Below are positions 1-33,265 of a stretch of DNA of 33,265 nucleotides, one piece after another. The position numbers were made by a program, and so were the translations under genes. This stretch comes from an uncultured Bacilli bacterium (GTDB lineage: Bacteria; Bacillota_I; Bacilli_A; RF39; UBA660), in NCBI GenBank assembly GCA_947632275.1, contig CANROR010000004.1:1-33265 (forward strand). Direction: 5' to 3'. Numbering within the stretch: position 1 is the stretch's first letter; every line of letters begins with the position of its first letter. The notes beneath the pieces were generated by a model that saw only the letters and a program-made list of their open reading frames with translations, did not search any database and was not told the origin of the DNA.

Positions 1-1
1 T

Positions 2-427
2 TATTATGTATATGATAATGCGGGCAACAAAGGTTCATGTAGTGTAAGTATAACGGGTCAATATTGGTATAATAGTAGAACATATGTAAAAAAATATTGT
101 TCTGGTGGCTATAAACAAGATTGTACGGGTTATTCTTATTCTTATTCATGTAATTGCAGTTGTACTAATAGAATATCTGGTTCTCCATCAAAAATGACGG
201 GAAATTATAGTAGTTGTGTAAGTGCCTGTGATGTTATAGGCGCTAATCAAGCAGGCGGCTCTTGTTGGGTATCATCTTCATGGTGTTCTTCGTGGGGAAA
301 TAAATATTGTACTAAATGGTCAGGTGGATATTGGAATGATTGGACAACCGGATATCATGAATCAAGTTGTACTGCTAAAGCAAACGAAAAAGAATGCAAA
401 AAAAAATATTATTATAAAATAGGATAA
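2..427 (+). CDS. C-terminal part of a large secreted/surface protein (Ig-like 'YDNAGNKGSCSVSI' end followed by a Cys/Trp/Tyr-rich tail); 5' end lies outside the window
   Basis: Frame 2 is open from base 2 through the listed 194..427 ORF (YYVYDNAGNKGSCSVSITGQYWYNSRTYVKKYCSGGYKQDCTGYSYSYSCNCSCTNRISGSPSKMTGNYSSC...), so the ATG at 194 is probably internal. Confidence 0.75.
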   Translation, partial: YYVYDNAGNKGSCSVSITGQYWYNSRTYVKKYCSGGYKQDCTGYSYSYSCNCSCTNRISGSPSKMTGNYSSCVSACDVIGANQAGGSCWVSSSWCSSWGNKYCTKWSGGYWNDWTTGYHESSCTAKANEKECKKKYYYKIG

Positions 428-435
428 GACAAAAT

Positions 436-891
436 ATGAAAAATAAAGAAAATATATTAAAATTAATAATAATTGGAATATTGTTTTTAATTTTGCTAGT
501 TATACTAATATTAATTATAACTAAATCAAATAAACTAAAAAATGATAAACCAGAAAATTTAAATGATAAAATTAGTTGTACTAAAGAATTATCAAAAGAT
601 GAGTTTTATATGTATTATAGTATAGCTAAAATTGATATTTCTAATAATCTTGCTAAAAGTAGACAAAATATGTTTGGCTTTAAGTTTAATGATAAAGATA
701 ATTATGAAGCATTTAAAGCAAATGAAGAATTTGAAAACACTACATATGATGATGAAAATTTAACCCTTACTTATAGTGTGGATGATGCTATTGATTTAAC
801 TACTGACCAAGAGGGCAATAAAATTGAAATTGAATATAAAACTATTTTAGAAGAATTAGAAACAGATGGTTATATTTGTAATTTAAAATAA
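436..891 (+). CDS. small membrane-anchored protein of unknown function (one N-terminal TM segment, acidic extracytoplasmic domain with two Cys)
   Basis: ORF with LKLIIIGILFLILLVILILIIT hydrophobic stretch; starts 8 bp after the preceding CDS. Confidence 0.7.
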   Translation: MKNKENILKLIIIGILFLILLVILILIITKSNKLKNDKPENLNDKISCTKELSKDEFYMYYSIAKIDISNNLAKSRQNMFGFKFNDKDNYEAFKANEEFENTTYDDENLTLTYSVDDAIDLTTDQEGNKIEIEYKTILEELETDGYICNLK

Positions 892-951
892 TTTATGAAA
901 TCATCAAAATTGTTAAGTCTAAGAAAAACTATTATTTGAAAATAATGAATC

Positions 952-984
952 AAAAGTTAATGAAAAAATATCATTAACTTTTTT
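952..984 (+). terminator. Rho-independent terminator
   Basis: AAAAGTTAATG-AAAAAATAT-CATTAACTTTTTT perfect stem plus T-run. Confidence 0.75.
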
Positions 985-1048
985 ACAATTATAGAAAAAT
1001 ATATGTTAAAATATAAAGTAGCTAATGTTTATAAAAGAGGTGCTTGTA

Positions 1049-1834
1049 ATGACTAAAATTATATCTTTGGTTAATCAAAAAGGTGGAGTTGGAAAGACGA
1101 CAACTAGTATTAATTTAGCAGCTGCTTTAGGTAAATTAGGTAAGAAAGTCTTATTAATTGATATGGATTCCCAAGGCAATGCGACGACTGGTTTAGGTCT
1201 TAATTCTAACGATTTTAGTCATGATATTTATGAGCTTATCACGGGTAGATGCGAAATAAAAGATGCAATTATTAAAACTAAATTTGAAAATTTAAGTATT
1301 ATTCCGTCTACCATCAATTTAGCAGGAATTGATGTTGAATTTGTTAAAAAAATGTTAGAAGATAACGCTTTTAAACAAAATATGCAATTAAAAATGCGTT
1401 TAGATGCAGTAAAAAAAGATTATGATTATATAATAATTGATTGTCAACCATCATTAGGGTTAGGTACGATGAATGCCTTAGTTGCTAGTGATTCAGTAAT
1501 AATTCCGGTGCAATGTGAATTCTATGCTTTAGATGGAATTGCTTTACTTCTTAATACAATTATAACAATTCAAAGTGGCATGAATCCGAATCTTCGGATT
1601 GAAGGGGTCCTTTTAACGATGCTTGATGGTCGAACTAATATTGGTTTGGAAGTAATTGAAGAAATTAGAAAATATTTTAAAGATAAAGTGTTTAATACGA
1701 TAATACCTAGACTAGTTAGATTAGTAGAAGCACCTAGCCATGGTAAACCAATTAATGAATATGATCCTACTAGTCGGGCAACAGAAGCTTACGCTAATTT
1801 GGCAAAGGAAGTGATTAGTCGCGATGGAAACTAA
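1049..1834 (+). CDS. parA: ParA/Soj chromosome-partitioning ATPase
   Basis: MTKIISLVNQKGGVGKTTTSINLAAALGKLGKKVLLIDMDSQGNATTGLG deviant Walker A; ATG at 1049 follows AAAAGAGGTG, preferred over the 1025 start. Confidence 0.95.
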   Translation: MTKIISLVNQKGGVGKTTTSINLAAALGKLGKKVLLIDMDSQGNATTGLGLNSNDFSHDIYELITGRCEIKDAIIKTKFENLSIIPSTINLAGIDVEFVKKMLEDNAFKQNMQLKMRLDAVKKDYDYIIIDCQPSLGLGTMNALVASDSVIIPVQCEFYALDGIALLLNTIITIQSGMNPNLRIEGVLLTMLDGRTNIGLEVIEEIRKYFKDKVFNTIIPRLVRLVEAPSHGKPINEYDPTSRATEAYANLAKEVISRDGN

Positions 1835-2696
1835 GAAAAAAGCTTTAGGGAAAGGATTAGAACAATTATTTTCCAATTCCGTAATTGATTTTGATAATTT
1901 TGAACAAAGCATCGTGGAAGAAAATTCCAATAACGTGGTTGAAATAAATCTTTCAGATATAAGAAGTAATCCTTATCAACCACGGAAAACTTTTGATGAA
2001 GCTTCTTTAAATGAACTAGCAGCTTCGATTAAAGAATATGGTTTAGTGCAACCCATAATTGTTAAAAAAAGTATTAAAGGTTATGAATTAGTTGCCGGGG
2101 AAAGAAGAACTAAGGCGGCCAAAATTGCCGGCCTTACGAAAATTCCGGCCGTAATAAAAGATTTCACGGATCAAGAAATGATGGAACTAGCCTTAATTGA
2201 AAATATTCAAAGAGAAGATTTAAATCCGATTGATGAGGCGACATCTATTAGTAATATTATTAAGTTAAGGGGATATACCCAAGAAGAATTCGCGGATAAA
2301 ATGGGGAAAAGTAGAAGTTATGTTACAAACTTGTTAGGGCTTTTAAAGTTACCGGAAAATGTGAAAAAATTAGTCGAAAAGAAAAGTATTTCGGCTTCCC
2401 ATGCCCGGGTCTTAAGTAAATTAGATGATGAAGATAAAATCAATGATTTAGCTCATAAAATAATGACCGAAGATGTCAGTGTAAGAGATTTAGAAAAATT
2501 AACTAGTAATATTGAATTACCGAAGAAAAATAAAATTAAAGTAGAACATAATTATCGTTTATTAGAAGATGCGGCTAGTGAGGCTTTAAATACAAAGGTT
2601 AGAATTACGAAAAATAAAATGGAAATATATTTTAATGGTTCGAAAGAACTTAATGAAATACTGGAAAAATTAAATGTAAAAATTGAGGATGAATAA
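1824..2696 (+). CDS. parB: ParB/Spo0J partition protein
   Basis: NPYQPRKTFDEASLNELAASIKEYGLVQPIIV...GYELVAGERRTKAAKIAGL...ALIENIQREDLNPIDEA; overlaps parA by 11 bp. Confidence 0.95.
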   Translation: METKKKALGKGLEQLFSNSVIDFDNFEQSIVEENSNNVVEINLSDIRSNPYQPRKTFDEASLNELAASIKEYGLVQPIIVKKSIKGYELVAGERRTKAAKIAGLTKIPAVIKDFTDQEMMELALIENIQREDLNPIDEATSISNIIKLRGYTQEEFADKMGKSRSYVTNLLGLLKLPENVKKLVEKKSISASHARVLSKLDDEDKINDLAHKIMTEDVSVRDLEKLTSNIELPKKNKIKVEHNYRLLEDAASEALNTKVRITKNKMEIYFNGSKELNEILEKLNVKIEDE

Positions 2697-2697
2697 A

Positions 2698-2910
2698 ATG
2701 GATAAAGACTTTAAATTATTTGATGAAGTCATAATGAAAAAAGACCATGCTTGTGGCACTAATCTTTGGATTATTACGCGAAATGGCGCTGATGTTAAAA
2801 TTAAATGTCGATATTGTGGACGTGAAATAATGATGGATCGTTTAGAATTTATAAAAAAATTAAAAAAGGTGATCAAATTTGAAGAAACTGAAGATGAAAA
2901 AAAAGATTAA
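2698..2910 (+). CDS. DUF951-family protein
   Basis: FDEVIMKKDHACGTNLWIITRNGADVKIKCRYCGREIMMDR; start set at MDKDF. Confidence 0.85.
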   Translation: MDKDFKLFDEVIMKKDHACGTNLWIITRNGADVKIKCRYCGREIMMDRLEFIKKLKKVIKFEETEDEKKD

Positions 2911-4423
2911 TTTACATCCCGTGATGATGTACTTGGTATTGAGCTTAATTGTCATTGTCGTAAGTGGCATTTTGTCGTGGTTTAATGTCCAAGCAACTTA
3001 TAATCAAATTTCCTTAGTTACAGGAGAATATTCGGTAGCAACAGAAACAATAACTTCTTTATTTAGTTTAAGTGGCTTAAAATATATTTTTACCAATACG
3101 GTATCTAACTTTGCTAATTTTACCGTTTTAAGTAATTTAATTATTATTTTACTTGGTATTGGCTTAATGGAAAAAAGTGGTTTTTTAAAAACTTTAGTTA
3201 CTTTATTAACGAAGAAAGCTAAAAAAACAACTGTTACCTTTTTCTTAATATTGATATGTTTACTTGCTAGTATCATGGGTGATTTATCATATTTAATTTT
3301 TATTCCTTTAAGTGCTTTATTATTTTTATATGGTAAAAGAAATCCGCGGTTAGGAATTATCGCTTCTTTTGCGGCTTTAACTTGTGGTTCTAGTTTAAGT
3401 GTTATGTTAACCAGTATTGATTCCAGTTTAATTACGGTTACTAATTTAAACTCTCAAATATTAATTGGTAATTATACGATTAATAGTGGTTCATTTATGT
3501 TTATTATGTTAATTGCTTTAATTATTTTAGCCTTTTTATTAACGAATATAACCGAAAATGTTATTGCTAAAAGAATTGAAAAATATGAATTTGAGGAAGA
3601 AGAAATTGAAGATGAGTTAGTGTTAACTAAACATAAAATGCGAGGGTTATTATTTGCCGCCATCTTTGGTTTAATTTATTTATTAATCTTTGTTTATAAT
3701 ATTATTCCGGGTTTACCTTTCTCGGGGAATTTACTTGATTATAGTCAAAGATTATATATTGATAAATTATTTAGCTATGAATCCTTCTTTAGCAATGGCT
3801 TTGTCTTCATTGTGGCTTTATTTTTTGTCATTTTAGGTTTAAGTTATGGCATTGGGGCTAAGACCATTAAAAATAATCAAGATTTTATTGATGGCTTGGG
3901 CCATTCGTTAAATGGTATTGGGAAGATGTTAGTTATGATTTTTGCCGCCGCCACCTTTATTAGTATTTTTAAACAAGCTAATATTGGGAATGTGGTAACG
4001 GTAGCTTTAACTAATGTTTTAGCTAAGTCCTCTTTTAGTGGTTTACCATTACTGATTTTGTTATTTGTTCTTTCAATGATTGCTACTCTTTTCTTGCCAA
4101 ATAGTTTACCTAAATGGACGATTATGGCCACTGCCGCCGTGCCGGCTTTAATGAATACCGGTGTTTCTCCCGAATTTAGTCAAGTTGCCTTTCGGTTAGG
4201 CGAAGCCGTTTCGTTAGGTTTAACACCAGTTTTTGCTTATTTCATTGTTTATTTAGCTTATTTAGAAAAATATAGTCAAGATAATAAAAATATTAGTATA
4301 TTTAAAGCGATAAAATTACAATTACCATATACCATAGTTACTTTTATTGTTTTCTTAAGTTTAATTATTCTATGGTATATAATTGGAATACCATTAGGCT
4401 TTAATGCTAGTGTTTCATTATAG
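2879..4423 (+). CDS. AbgT/YfcC-like membrane transporter
   Basis: Polytopic membrane protein with AbgT-like segments (SNLIIILLGIGLMEKSGFLKTL, IMGDLSYLIFIPLSALLF, LPNSLPKWTIMATAAVPALMNTGVSPEFSQVAFRLGEAVSLGLTPVFAYFIVYLAY); TTG start after AAGGTGAT, or ATG at 2894. Confidence 0.75.
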   Translation: MKKLKMKKKINLHPVMMYLVLSLIVIVVSGILSWFNVQATYNQISLVTGEYSVATETITSLFSLSGLKYIFTNTVSNFANFTVLSNLIIILLGIGLMEKSGFLKTLVTLLTKKAKKTTVTFFLILICLLASIMGDLSYLIFIPLSALLFLYGKRNPRLGIIASFAALTCGSSLSVMLTSIDSSLITVTNLNSQILIGNYTINSGSFMFIMLIALIILAFLLTNITENVIAKRIEKYEFEEEEIEDELVLTKHKMRGLLFAAIFGLIYLLIFVYNIIPGLPFSGNLLDYSQRLYIDKLFSYESFFSNGFVFIVALFFVILGLSYGIGAKTIKNNQDFIDGLGHSLNGIGKMLVMIFAAATFISIFKQANIGNVVTVALTNVLAKSSFSGLPLLILLFVLSMIATLFLPNSLPKWTIMATAAVPALMNTGVSPEFSQVAFRLGEAVSLGLTPVFAYFIVYLAYLEKYSQDNKNISIFKAIKLQLPYTIVTFIVFLSLIILWYIIGIPLGFNASVSL

Positions 4424-4440
4424 TTAAGGGGGAAAAAATT

Positions 4441-5541
4441 ATGTCTTTAAAAGCGGGAATTGTGGGTCTTCCTAATGTTGGGAAATCAACCCTTTTTAAT
4501 GCTATTACGAAAAAAAATGTTTTGGCGGCCAATTATCCCTTTGCCACCATTGAACCCAATGTGGGAGTTGTTTTTGTGCCAGATACGCGCTTGGATTTTT
4601 TAAAAGAACTTTATCAACCGGAAAGGGTAGTGCCAACTACTTTTGAATTCACAGATATCGCAGGTTTAGTTAAAGGCGCCGCCTCAGGTGAAGGTTTAGG
4701 CAATAAATTTTTATCTCATATTCGGGAAGTTGATGCTATCGTGGAAGTCGTTCGGTGTTTTGATGATGCTAATATTACGCATGTCAGTGGCGAAACAGAT
4801 CCCCTTCGGGATATTGATATTATTAACATTGAACTTATTTTGGCCGATTTAGAAATTGTAACGAATCGGTTAAGTAAGATTGAAAAGAAAGCGGACACTA
4901 CCAAAGAAAAAGATGTAGTCTTTGAATGTAATACGTTAAAAAAAGCTAAAGAAGCTTTAGAAAAAAACATTGCTTTAAGACAAGTATTTAGTGATCCTGA
5001 CGAATTATTAGTTTTAAAAAACTTTAACTTTTTAACTTTAAAACCGATTATATATGCGGCTAATGTTGATGAAGAAACCATTGTTGTTGGCGATAACGAT
5101 TATTCTTTAAAAGTTAAAGAGCATGCCGAAAAAGAAGGCAATAATGTTATTGTTATGTGTGCAAAATTAGAAGAAGAATTATCTAGTTTAGAAAATCAAG
5201 AACGCGAAGAATTTTTGGCTTCAGTTGGAATTACAAATAGTGGTCTAGATAAGTTAATTTTTGCCACTTATGATTTATTAGGTTTAGCCACCTTTTTTAC
5301 GGCCGGCAAAGATGAATGTCGGGCCTGGACTTATAAAAAAGGTATGAAAGCGCCTAAATGTGCCGGGATTATTCACAATGATTTTGAGCGAGGTTTTATT
5401 AAAGCCGAAGTTATGAGCTTTGCAGATTTATATGAACTGAAAGATGAAAAGAAAGTCAAAGAAGCGGGAAAACTAAGAATCGAAGGCAAAGATTACGTTA
5501 TTCAAGATGGCGATATTTGTTATTTTCGATTTAATGTTTGA
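4441..5541 (+). CDS. ychF: YchF/Obg-family P-loop NTPase
   Basis: MSLKAGIVGLPNVGKSTLFNAITKKNVLAANYPFATIEPNVGVV...DIAGLVKGAASGEGLGNKFLSHIREVDAI...C-terminal TGS domain. Confidence 0.97.
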   Translation: MSLKAGIVGLPNVGKSTLFNAITKKNVLAANYPFATIEPNVGVVFVPDTRLDFLKELYQPERVVPTTFEFTDIAGLVKGAASGEGLGNKFLSHIREVDAIVEVVRCFDDANITHVSGETDPLRDIDIINIELILADLEIVTNRLSKIEKKADTTKEKDVVFECNTLKKAKEALEKNIALRQVFSDPDELLVLKNFNFLTLKPIIYAANVDEETIVVGDNDYSLKVKEHAEKEGNNVIVMCAKLEEELSSLENQEREEFLASVGITNSGLDKLIFATYDLLGLATFFTAGKDECRAWTYKKGMKAPKCAGIIHNDFERGFIKAEVMSFADLYELKDEKKVKEAGKLRIEGKDYVIQDGDICYFRFNV

Positions 5542-5569
5542 TTAATAATTAAATTTTCTAAAATTGTGC

Positions 5570-5575
5570 TATAAT
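5570..5575 (+). promoter_or_regulatory. extended -10 promoter element for the BI-1 family gene
   Basis: TGCTATAAT about 30 bp upstream of the start codon, followed by AGGAGG. Confidence 0.5.
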
Positions 5576-5602
5576 AGACATATAATTTAGAAGGAGGAAA
5601 AT

Positions 5603-6247
5603 ATGAATAATAAATTAATGGGTAAAACCTTTTTATGGATGTGTATTGGTTTATTAGTTACTTTTGCCACTGGCTTATTCGTAACTTATAATGAAACCAT
5701 GCGGACTAATATTGAAACGAGTGCCTTATATATTATTTTCGCGGTAATTGAATTAGTTTTGGTATTCTTTTTATCACTTCGGGTTATGAAAATGAAACCA
5801 ACAACGGCGAAATGTACTTTCTTGCTTTATTCGGTGGTTAGTGGTCTAACTTTTTCATCAATCTTTGTTTATTATGAACTATCATCAATTTTATTTATCT
5901 TTTTAATTACAGCTGCGTTATTTGCGCTTTTAGCTTTTATTGGTTATACTACGAAAATTGATTTGACTAAATTAGGAACTTATTTTCTAGTTGGTTTGTT
6001 CGGCGTAATAATTGTTTCTTTAATTAATATCTTCGTCGGTAATACGATGGTTGATTTAGTTGTTTCTGTTATTTGTATTGCTTTATTTTTAGGCGTAACG
6101 ATGTATGATGTTCAAAAGTTAAAAAGATTAAGTGATAGTGGCTTACCTGAAGAAAATTTAGCTATCTATGGCGCTTTAGACCTATATTTAGATTTTATTA
6201 ATATCTTTATTCGGTTACTTTCAATATTTGGAAAGAGTGATAACTAA
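5603..6247 (+). CDS. Bax inhibitor-1 (BI-1/YccA) family membrane protein
   Basis: MGKTFLWMCIGLLVTFATGLFV...LGVTMYDVQKLKRL...AIYGALDLYLDFINIFIRLLSIFG. Confidence 0.9.
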   Translation: MNNKLMGKTFLWMCIGLLVTFATGLFVTYNETMRTNIETSALYIIFAVIELVLVFFLSLRVMKMKPTTAKCTFLLYSVVSGLTFSSIFVYYELSSILFIFLITAALFALLAFIGYTTKIDLTKLGTYFLVGLFGVIIVSLINIFVGNTMVDLVVSVICIALFLGVTMYDVQKLKRLSDSGLPEENLAIYGALDLYLDFINIFIRLLSIFGKSDN

Positions 6248-6972
6248 TGGATGTCAGTTTAAAAAGAATTGGAGCTTACTTACTTGATTCGTTATTTATT
6301 TCGTTATTAGCTAGTCTCCTTGTGGCTTGCTTTACCTTTGGTAAAAATAATAATACTGATTACGAAAAATATATAAATTTAATTAGTGAATATCAAGATG
6401 GTAAAATCGAAGATGACGTTTATAAACAAGAAGTGATTAATTATAATTATAAATCAACGAAAGATTCAACAATTGCTAGCGCGATTACAATTGTTTTAAT
6501 TATTTCTTATTTTGGTTTATATCAAGTTTATGCCAATGGCCAAACCATTGGGAAAAGAATTTTAAAAATTAAAGTAGTTGGCAAAGATGGCGAAAAGTTA
6601 AAATATGGCGCGAATTTTATTCGGATGATAATTTTAAATAATGTTATTTTTCGTATTTTATTAGCCGTCGGTGTCTATTTAATGAACGCTCAACATTTCT
6701 ATACTTATAGTAGTGTTATTAGTTATCTTGAAGGTTTAATCGAAACAATTATTTTAGTAATGGTAATTTTAAGACAAGATGGTCGCGGCTTACATGATAT
6801 TTTAGCTAAAACCAAAGTTGTAAGTACAGTAGTTGATGCACCAGAAGAAAAGGTTGATGTTAAAAAAGAAGTAATTGAAGCACCAGTTAAAGAAGAAAAG
6901 CCAAAGACGACACCAAAGAAAAAAACAACTTCGAAAACAAAAAATTCGAAAGAAAAAAATACTAAAAAATAA
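6247..6972 (+). CDS. RDD family membrane protein with Lys-rich C-terminal tail
   Basis: KRIGAYLLDSLFISLLASLL...GQTIGKRILKIKVVGKDGEKLKYGANFIRMI...DGRGLHDILAKTKVV. Confidence 0.88.
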   Translation: MDVSLKRIGAYLLDSLFISLLASLLVACFTFGKNNNTDYEKYINLISEYQDGKIEDDVYKQEVINYNYKSTKDSTIASAITIVLIISYFGLYQVYANGQTIGKRILKIKVVGKDGEKLKYGANFIRMIILNNVIFRILLAVGVYLMNAQHFYTYSSVISYLEGLIETIILVMVILRQDGRGLHDILAKTKVVSTVVDAPEEKVDVKKEVIEAPVKEEKPKTTPKKKTTSKTKNSKEKNTKK

Positions 6973-6988
6973 AATTTAGTATTTTTTT
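6959..6988 (+). terminator. Rho-independent terminator
   Basis: AATACTAAA...TTTAGTATT followed by T-run; stem starts inside the RDD gene 3' end. Confidence 0.65.
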
Positions 6989-7030
6989 CTTTTTCTAAAT
7001 GTGTTAAGATTATTTTAGATAGTAAAGGGC

Positions 7031-8338
7031 GTGATAGATGTGGAAGAAAATGTAACAGAAGAAAAAGAATTTATGGAAAAAAAGAAAGGAAAAGTTTTAG
7101 TACCTATCATTGTGACGATTGTAATTCTTTTAGTATTGGTGGGAGGCTATATCGGCTATTTTTACTTTTATCAAAATACGGAAAGATTTATTGATAATAC
7201 GAGCAATAGCATTGAAAAATTTTTAAATGATAATTTAAAAATAGATATGTTATCTAATGACAATCGTGATGTTAATTTAAAAGGTAATTTAAATATCCAA
7301 GATTTAGTAGATGTTGATTATGATCTTACTACTAGTCCTTCTAAAGAATTAGTAGCTATGGACTTAAATCTAAAAAATATATTGCAAGGAACAATTAATT
7401 ATCAAGATGGTAAAACCTATATTCAAGCTAAAGATTTATATCCTGAAGTTTTAGAATTATCGGGATCAAATACGTCAACGAATTTTTCTTTACCGGATGA
7501 TGAGGTACTAGCTCAATTAGATGTTAATGCTTGTTTAAAAAATTTAGTAAAATATTTTTTTGAAGCTTTAAAAGAAGGTAAACAAACGACAACTTTTAAA
7601 GGTTTAACCGAAAAAGTTTATACGATAGAATTTGATACTATTACGGCAGAAAATGCGATGCAAAAATTTAAAAATTTAATGCAAAATGATGAGGCTTTAA
7701 ATACTGTTTTTGGTAATTTTGCGAGTGATGATTATGGTAGCTTTGAACCATGTGAAATAAAGATTACCGTTAATGTATGGACAAATAAAGTTAAAGATTT
7801 TTCTTTGAAAAATGATGAATCTGAATTAAAAGCCCATTATGATGGCGAAAAATATGTATTATCCGACAATGGCGAAAAATTATACCTTTGGGTTGAAGAT
7901 GATTATTTAAAGATTCATACGACGGAAACTGATGATTATACTTTGGGTATTACTTTAAATTATAAAACGGGTATGGAATTTAATTACAAAGATGGCGAAG
8001 ATAGTTTAAATTTGAGTTTTAATAAAACAAACGATAATAATTATAAAATTTCTGGGGATTTAACTAGTACGGATTTAAAAATTAATTTAACCGGTAATAT
8101 TGAAGAAACATCGGAAACTGAAGCCACTGGTGAAATTGCTTTGAAAATAACAAGTGGTCAAGAAACTTTCAATGCTAAATTAACATTTAATAGTTTAATT
8201 AAAGATAATTTAATAGATAAAATTGATGTTAGTAAAGCGAAAAAAATAGATGATTTAACGGAAGAAGAGCAAAATAATATAATGTTAAAATTATATGGAA
8301 TGCTTGCCCAAATGGGTTTATTAGGAGGTAATATCTAA
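7031..8338 (+). CDS. single-pass membrane protein with large extracytoplasmic domain, unknown function
   Basis: ORF with GKVLVPIIVTIVILLVLVGGYIGYFYFY TM then a long Thr/Asn/Asp-rich beta-like region; GTG start uncertain. Confidence 0.75.
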   Translation: MIDVEENVTEEKEFMEKKKGKVLVPIIVTIVILLVLVGGYIGYFYFYQNTERFIDNTSNSIEKFLNDNLKIDMLSNDNRDVNLKGNLNIQDLVDVDYDLTTSPSKELVAMDLNLKNILQGTINYQDGKTYIQAKDLYPEVLELSGSNTSTNFSLPDDEVLAQLDVNACLKNLVKYFFEALKEGKQTTTFKGLTEKVYTIEFDTITAENAMQKFKNLMQNDEALNTVFGNFASDDYGSFEPCEIKITVNVWTNKVKDFSLKNDESELKAHYDGEKYVLSDNGEKLYLWVEDDYLKIHTTETDDYTLGITLNYKTGMEFNYKDGEDSLNLSFNKTNDNNYKISGDLTSTDLKINLTGNIEETSETEATGEIALKITSGQETFNAKLTFNSLIKDNLIDKIDVSKAKKIDDLTEEEQNNIMLKLYGMLAQMGLLGGNI

Positions 8339-9447
8339 TGGATGAAAAAAAGAATTCAGCAATTGAGTTTTGGCGATTTATTTTCTGTATTGCTTTAGCC
8401 ATAGGTCATTTAAATATGATTGTTTGGAATAAAGGCGATGTCAATTTATTATTTAAAGGTCATTATTTTGTAGCCTTCTTTATCTTTTTATCAGGCTATT
8501 TCTTAATGGCTAATTATCAAAAAAATAAAAGTAAAAATACGAAAGAAGTAGCAACAACAAAAGCTTGGAATTATACCAAAAAAAGAATTTCGGCTTTATA
8601 TCCGGCTTTATTAATTGGGGTGGCTTTAGCCTTTATTGTTCGTAATGTTATTATTGATACCCCAGTTCATGAATTATTTCCGGTTTTCATGAATTCTATT
8701 TGGGAATTTTTAGGTTTATCCGCTTTAGGGGTTACTAATCTTTGGAATGAACCTTTAATCTATATTTCAGCAATCTTTATCGCGGGCTTTATCCTTTATT
8801 ATTTAATTAATAAAAGTGAAGAACTATTTAAAATTATAACCATTATTGTAGCTATTATGGTTTATAGTTTTGGGTTAAGCAAAGGATGGAATAGTACTGA
8901 TTTTCTACTTGGTATACCTCTTCCTTTAGCTCGGATTTTTGCGGGCATGGCAATCGGCGCTTTAATGTATTATCCTGTTGCTTATTTAAAGACAAAAAAA
9001 TTTAGTGAAAATGTAACGATGGTCTTTAGTATTGCCCATATTGCTTTAGCTATGATTATTCTTTATGTTTGGATTCATGGCGCGAACTTTAGTGAATTAG
9101 TATATGGTTTAATTTTATTAGCCTTTACTTTTGTTTTATTAGTAAATAAAGATTATATTGCGATTCTTTATAATGATAATAAATTTATTAATGATTTAGG
9201 TCGAATAAGTTTATATTATTTTGTTTCTCATATTTCTTTCATCTATTTATTAAACTTTATGTTCCCCGAAATGGGATATGTTCCAAGTATTGCCTTTAAT
9301 ATTTTATTTACTTTATGTTGGTCATATATCTTAATGTATATTGATGATTATTTAATAACTCCAGCTTTTAGAAGCAAAGCTATTGGCGAAACTAAACCAG
9401 TAACTAAAAGAGTAACGAAAAAAACTGTTAGAAAAGTAACGAAATAG
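8338..9447 (+). CDS. acyltransferase-3 family membrane protein
   Basis: IEFWRFIFCIALAIGHL...FVAFFIFLSGYFLM...KKRISALYPALL motifs, polytopic. Confidence 0.85.
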   Translation: MDEKKNSAIEFWRFIFCIALAIGHLNMIVWNKGDVNLLFKGHYFVAFFIFLSGYFLMANYQKNKSKNTKEVATTKAWNYTKKRISALYPALLIGVALAFIVRNVIIDTPVHELFPVFMNSIWEFLGLSALGVTNLWNEPLIYISAIFIAGFILYYLINKSEELFKIITIIVAIMVYSFGLSKGWNSTDFLLGIPLPLARIFAGMAIGALMYYPVAYLKTKKFSENVTMVFSIAHIALAMIILYVWIHGANFSELVYGLILLAFTFVLLVNKDYIAILYNDNKFINDLGRISLYYFVSHISFIYLLNFMFPEMGYVPSIAFNILFTLCWSYILMYIDDYLITPAFRSKAIGETKPVTKRVTKKTVRKVTK

Positions 9448-9475
9448 AATAATTAAATATTATTCTATTTTTTTA
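9442..9475 (+). terminator. Rho-independent terminator overlapping the acyltransferase stop codon
   Basis: AAATAGAATAAT-TAAAT-ATTATTCTATTT plus T-run. Confidence 0.8.
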
Positions 9476-9553
9476 CACTTTTTTGTCAATTAACTAGGAT
9501 ATTTAAATGAAAATCTAAAAAAATATGTTATGATAAAAATAGGAGGATTATTT

Positions 9554-9877
9554 ATGAAAATTATTGAAAAAAGAGATAATTATCGAACTTTAGCAGATAA
9601 AAATAAAGTGGCGGCGGCTATTAACGTTTTTAATGCGGGAGTTTGTGCACTTGGCATAATTGGTATCGAAGCTTTAAAAAGAAAAGGTTTAGATCTTGAT
9701 GAAGGCTTTTTACAATCTGTTAATTATATTGGTGAACCAGTATTAGGTTTGGCCGGAGCAGGTTCTATAGTTGGCATGGTTAAGAGTATTGCTCAAAATA
9801 TTCATTATGAAAAATTAGTTAATAATGCTGATAAAATAATTGCGATTAATGAAACATATTCAAGGAGTGGTAGATAA
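9554..9877 (+). CDS. small hypothetical protein with two hydrophobic segments
   Basis: ATG at 9554 preceded by AGGAGG; INVFNAGVCALGIIGIEAL and EPVLGLAGAGSIVGMV. Confidence 0.75.
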   Translation: MKIIEKRDNYRTLADKNKVAAAINVFNAGVCALGIIGIEALKRKGLDLDEGFLQSVNYIGEPVLGLAGAGSIVGMVKSIAQNIHYEKLVNNADKIIAINETYSRSGR

Positions 9878-10116
9878 TGGATATCGAAAAGCAAGACCTT
9901 ATAACTTTAGATGATAAAAATGAATATGTTGTTGTTAGTAAAGTAGAATATGAAAACTCTTTTTATTATTACATTGTTGATATTAATAACCCTGAGAATT
10001 TAAAATTTGTTAAAGAAAGTAATAATGAACTATTTGAGCTTAAAGATAAAGAGCTAATAACGGATTTAATTCCTTTATTTATTAATGATACCAATGCCAC
10101 GGCTTATGTAAGTTAA
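9877..10116 (+). CDS. DUF1292-like small acidic protein
   Basis: DLITLDDKNEYVVVSKVEYENSFYYYIVDINNPENLKFVKE resembles the DUF1292 pattern; overlaps the upstream stop. Confidence 0.65.
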   Translation: MDIEKQDLITLDDKNEYVVVSKVEYENSFYYYIVDINNPENLKFVKESNNELFELKDKELITDLIPLFINDTNATAYVS

Positions 10117-10133
10117 AAAATGTGGAAAATTTC

Positions 10134-10162
10134 TTGCACATCAAGCATATATTTGTTATAAT
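10134..10162 (+). promoter_or_regulatory. sigma-A-type promoter for rpsF-ssb-rpsR
   Basis: TTGCAC-N17-TATAAT. Confidence 0.85.
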
Positions 10163-10238
10163 AACGGCGAGTAAAAAAAGTTACTCCTTGCTTTCTTTAT
10201 AAGGAAAGCCAATAGACCATAAGGAGGTGGAAGAAAAG

Positions 10239-10529
10239 ATGACTAAATACGAAATTATGTTTATTGTTAAGTCGACTTTAGAAGAAGCCGAAATTAAGAA
10301 AACGGCCGAAGAATTAAAAAAGTTAGTTAGCAATAAAAAATCAAAAGTTATCGATATGAATGAAATGGGTAGAAAAAAACTTGCTTATCCAATTAATAAG
10401 GAATTAAGTGGTTTTTACTATGTCATGACAGTAGAAACTGATCATGAAACCATTAAAGAATTCGATCGGAAAGTATCTATTAATGAAAATGTTTTAAGAC
10501 ATTTAATCATTAAATTAGAAAGTGAGTAG
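10239..10529 (+). CDS. rpsF: 30S ribosomal protein S6
   Basis: MTKYEIMFIVKSTLEEAEIKKTAEELKKLV...DMNEMGRKKLAYPINKELSGFYYVMTVE; ATG at 10239 downstream of AAGGAGG. Confidence 0.96.
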   Translation: MTKYEIMFIVKSTLEEAEIKKTAEELKKLVSNKKSKVIDMNEMGRKKLAYPINKELSGFYYVMTVETDHETIKEFDRKVSINENVLRHLIIKLESE

Positions 10530-10533
10530 TAAA

Positions 10534-11016
10534 ATGAATAAAGTTATATTAACAGGAAGGTTAACGAGAGAACCTGAATCAAGAATGAGTCAAAGTAATG
10601 TTGAAGTTTCACGTTTTTCTTTAGCATGTCAATGTGATTTTGTAAATCGGAATGGCGAAAGAGAAACGGAATTTATTAACTGTGTAGCTTTTGGTAAACT
10701 TGCCGGCACGATTAATCGTTATTGTCATAAAGGAACGATGATAAGTATAACTGGACGCATTCGCAATAGCAGTTATGATGCCCAAGATGGAACAAAAAGA
10801 TACACGACTGATGTTGTAGCTGAACAAATGGAATTTTTAAGTTCGAAAAACAACAATGGAGGAAGTTCTAATTATGAAGCAAGCCAACCCGTAGATAATA
10901 GTATGGCTTATTCCCCAGAACCAAATAATAATATTGAAACAACTGATATTACGGAAGATCCTTACAAAGATTTTGGTGAAGAAGTTACCCTAAGTAGTGA
11001 TGACTTACCATTTTAA
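10534..11016 (+). CDS. ssb: single-stranded DNA-binding protein
   Basis: MNKVILTGRLTREPESRMSQSNVEVSRFSLAC...FINCVAFGKLAGTI...acidic tail ending DDLPF. Confidence 0.96.
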   Translation: MNKVILTGRLTREPESRMSQSNVEVSRFSLACQCDFVNRNGERETEFINCVAFGKLAGTINRYCHKGTMISITGRIRNSSYDAQDGTKRYTTDVVAEQMEFLSSKNNNGGSSNYEASQPVDNSMAYSPEPNNNIETTDITEDPYKDFGEEVTLSSDDLPF

Positions 11017-11032
11017 TTAAGGAGGGAAGAAG

Positions 11033-11248
11033 ATGGCAGAATTTTATCGTAAAAAGAAAAAAATATGTCAAATGTGTGCTGGTAAAAGCGTTGATTATAA
11101 AGATGTAATGATTATTAATAAATATATTAATGACAAAGGTAAAATATTACCAAGAAGAATGACTGGCGCTTGTGCTAAACATCAAAGACATATTGCAAAT
11201 CAAGTTAAATATGCAAGATTTATGGCTTTAATACCATATGTAAAATAG
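11033..11248 (+). CDS. rpsR: 30S ribosomal protein S18
   Basis: YRKKKKICQMCAGKSVDYKDVMIINKYINDKGKILPRRMTGACAKHQRHIANQVKYARFMALIPYV. Confidence 0.97.
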   Translation: MAEFYRKKKKICQMCAGKSVDYKDVMIINKYINDKGKILPRRMTGACAKHQRHIANQVKYARFMALIPYVK

Positions 11249-11268
11249 TAACGAAAGTTACTTTTTTT
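11247..11268 (+). terminator. Rho-independent terminator after rpsR
   Basis: AGTAAC-GAAA-GTTACT plus T7. Confidence 0.9.
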
Positions 11269-11485
11269 ATGGATAAAATATGAGTTATCAACATAAAAAG
11301 TTAAAAGTTTTGTCATATTTTAGCGAAACACTGGCAAATAAAAAATAAACTATTAAAATATAGTTTAATAAAAGAATTTTTAAAGGTCCTAAATTAGAAT
11401 TTTTTCTTGGAAAATTTTTCTTTTACTTGCTATATAAAAATAGGGGCAATATGTGGTATAATAGGTATAACTTTAAGGAGGCATT

Positions 11486-11926
11486 ATGAAGGTAATATTA
11501 CTTAAAGATGTAAAAAAACAAGGTAAAAAAGATGATATTATAGATGTTAGTGATGGTTATGCTAATAATTATTTAATTAAAAATGGTTTGGCCGTGCCTT
11601 ATTCGAAAAGAAGCAAAGAAATCTTAGATGGGGAAATAAAGGTTCGGGAAGATACGGAAGCGGCTAAAGTTGCCGAATACAACGAAATAAAGAAAAAGTT
11701 AGAAAATAAAGAATTAACTTTTAAAGTAAAAGTTGGTAAAAATGATCAAGTATTTGGTTCTATTTCTAGTAAACAAATAAGTGAAAAGTTAAAAGAAATG
11801 GGCTATAGTATTGATAAAAAATGCATTAAAATTGAAGGAGCTATTGCTTCTTTAGGTGTAACTAATGTGGAAATTGAACTTCATAAGAAAGTTAAATTTA
11901 TAATTAAAATAGTAGTAACAAAGTAG
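11486..11926 (+). CDS. rplI: 50S ribosomal protein L9
   Basis: MKVILLKDVKKQGKKDDIIDVSDGYANNYLIKNGLAVPYS. Confidence 0.96.
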   Translation: MKVILLKDVKKQGKKDDIIDVSDGYANNYLIKNGLAVPYSKRSKEILDGEIKVREDTEAAKVAEYNEIKKKLENKELTFKVKVGKNDQVFGSISSKQISEKLKEMGYSIDKKCIKIEGAIASLGVTNVEIELHKKVKFIIKIVVTK

Positions 11927-11936
11927 GTGAAAAATT

Positions 11937-13274
11937 ATGGCTAGACAAATGCCTCAAAATTTAGAAGCAGAAATGAGTGTCTTGGGTGTTGCTTTTATTG
12001 ACAATAGCGAAGTTAGCAAAATTGTCGAAGAAGTAGTCCCCGAAATGTTTTTTGATGAACGAAATAAGGTTATTTTTCGCGCCATAAAATCATTATATGA
12101 TGCTGGGACGCCAGTTGATTTAATGACGATTAAAAATGAATTAGATAAAGATAAAAAATTAAATTCGGTGGGGTTAGAGTATTTAAGTGAAGTAATTGAT
12201 TCGGTGGTTACGACGGCGAATTTAGATTATTATATTTCCATTATTAAAGATTTTGCGATTCGCCGAAATTTAATTAATACGGCCACGGAAATTGTAAGTG
12301 AATCATACGATAGTGAAGATTTAAATTATTTATTAGATAATGCAGAGAAAAAAATTACCAATGTAGTTAGAGAACGGAGCGTAGGTGACCTTTTACCAAT
12401 CAGTGAAGTCTTAAGACGCGCTCATGAAAAATTAGAAGAACGTTATAAAAATAAAGGCAGTATCACCGGTTTAGAAACGGGACTTACCGATTTTGATAGA
12501 ATGACGACGGGTTTTCAACCCGGCGAAATGATTATTTTGGCTGCTCGTCCTTCCGTTGGGAAAACCACTCTAGCCTTAAATATGGCTTTAAATGCCGCCA
12601 TGAAAACGAAAAAAGCGATTGCTATTTTTAATATGGAAATGCCGGCCGAAGAAATTGCTAATCGGCTTATCAGTCAAGCGGGGCAAATAAATGGTTATAA
12701 ATTACAAACAGGGAAAATGCAAGATAATGATTGGAAAAGATATAATGAAGCTTTAAGTCAACTTGCCGAAACCAATATTTATATTGAAGATAATACTTCG
12801 GCCACAATTCAAGAAATCAGAGCTAAATGTCGGCGGTTAGCTAATTCGAAAGAAGGCTTGGGTTTAATTGTTATCGACTACTTGCAATTAATTAATAGTG
12901 GTTATAAGAAAAACGAATCGCGGCAAGTAGAAGTATCTGAAATATCCCGGAATATCAAAACGATGGCGATTGAATTAAAAGTACCCGTTTTGGCTTTGTC
13001 CCAATTAAGCAGAACCGTAGAACGTCGGGAAGGCAATGAACCCCAACTCGCGGATTTAAGAGAATCGGGTTCAATTGAACAAGATGCCGATATTGTTTTA
13101 TTTATCAATCGAAAAGATTATAATGAAAAAGTTAAAGATGAAAAAGTAAATATTGTTCCGGTTGAACTGGTAGTGGCTAAGCATCGGAAAGGAAGCCGGG
13201 GCCGGGTTAATTTATTATTTGAATTAGCAACTGGTAGTTTTCGCAATATGTTAAAAGAAAATAAGGATGAATAA
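11937..13274 (+). CDS. dnaB: replicative DNA helicase DnaB
   Basis: PQNLEAEMSVLG...GLTDFDRMTTGFQPGEMIILAARPSVGKTTLALNMA...VIDYLQLI...DLRESGSIEQDADIVLFINR. Confidence 0.97.
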   Translation: MARQMPQNLEAEMSVLGVAFIDNSEVSKIVEEVVPEMFFDERNKVIFRAIKSLYDAGTPVDLMTIKNELDKDKKLNSVGLEYLSEVIDSVVTTANLDYYISIIKDFAIRRNLINTATEIVSESYDSEDLNYLLDNAEKKITNVVRERSVGDLLPISEVLRRAHEKLEERYKNKGSITGLETGLTDFDRMTTGFQPGEMIILAARPSVGKTTLALNMALNAAMKTKKAIAIFNMEMPAEEIANRLISQAGQINGYKLQTGKMQDNDWKRYNEALSQLAETNIYIEDNTSATIQEIRAKCRRLANSKEGLGLIVIDYLQLINSGYKKNESRQVEVSEISRNIKTMAIELKVPVLALSQLSRTVERREGNEPQLADLRESGSIEQDADIVLFINRKDYNEKVKDEKVNIVPVELVVAKHRKGSRGRVNLLFELATGSFRNMLKENKDE

Positions 13275-14770
13275 TGAAAAAAAGAGATATAATTATTACA
13301 ATTTTAATTACGATTATCTTAATAGTGGTTTATGGAGTTAATTATGTTTATAATAATATTATAAGTAGTCGGGCCGAAAGCGCTTATTTAGTTTATTTAA
13401 AAGGCGAAAAGATTGGCTTAATAAAAGATGATACTGAATTATATAATTTAATTAACCATGAACAAGATGCAATTCGTCAAAAATATGCGGTGGATGATGT
13501 TTATCCGCCGGCCGATTTTAATTTGGTTAAAACGAAAACTTATGAAAATAATTATATGACGGTAGCCGAAATTTATAATAAAATTGCCGAATTAGACAAT
13601 TTTACGATTGAAGGCTATATTATTAATGTCAAAGTTCCCGAAGGAGCTGAAAATCAAAATTTTACAATTAATGTTTTAGATAAAAATATTTTTGATGAAG
13701 CGATTCATAATTTTGTTTCTGCTTTTATTACGGAAGAAGAATATAATACCTACATCAATGGCGAAACAGAAGAACTTACCGATGTTGGTAAAATAATTGA
13801 AAAAATGTATTTTAATGAAACAATTACGGTGAAAAAAGGCTACATTAGTATTAAAGATAAAATATATACCGATGTTAACTCTTTAAGTCAATATTTATTA
13901 TTCGGGGATAATGCCCAAATGGAAAACTATACCGTTAAAGTGGGCGATAGTATTGAAAGTATTAGCGAAGATCATAAGATAAACTCTCAAGAATTTATTA
14001 TGGCTAATCCCAAATATCGGAATGCTAATGCCATGTTAGAAGTAGGTTCGAATGTTAACGTTACTTTGCCTAATCCCCAATTAACGTTTGTCTATGAAGT
14101 TCATGAAATCGTGGAATACGAAGAACCATTTGAAAAGACAACCCAAAAAGATGAATCCAAGGGTTATGGTTATTCCAAAGTAACTCAAGAAGGAGTGAAT
14201 GGTTTAGCATTAAATACGCAAGATTATCAAGTAATTAATGGGCAAGCGAGTGAAGAAATTAAAATTGGTACGTATAAAGTTTTAAGGAAGAAAGTTGACC
14301 AAATAACGGTTGTGGGTAAAAGTTATTTACCACCTATTAATACGGGTGGCGAATGGGGTTGGCCAACGGCCCGGCCATATCGTATTACCAGTGGTTTTGC
14401 ATGGCGTTGGGGTTCTCACCACGATGCTATCGACATTTCAGGACCTGGTGAAGGTTCACCAATCTATGCGGCTAAAGAAGGGACCGTTGTAGAAGCCCAA
14501 GACTATTGTGGCAAAAATGCTTGTAGTCGTTGGAAAGAAGGAACTTACCTTGTTATTCAACATGCGAATGATTGGTATTCTATTTATGCCCATATGGTTA
14601 AAGGTTCCCTAAAAGTTAATGTAGGCGACCATGTTACTAAAGGCCAAGTAATTGGGGCCATGGGCCAAACAGGTTATGCCACGGGCTATCACTTACACTT
14701 TGGTATTTACAAAGGTTGGCCATATCATAATGGTGGCGGTACTCCTTATAATCCATTGAGGTTCTACTAA
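13274..14770 (+). CDS. membrane-anchored LysM + G5-like + peptidase M23 cell-wall endopeptidase
   Basis: N-terminal TM; YTVKVGDSIESISEDHKINSQEFIMANP (LysM); G5-like segment; ITSGFAWRWGSHHDAIDISGPGEGSPIYAAKEGTVV...GYHLHFGIY (M23 H-x(n)-D and HLHF). Confidence 0.9.
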   Translation: MKKRDIIITILITIILIVVYGVNYVYNNIISSRAESAYLVYLKGEKIGLIKDDTELYNLINHEQDAIRQKYAVDDVYPPADFNLVKTKTYENNYMTVAEIYNKIAELDNFTIEGYIINVKVPEGAENQNFTINVLDKNIFDEAIHNFVSAFITEEEYNTYINGETEELTDVGKIIEKMYFNETITVKKGYISIKDKIYTDVNSLSQYLLFGDNAQMENYTVKVGDSIESISEDHKINSQEFIMANPKYRNANAMLEVGSNVNVTLPNPQLTFVYEVHEIVEYEEPFEKTTQKDESKGYGYSKVTQEGVNGLALNTQDYQVINGQASEEIKIGTYKVLRKKVDQITVVGKSYLPPINTGGEWGWPTARPYRITSGFAWRWGSHHDAIDISGPGEGSPIYAAKEGTVVEAQDYCGKNACSRWKEGTYLVIQHANDWYSIYAHMVKGSLKVNVGDHVTKGQVIGAMGQTGYATGYHLHFGIYKGWPYHNGGGTPYNPLRFY

Positions 14771-15534
14771 TGAAAACGGTTGTTTTATGCAGTGGTTCGA
14801 AAGGCAATTCTACTTATGTGGAAACTAGTAAAAATAAAATTTTATTAGATGTTGGTATGAATTATAAATATTTAGAAGAGAAGCTCCATGATATTGGAGT
14901 TTCTCCATGTGAGATAAATTATATTATTTTAAGTCACACGCATTCCGATCACATCGCGGCTTTAAATAATTTTTTAACGAAGAATAAAACTACGTTAGTT
15001 GTTAGTAAAAAAATTCTTAATGATTTAAAAAATTTAAAAGATTATGCCAATTTAATTATTTATGAAGATGATTTAGATTTAGATGGCATTTTAATTAAAG
15101 CCATTCATTCGAGTCATGATGCCGTGGATTCCCGGAATTTTATAATTAATGATTTTGGCAAAACTTTAGCTTATATCACGGATACTGGTTATATTAATAA
15201 ACGTTATTTTAAAGATTTACAAGATTTAAATATTTATTTATTTGAAAGCAATCATGATATTGAACTTCTCCAACACGGACCTTATCCAGCTTGGTTAAAA
15301 AGACGGGTTTTATCTGACGATGGCCACTTATCAAATAAGGCCGCTTCCTTTTATCTATCCAAGTTGGTTGGGCCAAAGACGCAAAAAATAATCTTAATTC
15401 ATTTAAGTGAAACCAATAATCTAGAAGAAATTGCTTTGGAAACCATTCGCAATACTTTTTTAGAACGAGGGGTCGAATTTAATAATATTGAATGCGCCCA
15501 TCAAAGGGAAGCCACTGAGGTAGTAGAAGTATGA
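14770..15534 (+). CDS. walJ: MBL-fold hydrolase, WalJ/YycJ-like
   Basis: VVLCSGSKGNSTYVETSKNKILLDVGMNYKYLEEKL...LSHTHSDHIAAL...SNHDIELLQHGPYPAWLKRRVLSDDGHLSN. Confidence 0.9.
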   Translation: MKTVVLCSGSKGNSTYVETSKNKILLDVGMNYKYLEEKLHDIGVSPCEINYIILSHTHSDHIAALNNFLTKNKTTLVVSKKILNDLKNLKDYANLIIYEDDLDLDGILIKAIHSSHDAVDSRNFIINDFGKTLAYITDTGYINKRYFKDLQDLNIYLFESNHDIELLQHGPYPAWLKRRVLSDDGHLSNKAASFYLSKLVGPKTQKIILIHLSETNNLEEIALETIRNTFLERGVEFNNIECAHQREATEVVEV

Positions 15535-15968
15535 TTAAAATATTATGTGTAGGTAAAATAAAGGAAAAATATTTAGACGATTTAATAAATGATTATTTAA
15601 AAAGAATTAGTAAATATCATAAGATTGAAATTATTGAAATAAAAGATAATCCCAATCATGAAAAAGAACTGATAGCTTTAAAAGAAAAAATAAAATTAAC
15701 TGATTATAATATTGCTTTAGATATTAAAGGGAAAGAAGTAACAAGTGTTACCTTTGCTGAAAAGCTTGATAAATGCTTGATGAATTATGGTAATATTACT
15801 TTTATCATTGGTCCTTCTTTAGGCTTAGATGAGAAAATTAAAAATTTAGCTAATGAATGTCTTAGTTTTTCATCTTTAACTTTTCCTCATGGTTTATTTC
15901 GTGGTCTTCTTTTAGAACAAATCTATCGGGCTTTTAAAATATTAAATAATGAATCTTATCACAAGTAA
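15531..15968 (+). CDS. rlmH: 23S rRNA (pseudouridine1915-N3)-methyltransferase RlmH
   Basis: MIKILCVGKIKEKYLDDLINDYLKRISKYHKIEIIEIKD...FIIGPSLGLDEKI...LTFPHGLFRGLLLEQIYRAFKILNNESYHK. Confidence 0.94.
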   Translation: MIKILCVGKIKEKYLDDLINDYLKRISKYHKIEIIEIKDNPNHEKELIALKEKIKLTDYNIALDIKGKEVTSVTFAEKLDKCLMNYGNITFIIGPSLGLDEKIKNLANECLSFSSLTFPHGLFRGLLLEQIYRAFKILNNESYHK

Positions 15969-15981
15969 GGAGGAAAGAAAA

Positions 15982-17271
15982 ATGAATTTAAAAGAAGTTA
16001 ATAATTTATTTCACGATAAAGCAACTAAATATCATTATGAAGTAGATAGTTTAAAAAAGGAAATAGATTATTATGAAAAGGTAATGCAAGATTTAGAAAA
16101 TAAACATTTAAGTTTGGTGGCGCAAAAATTATTATACGAAAAATATCGTTTAAAACTAACTAAATACAATTTAGAAATAATGTTAAAAACTATTAAAACG
16201 GATCTTTTTGTTTTAAAAGAAAAATTAAAAATCGCCGAAGAAAAATATAAATTAAGTTGTATTACGATTCATGCTTTAGGTTATAAACAAATTACTTTAC
16301 CTTATTTACTTAAATTTATTAATGATGAATTAAGAAAAAGTAATGTATCAGAATTGGACTTAATAAAAATTAATGAAAAAATTAAAATTCATAATGCTAA
16401 TGTTTTGCATAATCGACATAATACCATTTTGGCTAAAGATTTACACTTAATTTTAGATATGTTAAATCAAGGTTACGAAGAAATTGTTCCGATTGAAAAT
16501 AAAAATGCGGAAAAACTAGATCAAATCGTAGATAAATTAAATGAAGTTATTGATAGGGATGATTTAGATACGATTAATGATAATTTTAAATTTAAAGAAA
16601 TGTATAGCAATCTTTATAACAATGAAGATTTTTTGTATATTTACACCGAAATATTAAGACATATTCAATTTAAGATTTATGAACTTATTAGTTTATTAAA
16701 AATGGAAGAATATTATTTTGATATGGAAACTTTAAAAATTATTAAAGAAGAATATAAAACTTTTTATCATAAATATATGTTTATCAGAAACCAAATTGAT
16801 GATTTAAATATTGAAATTGCTATCGCGGAAAGTATTGAACCAGATGATGAAGAAACTTTAGAAAAAATTGCCGATATAGATTGTTATAAACTTTATTATG
16901 CTAGTAATAGTGATGATCCGACAAAATGCTTTATTATGCGCGATTTAAGTTCAATTAGAGAAGAAAGCCTACCAAGAATTTGGCAATTATTAGATAATTT
17001 TAAAAATCAAGAAAAAGTAAAAACTAAGCATTTAAAAACTAGTAATTACATTGAAATCAAGGACGATCAAATAAGAATTATTTTAAAACCTTTAGGTGAA
17101 GGAAATTATTCAGTTGAAGGTGTATTTATTAAAAAGAGTGATAATTTAAGAGAAGCTTATCAAAGTATGTTTAATCGACCTATTGCTGAAATAGATGATG
17201 ATTATGCTTATGCAGTTGAAGAACAAATGGCTAATTATGTCATGGAATACGGTCGTAAAGGTTCAAGATAA
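15982..17271 (+). CDS. coiled-coil protein of unknown function with possible RelE/ParE-like C-terminal domain
   Basis: ATG at 15982 after AGGAGG; long Lys/Glu/Leu-rich helices; C-terminus CFIMRDLSSIREESLPRIWQLLDNF...IEIKDDQIRIILKPLGEGNYSVEGVFIKKSDN. Confidence 0.75.
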   Translation: MNLKEVNNLFHDKATKYHYEVDSLKKEIDYYEKVMQDLENKHLSLVAQKLLYEKYRLKLTKYNLEIMLKTIKTDLFVLKEKLKIAEEKYKLSCITIHALGYKQITLPYLLKFINDELRKSNVSELDLIKINEKIKIHNANVLHNRHNTILAKDLHLILDMLNQGYEEIVPIENKNAEKLDQIVDKLNEVIDRDDLDTINDNFKFKEMYSNLYNNEDFLYIYTEILRHIQFKIYELISLLKMEEYYFDMETLKIIKEEYKTFYHKYMFIRNQIDDLNIEIAIAESIEPDDEETLEKIADIDCYKLYYASNSDDPTKCFIMRDLSSIREESLPRIWQLLDNFKNQEKVKTKHLKTSNYIEIKDDQIRIILKPLGEGNYSVEGVFIKKSDNLREAYQSMFNRPIAEIDDDYAYAVEEQMANYVMEYGRKGSR

Positions 17272-17294
17272 AAAGTAAAAAGGAAGTGCTAAAA

Positions 17295-17957
17295 ATGATA
17301 GGTAATGATTGGGATGAAAAATTAAAAGTTATTTGGGATAGTCCGGGCTTTAAAAACTTTTATCAAAGTATTATGGTTGAATATGAAAAAACGGAAATTT
17401 ATCCCCCTAAAGATTATATTTTTAAAGCTTTGCAATTAACGAGTTTTAAAAATACAAAAGTGGTTATCGTGGGGCAGGATCCATATCATGGCAAAGGTGA
17501 AGCGATGGGCTTATCTTTTTCTGTCAATAAAGATATCAAAATTCCCCCATCATTACAAAATATTTATAAAGAGTTACAAGATGATTTAGGAATTAAGCCG
17601 AAAAGTGATGGCGATTTAACTAATTGGGCAAAAAACGGTGTGCTTTTATTAAATGCGGTTTTGACAGTCGAAAAAGATAAACCCGCTTCCCATCGAGGGA
17701 AAGGTTGGGAAATTCTTACCGATTATATTATTAAAGTTTTAAATACCAAAGAAGAACCTGTAGTTTTTATTCTCTGGGGCAATTTTGCCAAAGAAAAAGC
17801 AAAGTATATTACCAATCCCCATCATTATATTATTATGAGTCCTCATCCTTCCCCATTTTCGGCTTATTCGGGTTTTTTTGGTAGTAAGCCTTTTAGTAAA
17901 ACTAATGCTTTTTTCAAAAAAAACAACATGGAACCAATTAATTGGCAACTAGATTAA
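17295..17957 (+). CDS. ung: uracil-DNA glycosylase
   Basis: VVIVGQDPYHGKGEAMGLSFSV...LLLNAVLTVEKDKPASHRGKGWE...VFILWGNFAKEK...MSPHPSPFSAYSGFFGSKPFSKTN. Confidence 0.96.
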   Translation: MIGNDWDEKLKVIWDSPGFKNFYQSIMVEYEKTEIYPPKDYIFKALQLTSFKNTKVVIVGQDPYHGKGEAMGLSFSVNKDIKIPPSLQNIYKELQDDLGIKPKSDGDLTNWAKNGVLLLNAVLTVEKDKPASHRGKGWEILTDYIIKVLNTKEEPVVFILWGNFAKEKAKYITNPHHYIIMSPHPSPFSAYSGFFGSKPFSKTNAFFKKNNMEPINWQLD

Positions 17958-17988
17958 AAAAAGATGATTTTAAAGTTTAAAATCATCT
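17955..17988 (-). terminator. Rho-independent terminator for the LemA-like gene (stem shared with convergent ung)
   Basis: AGATGATTTTAAA-G-TTTAAAATCATCT with A7 on + (T7 on -). Confidence 0.75.
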
Positions 17989-18509
17989 AATACGGCATCT
18001 TGCATATTCTTGCCATCAAAGAAAGGTTTGATGGTATAATGATGAATCTTTGCCACAATGTTGGTTGGGAACTTCCGGATTAATTCATTTAATTCGGAAG
18101 TATTTTTATTGTAATAATTTTTACTAGAAGTTAATTCTTCATTAATTTTATTAATAGTTTTTAATTCTTTATTAAATTCCTTCGTATCAAGTTTACTATA
18201 ATCATTTTTAACATCAATAATGATATTGACAGCTTCCGTGAGCTTACGGTCCATATCGTAGTTAGTAATTCGTTTATCTTTAAGTTCAATAAATTCTTTT
18301 AAATAATCTTTTTTTGTAACAACTTTTTTAATTAAATTATTTAAACGGACAATACAATCGTATTTATTGCGTAAGGCTTCGTCAATATTGCCTTCGGCTT
18401 TTTCAATTTTTAATTTATAAATAACCAAATTATTATAAACAGTTGCATAAACCATAATAATTGTACCCACAATAATAATAAGGATTAAAATTAGACTTGT
18501 GAAATTCAT
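17970..18509 (-). CDS. LemA family protein
   Basis: N-terminal TM then VYNNLVIYKLKIEKAEGNIDEALRNKYDCIVRLNNLIKKV; ATG at 18509 preceded by GGTGGT (alternative 18521). Confidence 0.85.
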   Translation of the reverse strand: MNFTSLILILIIIVGTIIMVYATVYNNLVIYKLKIEKAEGNIDEALRNKYDCIVRLNNLIKKVVTKKDYLKEFIELKDKRITNYDMDRKLTEAVNIIIDVKNDYSKLDTKEFNKELKTINKINEELTSSKNYYNKNTSELNELIRKFPTNIVAKIHHYTIKPFFDGKNMQDAVLDDFKL

Positions 18510-18594
18510 TCTTACCACCATTATAATTATAAAAAAAGTTTGGCAACTTGTAAAGAGTTAGGGATTATGTTAAAATTTTTAAGAAGGTGATAAT

Positions 18595-19815
18595 ATGCGA
18601 TTTGTCGAAAATATTGAAAAAGAAGAATATGATGCTTTTACCCAAAAGCATGAAAAATCGCATTTTTTACAAAGCTATGAATGGGGCAAATTTTGTGAAG
18701 CGGTAAAGGGCCAAATTGCCCATTATGTTGGCATGAAAGATGATAATGAAAACCTAGTAGCTACCGCCTTAATTTTAGAAAAAAAGACCCCTTTAGGTTA
18801 TAGCTATGGTTACAGTCCACGGGGCTTTTTAATTGATTATACCAATAAAGCTTATATTAAAGTTTTCACCGGATTTTTACGGCAATTTATGATAGATAAA
18901 AAAATGATTTATATTAAATTTGATCCAGATATCAAGTATCAAGATATTGATGAAGAAGGGAAAAAGATAGAAGGCGGGGAAAACAACTACGAACTTTATG
19001 ATTATTTAAAAAGTTTAGGGTATCTTCATGGTGGTTTTTATAAGCTTTATGAAGGCAATCAACCGCGTTATACCTTCCGGATTAATTTAAAAAAGCCATG
19101 GGAAGAAGTAGAACAAAGATTTTCCAAAACTTTTCGCAAATCAATTAAAAGAAGCGAACAATATAATATTCGAATTGATAATAATGTTGATGTCGCTGGT
19201 TTTTATAATTTAATTCAAGAAAATAGTAGCAAAGATGGTTTTGATGCTAAGAGTAAAAATTTTTATGAAAAATTCGTAGAAATATTAGATGCTAAAAATA
19301 TAAAGTTTTTTAATGCTTATATTAAGCCTCAAGAATTACTTGCAAATATTAATAAGAAAATTGAAGAACAAGAAAATTTACTAAAGACGGCTACGAAAAA
19401 ACAAGAAGACATTAAAAATAAAATAGCTCGTCTTAATAAAGAAAAAGAAGAATTTGCACGTGTGGAAGGTGAAGAAATTTTAATTTGCTCTTTAATTTGT
19501 ACTTATACAGGCAATCGGGCTTGGAGTTTATATATAGGAAGTAACGACTTAGCCAATTTAACCTTCGCGGTTTCATTATGTTATTATGAGGCGATCAAAG
19601 ATGCTTATGAGCAAAAACTAGATTTCTTTGATCTTTTTGGTGTCGTTGGCGATCCGCATACCACTTATAAAAATTTGGCGCGAATTTATGACTTTAAAAG
19701 AAAATTTGGCGATGAATATATCGAGTTCATTGGGGAATTTGATTTAGTTAATAAAAAGTTTTTATATAAAATTTTACCGTTTTTATTAAAAATCTATCGA
19801 AAGTTAAGAGGTTAA
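18595..19815 (+). CDS. FemABX family peptidoglycan bridge aminoacyltransferase (first copy)
   Basis: FLQSYEWGKFCEAVKGQIAHYVG...SYGYSPRGFLIDY...FSKTFRKSIKRSEQYNIRI; coiled-coil insert; LDFFDLFGVVGDP. Confidence 0.9.
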   Translation: MRFVENIEKEEYDAFTQKHEKSHFLQSYEWGKFCEAVKGQIAHYVGMKDDNENLVATALILEKKTPLGYSYGYSPRGFLIDYTNKAYIKVFTGFLRQFMIDKKMIYIKFDPDIKYQDIDEEGKKIEGGENNYELYDYLKSLGYLHGGFYKLYEGNQPRYTFRINLKKPWEEVEQRFSKTFRKSIKRSEQYNIRIDNNVDVAGFYNLIQENSSKDGFDAKSKNFYEKFVEILDAKNIKFFNAYIKPQELLANINKKIEEQENLLKTATKKQEDIKNKIARLNKEKEEFARVEGEEILICSLICTYTGNRAWSLYIGSNDLANLTFAVSLCYYEAIKDAYEQKLDFFDLFGVVGDPHTTYKNLARIYDFKRKFGDEYIEFIGEFDLVNKKFLYKILPFLLKIYRKLRG

Positions 19816-19816
19816 T

Positions 19817-21064
19817 ATGGAACTTAAAAAGATTGATGAAAAAACTTATTTAGCTTTTGCTTTAAAAAATTCCTACATTTCTATTTATCAATTGCCAGAA
19901 TGGGGGAAATTAAAAGAAGAAAATGGTTGGATAAGTCATTTGGTCGGATTATTTGAAAATGACACTTTAAAGGGAGCAAGCCTTTTGCTCGAAAAACCAA
20001 CTCCCATAAAAAAAAGTTTATTTTATGCTCCGCGGGGTTTTTTGCTTGATTATCATGAACCTAATTTATTAAAAGAATTTACGCAAGAAGTAACTAGTTA
20101 TGTTAAGAATAATAATGGTTTTTTATTAAAAGTAGATCCTAATGTTATTTATGCAACAAGAGATGCCGATGGGCAAAACCAAAAAGTTTTAAACGAAGAA
20201 GTATTCCAAGAATTTATTCGTCTTGGTTATAAACATTTGGGATTTACAAAAAATTTTGAAACCTTGCAACCACGAAATTTATGTCGTTTTGCTTTAAAAG
20301 AAACTTACGAAGACACATTAGCTTCCTTTAGTAAAAATACCCGGAAGAATATTGAAAAATATGCCCATATGGGAGTCGAAATTCGGGTTATTGAACCGGG
20401 GGAAGTGGACCTTTTTGTTTCCCTTTTACAAGAAACCGCGGATAAAAAACATTTTGTAATTAGACCGGTTAGTTATTACAAAAAAATGTATGAACTTATG
20501 CGTGACTATTTAAAGTATTATGTGGTTTATATTGATCCCAACAAATATTATGAATTTGTAAGTGGTGAACTTAAACAAGCTAAAGATGATTTAGTAAAAC
20601 TCGAAGCTGAAATGAAAAAAATAAATATTGGCGAAAAGATTCGCAAAAAACATCAAGAATATGAAAATAAAGTCAAGAAAATGGAAGACAAACTTTTGGA
20701 AGCTAAGAAAATAAAAAATGGGGGTGTTCCGATTAACATTGGTGCTTTAATGAGTGTTTTCGTGGGTGACGAAGGCATAACTTTTATGAGTGGAACTTCC
20801 AATCTTTATAAAGAATTTGGTCCAAAGTATGTTTTTTATAACGAACATATTAAAGAATGCCTAAAGCAAAAGAAAAAATATTGTAACTTCTATGGAATAT
20901 CTTTAGATTTAAATCCTAACAATCCTTATTATTCAATCTATGAAATTAAAAAAGGCTTTAATCCCGAGATTGTCGAACTTTTAGGCGAATTTGATTATAT
21001 TGTTAATCCCTTTTTCTATCATTTATATAAAATAGCTTTAAAGGTATATAAAATATTTAAATAG
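19817..21064 (+). CDS. FemABX family peptidoglycan bridge aminoacyltransferase (second copy)
   Basis: IYQLPEWGKLKEENGWISHLVGL...LFYAPRGFLLDY...FSKNTRKNIEKYAHMGVEI; tandem paralogue. Confidence 0.9.
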   Translation: MELKKIDEKTYLAFALKNSYISIYQLPEWGKLKEENGWISHLVGLFENDTLKGASLLLEKPTPIKKSLFYAPRGFLLDYHEPNLLKEFTQEVTSYVKNNNGFLLKVDPNVIYATRDADGQNQKVLNEEVFQEFIRLGYKHLGFTKNFETLQPRNLCRFALKETYEDTLASFSKNTRKNIEKYAHMGVEIRVIEPGEVDLFVSLLQETADKKHFVIRPVSYYKKMYELMRDYLKYYVVYIDPNKYYEFVSGELKQAKDDLVKLEAEMKKINIGEKIRKKHQEYENKVKKMEDKLLEAKKIKNGGVPINIGALMSVFVGDEGITFMSGTSNLYKEFGPKYVFYNEHIKECLKQKKKYCNFYGISLDLNPNNPYYSIYEIKKGFNPEIVELLGEFDYIVNPFFYHLYKIALKVYKIFK

Positions 21065-21106
21065 TTTTATACATTTTAGGAATACAATTCCAAATTTGTA
21101 TAAACT
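21063..21106. repeat. imperfect inverted repeat/hairpin overlapping the femAB stop codon, no T-run
   Basis: AGTTTTATACATTTTAGGAA-TACAA-TTCCAAATTTGTATAAACT. Confidence 0.6.
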
Positions 21107-21144
21107 AATAATTTTCATTCAACTGAAAAAATCAGAAAAAATCA

Positions 21145-21174
21145 AAAGTTTTTTCATTTAAATGAAAAAACTTT
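21145..21174. repeat. perfect 30-bp palindrome overlapping the -35 region of the DUF4143 ATPase promoter
   Basis: AAAGTTTTTTCATTTAAATGAAAAAACTTT equals its own reverse complement. Confidence 0.85.
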
Positions 21175-21200
21175 ACTTTAATAAAAATTTATAATATAAT
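21172..21200 (+). promoter_or_regulatory. putative promoter for the DUF4143 ATPase gene
   Basis: TTTACT-N17-TATAAT. Confidence 0.65.
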
Positions 21201-21219
21201 GTTTATAGGTGAGGAAAAC

Positions 21220-22416
21220 ATGATCAATCGCGAAGATTATTTAAATTATTTAATAAAGTTAAAAGATAAGAAAATAATAAAGATTATAACCGGAATTCGT
21301 CGTTGTGGTAAATCAACTTTATTAGCTTTATATCGTGAACATTTAAAAAAAGTTAAAGTAAGTGAAAAGCAAATAATAAATCTTAATTTTGAAAAACCAA
21401 GTGATAATATTTATTCTAATTGGCGAGATTTATATAATGATATTGAAAAAAGACTTTTAAAAAATAAAATGAATTATATTTTTTTAGATGAAGTGCAAAT
21501 TGTTCCTGAGTTTGAAAAAATGGTTAATGGATTATTCACATTAGATAATGTTGATATCTATATCACAGGCTCTAATTCTTATATGCTTTCCGGCGAACTT
21601 GCCACTTTTTTGACCGGTAGATATATGCAAATACACATGTTACCATTATCTTTTAAAGAATACTTTCAAGTAGCTAATATTAAAGACAAAGAGTTAGCCT
21701 ATAATCAATATATTGAGAATGGTAGTTTTCCTTATTTAATAAATCTAGATAATGATTCGGAATTAATTCGAAATTATTTAGATGGTATTTATAATACGGT
21801 TTTGATGAAAGATGTCATAATTCGAAATAAAATTAAAGATGTTATGATTTTAGAAAGTATTGTTAAATTTTTATTTGCCAATATTGGTAATTTGGTTTCT
21901 ACGAAAAAAATAAGTGATACTTTAAATTCACATAATCGTAAAAATTCTGTGAATACAATTGAAAATTATTTAACTTGTTTAAAGGATAGTTATATTATTT
22001 ATAATGTGGGCCGGTATGATATTAAAGGAAAAGAATATTTAAAAACAGGAGATAAATATTATGTTTGCGATTTGGGATTACGAAAGTATCTTCTTGGCGA
22101 AGTAACGGATCTAGGGAGTATTTTAGAAAATATTATTTTTTTAGAATTAAAACGTCGGGGTTACGACATTTATATTGGTAAATATGAAAGTGAAGAAATA
22201 GATTTTGTGATCAAAAAAGAAGATGGCTTAAAATATATTCAAGTTGCATTAAGTGTTAGAGATGAAAAAACTTTAAAAAGAGAACTTGCTCCTCTTAAAG
22301 GTATTAAAGATAATTATCCTAAGTATTTAATAACTTTAGATAATGATAAAGCTACTTATGATGGCATTAAAGAAATAAATGCCTTAGAGTTTTTATTAGG
22401 TAATATTGAAATATAA
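21220..22416 (+). CDS. AAA ATPase with C-terminal DUF4143 (AAA_14/DUF4143 family)
   Basis: KIITGIRRCGKSTLLALYREHL...YIFLDEVQIVPEFEKMVNGLF...YITGSNSYMLSGELATFLTGRYMQIHMLPLSFKEYF...EEIDFVIKKEDGLKYIQVALSV; the 21199 ATG overlaps the -10, so start set at 21220. Confidence 0.93.
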   Translation: MINREDYLNYLIKLKDKKIIKIITGIRRCGKSTLLALYREHLKKVKVSEKQIINLNFEKPSDNIYSNWRDLYNDIEKRLLKNKMNYIFLDEVQIVPEFEKMVNGLFTLDNVDIYITGSNSYMLSGELATFLTGRYMQIHMLPLSFKEYFQVANIKDKELAYNQYIENGSFPYLINLDNDSELIRNYLDGIYNTVLMKDVIIRNKIKDVMILESIVKFLFANIGNLVSTKKISDTLNSHNRKNSVNTIENYLTCLKDSYIIYNVGRYDIKGKEYLKTGDKYYVCDLGLRKYLLGEVTDLGSILENIIFLELKRRGYDIYIGKYESEEIDFVIKKEDGLKYIQVALSVRDEKTLKRELAPLKGIKDNYPKYLITLDNDKATYDGIKEINALEFLLGNIEI

Positions 22417-22935
22417 TTAATCACTTATTACTTTATTAACGGGATAGTCATTATCTTCTTGAAAGTTAATATTTATTAGACATTCTTTATAGCATAAGCC
22501 AATAGTGTAAACTTGATGTTTAGCTAAAAACTTATCATAAAAACCTTGGCCATAACCAAGCCGATAGCCTAAATTATTAAAACAAAGTCCTGGGGTAATA
22601 CAAATAGCCTGTGAAAAATTTTCTATTCTTTTAGAGGTTGTTGGTTCTAAAATGCCAAAATAACCTTTGGTTAAATCATTTAAACTATTAATATAGTAAA
22701 AATTCATAGTATTATTTTCTATTTTAGGAACGGCTACTTTTTTAGTTTTTAAAAAATATTTAATTAAATTAGATGTATCAACTTCACTTCGAAATGATAC
22801 ATATATTAATATAGTTTGGGCTTCATTTACTTTTTTATCATTAATAACCTTCTCATAAATAAGGTTATTTTTTTCTTCTCTATGAGAAATGTTATCCCGA
22901 ATATTTATATATTTTTCTCTTAATTCTTTTTTCAT
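22417..22935 (-). CDS. 5-formyltetrahydrofolate cyclo-ligase
   Basis: MKKELREKYINIRDNIS...ILIYVSFRSEVDTSNLI...VAVPKI...CITPGLCFNNLGYRLGYGQGFYDKFLAK. Confidence 0.92.
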   Translation of the reverse strand: MKKELREKYINIRDNISHREEKNNLIYEKVINDKKVNEAQTILIYVSFRSEVDTSNLIKYFLKTKKVAVPKIENNTMNFYYINSLNDLTKGYFGILEPTTSKRIENFSQAICITPGLCFNNLGYRLGYGQGFYDKFLAKHQVYTIGLCYKECLININFQEDNDYPVNKVISD

Positions 22936-22998
22936 AAAAGTATTATAAAAAAAGAATTAAATAAATACAAGTTTATTATTTGTTCTAGACTTTAAAAT

Positions 22999-25152
22999 AT
23001 GGTAAGCAAAAGAAATTGGGTTTTGGTTATGAAATTATTAAATATATTTAAAAAACAAAAAACGAGATTTATAACTAAGGAACTAATAAGTTTAAGTTCT
23101 TTAGCAAATATACCAACAATTGATTATTTTAAAGACAATAATCAAGTTTTGTTGTTGATAGATTTATTTAAAAAAGAATACCTAGAAATTCTAATTAAAG
23201 AAAAAGTTTTAACTAGTAAAGATTTAAAAGCCAACGAATTACATAATAAGTTAAAGATGATTCATACTCTTATAGAACAAAATACTTTAGGTGATCAATT
23301 ATTTGAAAAAGTATTTTTTGATGAACAAGATAAAGTAAAAGCTTTAATACATTTGCGAAAATTTGCAATTTATAATGAGCAAATAAAAGATTTAGAAGAA
23401 GAAATAATAAGTAGAATAATTGCTTTAAAAGAAATCTTAAAAAAGACATTTTTAAATAAACAAAAAAGATTAAGTATTATAAATGAAATAAATAATTTAA
23501 CGAATATCTTCGTAATTTTAATGAATCAAAAAGAAACCTTAAGATTATGTTTAAATAACCATAGCTTAAAATGTTTTGATATTACGAAAGAAAAAGATTT
23601 AGAAAAAGAAGAAAAGTTCATAAAAGTGCGAAAAGAAGAACTAAATGCCTATCAAATGCAAGCTTTTGGGGAAATAGTTTATCAAATAAATGATTTTAAT
23701 GATATGGCCAAAGTAGAGGTAGCTTTAGAGGATTATGTTTATAATTATAAAGAACCAACAAATCTTTATATAGGTGATGCAATTATGGTTCTTCGGGATT
23801 CTATAGAATTAGATTTAAAACATAAAGAAACGAATTTTAAAGAAGTATATGTGAAGATTTTAGAATTAGAAAATAAATGTAAAATCTTTTATGAGTTTGG
23901 TAAAAATATTCTTGATAAGGAAGATTTAAAAAAATTATATCGGTTAAAATTTAAATATTTTACAACTTTGCGATATAAATATAATGATCCAATATTAATA
24001 GAACCATTTATAAATGAAAAAATGTCGCAATTAGAACTAGAAACTTATGAAGAAAGTGTATTTGAGTTAATAAATGCTATAAATACTAGTAGTCATCAAT
24101 TCTTAACATTAACATGGACTTTTGGCGAAGACTCTTTTATCTTAATAAGATTATTAAAGAAAGAACTACAAACAGATAGAAAATATGAGCCTAAAGAAAT
24201 ATTAAAAAATAAATATAAATTAAATTTATTAATAGCTTTTTCATATCCTTATCCTTTAAATGTAAAAACAATAAAAGAAATATATAAAAAAATTTATGTT
24301 AAAAAATCTGATTACCCCGAAGTAAATTTTTATGAGCCAGAATTTACTTGGAATGAAGATTTACCTTTAGAAACAATAAATGAATTAAAGTTAATGCAAA
24401 AACAAACACAAGATTTAGGTTTATATTTATTTTTAAAACAACCTTATCATGATTTCAATCAAGAAAATATATATTATTTGCCAAAAGGACTAAATGAAGT
24501 TGGAAATTTAATAAGTATTTATGGTTATGCAGGTAAAAAATCAAAAGAAATGAGTGAAATTAGAAAATTTGTAGAGATTCTACGGGAAAATATGGAAAGA
24601 AAAGATGTTGTATTTCCTAATTCTTTAAAAGCAGTTTTTGGTGATTTATTAGGTGATGCTGCCATATTAAATTTACAACTAAATGATGGTTTAGAGTATT
24701 TTAAATTCGATTTTATGCCAGAAGCAAATATTAGAAGTATTGAAATTCCTTCATCCGTAAAATTTTTATGTTCTTATTATCAACATCAAAATAGTAATAA
24801 ATTAAGAAAAATGGAATTTAGGGATTTTGATAAATCTTGCTTTTATAATAATTTAAAAAATTTAACTGATATATTTAGCCCCTATGTAAAAGTAACTTCT
24901 TTGGAAAAAATAGGTGAGGGTGATAATATAAAATGGCGCAGACTTTATGAATTAACTATTGATAATATAATTATTAATTTTAGTAATATTGATTATCCAG
25001 GTTTTATAATAATCTCAAATGATGAATGCAAAGTAGAACATACTAGTTTTTCGATTGATAGTAACTGTTTAATTGCTAAAATAAATGATTTAATCATGGA
25101 ACAAATTGCCAAATATCGTGGTATTGAAAAAAGAAAATTAACTAAACATTAA
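22999..25152 (+). CDS. large (about 707-717 aa) protein of unknown function
   Basis: Long uninterrupted ORF, helical N-terminal half; no family recognised; start may be 23029. Confidence 0.75.
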   Translation: MVSKRNWVLVMKLLNIFKKQKTRFITKELISLSSLANIPTIDYFKDNNQVLLLIDLFKKEYLEILIKEKVLTSKDLKANELHNKLKMIHTLIEQNTLGDQLFEKVFFDEQDKVKALIHLRKFAIYNEQIKDLEEEIISRIIALKEILKKTFLNKQKRLSIINEINNLTNIFVILMNQKETLRLCLNNHSLKCFDITKEKDLEKEEKFIKVRKEELNAYQMQAFGEIVYQINDFNDMAKVEVALEDYVYNYKEPTNLYIGDAIMVLRDSIELDLKHKETNFKEVYVKILELENKCKIFYEFGKNILDKEDLKKLYRLKFKYFTTLRYKYNDPILIEPFINEKMSQLELETYEESVFELINAINTSSHQFLTLTWTFGEDSFILIRLLKKELQTDRKYEPKEILKNKYKLNLLIAFSYPYPLNVKTIKEIYKKIYVKKSDYPEVNFYEPEFTWNEDLPLETINELKLMQKQTQDLGLYLFLKQPYHDFNQENIYYLPKGLNEVGNLISIYGYAGKKSKEMSEIRKFVEILRENMERKDVVFPNSLKAVFGDLLGDAAILNLQLNDGLEYFKFDFMPEANIRSIEIPSSVKFLCSYYQHQNSNKLRKMEFRDFDKSCFYNNLKNLTDIFSPYVKVTSLEKIGEGDNIKWRRLYELTIDNIIINFSNIDYPGFIIISNDECKVEHTSFSIDSNCLIAKINDLIMEQIAKYRGIEKRKLTKH

Positions 25153-26780
25153 TTTTCTTTTTTCTTTCTTTTAAATTTAAAGAATTTTTCGCCCATTAGT
25201 TCGACCAGTAATTTTTTATTTAAGATAAAGTAGATTACAAAAGAGATAATACCAACTAAGGCTAGACCTAAAAGCATTTGAATGCGTCCGGTTAAATGAT
25301 TAAATAAAAGCGGTCTTAAAATTAAATTAATAATAATTAAAATGCCAGTTGTTAAGATTAATTTGGGTAAAGATTTAAAGGTTTTCTTATAACTAAAGTT
25401 ATATTTTTTATGTAAAGTTACAAGTGGAATAATGAGTGATAGTAAATAACCAATGGTTGTTGCTAAAATGGCGCCATAATAAGCGGGAATGTTTAGTTTC
25501 GCAAAAAGATAAATTAAAGGTAAATCTAAAATAGTTTTGGTAATTAAGCCTGTTGCTACTGATGTATAAATAAGCTTGGTTTTACTTAAGCCTTGTAAGG
25601 CACTACAAACCATAATATAGGCGCTATCTAAAGTAGCTAGTAAAATTGTATATCTAAAGATTAATGGTCCATAATGACTTTCATTATAAAAGACGGACCA
25701 AACCGGAGTGGCGTAAATACTTAAGAATATGGTTAAAGGTAAGATAACATAAAGTAAGACTTGTAATATTTTATTAAAATGACTATTAACTTCTTCTTCG
25801 TCTTTTTTGGTGTAGGCTTCAACAATGTTAGGTATTAAACTAATAACAAGACCGGTCGCAATCGCGGTTACCACACTGATAAGTTTAGCTCCCCAAGTCG
25901 TAAAAATACTACTGATGGTTTCAATATCTTGGGCCGGGAAACCTAAATGATTAAGGCCACGAATAACTAACACCATATCGACAAAGTTATAAATGGTATT
26001 GGCGACATTAATAATGATAAAAGGAATACAATAAGTAATAAGTTTTTTTAAGATCTTTTTCTTTTCTTCTTTATTAACTTCTTCATATTCGGTAAATATT
26101 TCGTTCTTTACTTTTCGCATTTTGAAAAGAAGATAGGCGTAAGAAACGATGGCGCCAGCACAAGCTCCGAATACCGCGATACCAACGGCTTGAACGACCG
26201 ATAGATTAAAAACTTTAATGGCGACAAAGGAGCCAATAACGATAACTAAGACCCGAACGAATTGTTCAATAACTTGACCAATAGAAGGTGCCGTAATATA
26301 TTTATGGCCTTGCATATAACCTCTTGAAATACTTAAAATAGGAACAACTAAAATAGCAAAAGAAACACACCGGATAACAAAAGCTACATCAGCTACACTA
26401 TTACCATTAGTTAAATCCCCGACAATAATATTGGCAATGATTGGTGCTCCTAAGAAACAAATAAGAAAACAAACAATGGAAAAAATATGAATTATTTTTT
26501 TGGAATATTTAAACATAAAAGTTTTTTCTTTATTTTGTTTTAAAGTATTATATTCACTGGTTATTTTACTAATTGCTAAAGGAATTCCCGCGCTAGAGAT
26601 AATTAAGAAAAAATTGTAGATATTGTAAGCATAACCGTATAAAGCCCCACCGGCTTCACCAATAATATTATAAAAAGGAATAACATACAAAACTCCTAAG
26701 ATTTTCGAAATGATAATTGCGAGGGTTGCAATAAAAGCCCCATCCATTAAGCCACTTTTTTTCAAAATAATCAACTCCAT
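25149..26780 (-). CDS. MOP-superfamily flippase (SpoVB/YtgP/MurJ-like polysaccharide biosynthesis protein)
   Basis: GAFIATLAIIISKILGVLYVIPFYNIIGEAGGALYGYAYNIYNFFLIISSAGIPLAISKITSEYN...SRGYMQGHKYITAPSIGQVIEQFVRV. Confidence 0.92.
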   Translation of the reverse strand: MELIILKKSGLMDGAFIATLAIIISKILGVLYVIPFYNIIGEAGGALYGYAYNIYNFFLIISSAGIPLAISKITSEYNTLKQNKEKTFMFKYSKKIIHIFSIVCFLICFLGAPIIANIIVGDLTNGNSVADVAFVIRCVSFAILVVPILSISRGYMQGHKYITAPSIGQVIEQFVRVLVIVIGSFVAIKVFNLSVVQAVGIAVFGACAGAIVSYAYLLFKMRKVKNEIFTEYEEVNKEEKKKILKKLITYCIPFIIINVANTIYNFVDMVLVIRGLNHLGFPAQDIETISSIFTTWGAKLISVVTAIATGLVISLIPNIVEAYTKKDEEEVNSHFNKILQVLLYVILPLTIFLSIYATPVWSVFYNESHYGPLIFRYTILLATLDSAYIMVCSALQGLSKTKLIYTSVATGLITKTILDLPLIYLFAKLNIPAYYGAILATTIGYLLSLIIPLVTLHKKYNFSYKKTFKSLPKLILTTGILIIINLILRPLLFNHLTGRIQMLLGLALVGIISFVIYFILNKKLLVELMGEKFFKFKRKKKEN

Positions 26781-26866
26781 GTATTTATATTATAGCCAAA
26801 AAAGGAAGTAAAAACAATTAGTTATCAAAAGAATAATTTAATGTTAAAATAACTATAGGTGATAAT

Positions 26867-27364
26867 ATGCAAATTGAAAAAGTTGTGGTTGGTTCTTTAG
26901 AAACTAATTGTTACATCGTAACTCAAAATGACAAAACGATTATTATTGACCCGGGAGATGAAGCGGAAAAAATAATTAAAGCTTGTAGTAATAAAAAGGT
27001 CGTGGGAGTTTTAGTAACCCATCATCATTTTGATCACATTACGGCTTTGAAAAAAATTGAAGATTACTTTCAAGTAAAAGAAAGTTTAAATATTCCGGGG
27101 TTCAATTTTGAAATCATTAAGACACCGGGACATACTAGTGATTCTTTAAGTTATTATTTTCCTGAAGAAAAAGTCCTTTTTAGCGGTGATTTTATCTTTT
27201 TTCATACCATTGGGCGGACCGATTTACCAACGGGTAGTGCTATAGAAATGCAAAAAAGTTTAGAAATGATTTCTAAATATCCGGATGATATAAAAATTTA
27301 TCCGGGTCATGGCTTAGAGACAACTTTAGGAAAAGAGAAGGCAAGTTTTAAAGATTATTTTTAA
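26867..27364 (+). CDS. MBL-fold metallo-hydrolase (glyoxalase II-like)
   Basis: SLETNCYIVTQNDKTIIIDPGDEAEKI...VLVTHHHFDHITAL...KTPGHTSDSLSYYFPEEKVLFSGDFIFFHTIGRTDLPTGS...YPGHGLETTLG. Confidence 0.93.
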   Translation: MQIEKVVVGSLETNCYIVTQNDKTIIIDPGDEAEKIIKACSNKKVVGVLVTHHHFDHITALKKIEDYFQVKESLNIPGFNFEIIKTPGHTSDSLSYYFPEEKVLFSGDFIFFHTIGRTDLPTGSAIEMQKSLEMISKYPDDIKIYPGHGLETTLGKEKASFKDYF

Positions 27365-27434
27365 GAAAAAGCATTGAAAACCGAAATTTTTTCTTAGTAA
27401 TATGTTATAATAATTAACAAGGAGTAAACTGTTA

Positions 27435-28624
27435 ATGAAGAAGATACTTATGAATAAAAATACGGAAATTTTGGATGCTGAATTTGATAGTGCAACTGGA
27501 TTTTTACATATATTTATGATGTCTATAATATTAACTATGCTCCCTATATCTTAAAAAGTTTTTATATGAGTGATGATATTAATGATACGCCTTTTCGAAC
27601 TAACTTAAGTGAATGGTTTAAGGGCCGCGGTATTCCTTCTTGGCGGGATAAATTAGATTTATTATTGCACCGCCTTAATATTACGGCTCCTTATGAACTT
27701 TTAGATAAAGCATTTGGTTTATCTTTATCCGACCAATATTGGTTGAAACCTTATGGTAGTAATATTAAATATGATGATATTAATTTTTTTGATAATGATT
27801 TTGACTATGCCGAATTCATGGAAGCTTCTTTATCAAAAAATAGTAAAACTATAACTAAAGAATCTTCTTTAAAGACGCCCAATAATATCACAGATGGTAT
27901 GTTAAAAAAAGCTTGGATTATTGATAAAGGGATAAGATATTTACTTAAAGGTGGTTATAAAAATGAAACTTTGCAACCTTTTAATGAAGTCTTAGCTAGT
28001 GAAATATGCAAGAGATTAGGATTTAATCATGTCGAATATACTTTAGATACTTATAAAGATATGGTCGTATCTAAATGCCCTTGTTTTATTACCAAAGATA
28101 CGGAGCTTATTACTTGCTATCAAATAAGAAATGATATTAAAAGACATGATAGCATTGAAGACTATGAAGAATATATTAAAAAACTAGAAGAACAAGGTAT
28201 CGAAAATGCTAGAGAAAAAGTGGAAAATATGTATATTTTAGATTTTTTAATTATGAATGAAGATCGGCATTTAAATAATTTTGGTATTATAAGGGATGTT
28301 AATACATTAAAGTGGCTAGATGTTGTCCCAATATTTGATAATGGCCAAAGTCTAAATATTGAGTATTATGATGAAGAAGAATTACATATCTCCGGTGAAG
28401 GCAAATTATTTTATGAAGTAAAACCTTTTGATGAAATAATTAAAGTTGTTAAAGATTTAAAAAGAATTAATATAAATAAGTTAGATGGCTTAGTAGAATG
28501 GTTTGACGATTTATTACATCAATATCAATCTTTAACAGGTTATTCAGATACACGAATAAATCGTTTGTGTATTTTATTAAATCGCCAAATTAATAAATTA
28601 AAACAATTAATTATAGAAGCATAA
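27435..28624 (+). pseudogene. HipA-like kinase-domain protein split by a 1-nt frameshift (N-terminal fragment 27435..27554, main ORF 27566..28624)
   Basis: ATG at 27435 after AAGGAG gives MKKILMNKNTEILDAEFDSATGF then goes out of frame at T5 (27501-27505); the other frame continues TYIYDVYNINYAPYILKSFYMSDDINDTPFRTNLSEWFKGRGIP...; NEDRHLNNFG and PIFDNGQSL HipA-like motifs. Confidence 0.75.
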
Positions 28625-28658
28625 AAAAATTTAGATAACTATTTACCTAAATTTTTTT
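28624..28658. terminator. bidirectional terminator between hipA-like gene and gerQ
   Basis: AAAAAAATTTAG...CTAAATTTTTTT. Confidence 0.75.
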
Positions 28659-28661
28659 GTT

Positions 28662-29021
28662 TTAATAAGTTTTTTCCGAATAAGCATGCGAATAAATAAT
28701 TGGTTCCATGAATTCTACATAGTTTAAATAAATAATTCGGATTAAGTACCAGTTGTTATTCAAAGGATCCCGAATAATTAAATGATCTTTGCCGGCTTCT
28801 TCAATAACTCCTTCATAAATTTTGTTTTGCCAAGCACTAGAATCGGGATAAGAAACATAGGCTTTAACTTTTTGGCCTTTATTAAGCCGTAGAATGTTTT
28901 CAATAAAACTTTGTTCCATCGGAATCGTCGTTCCTACTTGGGTTGATTCCATATTCCCAGGTGGTGTAGTAAAATTGGTTGATGTTGGAAAGGTCGGATT
29001 TTGATAGAAACTTCCGTTCAA
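28662..29021 (-). CDS. gerQ: spore coat protein GerQ
   Basis: MEQSFIENILRLNKGQKVKAYVSYPDSSAWQNKIYEGVIEEAGKDHLIIRDPLNNNWYLIRIIYLNYVEFMEPI; TTG start after AGGTG. Confidence 0.9.
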   Translation of the reverse strand: MNGSFYQNPTFPTSTNFTTPPGNMESTQVGTTIPMEQSFIENILRLNKGQKVKAYVSYPDSSAWQNKIYEGVIEEAGKDHLIIRDPLNNNWYLIRIIYLNYVEFMEPIIYSHAYSEKTY

Positions 29022-29118
29022 ATTAATTCACCTCACTAAACTATATGAAATTTTTGTGATATTATTTGCCAATTAGTAAGTTTTCTATTATAATTATTAT
29101 GATAAGGCGGTTGAATAT

Positions 29119-29997
29119 ATGGATGAAAACATTGATCGAAAAATAATATTTCAAGGTATATTCTTTGTGTTGGGTGTTTTTCTACTAGCTTTAAACTATA
29201 ATTTATTTTTACTTCCTAACAATTTTGCTTTCGCCGGAATGAGCGGTTTTGCTATCATTGTTCATAAAATCACGGGTTTTAATCCGACGGCCTTTATTTA
29301 TATTGCTAATTTTACATTATTAATTATTAGTTTTATTTTCCTAGGTTGGGAAAAAACGAAAAAAACAATTGTGGGGACAATCCTTTATCCCATGATGATA
29401 ACTTTTACGTTACCCATTGCTAAGTTATTATCAAAAAGTTTTACTTTTGAAGAAATGATAATAACGGTTATCTTAACGGCTTTATTATATGGTATCAGTA
29501 ATGGATTAATTTATAAAAGTGGTTATACTACCGGTGGCAATGATGTTTTAATGCAACTGATGAATAAATATTTTAAAATTTCCGAATCTAAAGGCTTGTT
29601 ATTAGTCAATGGTATCGTGATTTTAGGTTGTACTTTAGCTTTTTCCATTGAACTCGGTATTTATTCTTTATTAATAATGGCAATTAGTACTATATTTTTG
29701 GAAAAAGTATTATATGGCGTATCTGATAGTAAATTATTTTATGTTTTTACGCGAAAACCGAGAGCTTTAAAGAAAGCTATTTTAGAAGAATTTGAATCGG
29801 GTTTTACGATTCTTCCTACTAAAGGTGGTTATTCCCATACCCGAGGTTCCCTTTTAATGGTAGTTATTAGTAATCGCGATTATTATAAATTTAAAACAAA
29901 AATATTAGAAATTGATCCGTCGGCGTTTTTCATTATTGATGATTGTTATGAAGTTAATGGAGGTGTAAAAAGGTCAAATTTACCATTTATTGAGTAA
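29119..29997 (+). CDS. YitT family membrane protein (DUF161 + DUF2179)
   Basis: LALNYNLFLLPNNFAFAGMSGFAIIVHKITGFNPTAFIYIANF...SGYTTGGNDVLMQLM...RGSLLMVVISNRDYYKFKTKILEIDPSAFFIIDDCYEVNGG. Confidence 0.92.
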   Translation: MDENIDRKIIFQGIFFVLGVFLLALNYNLFLLPNNFAFAGMSGFAIIVHKITGFNPTAFIYIANFTLLIISFIFLGWEKTKKTIVGTILYPMMITFTLPIAKLLSKSFTFEEMIITVILTALLYGISNGLIYKSGYTTGGNDVLMQLMNKYFKISESKGLLLVNGIVILGCTLAFSIELGIYSLLIMAISTIFLEKVLYGVSDSKLFYVFTRKPRALKKAILEEFESGFTILPTKGGYSHTRGSLLMVVISNRDYYKFKTKILEIDPSAFFIIDDCYEVNGGVKRSNLPFIE

Positions 29998-30038
29998 TAG
30001 GTAAATGATATAATTAATAAAAGAAGTAAGGTGGTAAA

Positions 30039-30740
30039 ATGAGTTTAATAGAATTAAAAAATGTTAATAAAACCTATAAAAATGGAGTAACGGCTCTTGC
30101 CGACATGTCAGTCGAAATTAATAAAGGCGAATTTGTCTTTGTTATTGGTCTTACAGCCAGTGGGAAATCAACATTCATTAAGATGCTTTACAGAGAAGAA
30201 AAACCGACCAGTGGAACCGTTATGGTTGGGGGGTTAAATGTTGGTAAAATTCGTAATCGTAAGGTTTATAAATTAAGAAGAAAAATTGGCATTGTGTTCC
30301 AAGATTTTAAATTATTACCGAAATTAAATGTTTATGAAAATGTGGCCTTTGCTTTAGAATGTGTTGGCATGAAGGAAAAAGATATTCGGCCCAAAGTCTT
30401 GGATGCCTTAGAAAGGGTTGGCTTAAAAGATAAGGTACGAAGTTTTCCAAATGAATTATCCGGTGGGGAACAACAAAGAGTTTGTATTGCCCGGGCTATC
30501 GTTAATGAACCTAAACTTTTAATTTGTGATGAACCAACTGGGAATTTGGATCCGGAAACGAGTAAAGAAATAATGAATGTAATTGAAAGTATTAATAAAG
30601 ATTTAAAGACAACCATTATAATGGCAACCCATGATAAAGATATTGTTAACCGAATGAAAAAAAGAGTTTTGGTTATTGATCATGGGGTTCTAACCGGGGA
30701 TTATGCGAAAGGAAGGTATAAAGCTCATGAAAGTATTTAG
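30039..30740 (+). CDS. ftsE: cell division ATP-binding protein FtsE
   Basis: SLIELKNVNKTYKNGVTALADMSVEINKGEFVFVIGLTASGKSTFIKMLYREEKPTSG...FQDFKLLPKLNVYENVAFAL...LSGGEQQRVCIARAI; followed by ftsX. Confidence 0.95.
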   Translation: MSLIELKNVNKTYKNGVTALADMSVEINKGEFVFVIGLTASGKSTFIKMLYREEKPTSGTVMVGGLNVGKIRNRKVYKLRRKIGIVFQDFKLLPKLNVYENVAFALECVGMKEKDIRPKVLDALERVGLKDKVRSFPNELSGGEQQRVCIARAIVNEPKLLICDEPTGNLDPETSKEIMNVIESINKDLKTTIIMATHDKDIVNRMKKRVLVIDHGVLTGDYAKGRYKAHESI

Positions 30741-31620
30741 AATTATTGGTCGAAGTTTTCGTGATGCTTTTAAAAGTATTGGTCGGAATTTTAGTTTAAG
30801 TTTTGCTTCGATCATGTGTACAACCATTACATTAATTTTGGTTGCCGTGGCCATTATATGTGCGGCCAATATTGAAAATGTTACCAAAAAAGTTGAAGAT
30901 GAATTAAATATTGTAGTTTATCTTAAAAAAGGCGTCACCGAAGAACAAATAGGTAATATTAAAAGCGAACTTAATGTTGAAGGTAATATTGAAAAATTCA
31001 CTTTTAAGAGTAAAGATGAATGGAAAATCGAAATGGGTGATTATTCTGATACCTTTGGCACCGTTTTAAATTATTTAGAAGAAAACCCTTTATTAGATTC
31101 CTTTATTGTTAAAGTTCGTGATATCAAAGTGTTAAATGAAACCGCGGAACATATCAAAAAAATAAGCGGTGTTGATACTGTTAAATATGGAGAAGGCATG
31201 GTCGAAACTGTTATAAAGGCTTTTGATATCGTCGAAAAAGTGGTTATTGTGGTTGTCGTTGCTTTAATTTTAGTAACTGCCTTCTTAATTAGTAATACGA
31301 TAAGACTTACTATTTTCTCTAGAAGAAATGAAATCGAAATTATGCGCTTAGTTGGAGCGAGCAATTCCTTTATCAATTTGCCATTTATTATTGAAGGCTT
31401 TGTCATTGGCGTAATTGGTTCCATTATTCCGATTTGTATTACGATTTATGGTTATGTCATTTTATTTAGTCAAGTCGGTGGCGATTTATTTACTAAGATG
31501 ATCGTTTTAATTGAACCATATAATTTTGTCTTCTATGTTTCCTTGATTCTATTAGCCATTGGTTCCATCGTGGGCATGTTAGGTAGCTTAAAAGCCGTAA
31601 GGAAGTATTTGAAAATATGA
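30727..31620 (+). CDS. ftsX: cell division protein FtsX
   Basis: FRIIGRSFRDAFKSIGRNFSLSFASIMCTTITLILVAV...ISNTIRLTIFSRRNEIEIMRLVGASNSFINLPFIIEG; overlaps ftsE. Confidence 0.95.
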   Translation: MKVFRIIGRSFRDAFKSIGRNFSLSFASIMCTTITLILVAVAIICAANIENVTKKVEDELNIVVYLKKGVTEEQIGNIKSELNVEGNIEKFTFKSKDEWKIEMGDYSDTFGTVLNYLEENPLLDSFIVKVRDIKVLNETAEHIKKISGVDTVKYGEGMVETVIKAFDIVEKVVIVVVVALILVTAFLISNTIRLTIFSRRNEIEIMRLVGASNSFINLPFIIEGFVIGVIGSIIPICITIYGYVILFSQVGGDLFTKMIVLIEPYNFVFYVSLILLAIGSIVGMLGSLKAVRKYLKI

Positions 31621-32816
31621 GAAAGTTAAGTAGTTATATATTTTTAATTATTTTTATCGCTTCTTTTTTCACTTATCCAGTGCCTACTAAAGCGGTATCT
31701 AATGCGACAACTTTGGCTGGTTTAAGAAAAGATTTGGCCGCTTTTGAAGCTCAAAAGAAAGCTAACGATAGCAAAAAGAAGATGACGCAATCCGAGATTA
31801 AACAAAAGAATAATGATATTGCTAGTGCTAATAAAGAAATCGAAAATTCGGAAGTAAAAATTGAAGATGCCAAGAAAACAATTGAAACAACCGGTGAAAA
31901 GATTAAAGAATACGAAGCTAAGACCGAAGAAATCATGGATTTTTATCAACTAATGATGGGCGATAATTCGTATCTTGAATTTGTGACGGATTCATCAAGT
32001 ATGACCGAACTTATTATGCGTTTAGATGCCGTCGAACAACTTATTGATTATAATCAAGATCAATTAGTAACTTTAGAAAATTTAATTAAAGAAAATGAAC
32101 AAAAGCAAGTTGATTTAATTAAATATGAAAAAGAATTAAATGCCAATATTGAATCTTATGAAAAAAAGATTAAAGAACTTAATTCCGAATATTTAGAGTT
32201 GTCGGATATTTCCGTGGATATTGATAGTGATATTAAAAGCCAAAAAGATGCGATTAAAACTTATGAACAAATGGGTTGTAAAGAAACTGAAACATTGGAA
32301 GCTTGTATTGCGAGAACCAGTTCTTCTACTTGGTTAAAACCGGTACCAAAGGGACGCATAAATAGTTTATTTGGTCGCCGTAATGGTGGCAATGGCGTAT
32401 CAAGTAACCATAGTGGTATTGATATTGGCGTTGCCGAAGGCACTCAAGTATTATCTTCGACTGTGGGAACAGTTGTTACGACGTTTAGAACTAATTGTGG
32501 TGGTAACCAAGTTTATGTCCAATCTTATGTTGGTGGTAAGCCTTATGTTGTATTGTATGCCCATTTACTTAAAGTAAGTGTTAAAACTGGCCAAACAGTT
32601 AATCAAAATACAACGATAGGTTATTCCGGAGGTTACTCGACCTCAACGCGCCATGGTGGTTATGATAAATGTACAACTGGTGCTCATTTACACGTATCTG
32701 TATCCCAAACAGTTTATAAAAATTATTCTAATTATGTTGCGCATTTAATAAATCCTCCTGGTTATCCTAAAACCAAAGGAGCTTGGTTCTATAGCCGTTA
32801 TCAATGGTTTGATTAA
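31617..32816 (+). CDS. secreted coiled-coil + M23 peptidase (EnvC/PcsB-like FtsEX partner)
   Basis: Signal peptide, long coiled coil, then INSLFGRRNGGNGVSSNHSGIDIGVAEGTQVLSSTVGTVV...GAHLHVSVSQ; overlaps ftsX by 4 bp. Confidence 0.9.
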   Translation: MRKLSSYIFLIIFIASFFTYPVPTKAVSNATTLAGLRKDLAAFEAQKKANDSKKKMTQSEIKQKNNDIASANKEIENSEVKIEDAKKTIETTGEKIKEYEAKTEEIMDFYQLMMGDNSYLEFVTDSSSMTELIMRLDAVEQLIDYNQDQLVTLENLIKENEQKQVDLIKYEKELNANIESYEKKIKELNSEYLELSDISVDIDSDIKSQKDAIKTYEQMGCKETETLEACIARTSSSTWLKPVPKGRINSLFGRRNGGNGVSSNHSGIDIGVAEGTQVLSSTVGTVVTTFRTNCGGNQVYVQSYVGGKPYVVLYAHLLKVSVKTGQTVNQNTTIGYSGGYSTSTRHGGYDKCTTGAHLHVSVSQTVYKNYSNYVAHLINPPGYPKTKGAWFYSRYQWFD

Positions 32817-32817
32817 T

Positions 32818-32855
32818 AAAGACCTGTTTCTTATTTACAAGAAATAGGTCTTTTT
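32818..32855 (+). terminator. Rho-independent terminator of the ftsEX-M23 operon
   Basis: AAAGACCTGTTTCTT-ATTTAC-AAGAAATAGGTCTTTTT. Confidence 0.9.
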
Positions 32856-32881
32856 CTAACAGTTTAAAAATTAAAAATTCC

Positions 32882-32923
32882 TTTTTATTAAAACTTATGT
32901 CTAGTTTTGTCGAAACACTTGCA
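32882..32923 (+). repeat. ~42-bp direct repeat, copy 1 (upstream element containing TTTTGTCGAAA and the -35)
   Basis: TTTTTATTAAAACTTATGTCTAGTTTTGTCGAAACACTTGCA; near-identical to 33224..33265. Confidence 0.9.
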
Positions 32924-32946
32924 TTTCCTTTTTTAACCAATATAAT
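32919..32946 (+). promoter_or_regulatory. sense promoter of the small-peptide cassette
   Basis: TTGCAT-N16-TATAAT. Confidence 0.8.
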
Positions 32947-33051
32947 AGAAAATCGTTACCTTTTAGAGGAGTGCCGTTTAAAGGGGCGTTTTGGTTGTTA
33001 CTCTTTTCTTTTCTAACTTAGTTTAAACAGGTTAAAATAAGGAGGGAATTA

Positions 33052-33135
33052 ATGACTGAAATATATTTTTTAAGACTTTTAGTCTTGTTGCTAGTTTTTA
33101 GGAACTTGCAAATAAAAAATACTCCTCACAAGTAA
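33052..33135 (+). CDS. 27-aa hydrophobic peptide, candidate type I toxin (MTEIYFLRLLVLLLVFRNLQIKNTPHK)
   Basis: Strong SD AAGGAGGG with 5-nt spacing to ATG; hydrophobic core plus polar/basic tail; stop codon inside the terminator hairpin; not in the supplied ORF track because of its length. Confidence 0.65.
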   Translation: MTEIYFLRLLVLLLVFRNLQIKNTPHK

Positions 33136-33185
33136 GGAGTACTTTCTAGAAATAGTAGGTGCTCCCCTTGGTAGGTAACACTTAC
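33108..33185 (-). ncRNA. predicted antisense RNA (~75 nt) convergent with and overlapping the 3' end of the 27-aa ORF
   Basis: Minus-strand TTGCTA-N17-TATAAT promoter at 33220..33192 and a terminator hairpin with T6 at 33141..33114; ends approximate. Confidence 0.65.
33114..33147. terminator. hairpin terminator shared by the convergent transcripts (strong on -, weaker on +)
   Basis: TACTCCT-CACAAGTA-AGGAGTA; T6 on minus strand, CTTTCT on plus strand. Confidence 0.75.
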
Positions 33186-33191
33186 ATTTAT

Positions 33192-33220
33192 ATTATAAGA
33201 AAAACATCTTCCTTTAGCAA
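33192..33220 (-). promoter_or_regulatory. antisense RNA promoter
   Basis: Reverse complement reads TTGCTA-AAGGAAGATGTTTTTCT-TATAAT (17-bp spacer). Confidence 0.8.
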
Positions 33221-33223
33221 GCG

Positions 33224-33265
33224 TTTTATTAAAACTTTATGTCTAGTTTTGTCGAAATGCTTGCA
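33224..33265 (+). repeat. ~42-bp direct repeat, copy 2, truncated by the window end
   Basis: TTTTATTAAAACTTTATGTCTAGTTTTGTCGAAATGCTTGCA; differs from copy 1 by one indel and two substitutions. Confidence 0.9.

Follow-up and report, generated by a model that had tools for sequence, protein, structure and literature searches.

To our knowledge, the trigger or purpose of chromosomal type I toxins is rarely known. The systems closest to the locus described here differ in the position of the antisense RNA, which lies at the leader in hok/Sok, covers the 5′ part in the aapA/IsoA modules of Helicobacter pylori, and overlaps the 3′ end in txpA/RatA and bsrG/SR4 of Bacillus subtilis. For the latter two systems, we know of no direct Spo0A box. 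In the Gram-positive Fst/par system of pAD1 (RNA I/RNA II), the two convergent small RNAs have a common terminator, an overlap that lies outside the open reading frame (ORF), and DRa/DRb repeats (PMC4147584). Toxin expression that is tied to sporulation or to Spo0A has been described in B. subtilis for spoIISABC and yqcG (PMC6562991). A partial search of the literature yielded no description of a type I toxin under direct Spo0A control.

The locus examined here is located at 32882-33223 in a 33,265-nt stretch of DNA, the whole of which is called the window, and is one of 12 such cassettes in its genome. An earlier sequence-only reading of this DNA had considered it a candidate type I toxin-antitoxin cassette with an Fst/par-like layout.

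Anatomy and distribution of the cassette

Every element named in that reading is present. On the plus strand, the promoter of the putative toxin gene has the -35 element TTGCAT (32919-32924; relatives carry TTGCAA or TTGAAA there) and, after a 16-nt spacer, the -10 element TATAAT (32941-32946), which is found in 58/74 cassettes. The transcript would begin with a 5′ leader arm, GTTACC...GGAGTGCC (32955-32975), that is complementary to a distal 3′ arm (33155-33179). Between them lies a predicted stem (32999-33046) in which a leader anti-SD sequence hides the Shine-Dalgarno (SD) sequence AAGGAGGG (33039-33046), and an SD-like motif precedes the ORF in nearly all copies. The ORF (33052-33135) starts with ATG at 33052 and has 27 codons, and its TAA stop codon (33133-33135) is within a TACTCCT/AGGAGTA stem. 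It encodes the 27-aa hydrophobic peptide MTEIYFLRLLVLLLVFRNLQIKNTPHK, the putative toxin. The leader also contains, at about 32980-32997, a G-rich motif that is conserved in most copies. It consists of GGGG and then TTTTGG, and it separates the 5′ arm from the SD stem.

The minus strand carries an opposing promoter with the -35 element TTGCTA (33215-33220) and the -10 element TATAAT (33192-33197) at a spacing of 17, both of which are conserved in copies. Given the position of this -10 element, it would produce an antisense RNA of about 74 nt (33112-33185) with two hairpins, the putative antitoxin. The 5′ hairpin is formed by the minus strand of the distal arm (33155-33179), and the second is a terminator hairpin with a T-run (33113-33148) that lies over the last ORF codons.

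The cassette is the first of a tandem pair that is interrupted by the end of the contig. Over its last 77 nt, the window is identical to the beginning of reverse-complemented contig C95, on which the second tandem copy lies. The second cassette therefore begins inside the window, where its start forms the 42-nt repeat at 33224-33265. Tandem pairs and arrays are a feature of the family, with up to four copies at one locus (L080 in genome G303), and the cassettes lie in intergenic DNA. Remnants exist in the same genome as well. At C74:3747-3924 (L011), the toxin ORF has been lost and the antisense hairpin kept, which leaves an antitoxin-only remnant, and contig C17 holds a promoter/leader remnant.

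A DNA search of the same genome yielded two near copies plus several weaker ones, and the 12 copies noted above were recovered with a covariance model built from the 3′ part. A search of related genomes, which had been proposed as a check, recovered cassettes in 25/30 genomes of the genus with up to 13 copies each. The cassettes are homologous, and their counts are therefore not counts of independent events. At the level of the order, cassettes were found in 39/386 sampled genomes and 8/119 genera, all of one family, and there was no match outside that family in samples of 397 genomes of the class and 299 of the phylum. An exact DNA pattern matched 31 loci in a collection of named genomes, all of them in metagenome-assembled genomes of uncultured Bacilli/Tenericutes, for example a genome from water-buffalo omasum and the 'Lapin' bins. 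The cassette was absent from viral contigs in a single exact pattern scan, and Rfam 15 provided no match at gathering scores. This is a previously undescribed, multi-copy family in uncultured gut Bacilli.

A hydrophobic ORF of 20-31 aa occupies the same place behind an SD-like motif in 71/79 cassettes. Conservation of its reading frame, the loss of which had been named as grounds for rejecting the cassette, is evident from 170 equal-length ORF pairs, some of which have members in common and are not independent events: dN/dS is 0.36 in the predicted frame versus 0.68 and 2.23 in the other two, and pN is lower than pS in 164 of the pairs. Judging from this substitution pattern, the hydrophobic ORF is coding and under purifying selection. 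No convincing peptide family match emerged from Pfam, NCBIfam, PADLOC or PHROGs, and no profile match connects the cassette peptides with txpA or bsrG. The best hit was MgtU (NCBIfam, E=0.0012, 3/35 members), which we judged to be a generic hydrophobic match and rejected. The earlier impression that the peptide is unlike Fst and Ldr agrees with the profile searches, in which 35 peptides compared with Pfam and NCBIfam matched neither family at E up to 1, and the accompanying guess of a new family has held up in the databases searched.

Folding of the sense and antisense RNAs

The sense RNA at 32949-33189 has a predicted folding energy of -72.4 kcal/mol (z = -5.6), and 0/200 dinucleotide shuffles were as stable. 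In the structure of lowest energy, the 5′ leader of the folded copies is base-paired to the distal 3′ arm. Cognate leader and distal arms pair at -31.0 kcal/mol versus -22.7 kcal/mol for non-cognate arms, an effect that is weakened by automatic leader detection, which misplaced a few copies (e.g., L029, L030 and L070). The pairing is also stronger on the sense strand than on the opposite strand. When covariation was counted with corrected leader placement, 180/200 cells at the variable outer positions of the helix could pair, compared with a mean of 149 and a maximum of 164 in 2000 shuffles. Two-sided compensatory changes in this helix include C-G to T-A as well as T-A/C-G, and the neighbouring tandem copies at L066 display a T-G to C-G change. 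No terminator that would set the mRNA 3′ end was found on the sense strand, and from the covariation we infer that the mRNA extends to the distal arm.

The 3′ arm of the terminator hairpin can instead pair with the distal arm, and covariation is seen there too. It is therefore likely, given these modeled pairings, that the mRNA switches between two states. The hairpin arm also includes a shorter stretch that directly repeats the leader. The SD is predicted to be largely sequestered, with an unpaired probability of 0.13 in the window copy and, among 64 cassettes, a mean of 0.23 with the leader versus 0.46 without it. This hiding is independent of the distal arm, because the SD has an unpaired probability of 0.18 when that arm is removed. 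The folding models are consistent with a structured mRNA whose SD is hidden, as is typical of type I toxins.

On the opposite strand, the -10 element differs from TATAAT by no more than one mismatch in 71/72 copies, and the -35 element is mostly of the TTG type at 17 nt (72 copies). In most copies, the antisense RNA folds to a 5′ hairpin and a terminator. For the antisense RNA of the window copy, z is -4.6 with 0/200 dinucleotide shuffles as stable, and the ORF ends inside its terminator, which takes in the last codons and the stop. A run of at least five U in the 8 nt after the hairpin is present on the minus side in 46/72 cassettes and on the plus side in 2/72. Because the U-run is a property of the minus side only, the two transcripts do not have a common terminator. 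Hence, the antisense RNA of about 75 nt ending at the hairpin that the sequence-only reading had proposed agrees with our analysis, and its claim that both transcripts share this terminator does not. A conserved promoter, a two-hairpin RNA and a terminator are features expected of the antisense gene of a type I system, and the cassette appears to have all three.

The cassette is unlikely to be a chance arrangement, given that both RNA folds are more stable than their shuffles and that homologous cassettes exist in the same genome and its relatives. Its proposed type I anatomy is likewise upheld by a selected hydrophobic ORF, a conserved antisense RNA, a self-closing mRNA and tandem multi-copy loci.

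Spo0A boxes at the toxin promoter

A feature that went unmentioned in the earlier reading is a tandem pair of Spo0A (0A) boxes on the toxin promoter. In the window, these are the upstream box TGTCTAG (32898-32904, plus strand) and the consensus box TGTCGAA (32908-32914, plus strand), the latter located 26 nt before the -10 element. The segment that includes both, TGTCTAGTTTTGTCGAA (32898-32914), is 5′ of the -35 element and is among the most conserved parts of the cassette. Experimental work has established TGTCGAA as the core 0A box (PMC3485338). In the family, the pattern TGNC-N6-TGTCGAA is upstream of the toxin -35 element, with an exact TGTCGAA in 52/72 toxin promoters and one within a single mismatch in 65/72. 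The box is present in 0/71 antisense promoters and 2/72 leader control windows. Its distance to the -10 element is 26 nt in 50/74 cassettes. Some copies have degenerate boxes, and L066 and several copies from other genera (L078-L084) have a distance of 31-32 nt, some of them with several TCGAA-like boxes.

The tandem pattern has 14 matches in the genome that provided the window, and a reversed-pattern control has 0. Ten of these matches are at cassettes or the C17 remnant, which correspond to nine distinct places because a contig overlap doubles one. The others are one before spoIIAA, one before ppdK and two in coding sequence. The ppdK match (C23:2820-2836, L122) places tandem 0A boxes directly 5′ of a pyruvate-phosphate-dikinase-like gene, which is a candidate Spo0A target. 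The spoIIAA promoter has an exact box and a -10 element starting 26 or 27 nt later in 29/29 genomes of the genus with an identified spoIIAA gene, and these 29 boxes are 29 of only 32 TGTCGAA sequences in 185 kb of strand. The operon in this genome comprises spoIIAA, a SigF-type sigma gene, spoVAC and spoVAD. At 1501-3330 of its contig C29 (L126), no spoIIAB lies between spoIIAA and the sigma gene, and RF39 bacteria have been described as having spoIIAB reduced or absent (PMC10868615).

The window also includes a gene for the spore coat protein GerQ (28662-29021, minus strand; PF09671, E=4e-30), so the organism carries sporulation genes despite its 1.14-Mb genome. At 27566-28624 (plus strand), the window encodes a HipA_C-like protein with E=1.4e-6, which is below the Pfam cut-off. 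Spo0A itself is encoded in the genome (E=1.1e-38), and its recognition helix is SRVERAIRHAIE, which we take to be the B. subtilis sequence. The protein was found in 26/30 members of the genus and, beyond the genus, in 22/22 genomes that carry cassettes. Within the genus, it was not detected in the cassette-bearing genomes G150, G162, G163 and G169, and only a fragment was found in G170, all five of which are drafts that are 67-93% complete. The five genus genomes without a detected cassette all keep Spo0A, and for this reason the cassette is best viewed as an accessory of the Spo0A regulon. With a TGTCGAA box at the promoter and Spo0A in the genome, the cassette is a predicted member of that regulon.

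Possible function and relationship to known systems

Because the boxes are on the toxin promoter only, are spaced as they are at spoIIAA, and occur in a genome that encodes Spo0A, we consider it probable that the cassette represents a new family of type I toxin-antitoxin modules, in which Spo0A directly activates the promoter of the toxin. In such a module, the antisense RNA would be made constitutively and would bind the 3′ part of the mRNA to keep the peptide off during growth, and the self-locking of the mRNA would also hold the putative toxin off. On starvation, Spo0A~P would rise, toxin transcription would increase, and the mRNA would come to outnumber the antisense RNA. Excess mRNA that is opened by processing or refolding could then be translated, and the peptide might act in the membrane to cause a growth stop or killing within the starvation/sporulation programme.

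A different possibility is that the product is not an intracellular toxin but a small, Spo0A-controlled membrane peptide that serves in development or signalling, such as a SpoVM-like helper, a pheromone or a cannibalism-type secreted peptide, and that the antisense RNA only fine-tunes its expression. The skf and sdp peptides of B. subtilis are driven by Spo0A in this manner. Moreover, the boxes are present, the peptide is under selection, and the host sporulates, as judged by GerQ in the window and the spoIIAA-sigF-spoVAC-spoVAD genes. However, the many divergent tandem copies per genome, the lack of the cassette in 5/30 genus genomes that all have Spo0A, the antitoxin-only remnant on C74 and the heavy locking of the mRNA are better suited to an intracellular toxin, and we regard such a developmental role as unlikely. 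The assignment of the boxes could also be questioned, since it is made from sequence and Spo0A is both a repressor and an activator. A different regulator might bind TGTCGAA, or Spo0A might bind it to repress transcription, and in either case the cassette would encode a stress, phage or maintenance type I toxin that is not induced at sporulation. Yet the box, its tandem spacing and its distance to the -10 element match the spoIIAA promoter of the same genus, and Spo0A is present in every cassette-bearing genome outside the genus, which makes this option quite improbable.

Multiple intergenic copies, inverted arms and tandem arrays are also what a MITE-like mobile element would present, with the arms as transposon ends and the ORF as incidental. 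The dN/dS value in the predicted frame, the stronger pairing on the sense strand and the conserved promoters and terminator all count against this proposal. Selection on the ORF and strand-specific pairing largely rule it out, and we give it almost no credence.

Returning to the Spo0A-activated toxin, the promoter boxes suggest a built-in toxin that is coupled to the sporulation decision. The cassette promoter would in effect name the trigger, since most of the 12 loci in a 1.1-Mb genome have the box and spacing of spoIIA/sigF on the toxin promoter and not on the antitoxin promoter. If true, type I toxins would be tied directly to a developmental decision, a little-known lineage of sporulating gut bacteria would gain a testable Spo0A target, and Rfam and Pfam would be missing a new RNA/peptide family. 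A broader proposal, whose chances we see as evenly divided, is that these type I toxins form a large and fast-diverging family, with as many as about 13 members in a 1-Mb genome, that belongs directly to the Spo0A regulon of reduced-genome gut Bacilli. The toxins would be fired with spoIIA/sigF at sporulation entry to arrest cells, kill siblings or enforce commitment.

None of our comparisons assigned the cassette to a known family. Among known systems, Fst/par shares with the cassette its convergent small RNAs in a Gram-positive organism and its short hydrophobic peptide. Unlike par, the cassette has a terminator on the minus strand only and an overlap that runs into the ORF, and its dominant repeat is inverted (leader versus distal arm) and pairs inside the sense RNA. 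The Fst/par layout proposed earlier must therefore be abandoned, and membership in that group is ruled out by the unshared terminator, the ORF overlap, the lack of DRa/DRb-type antisense complementarity and the absence of an Fst/Ldr match. The txpA/RatA and bsrG/SR4 systems resemble the cassette in having an antisense RNA that overlaps the 3′ end and an SD in a stem, but they differ in their longer toxins and in their sites on the skin element and the SPbeta prophage. A link to sporulation or Spo0A is shared with spoIISABC and yqcG, although these are type II systems with protein antitoxins and the control of yqcG is indirect via SinI/SinR and DegU. As in hok/Sok, the 5′ end of the mRNA folds back onto its 3′ end, but the antisense RNA of the cassette is at the 3′ end. 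The aapA/IsoA systems are similar in being multi-copy chromosomal modules with a peptide of about 30 aa and an antisense RNA, and in having 5′-3′ long-distance pairing that renders the full-length mRNA inert and local stems that hide the SD (PMC6733600). They differ from the cassette, which has no Rfam 15 match at gathering scores, whose antisense RNA covers the 3′ end, whose promoter has 0A boxes and whose host is of another phylum. By analogy, the cassette would seem to work most like aapA/IsoA and hok, with an mRNA closed from 5′ to 3′ end (PMC6733600), and its 3′-overlapping antisense RNA appears to resemble those of Gram-positive systems (PMC4147584).

Follow-up and report, generated by a model that had tools for sequence, protein, structure and literature searches.

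The window analysed here, the whole stretch of 33,265 nucleotides, is the entire contig C4 (1-33265) of a 1.14-Mb draft assembly in 97 contigs, and its right-hand end carries a compact small-peptide cassette. On the plus strand, a promoter with the -35 hexamer TTGCAT (32919-32924; TTGCA is conserved in most cassettes) and a conserved -10 TATAAT (32941-32946) is followed by a leader, an SD sequence AGGAGG (33040-33045) that folding predicts to be buried together with the start codon in a leader hairpin, and a 27-codon ORF, MTEIYFLRLLVLLLVFRNLQIKNTPHK (33052-33135). Translation and hydropathy predict a membrane peptide, which has no Pfam or NCBIfam match. Immediately upstream of the promoter lies a 42-bp element (copy 1, 32882-32923, plus strand) that returns at the very end of the window (copy 2, 33224-33265, plus strand), 342 bp away start to start. 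With up to three mismatches allowed, its core, AAAACTTATGTCTAGTTTTGTCGAAA, occurs just twice in the window and not once in 100 shuffles, and both copies run up to the TTGCA of a sense -35, as the preliminary description of this DNA had noted. The copies share 83% ungapped identity because one T is shifted between two T-runs; the remaining differences are two substitutions, ACAC or ATGC, immediately 5' of TTGCA. The earlier count of one indel and two substitutions was thus right for the substitutions, while the indel is strictly two compensating 1-bp shifts over 42 bp, a trivial correction. Copy 2 does begin just past the antisense -35 (TAGCAA on the plus strand, 33215-33220), 3 bp after it.

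The sequence stops at copy 2 because contig C4 ends there. Over its final 77 bp the window matches one end of contig C95 (L002/L081, minus strand) without a single difference, an exact overlap that is probably the typical residue of a k-mer assembler at an unresolved branch. Beyond the overlap, C95 continues with TTGCAA, a -10 TATAAT, a leader, an SD (AAGGAGGG), a 27-codon ORF, a hairpin and an antisense promoter (TTGCTA-17-TATATT), and then whiA. The encoded peptide, MTEIYFLRLLVLLLAFRNLQIKNTPHK, differs from that of unit 1 by one residue. Every element anticipated for the next ~400 bp (a -10, a leader, an SD, an ORF of 25-30 codons and an antisense promoter) is therefore present, and the contrary case, an unrelated element downstream of the repeat, is excluded for C95. 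The tandem array proposed from the window alone is borne out by this complete second unit and by arrays of two to three units that recur in relatives, intact within contigs and with ~330-375 bp spacing: three units on G004:C49, G012:C12 and G011:C17, and two on G016:C3, G028:C29, G028:C72, G013:C9, G013:C92, G017:C15 and G005:C12. The array here is at least two units long, of which the window contains the first in full and the operator of the second. At 3.2 kb, C95 is a short contig, linked by a graph-style overlap as opposed to a spanning read, which could mean that the second copy is an artefact of assembly or binning and that only a single unit exists. This is extremely improbable, given that the window alone contains a complete unit plus the operator of another, that the C95 ORF is a distinct variant, and that relatives hold intact arrays inside contigs. 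In the congener G024, moreover, a single yvcK-like gene separates the envC-like gene from whiA and a cassette is absent, a gene order that both supports the C4-C95 link and shows the cassette-free site.

The nature of the repeat had escaped the preliminary description: it is a tandem Spo0A-box (0A-box) operator that occurs at about ten promoters genome-wide and is therefore not specific to the array. The pair reads TGTCTAG-TTT-TGTCGAA and ends at the -35. The distal box, TGTCTAG (32898-32904, plus strand), is degenerate, but in several relatives it is a perfect TGTCGAA; the proximal box, TGTCGAA (32908-32914, plus strand), is a perfect core in 10 bp register with it; the same pair precedes unit 2 (33240-33256, plus strand). 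A spacing of 10 bp between boxes accommodates two Spo0A molecules in tandem. Relatives often carry perfect pairs, TGTCGAA-N3-TGTCGAA, and a strict pattern, TGTCnnGnnnTGTCGAAnnnCTTGC, was found in 19 of 30 congeners and never in reversed-pattern controls. Because patterns that contain the boxes are circular as evidence of box conservation, a covariance model blind to them, R1, was derived solely from the cassette's 3' part (hairpin, antisense RNA and antisense -10). Of 48 R1 units retrieved, 45 had an upstream tandem 0A match scoring 10/14 or more, as compared to 4.8% of dinucleotide shuffles, and at 12/14 or better the counts were 36 of 48 units and 0 of 960 shuffles. The boxes of R1 units also sit at a preferred distance from the -10: 32 cases have 32 bp between box end and -10, and units of the window type have 26-27 bp. 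The 32-bp sub-group consists of units from G002, G005, G007, G011, G012 and G013 (L217-L245, L254); its -10 is often TAGAAT, and its box pair lies about half a helical turn further upstream than in the 26-27 bp type.

These sites predict that Spo0A binds and activates the sense promoter, which, as in members of the Spo0A regulon, has TGTCGAA at the promoter. The degenerate distal box in the window, where binding is a prediction from sequence, leaves some room for the true ligand to be a different response regulator that recognises similar DNA, or for the boxes to serve in repression. We regard this as improbable: the TGTCGAA core is experimentally defined, with protein contacts at G2, C4 and G5 (PMC3485338), and is present as perfect pairs in relatives, and their placement directly before the -35 is suited to activation. 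The regulator itself is also at hand. The genome encodes a full-length Spo0A with receiver and Spo0A_C domains, as well as SpoIVA; the Spo0A DNA-binding domain matches the solved structures 1FC3/1LQ1 (E 6e-37), and its recognition helix, SRVERAIRHAIE, is conserved, being identical to the 1FC3 chain in the alignment shown. A tandem 0A match of 13/14 lies 39 bp upstream of spo0A itself, consistent with autoregulation. Spo0A was detected in 25 of 30 congeners and SpoIVA in 27 of 30, and spore formers have been predicted among uncultured orders of Bacilli, RF39 being one example (PMC10868615). Five draft genomes have cassettes but no Spo0A match (G005, G017, G018, G024 and G025), which may reflect incompleteness. 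Tandem 0A boxes and a promoter also precede a large gene in the window's own genome (G000:C14:14083-14107; L082:3584), a 689-aa peptidase-C39-type ABC exporter, named by inspection. It adjoins sporulation-like genes (SpoIIIAH-, GerE- and GerM-like, again by inspection), and is possibly a Spo0A-controlled peptide exporter.

The cassette peptides have 22-29 residues, with a hydrophobic stretch and usually a basic end, and their Kyte-Doolittle hydropathy over the best 15 residues ranges from 1.7 to 4.1. The cassettes thus show what is expected of a type I toxin gene, an SD followed by a small ORF that encodes a hydrophobic peptide. For ten cassette peptides no Pfam or NCBIfam family scored above cut-off, in a search whose sensitivity is limited by peptide length; matches to MgtU, DUF2116, MacP and PsaM were sub-threshold, look compositional and were set aside. 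From cassette to cassette the peptides change freely in sequence but keep their hydrophobicity, and the RNA architecture is kept as well.

Facing the peptide gene, a convergent antisense RNA of ~75 nt is predicted on the minus strand (33110-33185) from its promoter and terminator signals, and would cover the ORF end and the 3' segment of the mRNA. The antisense -10, TATAAT (33192-33197, minus strand), and -35, TTGCTA (33215-33220, minus strand), are separated by a 17-bp spacer and conserved in position: in 54 of 75 distinct units the promoter lies at a single position relative to GGTAAC with this spacer. In such AT-rich DNA the antisense hexamer scores alone show no clear excess over shuffles, so the evidence for this promoter is its fixed position and spacing. 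It is not accompanied by 0A boxes. Small ORFs that recur across it (MVGNTYIY...) were discounted as a side effect of the conservation of the promoter. The hairpin over the ORF end (33113-33148, minus strand) is an inverted repeat with a conserved A-run on its 5' side, equivalent to a U-run in the antisense RNA, and mostly lacks a U-run on the sense side. A bidirectional terminator was rejected since the U-run is found only on the antisense strand in most units, and the hairpin therefore reads as the intrinsic terminator of the antisense RNA. The promoter and terminator signals of an antisense gene overlapping the putative toxin gene accordingly recur in register across cassettes. Searches of 20 loci against Rfam yielded no match at gathering score, and the best permissive hits were at chance level.

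The two ends of the predicted mRNA are complementary. The 5' end of the leader (32955-32975, plus strand) pairs with a 3' segment (33158-33179, plus strand) in a duplex of -25.5 kcal/mol, and both a swap test and covariation support this pairing. Cognate end duplexes have a mean of -30.6 kcal/mol, compared to -22.4 kcal/mol for non-cognate combinations, with none of 5000 permutations as low, and RNAalifold recovers the closing stem, with compensatory changes at 13 of 24 consensus pairs. Long-distance 5'-3' mRNA pairing of the aapA/IsoA or hok kind is thus a property of these cassettes. Dropping the last 35 nt of the mRNA did not raise the predicted accessibility of the SD (equilibrium folding, p = 0.9), and AapA-like activation by 3' trimming is unsupported since such folding leaves the SD unexposed. 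The end pairing may instead act on stability or on antisense recognition.

Most cassette leaders also contain a GGGG(G)TTTTGG motif (window 32983-32994, GGGGCGTTTTGG), which in the window is predicted to pair with the start-codon region; such pairing is not obvious in other types. The motif occurs as well in an ORF-less class driven by 0A boxes, in which GAAAGCGGGTTTTGGTA and CCGCTTTC are separated by ~100 nt and which lies upstream of a miaB-like gene in several genomes (L090, L095, L100, L101, L108, L112, L114, L120, L122 and L127; own C17:2016 and congeners). This class has no Rfam match at gathering score, and is probably a small RNA or a leader with paired ends. Other short 0A-driven non-coding elements (L092 on the minus strand at 203, L097, L113, L126 and L130) have the ends GTTACCC ... 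GGGTAAC, and are either cassette remnants or stand-alone small RNAs.

The cassette is both dispersed and repeated. In its own genome, a further full unit of the window peptide type lies on C2 and a decayed unit on C74; 0A-motif promoters precede cassettes of the same or a related peptide on C2, C11 and C95 and a second peptide type (MNKEAILFIIIIMLILVILKLI and close relatives) on C30, C66, C22 and C10, and remnants with the 0A motif remain on C74, C17 and C14. Five of about a dozen cassettes in this genome (G000) lie within ~500 bp of contig ends (C4, C95, C66, C22 and C27), so copy numbers in draft genomes are probably underestimates. R1 detects the cassette in 25 of 30 congeners, some of them without a strict-pattern match, and in as many as 12 copies per genome; family-wide, in an even sample searched with stricter filters, matches came from 8 of 243 genomes and 6 of 148 genera. 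Units from other genera have the same anatomy. Five congeners have no R1 match; as Spo0A is present in them, the cassette is dispensable. No similar DNA was found in phage, plasmid or viral collections, and a phage- or plasmid-borne module was rejected for this reason. We propose that duplication, both tandem and dispersed, multiplies the cassette, and that copies decay.

Such behavior raises the question of whether the cassette is simply a selfish dispersed repeat, with inverted ends (GTTACC...GGTAAC) and convergent promoters, that renders no service to the cell and whose cost Spo0A control would confine to non-growing cells. The inverted ends, the dispersed and tandem copies, remnants such as those on C74 and C17, and the absence from several congeners all fit this account. 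We nevertheless consider it rather unlikely, given that no transposase or target-site duplication is known so far for the cassette, that the inverted ends lie at the two predicted transcript starts, as the RNA model explains, and that the ORF and SD are kept in most copies. It is also compatible with a toxin-antitoxin function: the number of copies, their decay and their patchy distribution are also in keeping with an addictive or selfish element, and both readings can hold at once.

The closest parallels are with type I toxin-antitoxin systems. In B. subtilis txpA/RatA, bsrG/SR4, bsrE/SR5 and yonT/SR6, an antisense RNA pairs with the 3' part of an mRNA for a small hydrophobic peptide (PMC6562991), and the cassette is predicted to share both features. 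It differs in having shorter peptides (22-29 aa, as compared to 58 aa for the yonT toxin) that belong to no Pfam or NCBIfam family, in its tandem Spo0A boxes, in its covarying 5'-3' mRNA end pairing and in its dispersed multi-copy nature. Spo0A dependence of a B. subtilis toxin gene, yqcG, grouped with protein-antitoxin systems in the same review, is only indirect (PMC6562991). H. pylori aapA/IsoA combines a ~30-aa peptide, an 80-nt antisense RNA, a ~225-nt mRNA with 5'-3' pairing and several paralogous loci (PMC6733600), and the cassette resembles it in the predicted sizes of peptide, antisense RNA and mRNA, in long-distance end pairing and in having several paralogous loci per genome. Whereas IsoA-type RNAs mask the SD and 3' truncation activates the aapA mRNA (PMC6733600), the predicted antisense RNA of the cassette lies at the 3' end, truncation leaves predicted SD accessibility unchanged, and Spo0A boxes are present. 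For the C. difficile type I modules (CD2517.1-RCd8 and relatives), a review names Spo0A in its reference list only, while the cassette includes 0A boxes. Our literature search found no type I module driven by Spo0A boxes.

Two further groups bear comparison. Enterococcal Fst/par and enterobacterial Ldr systems also combine a small membrane toxin with an antisense RNA, which is convergent in Fst, and ldr loci are tandemly repeated; the cassette peptides have no Fst or Ldr family match in Pfam or NCBIfam, and the cassette repeats differ in being inverted, giving 5'-3' mRNA pairing. The B. subtilis cannibalism operons skf and sdp produce membrane-acting peptides switched on by Spo0A. Unlike these, the cassette has no export or immunity genes and no evident secretion leader, and it appears to be under antisense RNA control. 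The working parts of the cassette are of known kinds; their combination and the peptide family appear new.

Taken together, we consider it likely that these cassettes are a type I toxin-antitoxin-like family activated by Spo0A~P and restrained by a convergent antisense RNA and by mRNA folding. A Spo0A operator fused to a sigmaA-type promoter would produce an mRNA of ~230 nt for a hydrophobic peptide of 22-29 residues, which leader hairpins and end pairing would fold, and a separate promoter would yield an antisense RNA of ~75 nt that covers the ORF end and the 3' tail. In growing cells, constitutive antisense RNA and mRNA folding would keep the peptide silent. A rise in Spo0A~P would increase transcription, which would run across the antisense promoter, so that the peptide is made and could act on the membrane of sporulating or starving cells. 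Toxicity is a prediction here, and the same parts could instead yield a small membrane protein that aids a sporulation or stationary-phase process, for example by modulating a kinase or transporter, with the antisense RNA merely filtering basal expression. The direct Spo0A-box wiring across genera suggests use by the host, and one peptide weakly resembles the small membrane protein model MgtU (E 0.0012; sub-threshold at 18.4 bits against a cut-off of 33). Such a role is unlikely, as the patchiness (no match in 5 of 30 congeners, matches in 6 of 148 genera), high copy number, tandem duplication and decay fit an accessory or addictive module better, and the peptide sequences are free to change under a constant architecture.

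The cassettes thus appear to be a probable toxin-antitoxin family wired directly to the master regulator of sporulation. To our knowledge, a clear trigger is lacking for most type I toxin-antitoxin modules on chromosomes. In these cassettes it would be encoded in the DNA, with paired 0A boxes placing a toxin-like gene under Spo0A in up to about a dozen copies in the ~1.2-Mb genomes of related gut bacteria. More tentatively, the cassettes might be a hitherto undescribed, multi-copy type I toxin family in the Spo0A regulon that imposes arrest or death as a programmed step when cells enter sporulation, for instance in the mother cell or in cells failing to commit, while its members compete and multiply within small-genome, spore-forming gut Bacilli. 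The cassettes also provide a large natural alignment for studies of antisense and mRNA-folding control, and the purpose of chromosomal type I modules would become directly testable through deletion of spo0A.
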